A stretch of 64,000 bases of DNA from Gonapodya prolifera JEL478 (Eukaryota > Monoblepharomycota > Monoblepharidomycetes > Monoblepharidales > Gonapodyaceae). Both the position numbers and the translations under genes were made by a program. Location: the NCBI GenBank assembly GCA_001574975.1, contig KQ965731.1, positions 620,001-684,000 of the forward strand. The letters are read 5' to 3'. Each line of letters opens with the position of its first letter. Positions within the stretch are counted from its first letter, which is position 1. Below, one piece after another: positions 1-64,000 of the stretch. The notes under the pieces are model-generated. The model saw nothing but the letters and a program-made list of their open reading frames with translations, searched no databases and was not told the DNA's origin.

Positions 1-98
1 GCATTTGCATCCGCGCTGAACGGGATCCTTTTCACGTGGAAGCGAACTTCTCCCTTCTTGGTCGCAACGTGCGCGGCGTGGACGTTGGACTGGAGCAT
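1..98 (-). CDS. Possible 5' end of a gene running off the left edge
   Basis: On the minus strand an open frame starts with ATG at 98-96 and stays open to the window edge. It reads MLQSNVHAAHVATKKGEVRF and continues with basic and polar residues. No domain is recognisable in 33 residues. It sits upstream of, and pointing away from, the beta-lactamase-like gene that ends at 220 on the same strand, so it could be the first exon of the next gene or chance. Confidence is low because no splice site or homology supports it. Confidence 0.2.
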   Translation of the reverse strand, partial: MLQSNVHAAHVATKKGEVRFHVKRIPFSADAN

Positions 99-219
99 CC
101 TCAAGCGCGATTCATTTGAATTTCGGGGTGGGGACCTCCTGCGGTCAACGCCTGGCGAGGGCCGAAGGGAGCGGAGACACCATGTGGACACAAGGGTCAT
201 CTAATGCAAGTACCGCCGT

Positions 220-2421
220 CTACAATTTACTCGCGCTTTTACCCTCAGCCACGTCCATGAGCGCCTCGATAATGCTCGCGGACCTGATGTCCCCCAACGC
301 TGTTGCGTGTAGTGCGTTGGGAACGTACCCCACCGACACTTGCAAAGTGGGGCACCAGAAAAAGTAGCTCCCGCCGTATCCGCCCCAGCCGTACCATTCG
401 AGACCGGGACGGCGCCAGCGAGCTGGGAAGGGGATCTGTTGGTATACGGAGGTCACGAATGGCACATGCGCAAATTGGCACCAGTGTTATGACCGTGTGA
501 ATAATTAGAACCCCGACGATGAGCTCAACGAGACCACAAAACACGCACCATATCCCAATCCGGCACCCTCACATCCGTGACATGCGCGAACCCGGCCTTC
601 GTGTAATGGACATCAAAGAACGTCACCATGTCAACCGAGGGTTCCTCCTCTGCATGCGAGTACGCCGATTCCAATGTGGACGGGTTGGAGAACAGCGTGT
701 ATCCGCGGAAGGTTCCGCCGGCGCACATGAGCGCGCCGAGGGTGGCCAGCTGGGTAGCAGGGGGGAATGAGAAATAAGACCCGTTCAGTGAAGGATCAGG
801 AGAGGAGCAGCACAGCAAAGAGTGCGAGTTTGCACTCACCGCCCGCCCGTTGGATAGGATACTACTCGACGGCGTCTCGCACGCCAAAAATGTCTTGTCG
901 TTACTAATAAATCAGGACCGGGTTATCCGTCGCCACCACCACCAGCCACCTCAAACAGGGCAATTTGCCAATTGTGCTCACTATAAGACATCGGGAATAA
1001 GATCCTTTGGTCCCGATCCCATCAACGACTTGAGCGTCGGCGTGTCCTTCTGGCCCACACTGCTTTGGAACAGAGGTTCTAGCGGGGCGTGTCGGTGGAC
1101 CCAGGGCGGGAGAAGAGCTGTTGTGCACGGAGAAGAGCGGCGGTCAGCGAGCATGTCGTCCACGCCTATTCTGCGGTCCCGCCGGTGCAAACATACCCCG
1201 CATCGCAAGCCGGATAAAAGGGTAGGGCGACAGCTTTGACCACTTGCTCTCGTCCTCGGGGCGCATCCCGCACACAAGGTCCAGCCCGAGCGCCGGGGCG
1301 ATCTCTTCTCGATAGATGGTCCCGATGGTGCGCCCGCGCGGGTCGACCCGGCGAACGAGGGCGTTGAGGAGCCAGCCGCGTGTCACCTGGGGAGCGGGGG
1401 GGAGGAGGTGAGAACGTACAAAGGGCGAGAATGAGGGTGGGGAAAGGTGAAAAACTCACGGCATGGTAGGATTTGGTCGTCACACCCCCGTGTGTGTGTG
1501 GTTGGGCGGCGATGCGGGCCTCGAGTTTGTCAAGGTCGGCCGTTTCGGCAATGGTCGGGCGGAACTCCTCCTCTGTCAAGTGCCACCGGATCACATGAGT
1601 CATTTGCGTCTGCCGGGTTAAGCACCCCTCCGCAGCAAGAGTGCGACTCACCCAACCAAGACACGCCCCCGCGGTGCGACATGAGCTCCTCGACCGTGAC
1701 TTTTTCTTTCCCCCCGGCGGCAAATTCGGGCCAGATTTCGGACACGCGCTGGTCCCATCGAAGAAGGCCCTTGTCGATCAGGCTGAGGACCACAAGACCT
1801 GTGGCACGTGCGGTGAGCATCAGTCGCAGTCGCAGTCGCGATGTTTGGTCAAGGTGTCCGACTCAGACTCACTGGCACAGGCCTTGCCAGAGGAGAATAT
1901 CACGTTGATGTCGTGCTCGCCGTACGGTGTTTTCTGGAACAAGGTGCTCCACACCACTGCACATTTCTGTGTCGTCACAAGAAGCACTCACCAATTCCGC
2001 GTCCTTGAATCCGCCCCACAAATCCACGACGCACTTCCCGCCCACAAACGCGCAGAAGGACGCGCCGATTTCGTCCCCTGTAGCGAAATTGTTCGCAAAG
2101 GCAGTCTGCACCGACTCGTACCCTGGCTCGACGGTACCTTGTGAAAACGGAGACAATCTCGTCAGTCGTCACGCGATGAGTGAGAATGAACGGCAGGATG
2201 AGGAGATGTGAATGCTGCCGTACCGTTTATGGGGTACTTCGGCATACCAAAACCGAAGATTTTCTTCGACGTGGGCGAAAACGGCCCGGACCGAATATAA
2301 TTGGCGCCCACAAAGGCCTTGAGACGTGACGAGATGCCATCATGAGAGCTGAGTGTCACAATTCCGGTGGAGTGGAGTGCGACATTGCACTCACCGCCGC
2401 CGCCGCTCCGATCGCCGCCAT
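220..2421 (-). CDS. Serine beta-lactamase-like hydrolase (class C / esterase EstB-type family)
   Basis: This is a multi-exon gene for a serine hydrolase of the beta-lactamase/transpeptidase-like fold. Such proteins usually act as esterases or peptidases rather than in antibiotic resistance. Exon pieces in order: GFGMPKYPINGT near 2230-2270; FANNFATGDEIGASFCAF and VVDLWGGFKDAEL near 2000-2110; an SxxK-type catalytic segment FSSGKACA near 1880; LRWDQRVSEIWPEF and EELMSHRGGVSWLG near 1660-1770; and a glycine-rich C-terminus GWGGYGGSYFFW with VGYVPNA near 300-380, as is usual for the family. The stop is at 220. The start is uncertain: an ATG at 2421 opens a short Ala-rich exon with a good donor, but its phase does not join cleanly to the next exon I can see. 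Substrate is unknown. Confidence 0.75.
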
Positions 2422-2646
2422 TGGATGGACGAGAGACGCGAGATGAGGCGACTTTGAGGGGGCAGGTTCAATCTGCCGAATCGGCCGGCTGTTCTCTGTG
2501 GCTTCCGCGCTGCCGTGGATTTGCCTCTTCGGAACTTGCCACTGTTCAGCCAAAACGGTTTAAGCGGGTGTGTGTGACTCTCGTTTTATTCAACCGCTTT
2601 TCTCCCAGGAGAGTGGCATTCAAAAGTTTAGTTACTGATAAAACAT

Positions 2647-3993
2647 TTAGAGCTGCCCGCAGTCGGCAATGACGCAAGCCTTCACGAGAGAGAAACGACA
2701 TCGTTGGAGAATGATGTTGTCGACAACCGACTTGCAGAGTGTCTCACCTTGAGTGGCCTGTCGTCGCCGTCAGTCTTCTGGTTCTCAACCTTTGAAACGA
2801 CGTCCAATCCCTCAACAACCTACAAACATGTCCGACACGTTATGCCCAAATCTCTTCGCACTTGCGTAAGCACCCACCTTTCCGAAAACGACATGCGCGC
2901 CGTCCAGCCAGTCAGTCTTGACAGTGCACAAAAAGAACTGGCTGCCGTTGGTGTGCGGCCCAGCGTTGGCCATCGACAGAATGCCAGGTCCCGTGTGCTT
3001 GAGCTGCCAAAGTGTCGATTGTCCGGTGCCGAGTGCCGAGTGCCACATACCAAGCGGATGGTCGCAGTTCGCAGGTCGCACGCAGAGCCCAGAGCATCAG
3101 TGGGTGCCACCTGCCAACGGTCAACTGCACTAAGCCTCACCTTGAAGTTCTCGTCCTGGAAGGTCTCGCCGTAAATTGACTCGCCGCCCGTCCCGTCGCC
3201 GCGCGTGAAGTCGCCGCCCTTTTTCATGTGTGCACGTCGCAAGTCGACAAGCGCAAAACACCAAGGTCATTCTCCAACCTCCGCAGAAGTGGGCAGAGAT
3301 TCGCACCTGGATCATGAACCCCTTGATTACCCTGTGGAACGCACATCCCTTGAAGTGCAGTGGCTTGCCGAGTCGGCCCTGCATGGTTCGGGTGTGGTGG
3401 TGGTGTGGGGTTGCATTGGAATACTTCAACCCAAACCGCACGACCGCAAGCGCCGACAAAAAAAACACGCTCACCCGTCCCTTTTCTCCAGTGCACAGGG
3501 CGCGGAAGTTCTCGGCCGTCCTGTGGAAGAGGGGGGGGGGAGTTGGTTTCGAACGTTCCCGCGGGATCGCCAATCGCCAATCAACACAAACTCCGCCATG
3601 TGGGAGCCACGACAAACGACATACCTGGGCACAGCGTCCGCATAGAGCTCCATGACGACCCTGCCGGCCGGGGCGCCCTATCGGTACCGACAGTTGTCGT
3701 AACGAATTGAAAAGCGGAAAAACGGGTCACCGTTTGGAATCGTCCACGACGGGAGCCAATCGATTGCATTCGGGGTCGGGATCCGCCCGTTTTCAAAGGG
3801 TGGAAGAAAGAGTTGGAATTTCGATACGACAGCAACGGGAATTGAAAACCCGAGGTGGAGGTGCAATCGTCCATGCAGTGACGGGAGCCATTCCATTGCA
3901 TTCGGCATTCGGGTTCGAGATCCGTTCGTTTTCTGAAAAACAACTCAAACTCACACCGATGGTAATGTCGAAGAAGACGCGGGGGTTGGGCAT
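2647..3993 (-). CDS. Cyclophilin-type peptidyl-prolyl cis-trans isomerase
   Basis: Single-domain cyclophilin catalysing proline cis/trans isomerisation during protein folding. The spliced protein starts [13 protein letters not shown] (ATG 3993-3991) and continues [91 protein letters not shown] and ends [11 protein letters not shown] at 2647. The active-site Arg and Phe of FHRVIKGF, the Gln-Phe-Phe segment and the cyclosporin-contact Trp of DWLDG are present. No signal peptide or targeting sequence is visible, so it is probably cytosolic or nuclear like CypA. At least six introns split it. The first (about 3687-3954) is much longer than the others and contains an internal duplication, listed separately. 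Confidence 0.93.
3738..3940. repeat. Diverged direct repeat inside cyclophilin intron 1
   Basis: Two similar stretches, about 3738-3800 and 3868-3940, lie in the first intron of the cyclophilin gene. Shared words in the same order are AATCGTCCA, ACGGGAGCCA, ATTGCATTCGG, then GGGATCCG versus GAGATCCG, then CCGTTTTC versus TCGTTTTC. The spacing of the words is nearly conserved, so this is a tandem duplication of about 130 bp that has since diverged. It explains the unusual length of the intron. Confidence 0.7.
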
Positions 3994-4003
3994 TTTCTGA
4001 AAT

Positions 4004-4609
4004 GACGATCGTCGTGAGTGTTCGAATGGGGAAGCGTGCGGATTCGGGGGGCACGCACGAGTTTGAATGTGTTGTCGAGTTGCACCTACTTCACTTGGTT
4101 TTGGGACATTTCGGCACCCGCACGTGCCGGCCAGTGGATGCAAACCGCAAGACCATTATTTGAAGACGGACATGCTCTCTCAATAAACGTTGCAATTGGT
4201 TTTGAATCGTGAAAATGTTGTATAATTGAATGCACTCAAGACTTGGACTTGGCGGGGAGACAATAAAGACAACAAACGAACTTTGGGAGGTCATAATGTA
4301 GTCTCAGCATTCAAAACAGGTTATAAGAAGCGACAAGTCCCAAGAACTGATAGGGGCGGCTGTTGTGAGGATGTTCTTGGCGTGGACGGTAATGATTTAA
4401 ATTTTCACGACAGCTCAAAATTGCATGGCTTCACGTTTGTCGTCTAGCTTTGGAGTGTATAAAGTTGGGTAGGGAGGGTAACAAGGCCGCCTGAACGGAT
4501 TCAAGGCACCCTCTTCATTGAGTTGAGATCGCCGCTGCGCACGCCCCAACCCCCGAGTTCAAGTTCAACCACCATTGTGCGCAGGAGCATCTCGAAGCCC
4601 ATTCGCACG
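4004..4609. other. Divergent intergenic region, cyclophilin / Reeler-expansin gene
   Basis: About 600 bp between the minus-strand cyclophilin start and the plus-strand secreted-protein start, so it holds both promoters. Short open frames here (for example 4226-4447) have no signal peptide, domain or splice context. I see no clear TATA box, repeat or RNA gene. Confidence 0.5.
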
Positions 4610-6849
4610 ATGCTTCTGCGTCCGATTTTCCTAGGACTCGGCGCACTCGTCGCAGCTCTGGGGCTTGGGGGAAGCAGCGCAATGCCCACCAGCAGCCAGG
4701 GAGTCTGTTCGCTTGTCGACACGACCCAGTGAGTCTTGGAATGCGTCAACCTCCATCATCCTTCCGTGTCTCATGAAAATATCTCTTTGCGCGCATCGTG
4801 GAATGACGAAGAATGCTTGTACCACATGGACCGGGACAGCTCAATGCCGGCGCCACGCTTACGACGACGGCAAATGCGGACGGGAGTTACACTGTGACTC
4901 TTGGGGGCGTGCCGACCTACAAAGGAATCGGTGAGCAGATTGTTCTGTGCCCTCGGTTCAGAAATGGGCAACGACTGACCCGTTCGGAAAAAGTGCTCTG
5001 GGTGCGCGAGGCCACGTCCACGACACATCTTGGCGTATGGACGCTTCCGAGCGCGCTGTTTTCGACGAAGGACTGCACTGCCATGTCGGGTGCTTCCTCG
5101 GGCGCCATGTCGACGATCGAGCAAAACAGCGATGCGAACAAGACCGTGGTGCAATTCAAATGGACTCCGGATACGGCAGCCATGGGAAAGACGCTCATGG
5201 CGGAGGGCGTCTGTGAGTGACCGTTAGCGTTCATGCACAGATGACAAGGTTGTCTCATTCTACACTCATGTACTGCACATCCATTGCATTCGTTTCATTT
5301 GTTGATGCAAAAAACTAGTCGTTGTGACCCAGCCAAACTGGTTTACTGCGATTGGAGTCCCCTTCTTAGTACCCGCTGGAGGTAAGTGCATGCTGGATAA
5401 CGTCTTCGCTTCGCTTCGCATTTCATATGATGTCAAACTTTCCAGCTGCGCCACAACTTGCACCGACCCCCTCACCAAGCCCAAGCGTGCAAGCAGCAGC
5501 TCCGCTTCCGGTACTGCCTACACAACCGGCCATGAGCACAACTGCACTGCTCGCCAAACCATCGGCTCTTCCGCCAGTTCCCGTTCCGGCTCCTGCCCCC
5601 GTCGTAACGTCAGTTGCAGCTCCTTCCCCAGTCGCTGCACCAGTTCCAGCTCCCGTCCCAGCTCCCGTACCCGCGCCGGTTCCTGCACCTGCCGCTCCGC
5701 CACTTCCTATTCCGGCAGCCGTTGTACCATCACCTGCTGCTGTTGTCCCTCCTCCCGTGACTCCTCCAACCCCCGCGCCAGCTCCGTCAACAATGGTCCC
5801 TGCACCTTCAACTTCAATGCCATCAGCGGCTCTCACGACAAATCACACCGGCACAGCTTTCTGCGCTCGGTGGTTCAAGGTCACGACACCCATGGGCAGT
5901 GTCTCTGTTGCGCCTGCCGTCAACTCGATGACTTCTGCGATGTCGAAGCCTGCAATGACGCTCAAAATTTCGATGTCGAAGGCCGCAGTGACGCCGAAAA
6001 CGTCGGCAACTCGTAAAACAGCGGCGACTCCCAAAACGACAGCCAGTCGCAAATCCGCGGTGACTCATAAAACAACAGTCTCATCCGGCGCTGCTACAAC
6101 CCCAAAAGCACAAGTGATGAGAGCTGGGCATAGCTTTGTGGGTGTCATTGTCGTTTTAACGTTCCTTGAATGCAACTAATTCTCGCGGTCATCAGAAACG
6201 ACAAGTACCAGCTGTTGGCTCATCTCCAGCTTCAATGAACAATGGTTTTAGAGACGCACCGTACTGGGACTTCACCGGTGATGACTACCCGGACGGATTT
6301 GCGGAGGAATTTACGATCAACACCTTGAACAACCCCATGAAGCCAAATGTGGTATTGGCAGCTGCAACAACGGACCCTAATACCGACATTGCATCGGATG
6401 CATGGTTTGACCCATTCACGCAACCCAAGAAGGGTACCTGCAGTGCAGAGTACTTTAGTGACGATTTTGTTGTCTCCATAGTGAGTTTGCGCAGGCATCA
6501 GACACGAAACTGCAACTATATCAATATCGAACGCTCTTCTCACAGAATGCGATGGACATGATGAATCTTTCCGCTTGCGGGTCGAAAGTGCGAGTGATCT
6601 CACCGACCACGAACAAAGCCGCTCACGCGACAATTGTCGACAGGTACGATACATTTGATGATTATTGACACCGTTCTAGAATGAACCTTGTTCCCCCACT
6701 GCAGCTGTTTCTCGTGCCCGCAAAACTCTCTGCTCTTGTCGCAGGCACTTTGCCAATTCTTGGGGGCAACAGCAGACATCACGATTGAGTGGTCTGTTGT
6801 TGGCACCGTCAAATGCATCATGAGCTCGTCGTCGATGTCCGCATGGTAG
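4610..6849 (+). CDS. Secreted Reeler-like / Pro-Ala-rich linker / double-psi beta-barrel (RlpA/expansin-like) protein
   Basis: ATG 4610 opens a signal peptide (LRPIFLGLGALVAALGLGG). Exon 2 starts at 4812 (phase 2 join, Q then MLVPHGPG). A Reeler-like beta-sandwich follows: GSYTVTLGGVPTYKGI, VLWVREATSTTHLGVWTL, VQFKWTPDTAAMGKTLMAEG. Next comes a Pro/Ala/Val-rich linker (near 5455-5830) and a Ser/Thr/Lys-rich linker with repeats such as TPKTSATRKT (near 5950-6110). An intron with donor GTGATGAG near 6115 and branch-like CTAAT before the acceptor near 6195 is in phase 0, so the apparent stop at 6179 is intronic. The last exons read GTCSAEYFSDDF, MMNLSACGSKVRVISPTTNK, HATIVDSCFSCPQNSLLLSQ and ADITIEWSVVG, a double-psi barrel with conserved Asp and Cys residues. 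Its role is probably cell-wall or polysaccharide binding. If the phase-0 intron is not used, the locus splits into a membrane-tailed protein plus a second gene. Confidence 0.72.
4931..4993 (+). other. In-frame 63-nt intron without stop codon
   Basis: Donor G|GTGAGCAG and acceptor AAAAG|TG give a phase-1 intron of exactly 63 nt with no stop. Removing it produces YKGI-VLWVRE, which restores the Reeler-like spacing. Retention would insert 21 residues and leave the frame open. Confidence 0.6.
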
Positions 6850-7040
6850 TGGATGAAGGAGGGAACTAGACATTCTGTTGGGGGCCGGCCCCCTCTATAC
6901 ACTGCGAATTTATTTAATGTACCGTCACTGATATCTCCGTAATGCTTTCGGTTTTGTAACGTGGGGCAAGCAATTTCGAACGCAGTGGGGGATTTCACTT
7001 CGGTCAACAAACCCAACAAAACTGTTTCGTTCCAAACACC

Positions 7041-9440
7041 ATGCATCGAAGAGGCCTGGGAATAACTGGTAGCAACACGGTGCCTCTCGGCAAGCCGCGT
7101 CGCCAGTTTGGTACTCCCCAGCCTCCGGACGACGACTATGGGAGCCCGCCGCCCCCACCTCCTCCTGGCGACATCGGCTACGGATATGGCAGCTACCAGC
7201 CACCACCTCCTCCGCCACCGCCGGATGATGACTACTATAAGTCGGAGGTTATTAGCCGCGAAGGCACGCCGGACAGAAAGAGGCCGAGGGAACCAGAAGG
7301 CTCCGACCGAGGAACTCCAGACCCAGACGGTGGAGCCATCGTCAAGATTGAAAGCGGGACTACAGGTGATTGACCCGATAGATATTTTCATTTGATCCTT
7401 CCCTCTCGCTGCCATGGTGCTGGATAACGAAACTGCGGAACGTGCGCAGCACACTCAAAAACTCGCTCCAAGAACGGAGCTAGGAGCTACTAACCGTGCA
7501 TGGCGCCTGTTCTAACCAGCTACTAACGCTAACTAGCGCGGGCTGCTGTTTTACGTTTCAATGTTGTGTCGAGTCGATTCTAACGCTCCCTACAGCGATT
7601 GAACGACGCGCTCGCTTCTGTTTCGTGTTACTAACCTGTTTTCACAACCCTTTTTCTCTAACCCCTAACGTCTACCATTCAGTTTTAGCGAGGGGTAGGG
7701 CGCCGCATCGCAAGAAGAACCGCTGGGGGGATCCTGATGTCAAGGTCAACATTCCCGGTCTGCCAACCGCCCTCCCCAGCGGTATGTCGAAGGAACAGAC
7801 CGAGATGTACGCAAGTGAGTATCCATGTACCCCCCTTCGCATTTGTGCTTTCGTGGTATTCACGGCGTTCAAATTTAATTATGCAGTTCACCTCCGACTT
7901 GAGGAAATCGGACGGAAGCTACGGACCGGAGATGTCGTCCCACCGGAGAAGGATCGGTGAGTGGAAAGTGACAGCATCGCTACGTTTTCCGAGATGCTAA
8001 CCAACCATACCTTGTATCCAAGCTCTCCTTCCCCTCCTCCAACGTACGGGCCCGACGGGAAGCGTTCGAACACTCGCGACGTCCGGTACAAGAAGAAGCT
8101 CGAGGACGAACGTCACAGGCTCGTCGACCGTGCGATGAAGTTGGATCCCAATTGGAGACCTCCAAGCGATTACAAGAAGCCAACAAAGATCCAGGACAAG
8201 GTGCGTTGTCGTTAAGTCATGGTGGCATGAGAGTTCAAGTAACACAAAATTACCCCCCTGTTTCGTTGTAGGTCTGGATTCCGGCTCGAGAATTCCCCGA
8301 AATCAACTTCATTGGTCTGCTTATCGGCCCACGTGGGAACACGCTCAAGAAGCTGGAGACGGAAACGGGCGCCAAGGTCTCGATTCGTGGAAAGGGATCC
8401 GTCAAGGAAGGACGCAGCAGGGCTGATGGAGGACTTGCGCCTGGAGAGGAGGAGGAACTGCACTGTCTCATTACGGCCGACTCTGAAGACAAGGTCGTCA
8501 AGGCTGTCAAGATGATTGAAAAAACCATCGAAACGGTGAGTTTAGTTGCTTGATGTTTCTTTTCTTGTACTTGCGTGAAGTAATCGCTGTGTTGTGTTTG
8601 CAGGCTGCGTCCGTTCCCGAAGGTCAAAACGAGCTCAAACGGCTCCAACTCAGAGAACTTGCGGCACTGAACGGTACGCTCAGAGATGACGAGAACCAGG
8701 TTTGCCAGAACTGCGGTGGACTGTAAGTTTATTGGCGTTTGTTTGAGTGTGATTCAAACTAACTATCGACCCTTTCAGTGGACACCGAAAGTACGATTGT
8801 CCAGAAACGCGCAACGTTACGATCAACCTGATCTGCCGCATCTGCAACAACGCCGGCCACATTGCGCGCGACTGTATGCACAAGGACGACCCCCAGTTCC
8901 AGCAGCAGGCGCGCGAGCGTGAGAAGGAGCTGGACACGGAGTACACCAAGTTCATGTCGGAGCTCTCGGGCCCTGGTGGAGGTGGAGGCGGGCCCGGTGG
9001 GGCTGCGAAGTCCAGCCTGCCGTGGGCTAACCAGGGCGCCGCAGCGTTACCTTGGAAGTCGAGCGGGCCCGCTCCAGGCTCCATGCCCCCGCCGCCAGGA
9101 TTCGGAAGCGACACCCCACCGCCGGGCATGAGCATGAGTGGCCCCGCGATGGCACCCCCGCCAGGAATGGTTGGGTACTGGCCAGGAGGAAACCCGGGAT
9201 TCGCACCCCCGCCAGGTATGGGTGCCCCGGGAGGCTACGCGCCTGGATGGGGAGCGCCCCCGCCCCCGCCACCAAGCTTCCAGGTTGGTTTTTCTGTGTG
9301 GGGATCGTGGAGGTCTCGTGTCTGACAGCTTTTGGTCGCAGCCCGCACCGCCGCCCTCGTTCGCGCCGCCACCACCGCCGCCAAGCTTCCAGCCCCCGCC
9401 TCCACCGCCGGATATGGTGCCCCCGCCGCCATCACACTGA
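7041..9440 (+). CDS. BBP: Branchpoint-binding protein (SF1/BBP/Msl5 homologue)
   Basis: BBP recognises the intron branch-point sequence (UACUAAC in yeast) during early spliceosome assembly in the nucleus. ATG 7041 opens a Pro-rich N-terminus. Next come RKKNRWGD and the helix-rich segment up to [10 protein letters not shown], and the KH-QUA2 domain ([40 protein letters not shown]). Two CCHC zinc knuckles follow (CQNCGGLGHRKYDC and [14 protein letters not shown]), then a long Pro/Gly tail ending [12 protein letters not shown]. Exon ends I could fix: 7365, 7814, 7956 and 8200, with introns 2-4 of about 72, 66 and 71 nt. Intron 1 (7366-7682) is 317 nt and rich in TACTAAC-type motifs. Its acceptor is ambiguous, with AG at 7682 and at 7688, both in phase. 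Stop codon ends at 9440. Confidence 0.96.
7366..7688 (+). promoter_or_regulatory. BBP intron 1 with clustered branch-point motifs
   Basis: This intron holds perfect TACTAAC heptamers at 7488-7494, 7521-7527 and 7629-7635. Related sites are TCTAAC at 7511, GCTAAC at 7528, TTCTAAC at 7578, TCTAAC at 7657 and CCCTAAC at 7663. It is over four times the length of introns 2-4 in the same gene. Retention meets a TGA within a few codons of the donor. Because BBP binds this motif, the cluster is a candidate autoregulatory element; that function is inference. Confidence 0.6.
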
Positions 9441-10686
9441 TAAAGAGGAAGGTTTTCAGATTGTAGTAGAAAGGGGTTTAAACGAGTGGGGCAAATACAC
9501 ATTAATCAAATACGATTGAGATGTCAGTTGGCATTCGAAGGGTCCATAAGCATGACGTGACTGGAACAGATGCACATATTCAGCAGGAAACGAGGAAACG
9601 CGCTCGCGGTGTGAATAATGGTAGAAGGACGCGAAAGGAGCAAATACACGGGTTCACCGAAACATCAGGATATACGATTGAGTTGTCAGACTGTATTGAG
9701 AAGGGGTCCACGTATGGGGCAAAAACACTGTTCATCAGAAATCAGGAAGTCAGTTTGAGATGTTTCACTGGAAACAGGAACTACGACTGAGATGTGGAGA
9801 AGTAGTAGAAGTACGAATGGGGCAAGTGCAGTTGTCAGAAAATCGGGAAGCGGTTTGAGGATGTACGGCCATGAAAGTAAGATGTGAGCGAGGGTGTCTC
9901 TTAAACACGGCACCTGTACATAATTGGTGATAATACTGGGAGACACCGGGCAACAGCGGCTGTAGAACTCGACTTTTAGGTCCGAAGGTATCAAGGAGAA
10001 TCGCCCGTGCAGTGCTCCAGCAAAGAGTCGATTGAGTCCATAGACACCAGAAACACCGACTGCCAACTCCATCTGCTCTGCTAGTGGCACACGAATCACT
10101 TGCATGAGTGTTGTACCTTCGTCTACCTTCGTCCAAGGTCGGATGTACCTGTTGGAGACGGCCCGAAAATTGCTCCTCAATACGCAGTAACTCGGTCACT
10201 TGAAGGTGTCGGTGGACGCAGGTACACGTCATGCTCCTCCGCGTGTCTCCCTGACCCCACACGCTCTGTCGCTTCTGGGATGTAATAATTTCATGCATTT
10301 TTGCTGATGCTCTCACGTGGTTTCGAATTCCTCACACGGGCATTCATCGGTTGGTGAGTCTGCTTTGGTCTGATCAGCATGGGAGTCAGCACGGGTCTCG
10401 CCGTCTCCTTCCCCTGCCGCGCGTTGGCAAGTTGCCACCGCTACGTACACGCTCCACTTTAATCCGTTCGTTCGTCTGGCGGTGCCAAAAATGAGTTACC
10501 AGAGTGGGAGACACAACAAACACGCGGAATCTTTTCACGCGATCCTGCCGATTGCCCGCGGACTCAGGTAACCCCGGTGCACTAAAAGGGTTCTCCGTCC
10601 GGAGCGCCTCCCTGGTGTCCTCCGCCACAACATCCCCCGCCATAAGTGGCCGCTCGGCATCACACTCCCCGGAATCATCGCAAGCC
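9441..10686. other. Intergenic region with degenerate repeats downstream of BBP
   Basis: About 1.25 kb between BBP and the lipase. The first 400 bp (9455-9840) contain loosely repeated words such as GTAGAA, GGGGCAA, AAATACAC, ATACGATTGAG and GTTGTCAG. Overlapping minus-strand frames at 9686-10180 and 9765-10316 have no family signature or splice support, and I do not call them genes. No RNA gene is visible. Confidence 0.5.
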
Positions 10687-11983
10687 ATGTCCCGCTCTCA
10701 CTCCGCGCTGGGAATAGCGCTCCTCATCGCTCTCTCGTGTGTTTCCGTAGGGAGCGCGTGGCCTCCTCCCGCAGAAGCCGGCGCATCCCTCGTCGCAGAC
10801 TCCATCGTTAACGATTTGGTGTTCCAGGCAAAGTACGCATTGGCGGCGTATTGCGAGGTGAGTTTCTGCACATCGCGTGCTGCGACCGTTTGAGCCCATT
10901 GAGCCAGCGCTGACCCAAACAACGCGTTTTCTATATCAAATTTTGCATTTCGTCCCTCCTTCTGTCCCCACCTCCTCGCCAGGTCGGACGAGTCTCTTTG
11001 ACGTGGACCTGCGTTAACCAACTGTGTGGAGGTGAAACAGCGGGCACCAAAGTCCTCGCTGTTCTTGAAAACTCCCTCAGAGCCGACAACTACGGCGGCT
11101 TTCTGGCATTGCAGGTGCGCTCGATTGCGCTTTTGTGTTTTGTTCGCGAACTTTGCTTGACAACCCACAATTTTCTTTTGCGCCGATCAAACCCTCAAAC
11201 CACCCTGTCGGCTCTTTCGTCACTCCACAGCCCGGTGGCACGACAGCCGTGTTTTCTCTTGCAGGCTCTCAAGCGACGACCGACTGGGTCCTTGACGCGG
11301 CTATTCTTCCAACCTCGAATGTCCAGGACATCTTTCCCAACGCGCCCGCGGGGTCGACTGCACACCTGGGCTTCTGGGCAACTTTCAAGGCGGGGCTCCC
11401 CTCGATGCAGGTTGGTCGCGTTACACTCGGAACTGGTGCAACACTCGCTGACGGAACGCAACTCTTCTCTTTTTTTTTTTTTTTTTTTTTTTTGTTTGAA
11501 TTCCAGTACCACATAAACACAACTCTCGCCAAATACCCCTCCGTCAAGAACGTGGTCTTCACCGGCCACTCCCTAGGCGCGGTCCAACAAAGCCTGCACG
11601 CCGGATACTTCTCCGACCAACTCGCAGCGCGCAACATCACCCTACGGACCTACTCCTTCGCGCCCGCGCGCACCGTGAACGCCGTGCTCGCCGCGTACCT
11701 ATCCACGATGCCCGCGTACCAGGACGGAGCCTTCTACCGCGTCATCACGAGACAGGACCTCGTCCCGCGGATCTTGCCCCCTTGGCCGCCGACATTCTGG
11801 ACGCATTTAGGCACAGAGTATTTCCTGAACGGCTTCCTCGGGTCGAAGACCACGTACAAGTGCCCCTCACCAGCGGTCGGGGCGGAGAATTTGTACTGTA
11901 TGCAGGCGGTGTCGCCGCTTGAGTTGAGTTTGGTCCCAGGGCATATCGATTACTTTGGACTGGACAACTTTTTTTTGAAGTGA
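10687..11983 (+). CDS. Secreted class 3 (alpha/beta-hydrolase) triacylglycerol lipase
   Basis: Predicted extracellular lipase of 319 residues from four exons, all joined in phase 0: 10687-10857, 10983-11114, 11231-11410 and 11507-11983. The first 24 residues are a signal peptide (ALGIALLIALSCVSVGSAW). The fold proceeds through FQAKYALAAYCE, GGTTAVFSLAGSQATTDW (oxyanion-side strand) and HLGFWATFKAG. The nucleophile elbow is TGHSLGAVQQSL, with the serine near residue 183. A candidate catalytic Asp lies in ITRQDLVPR and a candidate His in LVPGHIDYFG near the C-terminus. The length suits secreted fungal Lipase_3 enzymes. Exon 2 carries Cys residues (TCVNQLCGG), compatible with secretion. Intron 3 contains a long T run, listed separately. 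Substrate could be triglyceride or another ester such as feruloyl groups. Confidence 0.9.
11470..11493 (+). repeat. Uninterrupted T run in lipase intron 3
   Basis: Twenty-four consecutive T residues lie 13 nt upstream of the acceptor (AG at 11505-11506) and form an extreme polypyrimidine tract. Length variation between strains or sequencing slippage would be expected here. Confidence 0.9.
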
Positions 11984-12426
11984 GTTGAATGTGCCGGCAG
12001 ACAGCAACACCGCATTGTGAACGTAGAACGGAGCTCACGTACTCGTCTCATTGGCACAGGTGCTACGTCCCGTTGTACGGCCTGCTTTCGTGAACGGTGG
12101 CGTCTATCTCGGGAAGGGAAAGCAAAGATGGGAATCTTTCTTCTTGAGGAGTCAACACGATGTGCGAAAAGCCCGAACCAGACTTGTGGTTTGCTGTATG
12201 AGTACTTTACGTAGTCAATATAAATTATTGCTTCGAGTGTCAATATCGAGAGTTGGTCGTGAGAATCGCAAATGGCCCCGAGAATCAATCAAGTCACATG
12301 ACTGACCCAAAGCGTGACCGAAGCAACCGCATCAGAGCAGCTTATCGACGATTTTTTCCCCTCCACCGCGCGAGGACAAGCGGAATCAGCCCAATCTACC
12401 CGCGCGCGACTTGCGCACGTTGGAAA
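11984..12426. other. Intergenic, lipase to Ies2-like
   Basis: About 440 bp holding the lipase 3' end and the promoter of the next plus-strand gene. Nothing further is recognisable in it. Confidence 0.5.
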
Positions 12427-14816
12427 ATGCGGGATGGAGCAGCAGACTCCCGGGGCAAGGACGGCCGCGGAGTCGTGCGACGGGGCCACCTCGTCGAGTC
12501 GTCGGACGAGGACGAGAGCGACAGAGAGGGGCACGATAGGCGGCAGGGGCAGGCGCGAGGAAGAGAAGCGGACGCGGAGAGGCGCGGTGGGGGGAGTCGA
12601 CCGCGGAGTGGAGGATACAGCAGAGACCGCGACCGCGAGGCCGCCCGGGGCAGGGATGACAGGCAGAGCAGAGATGGAAGAAAGGACGAGCGCAGGAGAG
12701 ATGATAGGCTGGACGAGCGGAGACGGGATGATAGGCAAGGGCAGGGGATGGGAGGTGGACGAGGTGGAGATGGACGTGCAGATCGGCAATCCACGATGCC
12801 GGCAACTCCGGCCACACCGGCGTTGCCCAGTCAGCCGACGCACCTGTCGATAAGGCAGCTGCCGTCGTTTCGTAAAGTGTCGCGACCGCCCGCGCTTCCG
12901 GAGCCAGTCCCACCACCAGAACCACCTTCCAACACAACTTCGTCACGAAACTCAAACTCCTCGTCGTCAGATACGCGCGTGCATGTTGTCGAGCGCGGGC
13001 ATCCTCGCAACCCCCGCTCCGTGCGAGTCTCGCCTCCCCCAGGCCCCTCATCCTCGCGAGGTGTACAGCCAAATACGCCAAAGCTCGCATCACAGGCAAA
13101 CCCCTCACGCCCACTACCACGACGCCCGCCCGAACCACACTCTGCACGCGATGCGGGTCCCTCTCGCACTCCTGACCGCCCGCAACAACCCACTTCCCAT
13201 CCCCATCCCCCACCTGAGCCCACTCAATCATCTTCTTCCACCGCTCCGCCGCGCCGCGGAGGATTCGCCAAGCGCGGCGGCTCCCCATCCGTCAGCTCCC
13301 GTCTCGCACGAAGAGTTTCGGATACACCAGCCCCGGACATTGACGACTCCGAGGCCGGGTCCGGGCGCGTCCCGTCGTCGAAACGGCGGAAACGCGTCGT
13401 GAAAGATTCCGAGGAGGAGTCGGACGAGAGCGCTGGGACTGAGACTGTTTCGGATTCGGAGTCGGAAGCATCCTCGACCGGGTCGGCGTCGTCAGACTCT
13501 TCCGCGGAGGAGCACGAGCACGGAGACTCTCACATTGACGGATCATCGTCGTCGCTCTCTCCTGTTCGCTCTGCCGATCTCTCGTCCGATCCTGTGGTCC
13601 CCATGGACGTTGACGAACCACCTGCCAAACCAAAACCTCAAAGTAACCTCCCAAAAGCCACATCTGCACCAACGCCCAAACTCCCCCGCAAGCTCGCGCC
13701 AGCCGTCCAACGTATCTCAACTGCTCCATCAAAGCCAACAGAGTCTAAGGATGATCCCAGCTCCCCCCTTTCATCCGTATCCTCCCCATTATCGTCGTCC
13801 CCATCGGATGATGAGTCCAACGCTTTCTCTCCTTCCTCTGGGACTCCTTTTTCCTCCTCCTCCACCACGCCGGTGCCGCGGGCCCAACCGCGCGGTGGTC
13901 GCGCCAAGACATCGCGGGACCGACCCGCGTCGCGTGGAGGATCTGATCCCGCACGGGGCAAGAACAAATCGAGCCGTGGCAACCGTGGCATGAAACCGAC
14001 GTCCGCGGCGTCTCTTTCGGAAACGGGGGACGATGCCGAAAACAGTTCTGAGATGGCGGGGCTTACGGACAGCGAAGAGGAGGACGACGATGATGAAATT
14101 TCGGAAACGTCCGAGGATGACGTGGAGGAGGATGAGCAGGAAGGATACGGGGGCTCGGGGATGGACGAGTCGATTGCAGCGTGGCCAGGTGTTGCAGCTG
14201 GGAGGAGGAGGAGGGATGGGACCGGGGGTGATGTGGACCCGGGGGAAGAACGTAAGTGCGGTAGCTGAGCTATACGCGGAAATAGTGTCTTGTGTTTACT
14301 GATATTTTGCGCCATGCTACTGCAGTCGTCCTCCCGCCAGATCGCAGCCGCTCCAGGCGCACGCTCACTTCTGAGGAAATGGCCATGAAGAAGATCGAAG
14401 GTGCTAAGCGACGCAAAATGCACAGTGATAGGAGGGCAGAGGAGCTAAAGGTTTGTTGTTACCTATTCAACACAAGTGGCCGCATGTTAATAGTGTTTCG
14501 AATTGCAGCAAGCGACGATTGCGAAGCTTCTGAGGAAGCAGGGGAAGTCGAAGACTGGTGCGGAGGGTGGTCCCTCCGGTGCTGATGAGACAGAGGAAGA
14601 GGTAGGTTTGGCAGATTGGTCGGAAGTGTTCACCGTCCGTCACACACTCGCCCCCACCACAAGAGGCCCGCCACACCCCCTCCCCCACCCAGTGATATCC
14701 GCATAGTGTCTCGCACTGCGCAAGACGTGCGAGGAGACCGGAGGGTGGAAACTCTGGTTGCGTTCCCTGAGGGGTACACCTTGGGCGGTGGCCTCAAGTG
14801 GGGCATTGGCGGGTGA
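12427..14816 (+). CDS. INO80 chromatin-remodelling complex subunit, Ies2/INO80B (PAPA-1 domain)
   Basis: Ies2-type proteins are small regulatory subunits of the nuclear INO80 nucleosome remodeller. The first exon (12427-14254) encodes about 600 disordered residues: Arg/Asp-rich (RDDRQSRDGRKDERRRDDR), then Pro/Ser-rich, then acidic (SEEEDDDDEISETSEDD). The domain is in the next exons, LPPDRSRSRRTLTSEEMAMK, KIEGAKRRKMHSDRRAEELK and QATIAKLLRKQGKSK, the PAPA-1 basic helix. The last exon (joined in phase 0 after EETEE-type residues) gives DIRIVSRT, VETLVAFPEGY and KWGIGG, resembling the Ies2 C-terminus. The N-terminal extension is much longer than in yeast Ies2. The first ATG upstream in frame (12253) is possible, but 12427 directly precedes the charged region. 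Minus-strand frames here are shadows of the biased codons. Confidence 0.82.
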
Positions 14817-15826
14817 GTTGCTCTATCGTTTTGGACACTGTTTTTATCTTGTCTCACATCATCTGGACCTGCCCCTCGCTCGAAGCAGACCACCGCCGCT
14901 CCCGACCATGTGTGGCAGGCTGGGGTGTGCCAATACAAAGCGATTTGTGGCTAGTAAATCGGGCATTCCTGTGTGCGGGCTGTTTTGCTACAAGACCGTC
15001 GAAAGCGTGTAGTAAACAATATATTTGGCGCTGCACGGTCCAACTCTTGTGCTATAAAAGCTGCCGAATTTCTCTTCCTTCAGTTGATAGACACCACTGC
15101 TCCCCCAACCGTCTTTTCCGCCTATCAAAGCGGACTGGATATATGGGAGCGGGGGCCAGAGCAAACATCGGATCCCAAGAGCGCAGTCTCTGACGTTTGG
15201 GACAACGCGCCCCGTAATCCGATTACAGCGATGCCTCAGCAGGAAGTCGGTAGCGTGCAAGACATTGTGAAAGGAGGTGTATCAATCTTCGCGGAGGTGA
15301 AAGGCTTCCAATCGCTGCGATGATGTCCATGAAAAGTTCAATCTCCATGGCAAACCCTAATCATGCTGGAGGAGCGTCTTTCGGACAACATATTTTACCA
15401 CTGATTTGTCGAGCTGCAATTCTTGTTTCAGATACTGCCGCGTCATACCTCAGTCTCTTGTGGTGTGACCTCGCGGTTTCGAGGCAAGAATTCTTTTTGC
15501 TCACGACTCCTATTCCCAATGCAGTATTGACGAAATGGCCCACGGTTTGCAGCATCTAGAACCTTGACTCTTTAAACATGATTCATATGCATAAAGTGTA
15601 ATTCCCGGTCGTCAAAACACGCCAGTGTGGTGGATAGAAGTCCAACGCGTCGATTGTAGCAGGTGATTACGTTGAATGTATCCATTCTATTCAGCCAGGA
15701 AGTTAAATAAGATTGAAAGTCATGGGAAAGCAGCTAGAGTGCCACCAATTGACGCTCACATCAATCCCCACCTGTTTTATGCTCAAGGGTGGAGCGAAAG
15801 AGAAGACGTCCAATGAGTGGACCCCC
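14817..15826. other. Intergenic region, one doubtful ORF
   Basis: One kilobase between Ies2-like and the fucosyltransferase-like gene. An open frame at 14973-15323 (+) ends VGSVQDIVKGGVSIFAEVKG and has ordinary composition, but no domain, signal peptide or splice context. I note it without calling it a gene. No repeats were seen. Confidence 0.4.
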
Positions 15827-17655
15827 ATGGATCGTCTGACAGACGACGCGAGCGATCGCCCGAATGATTTTGTCGTTGCGATCGGTGGGATTGCAGCCAC
15901 ACTTGGACTTGACGGACGCCGAACGCCAAACGGCACATCGACTGGATCGCGCGATGGATGGCTATCAGGCGGAGGGCGACGACGTGTAGACGAAGGGGAC
16001 TCCAACGCTCCGCTTCTCCCGTCCACCAGGAGAGACTCAGATCATTCCCGAAGTCGGACCGGACCGGCATTTCGGTCCAAGGAGCCAAAACCGTCGTGCC
16101 TTAGGCAATTGATGGCGTTTGTGATTGTTGGAGGGATGCTCGGCGCATTCGCGGTGTACCTCTTCAAATCGAACGGCACTTCCCCTGTGACCTTCCGAGC
16201 TTGCGACTTCGCCGATAACTACATCATATATCTTCCTCACGGCTCGCTCGAATCGCAGCGTGTTCAACTCGCCAATGCTCTCATGCTTTCCCATCTGCTG
16301 AACCGGACACTCGTGTTGCCGCCGGCAATCGTTTCGCCAGCACCAACGTTTCAAGGAGCCGACGTGCCCTACGGATCCTACGAAGTTTTGACCAAGAGAC
16401 TTGCCAGTGTTGTAAATGGGCATTATTACTCGAAGCGTCCCTGTCATAGTCTAGGTCAGATCGATTCGGACTGCGGAATGCTCCCACACTGTCAGCTCAA
16501 CGAGGACGCGTTGGATGTCTCTCTCGAAACAAAAAGGGAAACGCCAGCGTCTGGTGCAGCTTCAAAGAATAAAATCAATGGATTCTTACCCATTCGTCTC
16601 CTTTCCTCTTGGAGTTCTATTTCTCAGTACGAGAAGGCCGCCAAACTCCTGAATGTTTCCGTTGTGACTGATAGCGATCTTAAGCGGCTACACCCGCAAA
16701 TAAATGGACTTCAGTTTGGCGCCTACGAACCAAACCTTGGACCTTGGACTCGGTGCACTCGTGTGATCCGAGATTCCCACGAAACCGAGCTCGTATTTGC
16801 GGAAAAAGAACTCAGCACGGCAGATGGCAGCATTGGGAGGTGAGAGGCGTGCGCTCAAATTGACCGATCATTCCCAAAACCATCATCGATTCCTCCAAAT
16901 GACCATCCAGATACACACGAAGTTTTTCGGTTCCCTATATTCACCGACTTCTCCTTCCTCCCACGACAGCGCCCGCATCTCAATACCCCACATCCTCCCT
17001 CCCTTTCCTTTTCCTTGGCTCGCTATCCCACGTCTCCCGCCTGCACCTTACCAACACGACCCGCCTGCTCTGGGACCACGCGTACAGCGAACTTTCGACT
17101 CCCACACCCCGCATACGGGACGCGGCCGAGTCTCTCGCTGCCACCGTAGGAGGCCCCGGAACGTACTCGTTCGTCCACATCTCAATCGCGTCCCCTCACG
17201 GAGGGTACGCTGCCGACCCAGACGCCGCCGTGGATGCCGTCACTTCGGAGCTAGCCCAAAACAAAGACGCGGCGTCCAAAGTTGCGGCGCGGCTGGCCAA
17301 CGTGACAGACGTGTGGCAGAGGATGATAGAGTGTGACGTCGCCCGCATTCCCCCGACTGTGGTGGCGACGGACCTCCCGCGTGGCGCGCGGGTGGACCCT
17401 CGCCTGGGGCGGATTTTTAAGCTGCTTCCGTGCGCGGTCGAAGCGCTGGACTTTGTGAGGACGCCGGCGTCCGGCCCCAACCGGCCGGAACCGTTGGGAC
17501 CGTTGACGCAAGGGGATTTGCCGTTTGTAGTGGGTACTGGAATGTACTTCCTCCCCTTGGTTGAGGAGGCGATGGCGGGGTGGGGGTCAGGACGGTGGGC
17601 TTGGGCCGGGGGAAAGCTGACAAAGCTCGCGGTGAGTGATGGTCATGGTCATTAG
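15827..17655 (+). CDS. Type II membrane protein, O-fucosyltransferase-like (GT65/68-like fold)
   Basis: Likely Golgi glycosyltransferase. A polar cytosolic tail (about 95 residues) precedes one transmembrane anchor, QLMAFVIVGGMLGAFAVYLF. The lumenal part starts with NYIIYLPHGSLESQRVQLAN, ALMLSHLLNRTLVLPPAI, the conserved region in which fungal O-FucT-like proteins bind GDP-sugar. It continues with GHYYSKRPCHSLGQIDSDC and LPIRLLSSWSSISQYEK. An intron at 16840-16910 joins in phase 2 (SIG-R-YTRSFSVPYIHRLL), then LFLGSLSHVSRLHLTNTTRL, PTVVATDLPRGARV and DLPFVVGTGMYFLPLVEE. The stop at 17653-17655 follows a possible GTGAGT donor, so one more exon cannot be excluded. I chose ATG 15827 (MDRLTDD); an in-frame ATG at 15722 would add 35 residues. 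Acceptor and sugar are unknown. Confidence 0.7.
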
Positions 17656-17822
17656 TAAACTGTGGGGCGGTATGCATGTGAAGAGTGGGAACGATGGACG
17701 GCGCATTTACCATGGAATCGATACCTGTTCTACACAAATAGTGTTATCTATTTTTAATGCACGGTGCACATCACGCCAAAACTGCACCACCCATGAATTA
17801 GTCATTACACCCCCGCGTGCTC

Positions 17823-19655
17823 TCATAGAAGATTCAGTTCGTCCTCTTCGGACACAACGTTCTCCTTCTCCGCTCCTGCAGGCACGGTCGCACCCCGGTC
17901 GCTGAGCTCCGGCGGCTCAGGGCTGTATCCACCCATCTCCCGTTTCTCCTCGATGCGTTCCAACGCTCTGGGGGATACGAACCGCATACCGCTCACATCT
18001 CTACCAATGCCGGTATTAGGTTTACTCTCTGCCGATCCCGATCCCGCACGCATGTCCCAAAAGTACCGCGGCGGCTCCTCGGCCGAGAACGCGGGCATGA
18101 TTCGGGGCGCGACGGGCGTCCCCGTAGCGGCCGGGTCGGCGTCCCACCCGTGCGCGGGCAGGACACCTTCGATCCTCCCCTCTGAAATCACACGGCGCAC
18201 CTCGCTCATAGGAAGACACAGCCCCGTTGTCAGCTGGCACAGACCGCTCGGGGGCTCGCCCAGCCCGCCATTGTCGTCCCTGGCGGCCCACAGTACCCCC
18301 CACGTGAGGGACAAGAACGCGTCGAAGTCCGGGTCGGCTTCCACGCGGGCAAGGAGCTGCACGTACACTTCTCGGGGGCGGCTCAGCACGGCCGCCCGCG
18401 ATACCACGACGCGGGGCGCGGAGGGTGTCAGGATGTCGGGTGGCAGGATGTGCAAGAGTGGGCACAGGTGGTCCCTGAGGAACTTGTACACGACGAGGAG
18501 GCGGTGGGCCGAGGAGTGTTCGGCACGGAACTCGGCCGAGGCGATCGCGGCGTCCAGGGTAGTTGTGGCCGAAAACGTCTCCCCCCGCTCTTGGCGCCAT
18601 TTCATGGCCCGGGCGACGGCCTCGCGGAGGAATAGGCGGGCTGGCGGGGAGTCGGTCAGGGAGGCGAACGCGTGGCGTTCGAGGAGGGGCCAGTTGAGGA
18701 AGGCGAGGTGCGCCGCGGTGTCGGCTACCCCCGAGCCAGTGCGGGAAGATGGGAGCAGGGCGACCATGTCGGGAAGGGTGTCGTTGGTGTTGGCGGGGTA
18801 GTGGTCGAGGATGAAACGGAGGTATGATGCGGCGTGGGAGCGGGAGCGTGGGGTATCAGAGGATGAGGAAGAGCTGTTGAGAGGGTAGAAGACGCGAGGC
18901 AGGTTGGCGAAGAATTTGGCCGCCCAGGATGCAGAGGTGGTGTCGGTTCCGAGTTGGGAGAGGACGAGGAGTCGGCGGGGAGGACTGCCGGGGGTAGGCG
19001 CAGGTGTCTCAACTGGGAGTTTCGTCGAGAGGAGTGCTGACTGCGTTTGGGACGCGGCTGGCGCTTCCGTTTTGGGCGCGTATCCGGCATGGTCAACATC
19101 ATTCAAGGTCGTGGTCGTCTCAGTCGGACTCGGTTGGGATTTGGGCAGCGTCAGAGGGCCAGTGGAGACTCCTGAAACCGGCGTAGCTTGTCCTCCCTTG
19201 GTCCCGGACTCCTCGACAGTACTAAGCATTGCAGGAGCTGTGCTCCTCCCCACGTCATTCCAACCTTCCGTTTCCCGGCCATCAAAGTCCACATCCCCAA
19301 CGTCCTCCACGACCCAGTTATTTGCGAGCGCTCCATCGTCGACTAGAGGCGACCCCGCGGGCCTCCTGTACGCTCCGTCCCAGCTCGCGCCCGACCACCA
19401 CGTCAAGAGAGCGGCTGCCACCACGACGACGACAAGCATGGGCTTCCACCTGCCCCTTATCCCCCTCCTGAATCCGGCGAAAACGTCCCCGCATCCCCGC
19501 CCCAATGCTCTGCGCTGCTGCTGCGTCCGCCGTGGATGTTTCCAGTCCGTGGCCCAGGACGGCGGAGATGCGCGCGGGGTTGGCGGCGGCGCCTTGAAGC
19601 CCGCCTTCTCGCGCTCTGCAAGACTCAGCGGATCCTGGTTGCGGCGCGGCCACAT
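17823..19655 (-). CDS. DUF3431 family type II membrane protein
   Basis: Single open frame of about 610 residues from ATG 19655 (MWPRRNQDPLSLAEREKAGF); in-frame ATGs up to 19811 exist but precede a less plausible N-terminus. A cytosolic Pro/Arg-rich tail leads to one transmembrane segment, PMLVVVVVAAALLTWW. A Ser/Thr/Pro-rich stem comes next, then the DUF3431 core: RLLVLSQLGTDTTSASW, HAASYLRFILDHYPANTND, LPDMVALLPSS, LLVVYKFLRDHLCPLLHI, and PRVVVSRAAVLSRPREVYVQ. The last resembles the VS-x-RP-x-EFY motif of the family, which is often linked to fungal cell-surface glycans but has no settled function. The C-terminal 120 residues are disordered and acidic (VVSEEDELNLL). It faces the fucosyltransferase-like gene tail to tail with only about 170 bp between stops. 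Confidence 0.75.
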   Translation of the reverse strand: MWPRRNQDPLSLAEREKAGFKAPPPTPRASPPSWATDWKHPRRTQQQRRALGRGCGDVFAGFRRGIRGRWKPMLVVVVVAAALLTWWSGASWDGAYRRPAGSPLVDDGALANNWVVEDVGDVDFDGRETEGWNDVGRSTAPAMLSTVEESGTKGGQATPVSGVSTGPLTLPKSQPSPTETTTTLNDVDHAGYAPKTEAPAASQTQSALLSTKLPVETPAPTPGSPPRRLLVLSQLGTDTTSASWAAKFFANLPRVFYPLNSSSSSSDTPRSRSHAASYLRFILDHYPANTNDTLPDMVALLPSSRTGSGVADTAAHLAFLNWPLLERHAFASLTDSPPARLFLREAVARAMKWRQERGETFSATTTLDAAIASAEFRAEHSSAHRLLVVYKFLRDHLCPLLHILPPDILTPSAPRVVVSRAAVLSRPREVYVQLLARVEADPDFDAFLSLTWGVLWAARDDNGGLGEPPSGLCQLTTGLCLPMSEVRRVISEGRIEGVLPAHGWDADPAATGTPVAPRIMPAFSAEEPPRYFWDMRAGSGSAESKPNTGIGRDVSGMRFVSPRALERIEEKREMGGYSPEPPELSDRGATVPAGAEKENVVSEEDELNLL

Positions 19656-20249
19656 GTCAACGACGGAGAGGTGGCCCAAAGAGCGACTGTGGACGTCTGA
19701 CCGCGGTCGGCCCTCAATGCCCACCATCAAAACTGCCGTTCTTCTCATTTTCGAATTTCGAATCCCACGTCCAGAATTAAATTTTGTTACGAAAAGGCTG
19801 CTGACTCCCAATCACATAATTGTGGAGTGCCGCGTGGTAGAACTTTCATTTTCCGAAACGGTCAGGATGTTCGATATTACTTTGTCGACAATCATGAATG
19901 CCTGGATTCTTCAGAGGGAAAATATCAGAGGAAACAGAATTGTACTCAAGGAATGCCACAGTGCAGTGAGGTTGCGTTTCCTGAATTACAGTCTTGGCTG
20001 GGAAACGAACAACATCGCACTTGGAATTATACACGAATAAGTTGAACGTCTTGTGGCGTTCTTCCAGAAGAGGGGGGGAATATTGCGCGTTGCTTGTCAA
20101 ACGTGACAGTATGTTGTAAAATGAAGCGCTGCACTTTCGTCGGACATCGTCACCCCAAACAGTAAAATGGCGTTTCATACGAGGTACGACCTCTGATCGC
20201 CTGCCTCTGCCTCTCTGTCGGTTCTCACCACATCACCTTTGATGTCTCC
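19656..20249. other. Intergenic region
   Basis: About 600 bp. A plus-strand frame at 19827-20045 lacks any domain, and its codons look unselected. The stretch must include the DUF3431 promoter on the minus strand. No RNA or repeat was recognised. Confidence 0.4.
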
Positions 20250-21814
20250 CAGGCGCTCCTGCGTAGCTTCGTCGAGACGCTCTCATCCCTTCACTATGGA
20301 AAGTTTCATACAGTTGTATTACATGGATATGCGGGTGGAACAGGCGGCTGGTTGACGGTGATCGAGCAACGAACGTTTAGGTTGTTGGGGTGAGTCTTCG
20401 CTTGGGGGTTCGCTTTGAACAAGAGTCTATGTGAGAGAAATTTTCACAATCTCTGGTATTGCTGTAGTCATGGAGAATTCTTGGAGGCCCGCCCGCTTTT
20501 CTCGGCGGACCCCAACAGCGCCGACATCATCGCCCAACGTGCGAGCAGCAAACGACCCACCGTATCTAGCGTTCACCCCCCAGTCAGACCAGCCCATCAA
20601 GCCTCTTGGGTGGGTCATGAGAGCCGGCACAGAGCGCCAACGCGGTCTTCATCACCGACGTGGGGTGACGTCACCCCGGCCTGGACGAGTGCTATTCTTG
20701 GAGCCACGAGACGCACCATCCCCAACCCACACTTGAGTCCAAGCGAGACTTCAAGCGCGGTGAAGGATGGGACATTCCCGACGGTGTCCGTACGTCTGCA
20801 CCCGACCGACAGGTCGAGCGCGGCGAAGGGCACTGCAGCACCCACAATGACCGTTCATCTGCGCCCAAGTGAGCATAAAGACCCTGCCATAGTGGCGGCT
20901 CAGTCTCCGACGAAGGGTGAGCACGAGCGAGTGGCTCTGCCACACGACGTGGATTACGGTAGTGGGGTGTCGAGCGCACCACCGCACGCGGCGCAGAAGC
21001 CACAGGTTGTTGGGAGTCAAAGAGTTGAATTGGATGCGCAGGGTGATCGGATGGTTGCTGGAAGTAATCTCGGGTTAAATGGTGCTGCTGATGCTGGGAG
21101 AGACAGCTCTGGAGACCGCGCGTGAGCAGGACGGTGATGACGCCATGGAAGTGGATGATATGGAGGACGAGCGCGCATCGAAGGAAAAGGATGTGCCACA
21201 TACCCTGCCGCGCCGTAGGGGACTCATTCACACCCAAGTTTCGTGACCGTGCTCAGGGATTACCTTCGTGAAGTGCCTGGTCGAACCTGCGCGGTGACAA
21301 AGAACGCTCCTGAAACACCCGAAAGGCTGGTGAAATGCGGAGGCGGCGCATTGTGGACATTCTGATCGCTTACACATCTGCAGAGCCTAAGTTTGGGGAC
21401 GCGGTGCGGGACGGACGCCCACTTGGCACGATCAAAGGGCTGCACGAACTCGTCAACAGTAGCACGAGAGAAGCAGCCGTACGGGACGTTTTGAGGAAGC
21501 AAAACCAAAGCAAACTTTGGTACAAATTGGAGAACCTCAAGTTCATCCACGATTTGGCGTGCGAGGCGGCAGCTGCACATCCGGACCTTGAAGCGCTGCA
21601 AGGCGTGGCTGGTACTTTTGTGAGCATATCGGCTGGACGAGTGAGGTTTTGGGGCAGTAGTCCCACGGGGTGGGCGGCGTTGGCAAAGAGTGCGCGAGTG
21701 CTTCGTGAGGCGTGGTTTGCTAATGAGGGGAGAGTGGTGGGAGAAGTTGCGGTGAAAGAGGAACAGTCGAGGAAGAGGCTTAATGGATCAGATCATGAAT
21801 GTGACTTGCAATAA
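20250..21814 (+). CDS. Hypothetical multi-exon protein with short internal repeats
   Basis: Unrecognised. Exon-like segments in order: about 20263-20391 (ALLRSFVETLSSLHYGKF, HTVVLHGYAGGTGGWLTVIE); a phase-2 intron with GTGAGT donor at 20392 and acceptor near 20467; then a long frame to about 21120 (FLEARPLFSADPNSADIIAQ). This frame contains roughly 25-residue repeats (SSAVKDGTFPTVSVRLHP, SSAAKGTAAPTMTVHLRP). Next comes an acidic piece near 21124-21240 (DDAMEVDDMEDERASKEKD), one near 21247-21330 (DYLREVPGRTCAVTKNAPE), and an open frame 21335-21814 (DVLRKQNQSKLWYKLENLKF, HDLACEAAAAHPDLEALQG). The frames do not all join by obvious introns, so it may be two genes. I could not find the first ATG. 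The coding call rests on the protein-level repeats and amino-acid composition. Confidence 0.4.
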
Positions 21815-21966
21815 CTTTTTTTGAACGCTAGCTTAGTGTAGGAGATTACAGCAACGCGGCTTGCAATGAGGTTTTTGAACTACATCGATGATGAAAGGTC
21901 AGCGAAACTGCTGTGGTCGGAACTTTCCGGGTTCACCAACGGACGGTTCGTCCATTTACTATCACG

Positions 21967-24821
21967 ATGACACCTTCCACGCCGAAAACAGAGTCTCCTC
22001 CACCGTTCTCGCACTCTCACTCGCCGCCACTTGGTCTCACGCTTCCCCCGGCTGCGGAAAAGATTGATCCGCTCATCGAGTCCACGACTTCTGTTCGCAC
22101 GCTGCATGCTGGAATAGACTCGCACGCGGACGGAGACAGTGCACAAACGTTCTCGGTCCAGCAGCACATATGGACTGTGTCGCCTGCGGTAGCTGCCTTC
22201 ACTAGGCTTTCGCAGGTGCGCTCACTCACGCAACTCTGCTAGTTCTAGCCGTGCTGATACTCCATTATTTGCTCTCATGTCTACTCTCTACTTTCTATTC
22301 TCCTACTGTCATGGCTCCCAACCCGCACCCCCTTTCGTACTGGACACGTCTCAGCTCTACACTTCCACTCTCCTCCCCCTCCTCTCTCACATGACTCTCC
22401 TCCTCTCTCCCTCACCGCTTCCCGCCCCTTCCATCTCCACTCTGGCGTCTCATTCCTCCCGCGCTGTTTCACTCGCTTCCTCTCTCGCGCACTCATCATT
22501 CTCTCCGCTCATCCACATCGCAACTTGGGATGACCCCTGGCAAGCGGCGCTTGTGTCGCTCGCCTGCGCAACTTGCCTCGCCTCAGGTCCCGGCGTGCTG
22601 ACTAGAACGGCAATCGCACTGCTCCTTCCCGCGTCCATGCTGCGTACCCTCGTCGCGCCCGTGTTTAACCCAGAGGGAAAATGGTCCGTGTCGGCATCAG
22701 CATCTTCATCTCTCACCTCCGCCAACCCGTCAACATCCATATCACCATCGCTGTCGTACACACTTGCCCAAGCCCAAGATGTCTCCGGCTTCATCATCCA
22801 TTCCGCTGCAGCTCTTTCCCACATTCTTTCCTGGAATGCGTCTCAGGTCTCAACTCGTTTCTTCTGGACCTGGTGCGTCGTCGTCGCACCAATCGTCGCA
22901 TTGGTCGATGTTTCAACCCTCGTCTGGGCAGCAGGTACGGCTTATACCCTCTCGCATCGTCCTTTCCTCGGGATAATCCATCGCCTGTATCCTCGCTCAG
23001 AATTCCTCGCATCGCTGAGCGTCCTCCTCATCCTCCCTCTCATCTCCACGTTCCCACGTCTGCGACACGCATGTCTCTCCTCGCTCATGCAGATCTCGGG
23101 TGAATCACCCGACGGGGCGGACGAGAACCCTTCCGATGCCAAGTGGCATTCACCGAACCTGGACGACCCCGAAAGGAGACTTAAGACCGGAGACGGAGTC
23201 AAAGTGCCCAAGAGTGCCGCGTTGGTCTGGGGTCTGGACGAGCGCGGCGGCGCCAAGGGCACAGGCGTGCCTGAGGGTGAGAGGATCATCCGAGGTGCGT
23301 TGTTGAAGAATGTGGGAAAAGTGGAGTGTTGGTGCGGAGTTCGCGGATGATATTGGGGAAAGTGCGAAGAGAGTCAGTCGATAGCGTCAATACCCACAGA
23401 CCTGGAGAATGTCTCAACGGTGGTTGAGTCGATCCTGTCTGCAAAAAACTTCTCTTCAGCCCAACTCACCTTAAAACCCCTCTCCAGTAATCTCCGTCCT
23501 GCGCCTCCTCCCATCCCCAACTGTACCCACATCCACACCCGTCGCCCACGCCACAGCAAGTACAGCAGGACTGCTCTCCCTCTCCACATTATGGCTGTCC
23601 TTCTCGCCCACGCCGTCTTCACCCACCGCCTTCTTCCCCCTTTCCGCCTCCGCGACCAGTCCGGCCACGACCCCGAGTGCGGGCGACGAGGTAGATATGG
23701 AAGTGAACAGCGGCAGCGTGCGGGTCCCTTTGGGGTGGGTCGATGATGTGGACGAGGTGCGTTGCACGGCCAGCGTGTGCTTGCGGGGTTGGTGGAATTC
23801 TGACCCAACGCCTTGATGGTTCCAGGTCGATGTGCAGGCGTTCCCGATGGGAGTCAAGGCCCTGCGCGTGAGATGCGTAGCGGGCGGGCCGGGGGATGGC
23901 AAGGAGGTGAGTTGGGTTTTGGGGGCTGGTGGGATCTACTCGTGCGAATTGACTCAACGGTGTTATGTAATGCAGTTCCTCTTCACTGCCGCCGAGGACT
24001 CGGCATCAATCACGGACTTCGTGGCCGACGCGAAGCAGCACTTGGCGTTCTTACTCGAGGGGGGCGCGCTGGCGCTGGTTCGTGGGAATGTGGAGCCGGA
24101 CGACGTGGAAGGGCAAAGGGAAGTAGAAGACAAGCCACAGCAACGAATCGCTGGTACTCTCACTACTCATCGAGCTGACGATGGGGGCAACCCCGGCGGG
24201 GGCACGCTCGTGCAACGGCCGCCGTCCTTGCTGGAAGTGCCGTCGCCTCCCACGACGCCGCGCCCAACCCGATCCCCACGGCCTCTCCTCCCAGACCAGC
24301 CGCTTTTGCGTACTCCGTTTGGCGGCCCCACCCCAACCGCGGCGGCTGCGGCACTGTATGACACGCTAGACGCCCCGGTGCGTAGGTTCGTCCTGACGGC
24401 GCCGAGAGTGGTGGGCACGGGAATGCTCAAGCACACCGAGTACCTCCTCGTTGAGCCATCTCGGGGTGCTGTGTCAGGTGCTCCTGCATCGGCGTCGGCG
24501 TCGTATTCAATGTCGGGCGGGTCCACGCCGCGCTTCCCTCGCCCCATCGTAACCACGGGTGTGCGGCGGCGATACACCGAGTTTTCTGCCCTGCACCGAG
24601 CGCTGAGCAGCGTGTACGTCGGACCCTGGTGCGACATGCTCGTTGTCCCGCCTCTTCCCCCCAAACGGCGGCTCGGGCGATTCGACGATGCGTTCGTGGA
24701 GGAGCGCAGGAGGGAGCTCGAGGCGTGGGTGAATAGAGTTGCGGCTGATGCGAGTGTCAGACAGACCAGGGAGTTTAGGGCCTTCGTGGGCTGGAGGGAC
24801 GGCGAGGGCGGGTTGGAGTGA
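21967..24821 (+). CDS. Membrane protein with C-terminal PX domain (possibly two genes)
   Basis: ATG 21967 opens a Ser/Pro-rich N-terminus; exon 1 ends LSQ before GTGCGC near 22217 and joins in phase 0 to LYTSTLLPLLSHMTLLLS. Hydrophobic segments follow (PWQAALVSLACATCLASGPG, RTAIALLLPASMLRTLVAPV, FFWTWCVVVAPIVALVDVS, FLASLSVLLILPLI), loosely recalling Pex24-type membrane domains. That frame stops at 23350. From about 23476 a second frame without its own upstream ATG reads TASTAGLLSLSTLWLSF, VPLGWVDDVDEVD, FLFTAAEDSASI. It ends in a PX phosphoinositide-binding domain: GMLKHTEYLLVEPS, RRRYTEFSALHRALSS, LVVPPLPPKRRLGRFDD, ELEAWVNRVAADASVRQ. The missing ATG suggests both parts are one gene joined by an intron between about 23300 and 23475, whose donor I cannot fix. 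A role at an organelle membrane is plausible. Confidence 0.5.
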
Positions 24822-25332
24822 TTCGGCGGCAGATGAAGGATTAAGGCACTGGATGGTGTGATGTGATGTGGGAATTTTGGGGAACTGGCGATATCACGGG
24901 GACGTTTGCACACACAACAACAGCGACATGACGCTGTGACGCTCCATTGTTTCGATCGCGAAGGGTTTGAAGATACCACTGCACCGTGTTGCATGAGTGT
25001 GTGCAGGTATCTCCGGTCACGTTTGCAAGAGTTGTACCACAATCACGTTCGGTAATTGCACAGTTTGTGTTTGCAAGTTGGAAATAAAAGTTGGCATCGC
25101 ATTGCTTAGTTCTCTGTTGTTCTTTGCATGTGTGTTAATTCAAGTTCAGCTGGTGAAGTCACTTTTCGGTTTTCCCGGTCCCTTTACAAAGAAAGATTAG
25201 CCGGACCACGGCACTTCGAAGGTGCTGCACGTCGTTTCCAGCGTTTGTGACTTCGGAATCATTTCCAAGATTCTGCCAATCAACCAGAGGACCGCGGTCG
25301 CAGCCTGCGGCCTCGCATCGGCTTCCTGGAGA
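24822..25332. other. Intergenic region with a small Cys-rich hydrophobic ORF
   Basis: About 510 bp. A frame at 24997-25200 (+) encodes 67 residues with several Cys and a hydrophobic stretch (GIALLSSLLFFACVLIQVQL). Without an expression or family signal I leave it as an observation. Confidence 0.35.
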
Positions 25333-27088
25333 ATGACACCACGAAACAGTTGTGCAACGGGATCAGAGAAATTCAGCAGGGGTGGGGAGACCCCAAATAG
25401 AGACACCGGTCAGCGCCGCAGACACTATTCTTCGTGGAGAAACAAGGGCGAGTCGGCTGACCGTTGGCAGAGCGACAGTGGTGATTGGACCGAGCCAACG
25501 CACAACCGTACGGACTCATGGCGCGAGGAGCACCATGGATGGACATCATTTCCGCAAAGATTTCAGGACCGTGGCTATAATGGGTCCTCCTGGCGTGACC
25601 GAAGGGACCCACAACCGAAACGTCAAAAACTGTGGTATCAGTCGAGCGGCTCTTCAAAATACAGACATGAGTCCAAACGGGAACTTGGACAGCAGTATGC
25701 GGAAGACCGCAATTTCAGCCCTCTTCAGAGGCCTTGGAAGTCGATGGTATCTGATAGCGAGAGTCCAGGAGACAATGCTCGTGGTGCATTTACCTTCATT
25801 GCAATGACATACAACCTTCTTGCCCAGTCTCTTCTTCTCGAAAGCATTGATTCTCTTTACCGCCAGATGCAACCCTGGATGTCGGAATGGTCCAACCGCA
25901 AGCGAGGACTGCTGACCGAAATAGAAATGTACGACCCGGACGTCATGACGTTGCAGGAAATAGACGAGGAGCACTGGCACAGCGACATAGAACCACACTT
26001 GCGGGGTTTGGGATATCGCGGTTACTACCAAAAGCGAACTGGGACGGCTAGAAGTGATGGAGTAGCCATTTTAGTCCGCGAAGCGAAGTAAGTGAATATT
26101 ATCAGTGTCTTTGTTTTTTTTTGGTGAATGCTCAGCAACGACCATATCTCCAGGTTCGAAATTGTGGCATCACGTACCGTTTGTCATAAGCAGAACAGTT
26201 TCATGGACCGTGATAACGTCGGTATGGTTGTCCTTCTGCGGTCCAAGGAAGGTGAGAATCTTCGAAAACAAAGAAACATCGCCGAAGAGATGAAAGCTAA
26301 TACTGGAATGCAGCACCAGACCAACATGTGTGTACGGCAACGACCCATCTCCTTTACAACGGTAGACGGTCATTCATTAAGATGGCCCAATTCAAGTGGC
26401 TCGCGGACAATGCTGCGGATTTGGTCAAACAACACCTTTCCTCAACTCGTCATCGTGACGTTCCATTCTTGATATCGGGAGACTTTAATTCAACGCCCAA
26501 CTCGGTTGTAGCACGATTCGTTCGAAGTGGCTACGCAAACCTCACCGGAGGGCTTGAGATGTACATGTCGGGGCAATTTCGAGGAGACGTTTGGACACGA
26601 TGGAACAAAGAGCCTTCGCAAGTGGAGCCACTGGGTTCCGAAACGTCTCACTTCAACAGCTCAAGCGATGGAGCGTAAGTGGTCCATGTCCACTCTTTCC
26701 TTATTGAAATCTCTGATCTTCTTCTTTATAAAGGCTCTCCACGCCTCCTAATCCTCCAGAGCCCCTTTCTCGGGCGCCTCAAACCATATCCCATCCCTTG
26801 CGACTTCAGTGCGTGTACCATCAACATCACCTGGGACCGCACGGTGATTATGTCACGACGTATCACCATGGAACAAGAGAGGCGGTGGACTATCTCCTGG
26901 TAGGCTCGTTCAAGCCACTACCCAGTGAATCTGACTTTGCCGAAGTGCCAAGGACCTTGATCAAAGCCATAGAATATGTTCCCCCTCCGGTGGCCCGCAG
27001 CATTCGGATGATGCCTAATGCGAATGCGGCGAGCGATCATATTCCACTGGTTGCCAAGTTTGGAGTATTTGTCACGGAACCCAGATAA
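25333..27088 (+). CDS. Angel/CCR4-type endonuclease-exonuclease-phosphatase (EEP) family protein
   Basis: Probable poly(A)- or 2',3'-cyclic-phosphate-directed RNA nuclease of the EEP superfamily, closest in layout to Angel/CCR4 catalytic domains. Four exons: 25333-26087, 26154-26251, 26314-26674 and 26734-27088; all joins are in phase. The N-terminal 150 residues are Arg/Trp/Ser-rich and disordered (HYSSWRNKGESADRWQS). The catalytic core then shows TYNLLAQSLL with its conserved Asn, VMTLQEIDEEHW with the Mg-binding Glu, KRTGTARSDGVAILVRE, VATTHLLYN (here CTATTHLLYN), FLISGDFNSTPNS, REAVDYLLVG and the terminal SDHIPLVAKF with the catalytic Asp-His pair. No leucine-rich repeats precede it, which argues for Angel rather than Ccr4. 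The start at 25333 is the first ATG in frame. Confidence 0.9.
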
Positions 27089-27104
27089 TCGGTCAATAAT
27101 GCCC

Positions 27105-27290
27105 CTGTGAAGGCTTTGCCGGAAGTGAGGGAGCTACTGAGCCCTATCCTGGCCGATTTGGGAAGGAGGCTGGTGGGGCTGTAAGAGCTGAACAGGGCGA
27201 ACCATGGTTTGGGGTATTGGGTTCGAGAAGATGACGGATGTAATGTATTGCTTTTAACAGTTTTCGTTCTTCATGTTGTAAATATCTGCA
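27105..27290 (+). pseudogene. Orphan copy of the 3' end of the PhyH-family gene
   Basis: The segment reads in one frame as KALPEVRELLSPILADLG, RRLVGL, stop, nearly identical to the last codons of the gene at 27739-28854 (PELRELPSPILADLG, RRLVGF). Similarity continues into the 3' flank: GAACCATGGTTTGG versus GAACCTTGGTTGGG, and TGTATTGCTTTTAACAG versus TGTACTGCTTTTAGCTG. No other part of the gene is present here. It is a truncated duplicate lying between the Angel-like gene and the intact gene. Confidence 0.8.
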
Positions 27291-27738
27291 TTCGCCTTTT
27301 CACCATATTCACTTGTTGAACTCCATTACATGATGCGAGAAAGTACAGGATTGATTTTTATCGGTCTCGAGACTGTCGAATCGAAAGGTTTTGAAAGCAA
27401 GCACCTTTCGTCCTCCCCGCTTGCTCCCTCCACGTTTTCACCAAAATTGGGGCACTCACAAGCTTGCGTCTGTGAGCGTGGAAGCGCAGCATAAGCCGCT
27501 GCATGGGAATGATAGGAGAGAGGAGGTGAACATTTTTTGCGTTTTTTAGCTTGCATGAGATGAAGACAAGGGGATATTTGTGGATTGGTGAAATTAGGAT
27601 GGAGAACGCGGCAGAACGAGGGGACCAAAGGCGAAGAAAGGGCAAAAATGGTTGTTGACGCTGAGGAAGGCAGACTGAGGGCGGGCACAGCCTGCAAAAT
27701 GTGAAGACGGAGCGAAAATCCAACAACCAACGACAGAC
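27291..27738. other. Promoter region of the PhyH-family gene
   Basis: About 450 bp between the orphan tail and the PhyH-family ATG. Minus-strand frames here (27326-28043) are shadows of the gene and its leader. No other feature was seen. Confidence 0.4.
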
Positions 27739-28854
27739 ATGAAAGAGACATACGAGAACGAACGATACATCACAACCATCGACAGCCTGCGCTCCACTCT
27801 CGACACATACGGTGTCGCCATCCTCCCCTCGGTGCTGACAGAGGCCGAGTGCGACAATATGCTCAACGGAACTTGGGCGGCGTTCGAGCACATCACGGCC
27901 GGCTGGGAAAAACCGGTCACCAGAGCCGACAGCGACTCCTGGAAGGGTCTCGGGAAGCTCCTTCCCATGCACGGCATGCTTTGGCAGTGGTATGGCCTCG
28001 GGCATGCGCAGGTGAGCAAATGCGAAGACGGTCTCTCAACCATTTCGAACTCGTATCACCTCGCATCAACCGTCCAGGCGATATGGGAAGTCCGCCAGAA
28101 CGCCCGCGTCGTCGCGCCGTTTGAGAAGCTGTGGGACCGTGAAGCCAACGACCTCCTGGTCTCCTTTGACGGGGTTGGATTCTGCCCCCCACCAGAAACC
28201 ACTGGGCGTGGCTGGTTCCGGGGCAACACGTGGTACCACGCTGACCAATCCTTCACGCGCGTGGGGTTTGAATGCGTCCAGTCGTGGGTGACGGCCTGCG
28301 ACGTCGAGGAGGGCGACGCAACCCTGGCGTTTCTGGAAGGGAGCCACAAGCTGTTCGCAGAGGCCGCAAAGGAGTTCAAGTTGAAAGATAAGGGGGATTG
28401 GCATAAGCTGACGGAGGAGGAGGAAGAGTGGTATGCAAACAAGTGCCCTCCGAAACGCATCAAATGCGCGAAGGGTAGCATGGTCCTCTGGGACTCCAGG
28501 TAAGCACAGCGCGTGGTGAAGCGTGTCGCGGCATTGCGATATTTCTCTTCGTCGACCCGCCTGTCACTCCCTCGCAGAACCATCCACTGCGGGGGAGAAC
28601 CGGTGAAGGCTCGGGCGTCGCCGCACACACGTTGCGTCGCATATGTATGCTACGCCCCGCGAACCAAATGCGCGCCGAAGATGCTCGAGAAGCGCAAGCG
28701 CGCGTTTGAGGACTTGCGCATGACAAGTCACTGGCCTGCAAACGTCAAGCTGTTCCCCACCAGCCCCCGGACCTACGGCAAGGCCATGCCGGAATTGAGA
28801 GAGCTGCCCAGCCCGATCCTCGCTGATTTGGGCAGGAGGCTGGTGGGGTTTTAA
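27739..28854 (+). CDS. Phytanoyl-CoA dioxygenase (PhyH) superfamily Fe(II)/2-oxoglutarate oxygenase
   Basis: Non-heme iron oxygenase with a double-stranded beta-helix. ATG 27739 begins MKETYENERYITTIDSLRST and then LDTYGVAILPSVLTEAECD, the usual N-terminal region. Intron 1 (28012-28077, 66 nt) is in frame and stop-free; removing it gives GLGHAQ-AIWEVRQNARVV. Iron ligands are probably His and Asp of TWYHADQSF and the distal His of MVLWDSRTIHCGG, which is rebuilt only across intron 2 (28500-28577). An Arg for 2-oxoglutarate follows in PVKARASPHT. Other family marks are LLVSFDGVGFCPPP, QSWVTACDVEEGDATLAFLE and GSHKLF. The stop at 28854 lies in the segment duplicated upstream at 27105-27290. Substrate is unknown; related fungal proteins act on small metabolites. 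Confidence 0.88.
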
Positions 28855-29245
28855 GAGTAGAAAAGCACGAACCTTGGTTGGGAGGTGTTGGGTTTGGGAC
28901 ATGAAATAGAGCTGACAGACGTAGTGTACTGCTTTTAGCTGTTTTTTGTTCCTTATTTTGTAAAAAGGCATCATCAAACAATCGGGGGACAAACGACTTT
29001 GTATGGTACAGGCCACAGCGGTACCTGACCAATGCACTCTTCTCCGCCTGCTGCGCTCTGCTTCCCGTGCAGCCCACGTAACCGCACGCTCTCTGCTGCT
29101 CGCCCTGTGCTCTTCCACCGGCTCCCATCCCCCGCTGCGTCCTTGTTTCTTAGCCTGTACGAACTGACTCACTGTCTCGCGTGTTTCCGTTGCTCAAGTC
29201 TCTTTTCGTCCCGCTCCTGTCTTTCCCGCTCCAGCTGCACCCATT
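28855..29245. other. Intergenic region
   Basis: About 390 bp containing the 3' flank that is duplicated at 27180-27290, and a pyrimidine-rich leader (29040-29245) before the ankyrin gene. Nothing else was recognised. Confidence 0.4.
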
Positions 29246-30851
29246 ATGTCGGCCGCACTAGCTACACCAGCTGCGTCTTTCCCATTCACCTTCCAAATCC
29301 CTGCACACCTTCAACCTGCACTTCATCCTCCGCAACCTGCACCTTATCCTCAGCAACCCGCCCCCCAACCCGCTCAAACACCACTTCAGCGGCTCCGGCC
29401 CAACCTGCACCGCATCACCCGACTCACCCACAGCGTTTCAGACTGCTCGACCTCCCGTGTTGAAATCATCGGCCGCATCGGTGTTCACCTACCTCACAGA
29501 CTCGGACTCCCCACAATCGCTCTCACCAAGGGCCTCGCAGCCATCTTCAGAAACCCGCGCGACATCGGCAAGCGTGCCTTGAAGCACTACAGGACGCCCA
29601 CCCGTGCGGTCATGGCTCAGTTGCCACATGCTCAAGTCGTCGAGTATCTCCTGAAGTTCGTCTTGAATATCAACAAGGCCGTCAAGGGCGTCCGGAAGAG
29701 GCCCTTGTCCAATGCATGCAAAGGTGTGTTTAAGAACCGGAACGAGCCAAAGACCTGGAACACAACGCGCGAGGCGGAGGAGCCCGCCAACCAAGACGGG
29801 TATTCAATGCGCGCAGCGCAAGTATCGATGCGTGAAGTGCAAGTATTCATATGCGGAGCGTATGAGAGGAGATTCAGACGCTGATGGCGGGGTATTTCAC
29901 GGGTGGAGCGCTCATATCCATTGATGAATGAAATGAGGCCAGCTTCCTTCCCGGAATTATCGTACACGGAGCGAATGAGGCGAGCTTTGTTTACCGACGG
30001 CGGATGATTTCTATGGGATCGCTTCTGAATCAATCGCTAACCGGAGGGTCTCCCGGAGGCGAATGATTCACGCCTGGAGTGCATAGTATCAGTTATGTAC
30101 CCACGAATACGCGTTGGGTGTGGATACGCAGAGCCCTCGAGTTCTGCATGTCCTGTTTTTCTGACCGACGGTCCCGTTGCACCACCCCAGGGGCCTTTTT
30201 GACACCGTTCAGGTACTCCTTGCGAAGGGAGCCAACCCCGTGATTGCCAAAAACGAGCCCTTCCTGCAAGCTTCTTCCTCGTCCAGGATCGACATCACGC
30301 GGGTGCTTCTGATCCATGGGGCCGACGTGCACGCGAACAACGACCAAGCCCTCGTTGCCGCGGCGCATCACGGGCGGTACAAGGTCGCCCAGTTCCTCCT
30401 TCAAGCCGGAGCCGACCCAAATACGCGGCGGGGCGAGCCTCTCTCCTCCGCTGCTGCCAAGGGTCACGACAAGGTCGTGTCGCTCCTGCACACGTTCAAA
30501 GCAAATCTCAGTATCCGCGACGACAGGGCTCTGTGCATCGCGGCTGCCAAGGGGAGGTGGAATGTCGTCAAGCTGCTGCTGGACCGCGGGGTGTCGGTGC
30601 ACACGAGGACCGAAAGGGCTCTTCTCGAGGCAACGAAGCAGGGCAACACGGCTATGGTGGAGTACCTCCGCGCGCGCAGGGCTGACGTGGATACCCGCAA
30701 TGGGCTTGCGATCAAGGTGGCCAAGTGGCATAAGCACAAAGAGTTGGCGGAGAAGTTGAAGCGGTGGTCCTCGAAGACGCCATACGTGTACAAGGGCACT
30801 TCGCTTGTCCCGCAGGCACCGGAGCTGGAGGAGGGCGAGGTTAGAGGGTAG
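29246..30851 (+). CDS. F-box-like / ankyrin-repeat protein
   Basis: ATG 29246 starts a Pro/Gln-rich N-terminus (HPPQPAPYPQQPAPQPAQ). An F-box-like helical stretch follows (VEIIGRIGVHLPHRLGLPTI, LTKGLAAIFRNPRDIGKRAL). Ankyrin repeats begin at HAQVVEYLLKFVLNINK and PLSNACKG. The frame is then interrupted; joining a donor at GTGT|GTTTAAG (about 29731) to the acceptor CCCCAG (30190) keeps phase and restores NACKGVGLFDTVQVLLAKGA. Five or six more repeats follow, for example GRYKVAQFLLQAGADPNTR, GHDKVVSLLHTFKANLSIR and GRWNVVKLLLDRGVSVHTR, ending PELEEGEVRG. An intron of about 460 nt is far longer than its neighbours, so it may hide degenerate repeats. The protein is probably a ubiquitin-ligase substrate adaptor. 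The same architecture recurs at 50792. Confidence 0.7.
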
Positions 30852-31132
30852 GGGAAGGAAGGAAGTGACAACTGTGATTCGTGTGAAAGGATTGGACTCG
30901 TAACGATGGCATTACCTCGATGAACCCAAATGAAACTAATGGACTCTTATGGAAACGGATTGCAGTGGAGCTCTTAACGAGCTTGTTGAAATTCTGGTCG
31001 AAAAATCTTCAAATGCAACATATTTTTGCCCCATTCTCCCCGAAGCACAACACATTACATCTCCAAAATTACCCTCACAATGTAAACTTAATCGTGTAGA
31101 CTCGCAAGCTTGTCACCTCACACCTTTTGCTT

Positions 31133-33430
31133 TCAATACAAACTCATTGCTTTGGCACCTTCCCCGACGGGACTTTGCCCGTGCCCGCCCCCACTCCCGG
31201 CGATGACGACGTCGTCCGACAGCTGCTCTACGACATCGCCGAGGCGGTTCATGTACAAGAAGGCATCTGTGTGCGGGGGGAGACACAAGCGACAATACAA
31301 ATGCGATTGTCAGAAATCAAACACGTCCTCCCAGCCGCATAACCCCGTCCGCCGCCCTTTAGACACCACAACGCACCTGTTCCGTATCCCTCCATACTGA
31401 TCACCTCCACGGCTCCACCCAAGTACTCCGCGTACTGCCGCGTAATGGGCAGACCGTACCCGAACCCTGCCAATGGCAGCGAGTACCTCACGTCGTCAAA
31501 CGGCGGCGCGAGTCCCACTTGCGACGCAATGTGCACGGCCTGGTCGTGAGTGAGGTGTACAGGTGGGGCAGTTGTGAACACTAGGGTTGGGGAGTGCACG
31601 AGTGAACCGGTCAGCATCGGCCTCGTAGTGCCTAACGAAATGAGGATCCTCACTGTACGACCCCATCCTATCCAAATGCTCTCTCGCAATCCCCCCGCCC
31701 TCGTCCGAGACTTTGATGATCATGTCCTCTCTCCCTCCCACAATAACGACCTTGATGGGGGGGAACTTGAGGTCGACACTTTTTGCACGCTCTGCAGCCA
31801 CCCGCACGGTCTCCGCAGCTTGCTCGGGTCCCTCCAAGGCCGGTGGTGGGCGGATGTCGCTGCATGATTCCACAGTGGCCCGGATCGAGTTTTTGAACAG
31901 CTCAAACAGCATGTGGTGCAGGATCGTGGGGATGTAGGTAAATGTCGGTCGGGGGGTGTCGGGAGGGGTGCGGATCGCGACAGGGGGGAGGGCCGTCAGA
32001 GCTGGTCCGTAGTACTTGTGTTTGCGGTGGGCACTATAAGCACTACCAATCACATGTCGCCCCCCGCCCCCCCATCCCTCCCCCTCACCTTCTTAGCCAC
32101 CATGACGGCGCCATCCCACGCGCCCTTGACGACGGTTACGATGTCTGTCTCACGGTCGATGATCCCGACCCGAGTGCTGTCCCCCTTGGGCTTTCCATCC
32201 AGAAAGTCCCGAGTCATGGCGATCTGGTGGCCCATGAGGATACGCGTGCCAATGCGCCCACGGTTGAAGGATTGAAGGAAGGATTGAAGGGGAGCGGCGT
32301 CAGAGAGGGGGGGGGGGAGGTTGCGGCGGTAGTCTTGGATGCCGAGGGACATGAAGACAGGGTCTGGAAGCGGGTGTAAGAGGGGTGCACGAGGGTCAAT
32401 TAATCATAGCACAGTAACTTGGAGGGAAAACAATGTGCGGTTGTGGTGCGTCGCCCATCACTGCTAGACCGGTTGAAACCACATCCCCACACTCCAAATA
32501 AAACAACACTCTGCTAAAACTCCTCTTTGGCAAAATCTCTCGGGAATTCGCACCTGCTCGATGTCGCAGCTTCACTCCGTTCAGCATCTTCACGAATTCC
32601 CCCTGCTTATTTACGTGCTCTTCCGGCGCCGTGATTTCGTGCAGGTCAGGCGAAAGGTGGTAAAACCGTAGACTCGGAATAAAGTCGTCCGTCGGTCGCA
32701 CTGGCGAGGAGGTGTTTGGGACATGGACGCAGGACAACTTGACTGAGACCGACAACTCACACCCAAGCTCATACTCAATCCTCATCCCCTCGTCCACCCC
32801 GCCGATCGTCCCCCGATAATGGAAATTGGGATATTCGACCGCTTCTTGCCAGCTCTTCACGTATTCGTCCCGAAGTTTCCTCACACTGTCCGTTTCAAGA
32901 AGCTTGGTCGGCAAAGAGTCCAGCTCAAGAATGCGCCGTGCGAGCCGGATAGGAAGTTCATTGTGAACAAAGAGAGCAGAGAGGAGGACCTTTTTGTGGG
33001 TGAGAGACTGGCCAGCGCGGAGCATACGGCTGCGAGATATTGGTAGATAAATTCAGCATCCATGGCGAAGCGACGCAAAAACGGCCCCCTATGGCACATG
33101 GAATAGGCCCCGACAGCCCTTGCTGTCATACGCACTCGAGGTTGATCGGAGTTTGCGGAATTGATGCGAACGATACCACGCGCTGATCCATTCCAACCCA
33201 AGAACCACAAGGAGGTTCCCGAGGGACAGAATCTCAGCACGGCACACGCACTCAAGGACGCTGAAACAAGACTGTACCTTGTATACCTCCGGAGCCGTCG
33301 CGGCTAGCCGAATGCCGGCCGGCGGTGTCGGCAAGTGGGAGGCAGCTATCGATGCAGCCGACGGGCCCGCCGCGCGCTTTATGGCCTGAGCCAAAGATGG
33401 CGGGACAGTGGGTGGGATGGGCGTCGGCAT
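31133..33430 (-). CDS. Mitochondrial protein kinase of the PDK/BCKDK family
   Basis: Pyruvate- or branched-chain-keto-acid-dehydrogenase kinase; GHKL-ATPase fold, acting in the mitochondrial matrix. ATG 33430 opens [20 protein letters not shown], a plausible leader. The regulatory helical domain shows [40 protein letters not shown], then [14 protein letters not shown]. The ATPase part has [20 protein letters not shown] (N box), [16 protein letters not shown] (G1) and [20 protein letters not shown] with [19 protein letters not shown] (G2 region). The C-terminal exon 31133-31266 gives [20 protein letters not shown] and ends KAMSLY; intron 31267-31376 precedes it. The exon joining the leader to MLRAGQSL is unresolved because the phase does not fit the obvious donor. 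About seven exons. I cannot tell PDK from BCKDK. Confidence 0.88.
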
Positions 33431-34204
33431 CGTGAATGGTCTGTTGCCGTGCGAGTGCGGAGTGCAACTGGGCTCGTTGCTTTGATGGGAAGTGACGCAT
33501 TGCGAACCCTCTATCAGCACACAGTTTCAACAGAAAGCAAGTGTTTCTTCTCCTTTTTGCTGAAGAATGTGATCTCAGTCACACGAGCACACCACTGAGG
33601 CTTTGGGAACAATAGTGAGGGAGAATATAATCAGGCTTCCATTGGTACTCGAATAGCACACCCATTTTTTGCAGTTGGTATTTCCTTCTTTGAAATACGG
33701 CAGATGCTAAAAGCTCAAGATTACGTGAAATAGACTTCACACGAATAAACAGACCGTATCAAAAGCATACGTCCCTGGAGGGACACCGTAAACAGCCGAC
33801 TCCTATGCGAATGGTGAAAGTGGTGAGGTGATGCACCTCTCGCAAGAATATCACGTATACGACGAATTGGTACCAGATAATTTGAACTTAGCCATGTATG
33901 CTTGAGTTTTGCAAGGATTGATGCAATAACGGCACGGTCTCCCAAGCAAACAAAACGACAATCCTACCGCCCTCGAGTTCGTGTTAGGATCTGCAATAAC
34001 CAAACAACGAAAAATATCCGCTTCTTTGATTTCTTCAGGCACTTTCTCAGTTTGTCGGTGCTAGTGTTGTCTGGCGTTCCACCACCGTGCATCACAACAT
34101 CGGACAACCCTGATTGGGCTGCCTCGCTGCCTTTCTACCTGCTTTCCAAATACTCCACAGTCTGTCTCTTTGATTCCAAACATCTTTCGGAGCCATTTCG
34201 CACA
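33431..34204. other. Divergent intergenic region
   Basis: About 770 bp between the kinase (-) and the seven-helix protein (+). A hydrophobic frame just upstream of 34205 (FFRHFLSLSVLVLSG, after acceptor TTCTTCAG near 34039) may belong to an extra 5' exon of the downstream gene. No repeats or RNA genes were seen. Confidence 0.4.
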
Positions 34205-35123
34205 ATGTTCGACACAATCGCATTCGGTCACTCGGTTTACTGGATCTCTCTGCCGATGCTCGCACATGCCGCCTATCACATATACGTCCAGTATCCCATG
34301 GACTTCCACTGCAAGGAATACCCGCTCATGGCCCTGATCGCGGCGTTCGGAATGCTGTTCTGTCACACCTTTGTCTACGCGACAGGAGTTGGGCTCATCC
34401 CATTTTCCTACCCCTCACTGTACGCTATTCTGGTTGGGTGGACACTGTACACACAAACACTGTGAGTCTGGAGGGCCCAAAGTACCCTCTGGGTTGTGTT
34501 GGTCCCTCACACACTACTAATGAGCCCCCGACCCGTCGCATATTTCCAGGTACCACATCATTTTAAACCGCACCTCACTTATGTGGCGTGACCGGGACCA
34601 GACGCGACGCATGTCGGTGTGCCTTCACATCGCAATCGGTGTCATCAACGTTGTCGTTCTGGTGTTTTGGCCCGCAGCTCAGCTCGGCACCTGCGCGTTC
34701 GCAGTCCGATTTAACGACGTGTTTGACAAGCTGGAGAAGGTTCTCCTGGCCCTTCTCGATGCTGCGCTCAATATATCCTTCGTTTACACCTTCAGAAAGT
34801 TCACCATGGCGCTCGAAGATCCAGCTTACCAGCGAGCCATAAAACTTTCTGCGATCCTGGCGATTGCCGGACTAGGATGTGACGCACTGATCCTGGGCCT
34901 CATGTTCGGCAATGACCCGTTCATCTACACGTTCGCGCACGTCATCGCGTACCCCATCAAGCTTTTGTTGGAGCTGGAGATGGCGGACTTGATCAAATCG
35001 ACCGTCAAGGGGAGCGGGGCAAAGTTCACGTTAGAAAGGATCACACGATCCGGAGGAAAAAGCGAGGATAGGACCATGATGTCGGTCGGGGCACCTTGGA
35101 GGTCAGGGAACAATTTCATATAA
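34205..35123 (+). CDS. Seven-transmembrane fungal membrane protein, function unknown
   Basis: Two exons (34205-34462 and about 34551-35123) join in phase 2 at QTL-YHIILNRTS. Hydrophobic helices in order: FGHSVYWISLPMLAHAAYH; LMALIAAFGMLFCHTFVYAT; SYPSLYAILVGWTLYTQTL; MSVCLHIAIGVINVVVLVFW; LLALLDAALNISFVYTFR; IKLSAILAIAGLGCDALILG; FIYTFAHVIAYPIKLLLEL. Seven helices and a short basic C-tail (TRSGGKSEDR) give GPCR-like topology, but I see no class-defining motif and make no receptor claim. The N-terminus before helix 1 may be incomplete, since an in-frame hydrophobic stretch precedes the ATG. It lies tail to tail with the chromate transporter. Confidence 0.65.
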
Positions 35124-35317
35124 AGATTGTGCTGGAATAAGTTGCATGATGAGGCACGGCAGGTGAATATTCCAGTTCATTAATGGAGATAAATAATGTA
35201 GTGACTTGTAAATATTGAAGATCTGTAAAAACAATTAGACGAGAGTTAAAACACATTATCGAACGTTGCTGGTTTGGATTATGCAACTTACAATTACGTG
35301 TTGGAACAGGTTTTGAA

Positions 35318-37345
35318 TTACCTTACACTCACAGCCCACTGCACCAGGCCCACAAGCCCTCCAACCGCCACCGCCCAAGGATCAGGAATCTTCCATTTCG
35401 TCACAACGCCACAAGAGACGAACCCAAAGGCCGCCAGAATGACGTACAAGGGCACCTGCCCAACGTCCAATATGCGGCTCGTGCTGGACACGACGATGGT
35501 CCCATCGGCATTCCTTGTTACGGGAACGATGGCCTTTTGCCAAAGCCCATAGGCCGCCGCAAACACGAGCCCGACTGCGGCGGCGTTCACGCCGTCGAGA
35601 ACGATCCGGGCAGTGGAGTGAGTTCGCACACGATGCCAGAACGGGAGAAAGCCGGCGATAAGGAGCAGCCCCGGGGAGAAGATGGCGGCAGTGCCGATAA
35701 CCGCTCCGGCGAAGAGAGACGCGGCGGAGGTGCGAAGCGCGAGTGCGCCGAGGTAGGCTGCGAAGTTGAAGTTGGGGCCGGGGCAGCAGTTGATGAAGGC
35801 AAGACCGACTGTCAATAAAGAAGAGTGTGAAGTGGCAGTCTCAACAAAAGTTGCAACAACCAGTCTCACTCAAAAACTCCTGAGATGTGCACCACCCTTG
35901 ATCCACAATGTATCCCGCAAGCAACGGGATCACGACGGGCCCGCCACCAAAAATGATGACGCCGCACTCGAAGAGTGTGATGAAAAGTTGTACAGGTCGG
36001 GGTAGGCCATCGTACGCGGACGTGTTTCGGACCACAATGCACACGACAAACACGAGCACTGCCGTCGCAATCAGAACAGCGCCTGTCGAGGGACTGTAGG
36101 TGAGGTAAACGGGGGGGACGTCTTGAGCGAGTTGCGTGGCTTGTTTTTCGGAGGACTGGGAGGAAGCTCCATTCTTCTCTGATGAACCAGCGTCACCGGG
36201 CTTCTTCCCGGTGATGATGCTCCACCCGTTACTCCACACGGTCTTCTTTGGATCGACTCTGCCCTCGAGCGCAAGACGCTCCAGAGCTCGCCACAAGTAC
36301 ATGATCACCCCACCGCCGGCCATCAGCACGGGGTAGATCCACGATGTGGTCGAGAAGGCCGACGCGAAGGCGAACGAGAGAAATCCGATGAAGATTTGCA
36401 TGTCGGTCGTGCTTTGGAAAGTGCGGAAAGTGTGTCATGTTTACAGATTTCAGATGGCGCGACGGGAGACTCACTACATGGCGCGTGCCAGTTTATACGC
36501 CGCGAGAGCTACCAGGCCCACCGCTACGGAAACCAGTCCTGCGCAAACAATGTTTAGTGGCTTCGACCCACACACAGAGTGGGGAATGTCACCACACACC
36601 GTTTTCCACGTACGCCATCCAGACTGGTATGCCAGAACCGACTGCATTGATACCATACGCGATGCCAAGCATCACCACGAACCCGGGCAAGCCCCAAAGT
36701 AAGAACGCGTACAGGGCGGGGAAGAGACCAGTCCGGATGATTGCAATGGCAAACTGGAGCTTTGTGGACGCAGGGCCGGGAAGTGTCTTGTGGAGCCACG
36801 GTTTGCAGAGGTTCGAAGTGCTTAGTTTCAGGGGGAGTGATACATCCTCGCAAGGTGAACTAACCTGGCACAGCGAGAACAGCTCCGCAAAGCTCGCGGC
36901 GTCCAGCCATCGCTTGTCGTCCGAGTGGACCCAAAGCTGCAGCATGAGCGCGACGTGTGCAGCTGGGCCCCCGAACGTCTGGGGTCAGGCAGAGGTAGGT
37001 TTGAATCGGATCCCGTCACAGGGTTGAAGGCAGTACATAAACCCGATGCAGACTCACGATGTATCCCAGCGGCAGCCAGTTCACCGTAATCTCCCACAGG
37101 CGCACTCTGAGCGGCCGCTTCCCCAGTATGACGGGCTCCTCTGTGAGCCCCACTTCCTCATACGCCATCTCAAGCGCCAGCTTTTCTTTTGCCCTGTCCG
37201 CATCGAGCGATCCGTTGCCGGGTTCTGACTCGATGACGTCGGTCTGGGAAAGGAGCGCGATCGAGGCCGCAGGAGTTATGGCCCTTGGGTTGGGAACGTC
37301 GAGTGGTGAGGTGGGAGCGTTTTCGTCGGGGTCGTCACGGGACAT
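35318..37345 (-). CDS. Chromate ion transporter, CHR family (two-domain)
   Basis: Plasma-membrane transporter of the CHR superfamily (ChrA-like); the known bacterial and fungal members move chromate or sulfate. ATG 37345 opens a cytosolic N-terminal region of about 70 residues (MSRDDPDENAPTSPLDVPNP), then LRVRLWEITVNWLPLGYIV. The first CHR domain contains FAELFSLCQ and PGPASTKLQFAIAIIRTGLF, with YAFLLWGLPGFVVMLGIAYG. A hydrophilic loop with KKPGDAGSSEKNGASS separates the halves. The second domain shows LFITLFECGVIIFGGGPVVI, PLLAGYIVDQGWCTSQEFL and CCPGPNFNFAAYLGALAL. The duplicated FGGGP and PGP motifs of the family are both present. It ends WAVSVR, stop at 35318-35320. About seven exons. The actual substrate cannot be read from sequence. 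Confidence 0.9.
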
Positions 37346-37794
37346 GCCGAAGAGCGTGGGCGTGGTCGAAGGGATGAAAACCACGATGTTGGAAGAGCAA
37401 TCCGACCGGGGACGGACTGGAGAAAATGAGATGATGCCATAAATCGATTTTTGGGATGTGAAGAGGCACAAGCGAGGTTCAAAGCAACACCACCGCTGCC
37501 TGGGGATGAGTCTCCCAAAAGGCGAATCTTGTGATTTCTGTGTACATAGCACAGAAAAATTGAGTCATTCCTTCAATCGAAGACCTGTAGTTCTTTCGCT
37601 TATGACGCGGACGAGACGCACCATCCTTTGTGGCTTCATGGGATGAACATGGCGCGTGTGACAATATCCGACTATCATGACTAGTGAATTGACGATGACC
37701 ACCCCCAGCATTTGATTTATTATTTAACCTTGGGTTTCCCCTTACACAAACAACATATCTACCGCTTCCAGTTTTATCTTCCACACCCCGCAGA
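37346..37794. other. Intergenic region
   Basis: About 450 bp holding the chromate-transporter promoter and the far 3' flank of the first PPxY gene. I see no further feature. Confidence 0.4.
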
Positions 37795-37875
37795 TTTCTT
37801 GAAGCAGTGAGTGAGTGGAAGAGGATTCCCCCAGAATAATAGAGTATATTTTCTCATCGTTTCTTGTCCCACACA
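37795..37875 (-). repeat. Shared 3' block, copy of PPxY gene 1
   Basis: On the minus strand this reads AACGATGAGAAAATA, TTATTCTGGGGGAATC, CACTCACTGCTTCA and GAAATCTGCGGGG in order. The same words recur after PPxY gene 2 (40885-40960), in weaker form after gene 3 (42495-42550), and as an orphan at 39283-39345. Confidence 0.75.
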
Positions 37876-37943
37876 AACAACTACGTCGTCTACCGCTCAA
37901 GGTTACTTCTTCCACCCTCCTGCATCCCACTTTTCGCATCCTC

Positions 37944-38658
37944 TCACTCCGTCATCAGATCTCCTTCCTTCTCAACGCTCGCAAGCTTGCTGTCCCCCCT
38001 CGGCGGCGGCGAGACGGGCGGTTTCTCGTAAGGCGGCGGGAGACTTCCGCTTCCATTCTCCACGACGACCACGACCTGGGGTGCACTGCCGCCGTCTTGC
38101 CTGATCCTGCGGGCGCGCTCGCGCCTCTTGCAGATGAAGAATACAGCCGCGGCCAGCGTCAGACCGAGCACCACGCCAGCAGACATGAGGCCCACGACGA
38201 TGCCGGGAGTCATCACGACGGGGATGGGGCTTGAGTAGCTGTATGGAAGCCAGGCGTAGGCCACAGTCGAGGTCAGCACGCCCGTGGGGAATAAAGTCGT
38301 CGATGTCAGCACGCCCGTAGGGAATGAGGTCGTCGACGAGGTCAACCCCCCGGGGGGGTTGAACGGGAGGGCGCTGGTGTAGATAGGACCGGCCGGGTCG
38401 TTTCTCGGGACGTTGGTGACTAAGTTGACGCGGGTGACGGTTGGAGCGACTTCCGGGTCGGCGCCTGGGTGGGTGGAGGTTCAGGTTGGGCGTGTCAGTG
38501 TTGGTGGAAGATTTGGGAGGAGAGAGTCGAGGGTACTCACGTACAAACACAGCGGTATCAGCCGCCGTAGCGCACGCCAACGCTGCCGCCACGGCAACGA
38601 TGCATGAAATCCTCGCCACGTTCGCGCTCCTGTAGGTGCGGTGTCCGAATTCCATCAC
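37944..38658 (-). CDS. PPxY family membrane protein 1 (single-pass, signal peptide)
   Basis: Two exons, 38541-38658 and 37944-38464, give 212 residues. Exon 1 is a signal peptide exon (ISCIVAVAAALACATAA) ending at an A(D)TAVFV-R junction in phase 1. The ectodomain starts ADPEVAPTVTRVNLVTNV and contains a near-repeat (TSFPTGVLTS, TLFPTGVLTS). One transmembrane helix, PGIVVGLMSAGVVLGLTLAA, is followed by the basic stop-transfer CKRRERARRI. The cytoplasmic tail has APQVVVVVENGSGSLPPPYE and ends GDSKLASVEKEGDLMTE. PPPY is the class I WW-domain ligand used to recruit NEDD4/Rsp5 ubiquitin ligases. It points away from its three paralogues. No known family name was recognised, so function is inferred only from layout. 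Confidence 0.8.
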
Positions 38659-38769
38659 TTCAATGTAAACCCTTGACGATGGTAAGGAGGTGCACGCAAC
38701 TATTTAAATGCGTAGAGGTCTCGGAGGGCGGGGGGCGCTCCACGGACTACGGACGGATCCGCGGTCGTT

Positions 38770-38781
38770 GCCTCGTGAGGC
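38770..38781. promoter_or_regulatory. Palindrome upstream of PPxY gene 1
   Basis: GCCTCGTGAGGC lies about 112 nt before the ATG at 38658. It is identical to the palindrome upstream of gene 2, and near-identical to that of gene 3, at almost the same distance. Confidence 0.6.
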
Positions 38782-39124
38782 ACTTGAACAGTACTAACGT
38801 ACCAAGACCGCGGAGATTCATGTTTATTCCCGCCAGGTGGGGTTCCCTGAGACTTGATGAGGGTACGGGAGGTGGAAGAATAGCATACGCAGGTGTGTGG
38901 TATCTCGTGTGCGAAATCGGTGCGTAAAAGCGATGAACGAGATGTGCGCCACTCCCATCTGTTTGAATTGTAGCCGGTCCACACCGTCAATATGATTCTG
39001 TCCAAGAACGATGACAAAAGAATAGGATAAACTACCAGCTTATCAAACTAGCTCTTTCTACGTGGTCAAATATGATTGGATGTCCGGCAGAATTTCAACA
39101 CCATCAACTGCGGTCGCAGGAGCC

Positions 39125-39170
39125 TCATCAGCAGCCACCGACCTCAGAAGAGGATGCGTCCTGCTATTTT
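39125..39170 (-). repeat. Shared upstream block (GGTCGGTGGCTG), inverted copy
   Basis: On the minus strand: CTTCTGAGGTCGGTGGCTG then GACCGCAGT, matching 39643-39680 on the plus strand upstream of gene 2 and 41313-41350 upstream of gene 3. It lies about 480 nt upstream of gene 1, in the matching orientation. Confidence 0.75.
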
Positions 39171-39269
39171 TGCTATTCTTCTTGGCGGAGCATAAGGTCT
39201 AGCGCGACCCTTTGCGAGGAACGGTGGGTTTTGGTTGCGTGTACGGTTTATGATGATGTTTTTGTTGCT

Positions 39270-39345
39270 TGTGGGGAAAATACCAGGAGAAATAAATATA
39301 TTCGGGGGGAATCATCGTCCGCTCATTGCTCATAAAAGCCGCGGT
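39270..39345 (+). repeat. Orphan 3' block of a lost PPxY gene copy
   Basis: GGAGAAATAAATATATTC, GGGGGGAATCATCGTCCG and CTCATTGCTCATAAAAG match the 3' flanks of PPxY genes 2 and 3 in plus orientation, but no coding sequence precedes it here. It is probably the remnant of a deleted family member between genes 1 and 2. Confidence 0.6.
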
Positions 39346-39642
39346 TCCTTAACGTTCGCGATGTTCCTATGTACACTACGAGCGAAGGTTCGTCTCATCC
39401 ATATCCCGAAGTGCCGCTTTCGTTTGTATTTCACGGAAGGCTACACAAGAAAGGTGGAGATACTTATGTTATTGCAAAAGGTACAATTGTCCAGCGTTCA
39501 ACGAGGACGCAATTTAAGAGATCGCGTAAAAATATACATGACATGATCGCTTTGTGGACATTGATTCAAGCAACGCGCAACCAGAAACTAACAAACGGTC
39601 GCACACTGCCCTTAATTTGCACCCAAAATGGGGGTAACTGCC

Positions 39643-39680
39643 TTCTTCTGAGGTCGGTGGCTGTCCCCCGACCGCAGTGA
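39643..39680 (+). promoter_or_regulatory. Shared upstream block of PPxY gene 2
   Basis: CTTCTGAGGTCGGTGGCTG plus GACCGCAGTGATGTTGTGG, about 325 nt before the ATG. The matching block of gene 3 is at 41313-41350 (about 325 nt), and a weaker one (TATCGGTGGCTG) lies at 42921-42932 before gene 4. Similarity between genes 2 and 3 extends through most of the interval to the ATG. Confidence 0.65.
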
Positions 39681-39855
39681 TGTTGTGGGGAACGTCCCAT
39701 TTTATTTTATCAGACCGTTTCCACGGGGTTTCCGGCCAGGAGCTCCCACACATCTGCGTGGACGAATTCTTCGCAACCTATCCCCACATCGCATCTCTGC
39801 GAACCGCACCGAGAACCGGTTATTAAATTCTGTCTCGTGGCTGGAACCGTTTTGA

Positions 39856-39867
39856 GCCTCGTGAGGC
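39856..39867. promoter_or_regulatory. Palindrome upstream of PPxY gene 2
   Basis: GCCTCGTGAGGC lies about 113 nt before the ATG at 39980, a perfect 12-nt dyad. Confidence 0.6.
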
Positions 39868-39979
39868 GACCAGGGAGCACCGAGGCCGCATGCTACCGAG
39901 ACCTCTTCTCGGTAAATTTCATTATTTCCTCCCTCCTTGGCCCGTCGTCGAGGACGTACTCTGACGTGCACGAAGAGCG

Positions 39980-40808
39980 ATGGAGGTTGGGCCGCGCACC
40001 ATGAGGAATGCAAATGAGCTAAGGATTGCACGCGTCGCCGCGGTGGCTGTAGCGTTGGCATGCGTTGCGACAGTTGCGGTTGCGGACGTTCAAGACGATG
40101 CCATACGGAAACGTGAGAATTTTGCCGGCACCACCGTAACCACGCTCGCATCCCACCAACCCCCACAAATACCCACTCCCACCCAGGTGCTGACCCAGAC
40201 GCTCCTTTTTCTGGCACTGCCCTCACAAGGACCGTCGTGGATCGGGCCTCAACCGATGCCTGGGGAGCCCCAATAGCCACCGTCACGTGGCTGCTGTCAC
40301 CAGCCACTACCTTCCGGCCCCAATGCCAGCCGGTGTCATTGTCGGAAGTGTCGCCAGCAGCTCGGTTCCCGCCTCAATGGCGACAGGGACCGTCTGGGCT
40401 GTCCCCAGCCACTACCAGCCGATCCCGATGCCTAACGATGCCGTCGCCTCGGCTGCTCCCAGCTACCAGCCCGCCCCGATGAGCTCCGCTGTCGTCTGGG
40501 CTGTCCCCAACTACCCGGGTACCTCCCAACTGAGCGCCGCCATCGCGGTGGGCCTTGTGGGGGCCGGCGTGGTTCTTGGATTGGCGCTCTCCCTGGTGGC
40601 GTTCACGTTCTACAAGAGGCGCGAGCGCAGAATCAAGGAAGAGGGCGATGCTCAGCCCGATGCGTCACCCGACGGCGCTTCACCCCAGGTCGTGGTAGTG
40701 GTTGAGAACGGAAGCGGAAGCCTTCCTCCCCCGTACGAAAATTCGAACACGACGCCCATGGTGGTGCCGCCGAGGATTGAAAGCAAGTTAGCGGGCGACA
40801 AGGAGTAG
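39980..40808 (+). CDS. PPxY family membrane protein 2 (reading-frame conflict in ectodomain)
   Basis: Exon 1 (39980-40112) encodes a signal peptide (VAAVAVALACVATVAVA) and ends RK-R in phase 1, like its paralogues. Exon 2 starts at 40187 with the family sequence R-ADPDAP, but that frame stops at about 40482. The repeats, transmembrane helix and tail are in another frame: WAVPSHYQPIPMPNDAVA, SAIAVGL-type helix AIAVGLVGAGVVLGLALSLV, stop-transfer YKRRERRI, GSGSLPPPYEN and end IESKLAGDKE at 40808. Frames are stop-free around the switch point (40190-40480), and I found no intron of suitable length and phase. So the locus is either frameshifted or contains a sequence error, or uses an unrecognised splice. 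The cytoplasmic half is well preserved. Confidence 0.65.
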
Positions 40809-40884
40809 GACGAAGCAAGGAGAGATCTGATGACGGAGTGGAAGAAATTAGCTGGATTTGTTCGTGTGGGACGAACCAAAACAA

Positions 40885-40960
40885 GGAGAAATAAAATTTA
40901 TTGTTCTGGGGGAGTCTTCGCCCACTCACTGCTTCACGAAATCTGCGGGGAGTGGAAAAT
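40885..40960 (+). repeat. Shared 3' block, copy of PPxY gene 2
   Basis: AAGGAGAAATAAAATTTATT, TTCTGGGGGAGTC, CCACTCACTGCTTCACGAA, ATCTGCGGGGAGTGGAA. This is the closest match to the minus-strand block after gene 1. It contains an AATAAA polyadenylation-like signal. Confidence 0.7.
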
Positions 40961-41140
40961 TGACCGGGAGCGGTGGACGGTGGACGATGTGATGCTTGGG
41001 GGGCAATGCATGCACTTTTCCCCTAGAGCAAAACCCGTGGATGCAAATTTATGAGATCGTGTAAAATTACTCACAGGAACGCTTTTATGAATAATGATAA
41101 ACAAGCACCTCTCTGCGTTGCCGCTCAAATTTATCAATTG

Positions 41141-41210
41141 AAATCTGACCTCAACTACACTGAAGTCTGACCCGTCACCCTGAAGTCTGATTTTTGAACA
41201 CTGAAGCGGT
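41141..41210 (+). repeat. Short tandem repeat, about 20-bp unit
   Basis: TGAAGTCTGA occurs at 41161-41170 and again at 41181-41190, exactly 20 bp apart. Partial units lie before (AAATCTGACC at 41141) and after (ACACTGAAGCGG near 41199). It is absent from the corresponding place upstream of gene 2. Confidence 0.7.
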
Positions 41211-41531
41211 AGTGTCTTGCTTGTAACAACCACACGCAACAAGAAACCAAGGTTCCCAACAAAGGGACGCACAGCGACCTTACTTTGCACCAAAAATAGC
41301 TGTGATTACCTTGTCCTGAGGTCGGTGGCTGTCCCGCGGCCGCAGTGATTTTTGTGGGGAATGGCGCAAACATGGCATCAGACCTTTTCCACAATGTTTC
41401 AATGCAGGAGCTGCCACACACTGGCGTGGACAAGTTCTCCGCATCGTTTCCCGCATTTCATCTCTAGGAGTGGCACCAATGGCGGCAATAAGGTAATTAT
41501 TCCGTCTCGCTGTGCTGGGGGAACAGTTTGT

Positions 41532-41543
41532 GCCTCGAGAGGC
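41532..41543. promoter_or_regulatory. Palindrome upstream of PPxY gene 3
   Basis: GCCTCGAGAGGC, about 102 nt before the ATG at 41645. It differs from the gene 1/2 palindrome at one central position. Confidence 0.6.
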
Positions 41544-41644
41544 AAACGTGGCCGCCTCTTCCGCCAAGGCGAGACCCCTCGTACCCACATTTAATTACTT
41601 CCCGTTCGCGGTCGCCAAGGATCTACGCTGACGTGCGCGAAGTC

Positions 41645-42391
41645 ATGGACGCTCCCGTGTGGAAAAGTGAGTCATTGGCTCCGCAAACCCGCCGGCCGCA
41701 ACACCCCATCACACTGACACTCGCATCCCCACCAACCCACTCCCACTCAGGCGCTGAACCAGAAGTTGCCCCGGTAGCGACGGCCGTTGCCTGGGTGCCC
41801 AACGACCAGCCGGCCGCAATACCGACCTCTGCCGTCTCTTGGGCTGTCCCCAACAACAACCAGCCGGCCCCGATAAGGTCCGCCGTCGCCTGGCCTGCAC
41901 TTGGTAACCCGGAACCCGCGATGCCTAATGCTGCCGCTGCCTGGGCTTCACCCGGCCCGATGCCGAACGCTGCCGCTGCCTGGGCTCCCTTCCCCAGTTA
42001 CGGGTCCGCACCAATGCCCAACGTTGCAGTTGCATGGGCTGACCCCGGCTACCCGAGGCCCCCACGCCCGATGAGCTCCAGCGTCGCGTGGGCTGCCCCT
42101 TACTACTCGCGCTCCGCCTCGCTCAACCCGGCGGTCGCGGTCGGCCTTGTGTCTGCCGGCGCGGTGCTCGGTGCGGTGCTGGTATTGCTGGTGTTCTTGT
42201 TTGTCAAGAGGCGCGAGCGCAGGATCAGGAACGAGGGGTACGATCAGCTCTACGGCGGTCTCGGCGGTCCAGCACCAGTCATCGTGATCATGGACGGCGG
42301 AAATCTCCCGCCGCCTTACGAGAAGCTGATCAAGACGGCGGTGGCGGCGGTGCCGAGGGGAGAGAGTAAACTTGAAGGTGACCAGGAGTAG
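41645..42391 (+). CDS. PPxY family membrane protein 3 (no signal peptide)
   Basis: Exon 1 (41645-41666) encodes only MDAPVWK plus one base. Its donor context (GTGTGGAAA then GTGAGTC) matches that of gene 4, where a full signal peptide precedes it, so the signal-peptide segment has been lost. Exon 2 (41751-42391) gives S-AEPEVAPVATAVAW and then a repeat-rich ectodomain of Pro/Ala/Trp modules: TSAVSWAVPNNNQPAPI, RSAVAWPALGNPEPAMPN, AAAAWASPGPMPN, AAAAWAPFPSYGSAPMPN, VAVAWADPGY. Helix AVAVGLVSAGAVLGAVLVLL, stop-transfer VKRRERRI, GGNLPPPYEKL and terminal RGESKLEGDQE follow. Total is 220 residues. Insertion could still occur through the helix as a reverse signal-anchor; that is inference. Confidence 0.8.
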   Translation: MDAPVWKSESLAPQTRRPQHPITLTLASPPTHSHSGAEPEVAPVATAVAWVPNDQPAAIPTSAVSWAVPNNNQPAPIRSAVAWPALGNPEPAMPNAAAAWASPGPMPNAAAAWAPFPSYGSAPMPNVAVAWADPGYPRPPRPMSSSVAWAAPYYSRSASLNPAVAVGLVSAGAVLGAVLVLLVFLFVKRRERRIRNEGYDQLYGGLGGPAPVIVIMDGGNLPPPYEKLIKTAVAAVPRGESKLEGDQE

Positions 42392-43290
42392 GAAGACGAA
42401 AGGAGATCTGATGTCTGAGTGGAACGGCACGAAGAGGGGAAAGGGCGCGGAAGACCTAAGACGGAGGGGTAGATGATGTTGTTTGAGGGATAAAAAACGA
42501 TGAGAAAATAAAGTTATTATGGGGGAATTCGCGTCCGATCACTGGTCACTGCTCATGTGTCCCCCTCGATTGTTCAAGAAAAAGTTTGACGGCACATCCA
42601 CATTTCGAAGAGCCCCATCACCGCGAAAACATATCTTGTTTTTGTTTCCCTTCCGAGAAGACCGAGCATTTGGGTTAGAATGAAAGATGCACGGGGATAT
42701 TTATATGAGAGGTTTCGATCCCTCCACAATGGAAAAATTCTAATCTTCTGAGGTGATATAGTACGACGGTTTTGCTCAGGTACGGCGGTGTTTTATGCAA
42801 GTGCAACAGGGAATCAACAAGGGGGCAGCTGGGCGTCGGGCGAAACCCAACATGCCCCGCAAAGGGTGGCGTTCTGACGCTACTTCACCAAGCAATAAAA
42901 CCTCAGGAACCTGCCTTGGGTATCGGTGGCTGTTTAAGTACCCGCAGCCTCGGAGGCGGGGTGGGTGGTGGGTGGCAGTGCACCGACGCAATTCTTCCCA
43001 ACCCTATCCGGCCCCGATTTCCCTCCACGACCCGTCCCCACCTGCTTGGCTAAACCTCTCTCCCCCGTTTCCCGCGGCGCACGATCGGGACCGCCCGAAC
43101 TGCAGTGTGTGGTACGATCCGCCAATAGCGGCGCGCAAGCAATGGCCCCTGATGCCTCCCCGCGTGGCTATGAGACGCCTGAGCGGGCGTCCTATTGTGC
43201 ACGCCTTCCCCTCAGCGACGCAATAAGGTTTTATGAACACTGCATAAGCGTCCTTTGTGCCTTCTCCCACCATACACAGCCAGATCGAAG
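42392..43290. other. Intergenic region between PPxY genes 3 and 4
   Basis: About 900 bp. It holds the gene 3 3' block (42495-42550, ATAAAGTTATTATGGGGGA), a weak copy of the upstream block (42921-42932) and the gene 4 dyad near 43177-43188. Otherwise no feature was seen. Confidence 0.45.
43177..43188. promoter_or_regulatory. Dyad upstream of PPxY gene 4
   Basis: GCCTGAGCGGGC within the larger imperfect dyad GACGCC...GGGCGTC lies about 103-114 nt before the ATG at 43291. The sequence differs from the gene 1-3 palindrome but the position is the same. Confidence 0.35.
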
Positions 43291-43898
43291 ATGAAGATGA
43301 ACTCGCAATCGCAATCGCAATCGCAGGCATCCCGCAGAGGTACCGATACAACACCCTCGTGGAGCCGAAACGCCGCGGCGCTGCTCGGTGCCTTGGCGTG
43401 CGTGGCGGCCGTCGCGGCGGACGTGGGGGATCGCAGTGCTGCTGCGGTGTGGAAACGTGAGTCGAGACCGACTGGCGCCCCCTCCTCACCCGCCCAATCG
43501 CTCATACACACCACACACCGCACCCACCCACCCACCCAGGCTCCTCCGACGACATCCCGACAAGTCCCGCCCCCGCCGTCAACGTCGTCGTGCTGTCCGT
43601 CGCGATTGGCGGGTCCATTCTGGGCGTCGTGCTGGGATGCTGCGTGTTCGTGTGCTGCAGGAGGAGGGAGCGGAGAATGCAGCAGGCGGCGGAGAGAATC
43701 AAGGAGGCGGCTCAGGGGCAGGGGCAGGGGCAGGGGCAGGGGAGCAATCAGTCAATGCCCCGGCCGTCCCCATACACCGCCCCCGCCCGCAACGCCGACG
43801 CCCCGCCCGCGGAGATAGAGAGTGGGACACTTCCCCCGGCGTACGACACGCTGTCAACGGCCGTGCCGATGCCGACCGTGGGGGAGCGGAAGGTGTGA
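43291..43898 (+). CDS. PPxY family membrane protein 4 (short ectodomain)
   Basis: Exons 43291-43456 and 43540-43898 encode 174 residues. Exon 1 has a Ser/Gln-rich start then a signal peptide (AAALLGALACVAAVAA) and ends VWK-R in phase 1 like the paralogues. The ectodomain is only about 20 residues (SSDDIPTSPAPAVN), without the Trp/Pro modules. Helix VVVLSVAIGGSILGVVLGCC leads into RRRERRM and a Gln/Gly microsatellite (AQGQGQGQGQGQGSN). The tail holds EIESGTLPPAYDTL, still a PPxY motif (PPAY), and ends VGERKV. It is the most divergent member, and I found no clear 3' block after it. Confidence 0.78.
43713..43743 (+). repeat. GGGGCA hexamer microsatellite in PPxY gene 4
   Basis: About five copies of a six-base unit encode Gln-Gly dipeptides in the cytoplasmic tail. 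Length polymorphism would keep the frame. Confidence 0.85.
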
Positions 43899-46412
43899 GA
43901 AGTCGAGAAGTGGAGAAGGCGAGAAGGCGAGCTCGCGCGTCCGGGGCTGCGCGGGGAGGGGGAATGGCGTGGAGTGCGTTGGGTGGATAGAGAAAGACTT
44001 TTGACATGGCGCAGGTTGCAGGTTGCATGGGCTGGGCGGTACAAGCACGACGGATATATATAATTGCTTTCTTTTCTTTTGTTTTCTTTTGTTTTTCGTC
44101 GATATACGAGTCACAAGTCACGGTCCATGTTCCACGCCCGCTCGGCGTTCGTTCCTTCGTTCGCTTTTCGCACGTGCCGCGGTCCATGCCACGGGTCGGG
44201 CCGGCTTGTTCCCCCATGGGAAGTGGCTTGACGTGTACCTGTTCTCATTTCCTTTCGTCCTGTCCGTCGTGCACGAGCCGAGGTGTTTGCGAACTACGAA
44301 AACAGACATTGGACACACCACCAACGGTGCGACGCAAGGTAAAAATTAAAAGTCACGTGCGAAATCGAGACGGAAAATGTTTATCTGCACTGTTCTAAAA
44401 CGCGGTAGTCTGACAAAAGTCAAGTGTAAGCGGCGGCCTGCAAAAGCCCCTTTCCACCACCTTTCCATCTTCCATTCCCTTCCCACCACAACCCCACACC
44501 ACACCTTCGCACAACCCCACACCACAACACCCCACACACCACCGCAACCCCACAAAACCTTCCACACCCCACAACACCCCGCTCGTGCTAGGCTATAAAT
44601 CTCGACGCCGTCAAGAGTCCGTAGAGGGCGGCGGGCGGCGGGCGGCGCGGGGTGGAGGTAGGGGGTAGGGCGAGGGGGGAGGTGTTAGAGGTCCGGAGGG
44701 GGGGAAGTTGTGGTGGCGGAAGTGGTGGGGATGGGGAATGGGAGTGGGGGAAAGGGGAAAGGGGAAAGGGGAGTTGGGGAAAAGGGGAAACAAAGGGCAC
44801 CAGCAAGACACGAGGCAGACCACCACGTCACGTCACAGCGCGCGCATCACAGGTCACGTCACAGATCCGTCACAAGTCCAAAAAAAAGGGCAATGGGGCA
44901 ACACCGAGCGGGGTAGAGGGTGGGGGGTGGGTTATAGGTCCGTGGGAGGGGTAAAGGTAGGAGGAAGGTGTCATACGTCCGGCGACGGGGAAGGGGAAGG
45001 CGGAAGGCGGAAGGCGGAGGCGGAAGGAGGAGGCGGAAAGGAGGAAGCGAGGGTGGGTCATGCGTTTGGTGGGTAGAGATCATCCGTCAGCAGGCGCGAA
45101 TTTGATGGACCGGGGCGGACCAGGGTTATATGTCAGGATGGGTTGAAGAGTTGTCGGTGCGGAGTGGTCGGAGGGGCGGGGGGGAAGAGGGAGGTGGCGA
45201 GGGCAGCAGGTGTCACACGTCAGGAAGGGGAAGGGACGACGGAGGACGGAGACGCGCACGGGTTATGAGTCAGGAAGGTGGGTTACGAGCCAGAAGGAGG
45301 GGTTACGCGTCAGGATTGGGTAAAGTGCGGGTTGGGTAGGTTGGTGGGCGAGGGAGGAAGGGAGGGAGGGGGGGGGGGGGGGAAATGGGAAGCGGGTGGA
45401 AACAAAAGGCAAGCGGGGGAAGTAAGACGTTGCGCGAGTGAGTGGTGTGCGTTGGGACGCGGAACGTCCGTTCCGTTGCGTGGCACTGTGACCTTTGGTC
45501 GAATCCGGATCCTCGAGTGTGTTGTCGAGTTTATCACTCCTTCCGTGGGATCGCGACTCTTGGTCGAGAGCGATGTCCGTGGAGTATTCCGTGACTACGC
45601 GAATGCACGACTTCACGTCTCTGTACTCCATACAATCCGACCAACCCGAGTCCAGAATCCCGTGCGAATCCATTCGAAAACAAGAAAAGGACGCTTTGGG
45701 ACGGGGGGAACTGCGGCAGAGATGAGACTGACATACCATCATCGATCGCGGAGTAGAAGCAGTGTGCGAGAGCGCGAGATGCCATAACGGAGTTGAGGAG
45801 GGAGGATGGGGTTGTGGGTGGTTTCTGGGTGTGGTGGGTGGTGCGAGTGCGGGTGGGTGTGGGTGCGGGTGAGTGTGGTGGTAGGACGAGGGGAAGGAGG
45901 GGAAAAGAGGTGAGCAGAGGGAAAATCAGGGGGAGAAGAAGGAACAAAACGCACGATGAGCGACGATTGCGACAATCGAATAGCGCGGTGAGGTTGTTGA
46001 GGCAGCGATGCGGAGGACGAGGAAGGGGAGGAAGCGGAGGAGGAGGGAGGCGAGGACGCGAGGGAGGAGGCAGCGCGGGATCGCGTGGATTGGATTGCGA
46101 GCGATGTGACGCGTGAGATGCGCAATAAGCGGGACATTTGGGGGGAGTGGAGCGTGGAGCGTGGAGAGTGGAGAGTGGAGAGTGGAGAGGGAGGGAAACG
46201 GGAAAGGGAGGAGAAGAGTGCACGGGCCAGGCGTGACACGTCACGGGCTGAGTGACCGCGGCGACAGAGAAACAGCGACACTTTCCATCGCATCCCATTC
46301 CGCACCCGCAGTCACTGCGCACGCGCACTCGCATCTGCATCTGCACTCGCCCGGGTCCTGTCCCCGCGTCCGCCGCTTTTCTCTCGCTCGCTCTCCCGCT
46401 CTCCACCTCGCC
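43899..46412. other. Low-complexity, purine-rich intergenic island
   Basis: No convincing gene. 44440-44580 is C/A-rich (CACCACAACCCCACACC type). From about 44640 to 46200 the plus strand is strongly G-rich, with many GGGG and GGAGG runs. Open frames on both strands are products of this composition. A 200-bp stretch at 45530-45740 has more balanced composition but no recognisable product. Confidence 0.55.
45120..45325 (+). repeat. Degenerate minisatellite with GTCAGGA core
   Basis: Recurring cores: TTATATGTCAGGATGG (45126), GTGTCACACGTCAGGAAGGG (45211), GTTATGAGTCAGGAAGG (45261), GTTACGAGCCAGAAGG (45283) and GTTACGCGTCAGGATTGG (45303). Spacing is about 20 bp for the last three and irregular before. 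Related words (GTCATACGTCCGG near 44970) occur upstream. Confidence 0.65.
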
Positions 46413-47013
46413 ATGTTCGCCCGCGCAGCATTCCGCTCAGTCGCGCGCTCGGCACCGGCCCAGTCCGCACGCTCGTTTGCATCGTGCGCTGCGAAACCGG
46501 TGAGTGTCGCTCGTGGCCTGGATTCGTGCGATTCCCGCTGTATTGGGCAAGGGGAGTGTGGACGGCAATGGGTTCGATTCAGTGCTTTTGCGCACGGTTT
46601 CCCCTTTCTTTTGCTCCGATTGCGTTCTCATGCCTGCGATCCACTCGCTCCATCTCGCCTCCCTTCCCCAACACCCCCCTCACACCCACTCAACCTCCCA
46701 CCCTCACCCTCACCCACCCACTCCTCCCTCCTCCCTCCCACAGACACCCGCACCCTCACCCGCCTCATCCTCTCTCCCGCAATCATCCTCCGCCTCTGCC
46801 TCCGCCTCCCAATCCCGCCCCGCCGCCGCATCTTCGCCTTGCTCCTCGCTTCCCGTCTCGCGCGCTCCGGCACGAAACGCAATGCACCCAAGCTCGTCTA
46901 GTCTGGCACTTGCGATGTGGCACGCTGTGTGCGCTGCGGACGATGGTGAATATTGGTCGTGGTGGGCGGGGGTGGGGAAGTCGAGCCCAATGCCGCGGAG
47001 CACAAAGTGCTGA
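46413..47013 (+). CDS. Small protein with mitochondrial-type presequence, unknown function
   Basis: Exon 1 (46413-46499) encodes MFARAAFRSVARSAPAQSAR then SFASCAAKP, an Arg/Ser/Ala-rich, acid-free N-terminus typical of mitochondrial import signals. A good donor (GTGAGTG) follows. Joining the acceptor at 46743 in phase 0 gives TPAPSPASSSLPQSSSAS, further Ser/Ala-rich sequence and SLALAMWHAVCAADDG, ending at 47013. An alternative small intron after GCGGACGATG would instead end VEPNAAEHKVLTEESAGGE. The intron of 244 nt is long and C-rich. I do not recognise the family. It lies at the point where the surrounding DNA changes from G-rich to C-rich. Confidence 0.4.
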
Positions 47014-49046
47014 CCGAGGAGTCCGCCGGAGGCGAATGATCCGCGAAGTGGAATGACACACGCGAAGCGTCTTCTTGCACCGGAGGCGGGTTATCTGCGC
47101 GGAGCGCGAATGGTACAGCGAGTGCGGGATGGGGAATGTCCACCGAGGAGCTGGAGGCATTTGATGTTGAGGATTGCTCTTTTCAATTCTCGTTTTCTCT
47201 TTCGGAGGAGGAATGCCCTCTGGAGCTTGCGTACGGGAGAACTGGAATACTCGAAGAATCTTTGAATTGTCGGGTCGCGCACTCTGTCGAAAACATTTTA
47301 CTTCCCTTTTCCTCTTCTCTCTCTCCCCATCCCGCTTCCTTCCTTCCTCCCTTTCTCCCATCGCCTGCCAACTCCTACACCACTCCCACCCACACGACTT
47401 GTAACCACCCTCTTCACCCACACCCACACCCACATGCACACACCGACCCGCGATCCGTGTACGTACTCCTTACCCCCCCTCTTGCTCTTCACGTCGCTGC
47501 GCTCGCTTTCCTTCCGCGTTTTTTGCTTTTTCCCCCTTGCCTTGCTCCCTGCTCCCTCCTCCCGAAAAACCCCACACCGCCACCCTCCACCCACCCGGAC
47601 CACTAACGCCCTGCTCCTGCTCCATCGCCTCCACCCCGCGCGGACAATTGACATCTTGATACCCTACCTCTTGCCTTTCCCTCCCCGCTCCTTCTCGCCC
47701 TCTCGCACCCGGACGCCACGCACACCCCTCAACCGGACTTTTAACCCGCCTGGGCTGACCCACCCACCGGCTTAACGACCCACCTCTTTGGACATGTGAC
47801 ACCTCCCTCCTCCCTCCTCCCTCCTCCCTCCTTCCGCCCTTTCTCCACACACGCACACGTACATGCTTTGCCGCGCCTTCTGGACCGCTGACGACCTACA
47901 CTACCAACTACCGACCTTCCTGACCGATAAAAAACACCGTGTGGATATCTGATCGGCGGGCGTTTGATTGCCGTCTTGGCGTCCTTGCCCCCTTGCCTGT
48001 TTTTTTCTTTCCCCCACCTCCGCTTTTTTTTCACTTCCCCCATTCCCCTTCCCCTTCCCCGTTTTTCTCCCCCTCCCTTCCATTTTTTTACACCCTTTGT
48101 TGCACACCACCTGTACATACCATAATCGGACACTTAACCAACACCCCCGTTTCTGCCCCTGCCCCTGCCCCCGCCTTTACCCCGCCACCACCACCCACTT
48201 GTCACGCTCTGCGCTGCGCCGCCGGACCTTTGAAAGACGGTTAGATTGTTGAGACAGATAGCTGAGTGCGGGCGCTTGGGTGCGGGCGCTTGGGTGCGGC
48301 GGAGGTGTCGGCTTGTGGGCGTGGGCGGTTGTTGGGATTGGACACGGTGGTGACGGCGCAGGCACATGTGCATGTGCATGTGCGAGGATATCGGATGGCA
48401 TGTAGTTGTGGCTCGTGGTCGTGGTGTAGTGTGGCTAGGCTTTGCTTTGGCGTGTTTCACGTGTACATGTACGAAAATGGTACCCGATGCGGAGGTGTGC
48501 ACTTGTTTTTTGTTTCGTTGTCGGTGGTTGTTTGCTGAGGTGTGTGAGGGAGGGGCTTGACCAAGAAAATCGGGATAAGGGGTGTGTGGGAGGCTTGGTA
48601 AGCATTCACACATCGTAATCCAGCGCACTGGAGGATCGCGATAGCGTGTGAGGTGATCTGAACAACAGGGCAAACTCAATTGATAGAGTGTCGAATTTAA
48701 CTGCACTTGATACACAATCTTTCCAACGACTCAATGGTTGCTGGTTGGTTCGGCGAGCTGTCAGCCCTTTCGTATCCAAATCGACCACGAAACGTGTCCA
48801 TGGTGTACGTCGAAGACGCCGCTAGCCGTCACGTACCAAAAGTGGGGTAAGGACGCGAAACCGCTGCGCTGACAAATAAGTGAGGCTCAGATCGTGATGT
48901 GTATTACATAAGAGCAAAGGCAGAAGCAGATAGAGAGAATAAAGGGATAATATCTAGCTATGTAAGTTATTTTGAAAGATAGAATCGAGGAGCATCAGTG
49001 TGAGAGCAATCTTAGCTGTGCTGTGGCGGCGGGCGGCACAAACCTG
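47014..49046. other. Pyrimidine-rich intergenic island
   Basis: About 2 kb. From 47290 to 48200 the plus strand is dominated by C and T, the mirror of the G-rich side at 44.6-46.2 kb. Short repeats include CCTCCCTCCT (47804-47830), a 15-nt doublet containing GGGCGCTTGGGTGC (48268-48297) and ATGTGC (48364-48382). No gene is called. Confidence 0.5.
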
Positions 49047-50489
49047 ATGAGTCTCGGCAAAGCGATGACACGCCGTGCGGACGGAGACCGAGAGCAGCGC
49101 ATAGATCTTTCCGCATTCGATGGCCTTCGGGGCATCAACTCTCTCATCGTCGTGCTTGGGCACATCCTCACCTTCTGGGTTCCCGGACTTGCTTCCGCGT
49201 ACGTGCCAGTTTTCGGTCTCGGTGAGTCGGCGGGCTACCAACCTCTTTATTGGATGCAAATTCAATTCTGACAACGGCGTCGCTCTCATTTTTTGCGCGG
49301 AGACTATCTCGCCGTTGTCAGCCTCTTCTTTGTGATATCGGGGTTCACTCTGGTGACTGCGTACGATGGCAATTCTTCTCTGCCCGGCCCTTCGTCTCTC
49401 CAGAAGTCGGGAAACGTGGACTTCTTCCTCCCACCTTGCGCCCGTATACTACCTCGCTTTAATTCTGGGCATCCCGGCATTCACGATGTACATAGACCAA
49501 TAATCCACGCTGTGGCAAACTGTACCTGACTCCTTGCTCATGCTCCAACCGCTTGCTACCCCGTATGGATCATGGGTGGGTCCACTTTGGGTAGGTGTTT
49601 GTGATACTTGAGACTCGGGGGACATGTTAATCAGACACTAATATTATGTCTTCCTCTTTGTTGACGGTCTCAGCGCTCTTCATTCAGTATGCTTTGTTTT
49701 GGTACTTGGCTGCTGGACTGCGGCACCAAATCGTCCACTGCGCTGTGGTTCATCGCATCCTTGATGGGCATTCTATCGATTCTTTTTGTGGCCCTTTGGG
49801 TGGGGTTCCTCGGCCTCGCTGGCTCCAGCTGGTTGCATTTACTCGCACTCTTCCGGATAGACCACTTTGCCATTGGCATGGCGTTCGGTTATACTGCCCA
49901 GCGGTCACCAGCGTCACGCCATGTTGTGCTATCAGAGCTGTGCTCACTCGTGGTGCTCTCCAGTATCGTGGCGTGCGAGGTGGTCACCGAGGCAGCACGG
50001 CCGCCGCCAAACCAGCTCAGTCCAAGTATGCTCATCACACGGCTCTATTATTCATATGGCTCCAAGTTCACCCTGCCCTTTGGCCGCGGTCTCTGGCTGC
50101 TTGCACGTTCACATCCAGAGAACAACGGCCCTACAAAGAGGGTGCTCACGCTAAAACCTCTCCAAATCAGCTACTGTACTTATTGCCTCCATTGACCCAT
50201 CTTGCAGTGGTGTATATGGGCTGTTGCTGGTGACGCCGTGCCCCTCCAGAGTTATTTCGACATCATCTGGTTGTACGGCAGGTTTCCGACGTGGAGCATA
50301 ATTTCACTCACGGCTGCTGCGCTGTTCGTGTCAGTGCTGGCCCACTATGCCGTTGAGAAACCGTTGCGTTCGGTGATCAATAAAAGGACGCAGTCGCACA
50401 GTGACAACAATGGCACCAAAATTGCTTCCAGAGCCAACCAGGTTCAGCCTGATACTTTACCGGGCCCTGTAACATCATCACAGGCATAA
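49047..50489 (+). pseudogene. Decayed acyltransferase-3 family membrane protein
   Basis: Related to OafA/YrhL-type membrane O-acyltransferases. A good first exon (ATG 49047) has RIDLSAFDGLRGINSLIVVL, GHILTFWVPG; a phase-1 intron (49222-49302) leads to DYLAVVSLFFVISGFTLVTA. After that the frame is broken. Near 49430 the sequence moves from DFFLPP to LAPVYYLALILGIPAF in another frame, followed by TAA where DQ-STLW is expected. FIQYALFWYLAAGLR shifts to ALWFIASLMGILSILFV near 49735. At 50194-50196 a TGA stands between YCTYCLH and PILQWCIWAVAGD, where the family usually has Trp (TGG). The end, RSVINKRTQSHSDNN, is intact in frame. Some breaks could be missed introns, but the TGA and the shifts together indicate a pseudogene. 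Confidence 0.65.
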
Positions 50490-50791
50490 TACTTACATAT
50501 AGCTGACGCCTTCGCACTTGATATGTAACTCTGAAAACTGTTACCATGGGCTTGACACCGGTGACCGCTGAAGCCTTCAGCGCAGATCATTTGCCTCAGG
50601 CGGACGTCTGGCTCTTCCGCAAGTGTAATTCTGCTCCACGGTGCTCTTAGTTCCGCCCATTATCGCATGGGGGCGACACACATCGGTTCTGCGAGTGTGA
50701 AGCTCCGGCTAAATTCTGGATGGTTCGATCACTTCGTGATCGCAATCCCACCCCGTCCACTTCCTTGTTGGCGACAGCATCTCTCCAGTAA
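50490..50791. other. Intergenic region
   Basis: About 300 bp, the promoter of the ankyrin gene. No further feature was seen. Confidence 0.4.
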
Positions 50792-52210
50792 ATGGGAAAG
50801 ACTGCCCGTGCCGTGAAAGCTCGATGCGGGCACAGCTCAAAGCCAATGAAAGGCCGAGTTGTGTCGGCACCAGTCCACGTTCCATTTCAGATATGCAAAC
50901 TTCCCGCCGACATCATCATCAAGATTTCCAAGCTCTGGAGCGCCAGACCTCTCGGCCTCCCCACGGCTGCATTGAATCGGTTTCTCTACACGCTTTTATC
51001 AGACCCCGCACTGGTGGCCGGCCGAGCGATTAGGCACCACGGTCGGATTCACGATGCGTTCGCAATGGAGATGTTTCGAGCAGCCGTCGTGGAGGACTTT
51101 AGAGTGGCTGATGCGCTTTTGAATCGCGGTGCCGATGTGAATCACCTCAAGAATGAATTTAACGAGTTCGGGGATTTCGTCAACTCGTCTACACCGTTAA
51201 TGAAAGCTTGTGTGCGCGGCTCCGTGAAAGCCGTCAGGTTTCTTTGCGAGCGCGGAGCAAAAATCGACATACCCGACGACCGCGGCAACAACTCACTCGC
51301 AGAAGCGTGCTCCCAAGTCAATGTAGATATGGTGCAGGTTCTTCTATCGTTTGGCACGTCGCTCTCAAGGAAGGCATTGCTTGAGGCATGCCAATCTGGT
51401 AATTTGGAACTGATCAAGCGCTTGACAGCACACCCAACGTTTGAAGCCTGGAACGCGAAAGAGGGCGATGGAGTTGGGGCTCCGCGTGAGATTTACGAGC
51501 ATTTCATGATCACAGCATGCCGCGTCGGCCACGTCGACGTTGTGCAAATGCTGCTGCTGCGGGGACTCGACCCCGACGCTGGTTGCAAAAACACTTTCCA
51601 ACCCGATGGACGGATCCACAGCGCGTTCTACACTACACCCCTCATGATCGCCATCTCATCGCGCCAGGATGCGATCGTCAATCTGCTATTGCAACACGGC
51701 GCAGACGTGAATCTCGTCGCGTCTGACGGCTTCACAGCCTTGCTGAATGCTTGCGTCAGCGGGCAAGTTTCCACCGCGCGGAAATTAGTGGACCGCGGTG
51801 CGAACGTCAACATTGGGGGCAAAGGTAGTGCCCTGCACTACGCGTGCGTCTCCAAGAACACGGAACTCGTCAAGCTCCTTATAGAGCGCGGTGCTGACGT
51901 GGACACAGGGTCAGAGTTTGCCCAGTTCTCCCCGCTTCACAGCGCGTGGACAGTTGAGGTAGCCCAGCTTTTTCTGGATATGGGGCTGGACGTGAACAGT
52001 CGAGATGTTGTAGGGGAAACACCTATTTTCAACGCTATTCAATCGCTGAACGCTCCACTCATGGCGTTTCTGTTGGACCGGGGGGCCAAAATGCGTATTA
52101 GGAATAGGGTCGGGGTGATGCCGCTCATGGCTGCGGAGAAGCACGGTCTGACAGGGGACGAGGGTCGCGAAGTTCGCGCGGTGTTGGTGGCGAGAGGGTA
52201 CATGAAGTAG
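50792..52210 (+). CDS. F-box-like / ankyrin-repeat protein, intronless
   Basis: Single exon of 472 residues. A basic N-terminus precedes an F-box-like segment (FQICKLPADIIIKISKLWSA, LNRFLYTLLSDPALVAGRAI). About nine to ten ankyrin repeats follow, for example EDFRVADALLNRGADVNHL, SVKAVRFLCERGAKIDIP, HVDVVQMLLLRGLDPDAG, QDAIVNLLLQHGADVNLV, QVSTARKLVDRGANVNIG, NTELVKLLIERGADVDTG and VEVAQLFLDMGLDVNSRD, ending REVRAVLVARGYMK. The same order of modules is found in the gene at 29246, so both belong to an expanded adaptor family. The lack of introns contrasts with that gene. Confidence 0.85.
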   Translation: MGKTARAVKARCGHSSKPMKGRVVSAPVHVPFQICKLPADIIIKISKLWSARPLGLPTAALNRFLYTLLSDPALVAGRAIRHHGRIHDAFAMEMFRAAVVEDFRVADALLNRGADVNHLKNEFNEFGDFVNSSTPLMKACVRGSVKAVRFLCERGAKIDIPDDRGNNSLAEACSQVNVDMVQVLLSFGTSLSRKALLEACQSGNLELIKRLTAHPTFEAWNAKEGDGVGAPREIYEHFMITACRVGHVDVVQMLLLRGLDPDAGCKNTFQPDGRIHSAFYTTPLMIAISSRQDAIVNLLLQHGADVNLVASDGFTALLNACVSGQVSTARKLVDRGANVNIGGKGSALHYACVSKNTELVKLLIERGADVDTGSEFAQFSPLHSAWTVEVAQLFLDMGLDVNSRDVVGETPIFNAIQSLNAPLMAFLLDRGAKMRIRNRVGVMPLMAAEKHGLTGDEGREVRAVLVARGYMK

Positions 52211-52386
52211 GATCGCCGACCGCCGTCCGCCGTCCGCCGTTTCATTTGTGGCCCGTACCGGGGCATTGTGTAGCTTGGCGCCAAAGGTGCATTTGAAAAG
52301 GATCTGTTCCCGACCGACGACAGTACACGTCTTTTCGTTTTCGTGACTGCCCCCAAACCCCCACGCCAGAATGCCCGCCTGCGTCT

Positions 52387-53241
52387 TCATGCCGCTTTGA
52401 CCCTCTCAGTTAATTCCGCGTCGGCTTCGAAGATGAGTTCTCTTTGAATCAGCGGTGGTGCAAGTGGGTGGGTGAGAATCGTTGATGGTGTTGAGGAGTG
52501 AGAAAATGTGAAGTCTTCCAACCCCCACCACCGCCCGTCCCGTTTCCCAAACTCACTTAATCTTGCCCACGTCGTCCAGATGAATCGTCATGTTTCCCAT
52601 GCGTGTGACTTGCTTGCCGTTGTGTTCCTGTCCGTTCAGAACGGGGCGAGGGGGGTGGGGGGGAAGGCAGCGTGAGTCGAGGAGGGCGAGGGGAAGAAAA
52701 AGAGTGAAGGAGAAGGAAGGGGGGAAGAAACGTCACCTGCGTCCAATTCACGGCCGCGTCGGCTTCGAGCCTATTCGCTGAGGTCTCGACGGCTCCTAGA
52801 GTTCCCGCGATGAGAGACGAGTCTCAAAAGAGTAAGGGATGCAGAGGATACGTACCGAGAATGTCGATGTGGGCTTTGTGCGCGACGTCGTCTAGTGCGA
52901 ACGGGGGTTCCACCGCACATAGGACGGGGCGGTGTTGATGGGAACAGACGACGAAATGGGAGAAGGGTGAAAAGGGTGACGTACCATCAAGCCACTGCTT
53001 GAGACCGTCTTTGCCTTTGAACTATGCAGTCGGGTGTTGGTGTCGTCATCTACTCCCATCCACAAACAGACTCCCCCGGCTAACTCACAGTCTCCGTCTG
53101 GGCACCTGGAAGACGCACGACGCAATTCTCTGCGAAGTCGTCCATGGTGTGCTCGACGTCGCGGTTGTTGAGGCACGTGGTAATATGCGCGAGTTTGTGA
53201 CCTGCTTGAAAGGGAACAGTTTTCGGTGTGGATTCTGCCAT
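52387..53241 (-). CDS. SnoaL-like (NTF2 fold) protein
   Basis: Small alpha+beta barrel protein of the SnoaL/NTF2-like superfamily. ATG 53241; exon 1 (53089-53241) is MAESTPKTVPFQ, LAHITTCLNNRDVEHTMDDF and AENCVVRLPGAQTET. Exon 2 (52985-53021) gives FKGKDGLKQWLDG. Later exons give DDVAHKAHIDILG, GAVETSANRLEADAAVNWTQ, EHNGKQVTRMGNMTIHLDDV, GKIK and finally QRELIFEADAELTERVKAA with stop at 52387. The pattern N-x-HD-type helix, E-N-C-V-V strand and WT/EHNGK strand fits the family, whose members include cyclases, isomerases and non-catalytic proteins. The catalytic role cannot be assigned. Six short exons, with introns of roughly 60-100 nt. Confidence 0.72.
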
Positions 53242-53663
53242 TGGGTGAGGTGTGCTGGGGTGGTTGGGGGTGAGAGACCTTAGGGAGAGCACCGGGGAGA
53301 GGGAGTCTTACGTGTGGGATAAGTTTTGGATTCGGAGTGAGTTGCGGCAAAATCCCTTTTCTGTTTGCTTCTGTTTTCACATTTGGATATCGAAAAATCA
53401 AAAATTATCCACATTATTATCTACGAATTGGATTGGTCACAACTGGCCCAACAAGAGAGGAATGGCTTTTCATCGGCCGTCCCCTTGAAAGTTAGCAACC
53501 ATGTGACGTTGTGGTGTCATAATCATTCAAATCTCTCACATCTGTTCAAAAATGCCAACCACGCAAGCCCGACTCAAAGAAACTTTTTATTCGGTCTGAA
53601 GCAGTGCCAATATGCAACTTTATCGAATTACAGAGATCCAACCACAACGGGTAGGAGGTACTA
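53242..53663. other. Intergenic region duplicated downstream of the second P450
   Basis: About 420 bp. From about 53330 to 53663 it matches 56960-57329 (CACATTTGGAT, TACGAA, GGCTCACA-type words, GCCAACCACGCAA, GGAAACTTT/GAAACTTTTTATT). It is therefore part of the tandemly duplicated P450 unit. Confidence 0.6.
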
Positions 53664-55641
53664 CTAGTCCCGCCTCTCAACAAACCTCACTCCGACCTTG
53701 CTCTTAGGTTTGTACAGCGTGGACATCTGGAACGGCACCGCGGGCAGCTGGCCGTCTTGCAGGTGCATCTCGTAGGTGCGGACGAGGTGAGAGATGACGG
53801 TCTTCATCTCGGCGATGGCAAAGCGCGCGCCGACGCACTTGGGGGGTGGGCGGGTCGGAGCGGGGTTGGGGGTTAATTTCGTGATGAATACCCACCCCAG
53901 AGGCAAAGGCGGAAAAGACGTACAGGATGCCTTCCCAACCCCCAGACCGCGAAATTATAATTCCCGTGCAAACCCCCCTCTCCCACTCCCGCGCCTGCGC
54001 TGTCTTTCCCGTCGAGGCCCGCGTACGGAACAACGCGGTCCGGGTCGAACTTGAGCGGGTCGGCGAACAGCCTCTCGTCCCAATGCATGGACGGGTGCGG
54101 AAACCCAAGCATGTGGTTCTTGGGAATAGTGTAGGGGCCCCATTCGAGATCGGAGTCGACCCAGCTTGGTGGGGTGGAGGGGTGGAGTTGAATTGTGTGG
54201 GATCGTTTGTAAACGATGGGGGTGAACACTAACCGGAGGGAAACGCCAGGACTGGACACCCGGATGTTCTCGACGAGCACGCGGTCCAGGAACTGCATCT
54301 CGCCGAGCTCCTGCACGGTCGGGATCGCGTCGCGGAGGGAGGCGGAGGAGGTGACGGGAGTTGCACGCTTGGAAAAGATGGCGACTTGTTCATCGTACAC
54401 GCGCTTGGCGAGAACGGGGTCGTGGGCGATGCGGGTCTGGTGAAACGGGTGGCGTGCGTTGAGTCACGCTGTGCGATCCCAAGCCAAAGCCATTGGGAAC
54501 CGTGCATTCACCAGGACCCAAGACATGTTTGCAAACGTATTGACTTGTGCCGCAAACAAAAACGACCATGCGAGGTGCAGCAACTTGAAGTCGTCGACTT
54601 GGCCGTCTGGCTGGCGGAACTTGTTCCCCATGATGACGAGGCCGTCCGTGGTTTGCGGGGTGGAGCTGGCCGCGCGCTCGTAGTACAGGCGTGAAAAGAG
54701 CGATTTCAGTTCTTCGAAGACCTCGGCGCATTCTTTGATGACGGCGGACCGGTTGTAGTACGCACGACCACTCTAAAAACAAAGCGATTGAGAAGAGTCT
54801 CGACTGTGGGGGTATTCAACACGTACCATTGCGATTCGCTCAGGATCAACTTGGGGCACTAATGAGAGGATTTTAGCACCATCAGGGGTTTTGGAGTCAA
54901 TGGAGTACACGCAGCGAAGGTTTATTTTCATGACCAAGGAAAATATCTCGCCGAACAGGTCATCGGTCACTGAAATTATGATGTTCCAGTGTGCACAATC
55001 AAATGAAAGTCATAACAGGGTCCGCAATTACTCTCGAATGAAACACCACGAGGCTCACCACCACCCTTCCAGCGGGTCTCTACTTTTTTCACCTCGTCGA
55101 CCATGTGAGCCGTGAGCTTGGGGTCGACGAGCATTCTGTTCACAGCCTCGCCAATGTCACGAGTGGAGTTGTATACGCATTCAGGACTGAAGAGTGACGG
55201 AAAGACCTTTTAGCAAGGAGCAGAAGACATGTAAAAAAACAAGTGTGTACTCACTCTGGGCTGAACGGTCCAGTGATGCGACCGATGCCTTTTAAGAAGT
55301 TGAGAGACTTTTCGCGATGATAAAACTGGGATGTATCTGGTCCGAACAAAAAATAAACCGTGGTGAAGAATGGAATCTGCAAAAAGGGAAGGAAAGTCGG
55401 AACTCTGACAGGGTGGTTGCTAGGTGGCGGTTGATACCTTCAATTGGGCGACAGGAGCGTACTCCTTGCCGAGCTTGACCCACAGCGACCTGTGATCTGT
55501 GAGCAGCAGCCACAGTAAGCGCGTCAGTGGGATGTAGGGCGGTTGGTTTGGAGCGCGCTGCGGCGTGGAGAGCAGCCAGGCAGACGCGAACAAGAGACCC
55601 AGCGCGGGGAGGAGGAGAGAGAGCGAGGGAAGCGCCTCCAT
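53664..55641 (-). CDS. Cytochrome P450, copy 1
   Basis: Microsomal heme monooxygenase. ATG 55641 opens a membrane anchor (LSLLLPALGLLFASAWLLST) and a Pro hinge (PNQPPYIPLTRLLWLLLTDH). Downstream exons include YAPVAQLKV, LVDPKLTAHMVDEVKK-type sequence (near 55090), GNKFRQPDGQVDDFKLLHL on the I-helix side, DEQVAIFSKRATPVTSSASL, an ExxR-type segment FLDRVLVENIRVSSPGVSLR, PKNHMLGFPHPSMHWDERLF, ADPLKFDPDRVVPYAGLDG, NYNFAVWGLGRHP, and after an intron CVGARFAIAEMKTVISHLVR. The heme loop is thus WGLGRHPCVG, with the Cys just after the intron and Trp in place of the usual Phe. It ends KSKVGVRFVERRD. A tandem paralogue with the same exon layout lies at 57330. Substrate unknown. Confidence 0.88.
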
Positions 55642-56920
55642 GAAAAAAATGCGTGCCGGTTAGTCAGCTGGGAGACTCGATGCGTTGCTCCCCTCCCTGG
55701 GATTCAAGTATATAACTACGCTCGGCAAGGATTGGGACCGGGTTCATCTGGATGCGAAATTGAATAGGCAGAACTCCTTTCGCCGGTCTTCACCCCCAAG
55801 TCCCCACAATCACGTCACCCTTTTATGTTTGATAGCAAGCCGGTAGCAATAAAAGTTCGTGGGGCTGTGCCCTTGAGCTCGGCCTGCGAGCAGATATTGT
55901 AGTTCACGTCTGAACTTGAATTAGTTGAGGAGATCGCAAAAGATTGATTTCTTCTTTGCACATTGCGTGAAAGACTTTGCAAGAATTTGCAGGGGTTCTC
56001 TGATACTATTTTGAAAAGAGTTCGTGGAAGGGCATCTTGGGCTTCATTTTGATCCACTTTATGCGAAGTTGGAAACAGGAAACATAGTTCAAATCTCCAT
56101 TGTGATGCTCAGCACTGCACAGTTGAGCAGGCGGTGCTTGGACAGTCGGTGCCTATGTTTTTTAGAGCACTTGGAAACGTTCTGCTACGAACGCATCGGC
56201 CGACACATCCTGACTTCCCGTTTTGTTGCTTCTCTCATGAAAAGTATCTGCTCCTTGCAAAACATTGTCCCGTTTTAAATTCTTATTTTCATTGTCAACA
56301 TGCTCACGTTCGTGCCAAAAGAGAGGTGCTGACAATGATAGTCTGGATCCAAACGCAAACCTTGTGGTCGTGGAATGACGTTCAAGAGGCTGGCAGTTCC
56401 ATTGCATTTATTATTTTGATTCGGCGTTCCATTACCCAGACGAAAAAAAGGTTCAATAAGAGTTTCAAACGTCGGGGAAGGAGTCACCTCAACACAGTTC
56501 AGACGCGCGTTCTCCAGTTGATTGCCAAAGCGACACTTTCTGTGAGATCAGGAGTCGACTGGAATCGGGAATCGATGGGCTTGGAGTGTCCGAGACTTTC
56601 CTTGTTCCGGAAGCATCCATAGTCCAACTTCGCAGAACATAAGGGCGAATTGCGCCCAGGGTTCCAACAGCCTACCGACATTGTCGCATGATTTATCATT
56701 ATTTTACGTTGAAAAATGCAGGAGTTGATTTTGCAAACGACACCACGTGTGACCATATTGAGCAGATTGAATAAAACTGGGGAGTCGGCAGTGGTGTTTT
56801 GGAGAAGTCTTTTTTCACACAGACGCACTTCGAACTGAGCTAATTTTCCCGAGTATGAACTTTGAACTCAATTCCCGCTCGTTCTCTCGCTAATCACTAA
56901 GGGCGAGCAATTGATTAAAT
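55642..56920. other. Spacer between the two P450 units
   Basis: About 1.3 kb. The first 210 bp (to about 55855) is the promoter of copy 1 and resembles that of copy 2 (CTCCCCTCCCT, TAGCAAT). The rest (55860-56910) appears unique. Frames such as 56134-56622 have no family signature, and I call no gene. Confidence 0.5.
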
Positions 56921-56934
56921 TTAGTCCAGACGGT
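56921..56934 (+). repeat. Left copy of a short direct repeat bracketing the second P450 unit
   Basis: TTAGTCCAGACGGT, preceded by ATTAAAT. The right copy, TTAGTCCGGACGGT, is at 59535-59548. One mismatch in 14. Confidence 0.55.
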
Positions 56935-57329
56935 TGTAGGATGATGACAAGCGGGGGAAGCCCGTTTCTTTTTCGTTTCTTGTCGCACATTTGGATGCGG
57001 AAAAATGACACCATTCTCTACGAACTGGGTGGCTCACAGCTGAGAAAACAATCTTTCATCAGCCATCCGCTTAAAAGCTGGCGACCATGTTGGAGTGACG
57101 TTTCGGTATGATACGCACTCAAAAAATCCGTTCAAGCCTCGAGGAAGCCAACCACGCAATCGCGACACAAGGAAACTTTATATTATCTAGTATAAAAAGG
57201 TGCCACTTTGCAAAATATATTAAATCTCTGCGTCCTATTCACGGCTCGCGAGACACCCTGCAAAACGACACCAACGCGACACCACCACGTCTCGCACCCA
57301 GAGATCCAATCACGACGGGTACGCATACG

Positions 57330-59345
57330 GTTACGTGTCCCGCCTCTCAACAAACCGAACGCCGACCTTGCTCTTGGGCTTGTACAGAGAGGACATCTGG
57401 AACGGCAAGGCGGGCAGTTGGCCACCGTGCAGATGCAACTCGTACTTGCGCACGAGGGTTGAAATAACGGTTTTCATTTCGGCGAGGGCGAAGCGCGCGC
57501 CGACGCACTAAAGCGATCGACGGAGTGGGTGGATGAGTGGAGGGTTCAAAGCGGGGGTAAGTGTCGTGACGAAGACGAATACACCCAGAGCCCCAAAAAA
57601 CGTACCGGGTGGCGTCCCAACCCCCACACTGCGGAATTATAATTCCCGTGCAAACCCCCCTCTCCCGCGCCTGCGCTCTCTTTGCCGTCGAGGCCGGCGT
57701 AGGGTGTGACGCGGTCCGGGTCGAATGTGAGCGGGTCCGGGTAGAGTCGTTCGTTCCAGTGCATGGCCGGGTGCGGGAACGCGAGCATGTGGTCTTTGGG
57801 GATGGCGTAGGGGCCGAAGGAGAGGTCAGAGTCGACCCAGCTGGTGGGCGGTGGGTGGTCGGGGTGGTGGGGGGAGAGGGGGGGAAGGGAGGGAGAGGTG
57901 ATGTTGGTGGGAGTGGTGTGCAAGTTGGACGTTGCAATGCAACACCCACCGCATGGAGACGCCCGGGCCAGACACGCGGATGTTCTCGACCAGAACGCGG
58001 TCGAGGAAGTGCATCTCGCCGAGCTCCTGCACAGTTGGGATCGCGACGCGGAGGGAGGCGGAGGAGGTGACGGGAGTTGCACGCTTGGAAAAGATGGCGA
58101 CTTGTTCCTCGTACACGCGCTTGGCGAGGATGGGGTCGTGGGCGATGCGGGTCTGGTGAAACGGGGGGCGAGCGTTGAGTTACGCTGTGCGATCCCAAGC
58201 CAAAGCCATTGGGAAATATGAAATCACCAGGACCCAGGACATGTTTGCAAAGGTGTTGACTTGAGCAGCGAACAGAAAGGACCAACACAGGTGAAGCAGC
58301 TTGAAGTCGTCCACTTGGCCGTCTGGCTGGCGGAACTTGTTCCCCATGATGACGAGACCATCTGTGGTTTGCGGGGTGGAGGTCGGTGCGCGCTCGTAGT
58401 AGAGTCGTGAGAAGAGCGACTTCAGCTCTTCGAAGATTTCGGCGCATTCCTTGATGACGGCAGACCGGTTGTAGTACGCACGACCGCTCTAGAAAACAAA
58501 CGCATTGAGAAGGGTCTCAATTGCGGCGGTATCCAACTCGTACCATGGCAATTTTTTCAGGATCAACCTGGGGCACGAGAGAAAGGATCCTCGCCCCATC
58601 AGGGGTGTTGGAGTCGATGGAGTAAACGCAGCGAAGGTTTATCTTCATCACAAGGGAGAATATATCGCCGAAAAGGTCGTCGGTGACTGAAACAGTCGTT
58701 CCAGGGTGCACAATCGTCCCTCGACGGAATAAGCAAAAGGCTCACCACCATCCTTCCAACGGGTCTCCATTTTTTTCACCTCGTCGACCATGTGAGCGGT
58801 AAGTTTCGGGTCCACAAGCATCCTGTTCACGTTCTCGCCAATATCACGAGTAGCATTGTATTTGCTTTCGGGACTGAAGAGTGACGGAAAGCCCTTGGAG
58901 CAGCAAAAAGAGGACATGAAAACAAGCGCGCACTCACTCTGGGCTGAACGGTCCCGTAATGCGACTGATACCTTTCAAGAAGTTGAGTGACTTTTCTCGA
59001 TGATAAAACTGGGAGGTCTCTGGTCCGAACACGAAGTACACCGTGGTAAAGAACGGTATCTGCACATGCGATGCACAAGGTGACGGAACGTCGGAACTCA
59101 GAGAGGGTGGTTGGATAGGTCTCGGTGTGGACTGTACGCACCCTCAGCTGTGCGACGGGAGCGTACTCCGCGCCGAGCTTGACCCACATCGACCTGTGAT
59201 CTGTGAACAGCAGCCACAGCAAGCGCGTCAGTGGAATGTGGGGCGGTTGGTTGGGTGCGGGTTGCGGAGTGGAGCCCAGCCAGGCGGCGGACGCGAACGC
59301 CAGCGCCAGCGCGATCACAGCGGGAAGAGAAGACAGCGCGTCCAT
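57330..59345 (-). CDS. Cytochrome P450, copy 2
   Basis: Tandem paralogue of the gene at 53664 with matching exons. ATG 59345 (MDALSSLPAVIALALAFASA) opens the anchor, then PNQPPHIPLTRLLWLLFTDH and WVKLGAEYAPVAQL. Later exons give YNATRDIGENVNRMLVDPKL, MVDEVKKMETRWKDGG, DGARILSLVPQVDPEKIAMV, EEQVAIFSKRATPVTSSASL, FLDRVLVENIRVSGPGVSMR, PKDHMLAFPHPAMHWNERLY, PDPLTFDPDRVTPYAGLDG and NYNSAVWGLGRHP. The intron before CVGARFALAEMKTVI is conserved. The end is KSKVGVRFVERRDT with stop at 57330-57332. The two copies differ mainly at the N-terminus and in flanking introns, so both look functional. An upstream in-frame ATG at 59354 would add three residues. Confidence 0.88.
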
Positions 59346-59534
59346 GATCGACATTCGAGTGTTGTCGGCTCGTCGGCTGCGAGATGCGATGGCTCCCCTC
59401 CCTTGCGATCCTAGGGGAAGTTTAAAACCGGAACAAATGAGCCTCAAGTTTTTTTTGCCAGAGTTCACTTCAACTTGGGTGCCACACAAGCACGTCATTC
59501 GTTCCCCACAGCACGCTAGTAGCAATTAAATAAT

Positions 59535-59548
59535 TTAGTCCGGACGGT
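59535..59548 (+). repeat. Right copy of the direct repeat bracketing the second P450 unit
   Basis: TTAGTCCGGACGGT, preceded by ATTAAATAA; the partner is at 56921-56934. Confidence 0.55.
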
Positions 59549-59560
59549 GCTCATACATAT

Positions 59561-62500
59561 TCACCATCGCCACAATCTCTCAACCTCCCGCTCCACATAC
59601 TCTCCCGCAACGAATTCGCTGCACCGCATCACGCTGAGAATCCCCACCAGATACAGGTCCTGTAAGGGTCCATCTCCTCGTTCCGCCAGGAAAGGCACCG
59701 AGTCCGGCTCGACACGAGTGCCATTACCGTGTCTGTACACATTCTGCGGTGCCACTGTCACTCTTTCTTGCGACGAGAGCCTCGATCCGTGCACCCGTGG
59801 TTTTTCTCGTAAGGCCTTCCATTCATTCAAACGAGCCTGGTACATCGAGTACAGTTCAGGCCCAGCCCGATCATGCAGCGGGAGGATTTCTTTCAGTGAC
59901 CGATAATGCCGATTCGATCTCAACTCCTCCAAGGGAATGCCATCACCTGTTCGTACCAAATCCACTCGCGTTGATTCACGACACTTCGTACAAACGGGGC
60001 CGCAAAAACAGAACCCCCGCACACTCACCATCGCAGAAGAAGAATAACTCCAAAACCTCAAGCCACCCTGCCACCATGGTCGACTGCCCCGACTCCAGCA
60101 CCGCAAGCTTCCTCCCATCGTATCGCTTCCCTGCAATCATCTCGTCCACGCCCACCACCACCACGTCTGCCAGGCATCGGACCGTCACGTCCCACATCCG
60201 CCGCGACAGCCGCGCGACACCGTCTTCGGAGAGATGCTCAGCAAGCCCGGACAAGTTCACGTCCAGAAAAGCAGTCAGTGGCGCCAAGTCCAGCTCCGCA
60301 TCCGCAGATGTGTGAGCGAGGACGTCGCTTGTGGGTGCAAACGCGTTCTTCAAAGGGTTCCGGTGAACGCGTTTGTGTGCTTTCAGGAACCTGTAAAACG
60401 TGTAGGAAAAATCCCTGCAAATCTAAGAGGGGGAGCGTTCTCGATTTCGCGTTGTCGCAAGTCGCAATCCAAGGTCGAAACAACCACCCACCTCATTCAC
60501 CACCGTCGCCTCACACGCATCAATCCAAACATCAACCGCTTTTGCCGTCTTGGCCTTCCACCACTCCACGACTCGCTCCCACCCCTCTCCGTCCGTTCCG
60601 ACCACCGTCTCGTCCATCCTCCCAAGCAATATGGGGCCGCCTGGCCCTCCAAGCGCGATCTCAAACGGCCCGCCCGTGACGGCCTTTTCCCCGTCGCACA
60701 CTTTCCCGCCGGGCCACCGCCCGTCCGCGGATCGGACAGATCGGACGACGCAAGAGCACCGCACGCCACCCGAAATCGTAATGCGGCGTTCGAGTTGGTC
60801 CCGGAGTTCCACGTACGAGCGCTCCGCATCCGTTCCGTTGGGCCAGTTGATCCATTCACCGGATCGCATGTGGACGTCGGCGCCGAGACGGCCTGTGGGG
60901 GTGGACCTTGCAAGAAACCCGTCGCGTGGCGAATGGAGGGTTACGACGAGCGGGCACGACGGCGTGCGCGTCAACGGCCTGTTCTGGAGGGTGATAAGGT
61001 CAAACGTCAAGAGCGTGTGATTGGGAGGAATGGGAAGTATGAGTTTGGAGCGGTGCTGATGCTGAGATGTATCGCTGTCCGTGTCAGGCGTGAATGGTCC
61101 TGCGTTATCTGGGATTGACTGGATGTTGCCAAGGACACGGTCGAGTGTCTTTCGAGTTGAGTGCAGGTCATTCAACGCCCACGCAATCTGCACCACGGAA
61201 GAACGTCACACGTTATATCCGAAGAAACCTTATACCAGCAAATAGATTGCTTACCTCGGGTCCCCAGCAGACCACTGCCGCAGTTTCCTCCGCTCCCGGT
61301 ACCGAATATGCAACTTGAGCGGGCGCATAAGGCCCTTTCACAGTTTTGGTTCTTCCCCACTCGGACTTGCCTTTTCGGTGAACCTTTATCCTCCCGAACC
61401 GCGCATCATACCGGCGTCTTTCCTCTTCGCTACCCTCTCCGCGACCAAGGTCGGGGGATTGGGGCGGAGACGGTGAGGGGCTGGGAGACTTTGGCGGGCC
61501 TCGCCGGAAAATGCCCAGCGCGGCGGCCGCGACTTCGGACACGGGGGACACGGACCGCTGCCTCCCGTCCCGGCTTGCCTTTGGATTGCCGATCACGCTC
61601 AGCTTTTCGTTCGACCCTGAACCGCTTTCATTCGGACCCACAACAAGGGCCTCGTGGAAAGCGGCTTCGGTTGCGGCGTCGGGGGACACGGATGCGGCAA
61701 GACCGGCGAACTTGCGCCACAGATGGTACGAAAGACGAGACGTGGCGAGCGATGTGAGCCGGGCGAGCATCATCGTCCATTGCCGGATGGCTACAGAATT
61801 GCTAGGAAGGGAGTATTTGAATTCCAAATTGAACGGAATAGAACTGCATTGCTCTTGCCCAGTGTGCTCACCTCCAACCTGCCTTTGCCACCACGTCCAC
61901 CACCGCTTCCACCACGGTGAACACATCCACCACTGCGTCTCCAACATCTAGCCCGTTTCGATTTGAGCGGATCCCATTGGTGGGTTCAGAAGACACAGCA
62001 CAAGCGCGGTCGGCCCACTCTTCCGCCAATCCGCACCGTTCCACAAGCCAGCGCGCCACCAAAGGTCCCAATTGAGCTTCAAACGTTAGAAGCTCCTTTG
62101 CGGATTGTTGCAACGTGTTATCGCGTGTGAGATGTTTGGCGATACTCTTCAGTGCTCTGTGGAGTGCGAGCGGAGCAGACGCATCGGGAGGGCCAGGAGA
62201 CGTTGCAAGCGACGACGTGGACTGCACAAAAAGGATGCCAAGAGATGCTATCAGGTGCGCAGTGGCAGTTCGGGCATATGCAAGTGCACACGAAGCCCCG
62301 GGTAAGAGATGTGGTCGGTCAGAAAGGTCGGCGACGCTCAAAGAGAGAGATCGGATGGCGGGCGTGAGGGAAGCAATAATTGACGTGAGAGAAGAAAGAG
62401 AGATGGATGTTGTGGAGATGGAAAACGGAATCAGAGAAGATATTAAAGAAGAAGACGCTACCTAGAAAAAAAGGGAGATCAGAGTTGGAGAACAAAAGCC

Positions 62501-64000
62501 CAGTGAGCTTCGTTGAATAATATGGCGCAACGATGAAAGCCACAACATACACGTCCAATGCCTTCGGCTGCTTTCTCCCAGCCGTTGTTCCAATCGATCC
62601 CGATAGAGTGTCCAACAATCACACCAACATCGCCATCATCTACTACATTGGCGTCCCGAACTTGCAAAAGAATCTCCCATAGTGCTTCGAACTCATCGAT
62701 CAAGGATGATCGTCCATGAGTCTCGGATAATGCCGCAACTTCAACCCGCTTTTGCAACTCCACAAGAAGCGAAATGGCATGGTTGCGTGCCGTAAGAAAA
62801 TTTCGACGGAGGGTTCGAAGGGTGGGCAAGTCCAACTCTGCGAGACCCGTTTCAGAACCACCGGAAGCTGGCAGAGCGTCCACACGTCTAAGCACTGCTC
62901 CTGCTAGTGGGAGCAAAGTTCTCGCCACATGGGTTGCTGTTACTGTGCGACCGCTGTGTCCTTGTGAGGTGTCTCTCTTCCTGGCGCACCAAACTGAAAC
63001 TCCTGCCTCAAGCTCGACAGCTACTCGCCATGCCCCACTTCTTGGAATACACCACGCCTGTTCGCAAGCCGAAAGCAGTTCGATTGGTTCTGAATTCGCG
63101 AAAATAGTTGTGAGAGGTGCTCCCGTCACATCATTGGAGACACTCGAACCCGGTGGAGCTGGCCGTATCCGCCCAAGGGTGTTCTCGCGCATTAATACCG
63201 AATGCACGAGAGCAGCGAAGGCTTCTCGAGGTTTTGGTGGGGCGACAGGCGACAGCAGCTGCGCCAGGTAGGGTTCCACCTCCAAGCGCGAAACAAGAGG
63301 TTCAACGGTAAGCACCACATTACCTCGGACATGTGACCGGGGAGAGCGTCGGAGCAGAGGGAATGATACAGTGCCTTGTGAAGACGACGAAGATTTTGTG
63401 GAAGAAGTTAAGGAGGTGGGTGACGCCATAGAGGAGCAGGGGAGAGCAAATCCTCCTAGAAAGCGGTCTGACGAAGGATCCGAGTTTGTGGGATTTCGGG
63501 AGTATATGTGTCCCACAAGCACACGTGTATCACTTGGCGCTAGAAGAAGCGGAATAACAAGGCTAAAACGAGGATCGAGGGTCGATTGGAACACAGATGA
63601 TGTTGCAATTACAACAGGTGGAAGTGCGGAGACTAGTCTAAGAGAATCTCATTCACGCTATTGTCTGCCGATAGACAAGCAGATGCTGCACTCACCCTGC
63701 TTGTGTCCGTGCTGCTTCTGACGCCTCTACGAGCGCGACTTTTACGTAAGGGTTACTCGATCCATCCTTCTCCTTGCTCATCAGACCCGACGCCTCCTCC
63801 ACTTCAACACGAAAGAAGGATGGGAGTTGTCCTTGCTGCTGAACGTTGACCGCCCGACTTGGCCACTGAGTAGGTGAATATTGCAAAGTGTTATCGTCAC
63901 CGAATTCCCGCTCCAAGTGTTTTATCAGTTCGGATGCTGCCCCAGTGTCACGAAGAGCTTCAAAGATGCGGGAAGCCTCGGCACGCTTCCACATTCCGTA
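59561..64000 (-). CDS. Munc13-like (MUN/MHD) protein with C2 domains, N-terminus beyond the window
   Basis: Large multi-exon gene entering from the right edge. Reading on the minus strand: at 63700-63990 EALRDTGAASELIKHLEREF then a C2 domain start, FFRVEVEEASGLMSKEKDGS with NPYVKVALVEAS; the C2 continues near 63450-63590 (SDTRVLVGHIYSRN). The MUN-type helical region spans about 62.5-61.7 kb (HVARTLLPLAGAVLRRVDAL, VVDVFTVVEAVVDVVAKAGW, RLTSLATSRLSYHLWRKFAG). Near 61150-61250 is QIAWALNDLHSTRKTLDRVL. A second C2-like region lies near 60.9-61.05 kb (HTLLTFDLITLQNRPLTRTP). The C-terminal MHD part is AFLDVNLSGLAEHLSEDGVA, LSRRMWDVTVRCLADVVVVG. It ends near 59561 with EYVEREVERLWRW. Fungal members (S. 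pombe Ync13 type) act in exocytosis and cell-wall integrity. Exon boundaries were not resolved individually. Confidence 0.78.

What the first reader, a model, noticed from the sequence alone, without database searches (positions are those of the whole stretch)
37944..43898. Local family of four undescribed signal-peptide/TM/PPxY membrane proteins with variable ectodomains
Seen: four genes share one phase-1 intron after a signal-peptide exon, an R-A-(D/E)-P-(E/D)-x-A-P ectodomain start (three members), one helix, a (K/R)RRER stop-transfer, an LPPPYE or LPPAYD motif and (three members) a terminal E/D-SKL-acidic tail. Ectodomains range from about 20 residues to long Trp/Pro/Ala modules. Known: PPxY motifs recruit NEDD4/Rsp5-type WW domains. 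Inference: a surface family with a constant ubiquitin-ligase-binding tail and a fast-changing exterior, such as surface sensors or adaptors.
Basis: partly seen in the sequence, partly recalled or inferred. Interest (0 to 1): 0.8.

Follow-up and report, generated by a model that had tools for sequence, protein, structure and literature searches.

The report
Chytrid membrane proteins with ubiquitin-ligase tails
Four neighbouring genes in the aquatic fungus Gonapodya prolifera encode small single-helix membrane proteins whose inner tails carry a docking motif for a ubiquitin ligase that the fungus has; they look like a home-grown version of a known kind of membrane-sorting adaptor, and two of the four have altered or damaged outer halves.

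Summary
The window is from Gonapodya prolifera JEL478, and the four-gene cluster is real. All four proteins have one transmembrane helix, a (K/R)RRER stop-transfer and a PPxY motif (LPPPYE x3, LPPAYD x1), and a short phase-1 intron can be placed at the same spot in all four. The one profile search sensitive enough to return siblings found no relative elsewhere. The genome encodes an Rsp5-type ligase (C2, three WW, HECT), so PPxY docking is plausible but untested. Tail dN/dS is 0.39-0.64 between paralogues (four of six intervals exclude 1). The one ectodomain comparison, 0.63, overlaps them, so positive selection is not shown. Best reading: a lineage-restricted set of single-pass Rsp5 adaptors or cargoes that works like yeast Rcr1 or insect Commissureless without passing a membership test for those families. 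New member of a known kind; moderate interest.

The parts
37944..38655 (-). G1: exon 1 38655-38541 (signal peptide), intron 38540-38465 (76 nt), exon 2 38464-37944; 211 aa. No counterpart was returned from the public protein set
38133..38189 (-). G1 transmembrane helix (best 19-residue window), followed by CKRRER
   Evidence: coordinates derived
38025..38042 (-). G1 LPPPYE (PPxY) motif
39980..40808 (+). G2 (public P0002, M427DRAFT_26854): exon 1 39980-40112 with signal peptide, expected intron 40113-40186; the RADPDAP frame and the helix/tail frame differ
40542..40598 (+). G2 transmembrane helix (best 19-residue window)
   Evidence: coordinates derived
40722..40739 (+). G2 LPPPYE motif
41645..42391 (+). 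G3 (public P0001, M427DRAFT_65275; the public model begins further upstream): minimal model exon 1 41645-41666, intron 41667-41750, exon 2 41751-42391; no signal peptide; Trp/Pro/Ala repeat ectodomain
42149..42205 (+). G3 transmembrane helix (best 19-residue window)
   Evidence: coordinates derived
42305..42322 (+). G3 LPPPYE motif
43291..43898 (+). G4 (public P0003, M427DRAFT_150580): exon 1 43291-43456 (signal peptide), intron 43457-43539, exon 2 43540-43898; 174 aa, ectodomain about 20 residues
43599..43655 (+). G4 transmembrane helix (best 19-residue window)
   Evidence: coordinates derived
43830..43847 (+). G4 LPPAYD (PPxY) motif
39132..39141 (-). shared upstream word TCGGTGGCTG, 486 nt before the G1 ATG
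39654..39663 (+). shared upstream word TCGGTGGCTG, 326 nt before the G2 ATG
41322..41331 (+). shared upstream word TCGGTGGCTG, 323 nt before the G3 ATG of the minimal model
42923..42932 (+). shared upstream word TCGGTGGCTG, 368 nt before the G4 ATG

Best explanation
A lineage-restricted tandem family of small type I single-pass membrane proteins that act as membrane-anchored partners of the fungus's Rsp5/NEDD4-type ubiquitin ligase. A cleaved signal peptide (three members) and the positive (K/R)RRER cluster put the tail in the cytosol. The PPxY motif docks a WW domain of the Rsp5-like ligase, which then ubiquitylates the protein itself and whatever it is bound to, sending them into endosomes and the vacuole. 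The repeat-built, Trp/Pro/Ala- or Ser/Thr-rich outer stalk, which differs in length and unit between members, would decide which surface partner or wall material is engaged. Shown here: gene structures as sequence, helix, PPxY, presence of an Rsp5-type ligase gene, no relatives outside this genome at the sensitivity used. Inferred: expression, topology, WW binding, adaptor function.
For: PPxY and (K/R)RRER in 4 of 4 tails. 6-7 Lys/Arg in the 15 residues after the best helix window against 0-1 in the 15 before it. On contig C2 of the genome, within about 6 kb and in order, a C2 domain, three WW domains and HECT pieces, the WW-HECT junction matching yeast RSP5 best among solved chains, E 4.4e-61. 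3 of the 9 WW matches in the genome lie there. At least two lysines in every tail. Tail dN/dS 0.39 (G1-G2) and 0.42 (G2-G3), bootstrap fraction at or above 1 of 0.001 each. Precedent: yeast Rsp5 WW domains bind PPxY/LPxY, including PPAY of Sna3 (PMC2171029 and PMC2810449, passages); Rcr1 and Rcr2 are described as transmembrane Rsp5 adaptors, Rcr1 acting on chitin synthase Chs3 (PMC9105457, passage).
Against: No binding, localisation or expression data. G3 has no signal peptide and G2 a disturbed ectodomain frame, so half the family may not be made as described. Of the six tail dN/dS intervals two include 1 and two more end at 0.97. PPxY motifs are short and could bind another WW protein or none. 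Even for the precedents the ligase is not always needed: the same paper that groups them says Nedd4 binding is not required for Comm's midline role and Rsp5 not for Rcr1's effect on chitin deposition (PMC5578492, passages). The structure model is confident only for the helix (mean pLDDT 57.7). No cargo is identified.
Confidence: 0.5

Rival explanations
1. They are sensors or stalks of the cell surface (wall contact, for instance) and the PPxY serves only their own turnover: Rsp5 is the route by which they are removed, and they recruit it for no other cargo.
For: Signal peptide, Pro/Trp- or Ser/Thr-rich stalk, one helix and a short tail is also the layout of fungal wall sensors (recalled; a paper on Wsc1 aromatic clusters was seen only as a search listing with the start of its abstract, PMC9024836). 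At least two lysines lie in each tail. Sna3 is sorted through its own PPAY and its own ubiquitylation (PMC2171029, passages).
Against: No wall-sensor domain in Pfam for any of the four; no N-x-S/T site and 0-2 Cys before the helix. G4 has an ectodomain of only about 20 residues yet keeps the PPxY.
Confidence: 0.25
2. A decaying orphan cluster: a local duplication whose members are being lost, with little present function beyond perhaps G1 and G4.
For: G3 lacks the signal-peptide stretch and G2 has an ectodomain frame break. No relatives elsewhere were returned. G1 was not returned from the public protein set.
Against: Exon 2 stays open for 172 (G1), 212 (G3) and 118 (G4) codons, and the G2 tail lies in a 204-residue open frame. 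dN/dS of the tail is below 1 in G1-G2 and G2-G3, and the motifs survive. The frame break could be an assembly error; reads were not available.
Confidence: 0.17
3. The PPxY motif is not a working WW ligand, or binds a WW protein other than the Rsp5-like ligase, and the conserved tail does something else (for example through the Val-rich run before the motif or the SKL-acidic end).
For: 9 WW matches were found in the genome, 6 of them outside the Rsp5-like gene. The Val/Ile-rich run and the acidic end are also conserved in G1-G3.
Against: By eye and from recall the other six WW sequences look like splicing-factor or Pin1 types, while the three on contig C2 carry Y-(F/Y)-V-D-H-N...T-T-W. The PPxY is one of the few tail features kept in the divergent G4.
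Confidence: 0.08

Closest known systems
Rcr1/Rcr2 of yeast (Pfam PF12273 RCR), Rsp5 membrane adaptors
   Same: Short, one helix, cytosolic PY motifs, fungal; Rcr1 is described as a transmembrane Rsp5 adaptor that downregulates Chs3 (PMC9105457 passage; PMC5578492 passages).
   Different: No RCR match listed for any of the four at E up to 10, a limit at which the filters drop most weak matches, and none over cut-off in the genome. Rcr1 and Rcr2 have PPSY and VPEY motifs (PMC5578492 passage); these proteins have one LPPxY each and, in G1-G3, repeat-built ectodomains.
Commissureless / PRRG / CYYR-Shisa (STMC6) short L/PPxY transmembrane proteins of animals
   Same: Short single-pass proteins with L/PPxY tails, several of which bind NEDD4-type ligases or alter the level of surface proteins. 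Low conservation outside the motifs in insect Comm, and some (Comm, two PRRGs) lack a signal sequence, as G3 does (PMC5578492 passages). G4 reads GTLPPAYDTL, loosely like the Comm motif GLPSYDEAL.
   Different: No Gla domain match, no six-Cys ectodomain (0-2 Cys before the helix).
Sna3, Bsd2, Tre1/2, Ear1, Ssh4 (other yeast membrane Rsp5 adaptors or cargoes)
   Same: Membrane proteins with PY motifs that dock Rsp5; Sna3 has PPAY like G4 (PMC2171029 and PMC2810449 passages).
   Different: Other topologies or domains (SPRY in Ear1/Ssh4, PMC2810449 passage); no match to a Pfam family of theirs was listed for the four proteins, and no direct sequence comparison was made.

Membership tests
RCR family (PF12273) | match to the RCR profile over its cut-off | tested here: not met
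   no RCR hit for G1 or P0001-P0003; genome search best 16.0 bits against a cut-off of 27.8, on another contig
RCR family (PF12273) | single helix with cytosolic PY motif | tested here: met
   helix and PPxY in 4 of 4; the cytosolic side is only inferred from charge
Shisa-like (STMC6) | six-Cys ectodomain after the signal sequence | tested here: not met
   0-2 Cys before the helix, counting the signal peptide; criterion from PMC5578492 passages
PRRG / Commissureless | Gla domain (PRRG) or extended GLPSY(D/E)-type motif (Comm, PRRG4) | tested here: not met
   no Gla match in Pfam; LPPPY or LPPAY instead of LPSY
Rsp5/NEDD4 membrane adaptors (functional class) | PPxY or LPxY motif in a tail beside a helix | tested here: met
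   4 of 4
Rsp5/NEDD4 membrane adaptors (functional class) | an Rsp5-type ligase with WW domains in the same organism | tested here: met
Rsp5/NEDD4 membrane adaptors (functional class) | PY-dependent binding to the ligase and PY-dependent cargo ubiquitylation | not testable with these tools
   needs experiment
Secreted/type I membrane protein | N-terminal signal peptide | tested here: inconclusive
   hydrophobic N-terminus in G1, G2, G4; absent in G3; no trained predictor was run

The most novel reading that the evidence does not exclude
A fungal counterpart of the animal Comm/PRRG logic that arose on its own: one constant Rsp5-docking tail behind interchangeable repeat-built exteriors, used to remove particular surface proteins (in a zoosporic fungus, perhaps receptors or chitin synthases at the switch between swimming spore and walled thallus), with length change by repeat gain and loss, and signal-peptide loss giving a variant with another topology or route.
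Probability: 0.12. Interest if true: 0.6.

Novelty: new member of a known kind. Interest (0 to 1): 0.35.

Why it matters
Single-pass PPxY adaptors of NEDD4-type ligases are known from yeast and animals, but outside their short motifs they share little sequence, so relatives are hard to trace. A small family with one recognisable tail, four states of the ectodomain and a matching ligase in a zoosporic fungus would be a tractable place to ask how such adaptors arise and what their ectodomains do. It would not overturn anything known about the pathway.

Tried and rejected
Considered and set aside: membership in RCR (no profile match); Shisa/PRRG (no Cys-rich or Gla ectodomain); SKL as a peroxisomal signal (it is not at the end of the protein); sub-threshold Pfam matches (for example Orthoreo_P10 E 0.0084 and Mucin E 0.01 for G4, DAP10 E 0.05 for G3, all below their cut-offs and mostly over the helix); a promoter element shared with other PPxY genes. 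On the last: a 173-nt stretch upstream of G2 has one other match in the genome, upstream of G3. The 14-mer GAGGTCGGTGGCTG has 5 exact copies, 3 of them here (none at G4, which shares only the inner 10 bases), and with one mismatch 40 copies against 25 for the reversed control. The two exact copies elsewhere lie in near-identical segments on C59 and C138 with no PPxY membrane gene recognised within 1.5 kb. A longer gapped pattern was badly framed, matched not even the window's own copies, and says nothing.

Other weak genome hits to G4 (C96, C54, C89, C70, C26, C42; E 0.004-0.14): C96 and C54 look by eye like LRR-type membrane proteins, C89 and C42 are a near-identical pair with a helix and RPPYRHNE, and C70 and C26 gave nothing usable; none was taken as a family member. 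Literature: no title or abstract start in the listings (15 of 16 papers; 25 of 62; 8 of 22) concerns this family, and the locus tag of G3 is in no held paper; papers in those listings that I did not open could still mention it. The AlphaFold model was not taken to a fold search because only the helix is confident. Sensitivity of the homology searches: the single-protein searches (3397 candidates; tail region, 744 candidates) returned only their own query and not even the siblings, so they carry little weight; the negative rests on the profile search 17, which returned the siblings but scored only the 7999 candidates that share most words. The first script's translation of minus-strand loci was in the wrong orientation and was redone.
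Full report
ORIGIN. The window is G000:C1:620001-684000 of a 47.6-Mb genome. A protein search with G3 returned one protein, 100% identical: hypothetical protein M427DRAFT_65275 of Gonapodya prolifera JEL478, a fungus of the Monoblepharidomycetes.

GENES. Gene models were built from the sequence. G1 is on the minus strand, G2-G4 on the plus strand. G1: exon 1 38655-38541, intron 38540-38465, exon 2 38464-37944, 211 aa. G2: exon 1 39980-40112, expected intron 40113-40186. G3: minimal exon 1 41645-41666, intron 41667-41750, exon 2 41751-42391. G4: exon 1 43291-43456, intron 43457-43539, exon 2 43540-43898, 174 aa. All four introns are phase 1, 74-84 nt, GTGAG...CAG. The public set holds G2 (P0002), G3 (P0001) and G4 (P0003); G1 was not returned, although it was the first row of the profile. 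The public G3 and G4 models use this intron; the public G2 model reads through it.

G3 has no signal peptide. In the alignment of the upstream regions G3 has a gap over the stretch that encodes the signal peptide in the others, and no ATG-started frame of 20 aa or more between 40830 and 41760 has a hydrophobic start (best 12-residue score 1.19; 2.57-2.82 in the other three genes). The public G3 model, which starts further upstream, has none either (its best N-terminal score, 1.60, lies in the ectodomain). G2: the expected ectodomain start RADPDAP is in another frame than the later repeat units, helix and tail. Two joins give an open frame on paper, a later acceptor (203 aa) and the public model; neither was tested against transcripts, and an assembly error is possible.

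CONSTANT HALF. The helix is followed by KRRER (G1-G3) or RRRER (G4) and, 24 (G1), 31 (G2), 28 (G3) or 52 (G4) residues after that, by LPPPYE or LPPAYD (counted on the proteins). 21 columns are invariant in the four-way alignment of this half. The 15 residues after the best helix window hold 6-7 Lys/Arg and the 15 before it 0-1, which by the positive-inside rule (general knowledge) puts the tail in the cytosol. AlphaFold, run on G4 with three relatives, gives confidence only to the helix and its extension (residues 71-110 at 78-93 pLDDT per block of ten; mean 57.7).

IS G4 A TRUE MEMBER? It is the most divergent. A profile of the G1-G3 tails scores G4 at 33.1 bits; the best of the 1988 scored of 2000 region-wise shuffles reaches 16.8. 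That match is carried by the helix and RRER; in it the PPxY is not in register, while MAFFT aligns it. In a genome search with G4 only G1 of its siblings appeared, at E 0.0076, and an LRR-type membrane protein on C96 scored better, at 0.0038, so sequence alone is thin. Further support: same intron position and phase, adjacency, and the word TCGGTGGCTG, which occurs four times in the 64 kb, once 323-486 nt upstream of each gene in the gene's orientation (0.20 expected, 0 of 100 shuffles with four). The word was chosen after seeing the alignment, so the figure overstates the surprise.

ECTODOMAINS. The G3 minimal model has eight Trp before the helix, 13-18 residues apart, in Ala/Pro-rich units; G2 has similar units (families D1, D3, D4); G1 has different, Ser/Thr-rich units (family D5) and one Trp unit beside the helix; G4 has about 20 residues. 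No N-x-S/T site and 0-2 Cys before the helix. No Pfam or NCBIfam match over cut-off.

RATES. Nei-Gojobori estimates on the constant half: G1-G2 0.39 (bootstrap 0.20-0.69), G1-G3 0.61 (0.34-1.10), G2-G3 0.42 (0.23-0.70), G1-G4 0.54 (0.25-0.97), G2-G4 0.57 (0.30-0.97), G3-G4 0.64 (0.36-1.08). The alignable G2-G3 ectodomain, 70 codons, gives 0.63 (0.36-1.09). An earlier run with pairwise alignments gave 0.42-0.63 for the constant half. So the tail is clearly constrained in two comparisons, narrowly in two and not shown in two. The ectodomain is looser in the one comparison that can be made, the intervals overlap, and repeat units may not be aligned like with like. Synonymous divergence is 0.6-1.2, so these are old or fast-evolving copies.

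DISTRIBUTION. In the genome, the G3 tail finds G3, G2 and G1 only (3 matches at E up to 10); CTN-coded LPPPYE occurs 3 times, all here, with 1 match of the reversed control pattern. Outside, the full-length profile found P0001-P0003 only, among 7999 scored candidates. The single searches returned only their own query and not even the siblings, so their negatives are weak. All these searches need shared 5-residue words, and fast-drifting relatives could be missed.

PARTNER. The genome has 9 WW matches at E up to 0.001, 3 of them within about 6 kb on contig C2 that also holds HECT pieces and, upstream, a C2-domain piece over cut-off, in the order C2-WW-WW-WW-HECT. The WW-HECT junction matches yeast RSP5 best among solved chains (E 4.4e-61). 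By eye the other six WW sequences are of other types (recalled classification, not tested).

MECHANISM AND COMPARISON. Yeast Rsp5 WW domains bind PPxY/LPxY motifs of membrane adaptors and cargoes: Sna3 through PPAY (PMC2171029, passages), and Bsd2, Tre1/2, Ear1, Ssh4 and possibly Rcr1/2 (PMC2810449, passages). Rcr1 is reported to act on chitin synthase Chs3 (PMC9105457, passage). One paper groups Comm, Rcr1/2, PRRG and CYYR/Shisa as short L/PPxY membrane proteins and notes very low conservation of Comm outside the motifs (PMC5578492, passages). The same passages say that Nedd4 binding is not needed for Comm's midline role nor Rsp5 for Rcr1's effect on chitin, so ligase docking need not be the whole function. 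The Gonapodya proteins fit that kind by layout. They fail the profile test for RCR and the ectodomain tests for Shisa and PRRG. The best reading is therefore 'works like', not 'is a member of'.

VERDICT. No title or abstract start in the listings, and no paper, concerns this family.

Noticed in passing
window 37944-38655 (-): G1 is an intact-looking two-exon gene with no counterpart returned from the public protein set, although its three neighbours are annotated.
   Followed up: partly
window 39132-39141, 39654-39663, 41322-41331, 42923-42932: TCGGTGGCTG once upstream of each gene; in G2 it sits by eye within an inverted repeat (GGTCGG...CCGACC) that could be a binding site.
   Followed up: partly
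window 39588-39760 and 41258-41428: About 170 nt of upstream DNA are 72.5% identical between G2 and G3 (five shuffles 39-49%), more alike than the coding tails of the same pair (65%).
   Followed up: partly
L042 and L043 (contigs C59 and C138): Two near-identical segments carry the same 14-mer beside an ORF with a zinc-finger-like end and another with a signal-peptide-like, Cys-rich start: a duplicated gene pair, by eye unrelated to this family.
   Followed up: partly
L012 (C89) and L015 (C42): Two near-identical membrane proteins with a basic stop-transfer and a RPPYRHNE tail, apparently another duplicated family.
   Followed up: no
L009 (C96) and L011 (C54): Proteins that look by eye like LRR proteins with a signal peptide, one helix and a basic stop-transfer.
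   Followed up: no
window 50792-52210, 11069-11983, 17823-19811, 23817-24821, 25201-26091: Neighbouring ORFs: ankyrin repeats, class 3 lipase, DUF3431, PX domain, endonuclease/exonuclease/phosphatase.
   Followed up: no
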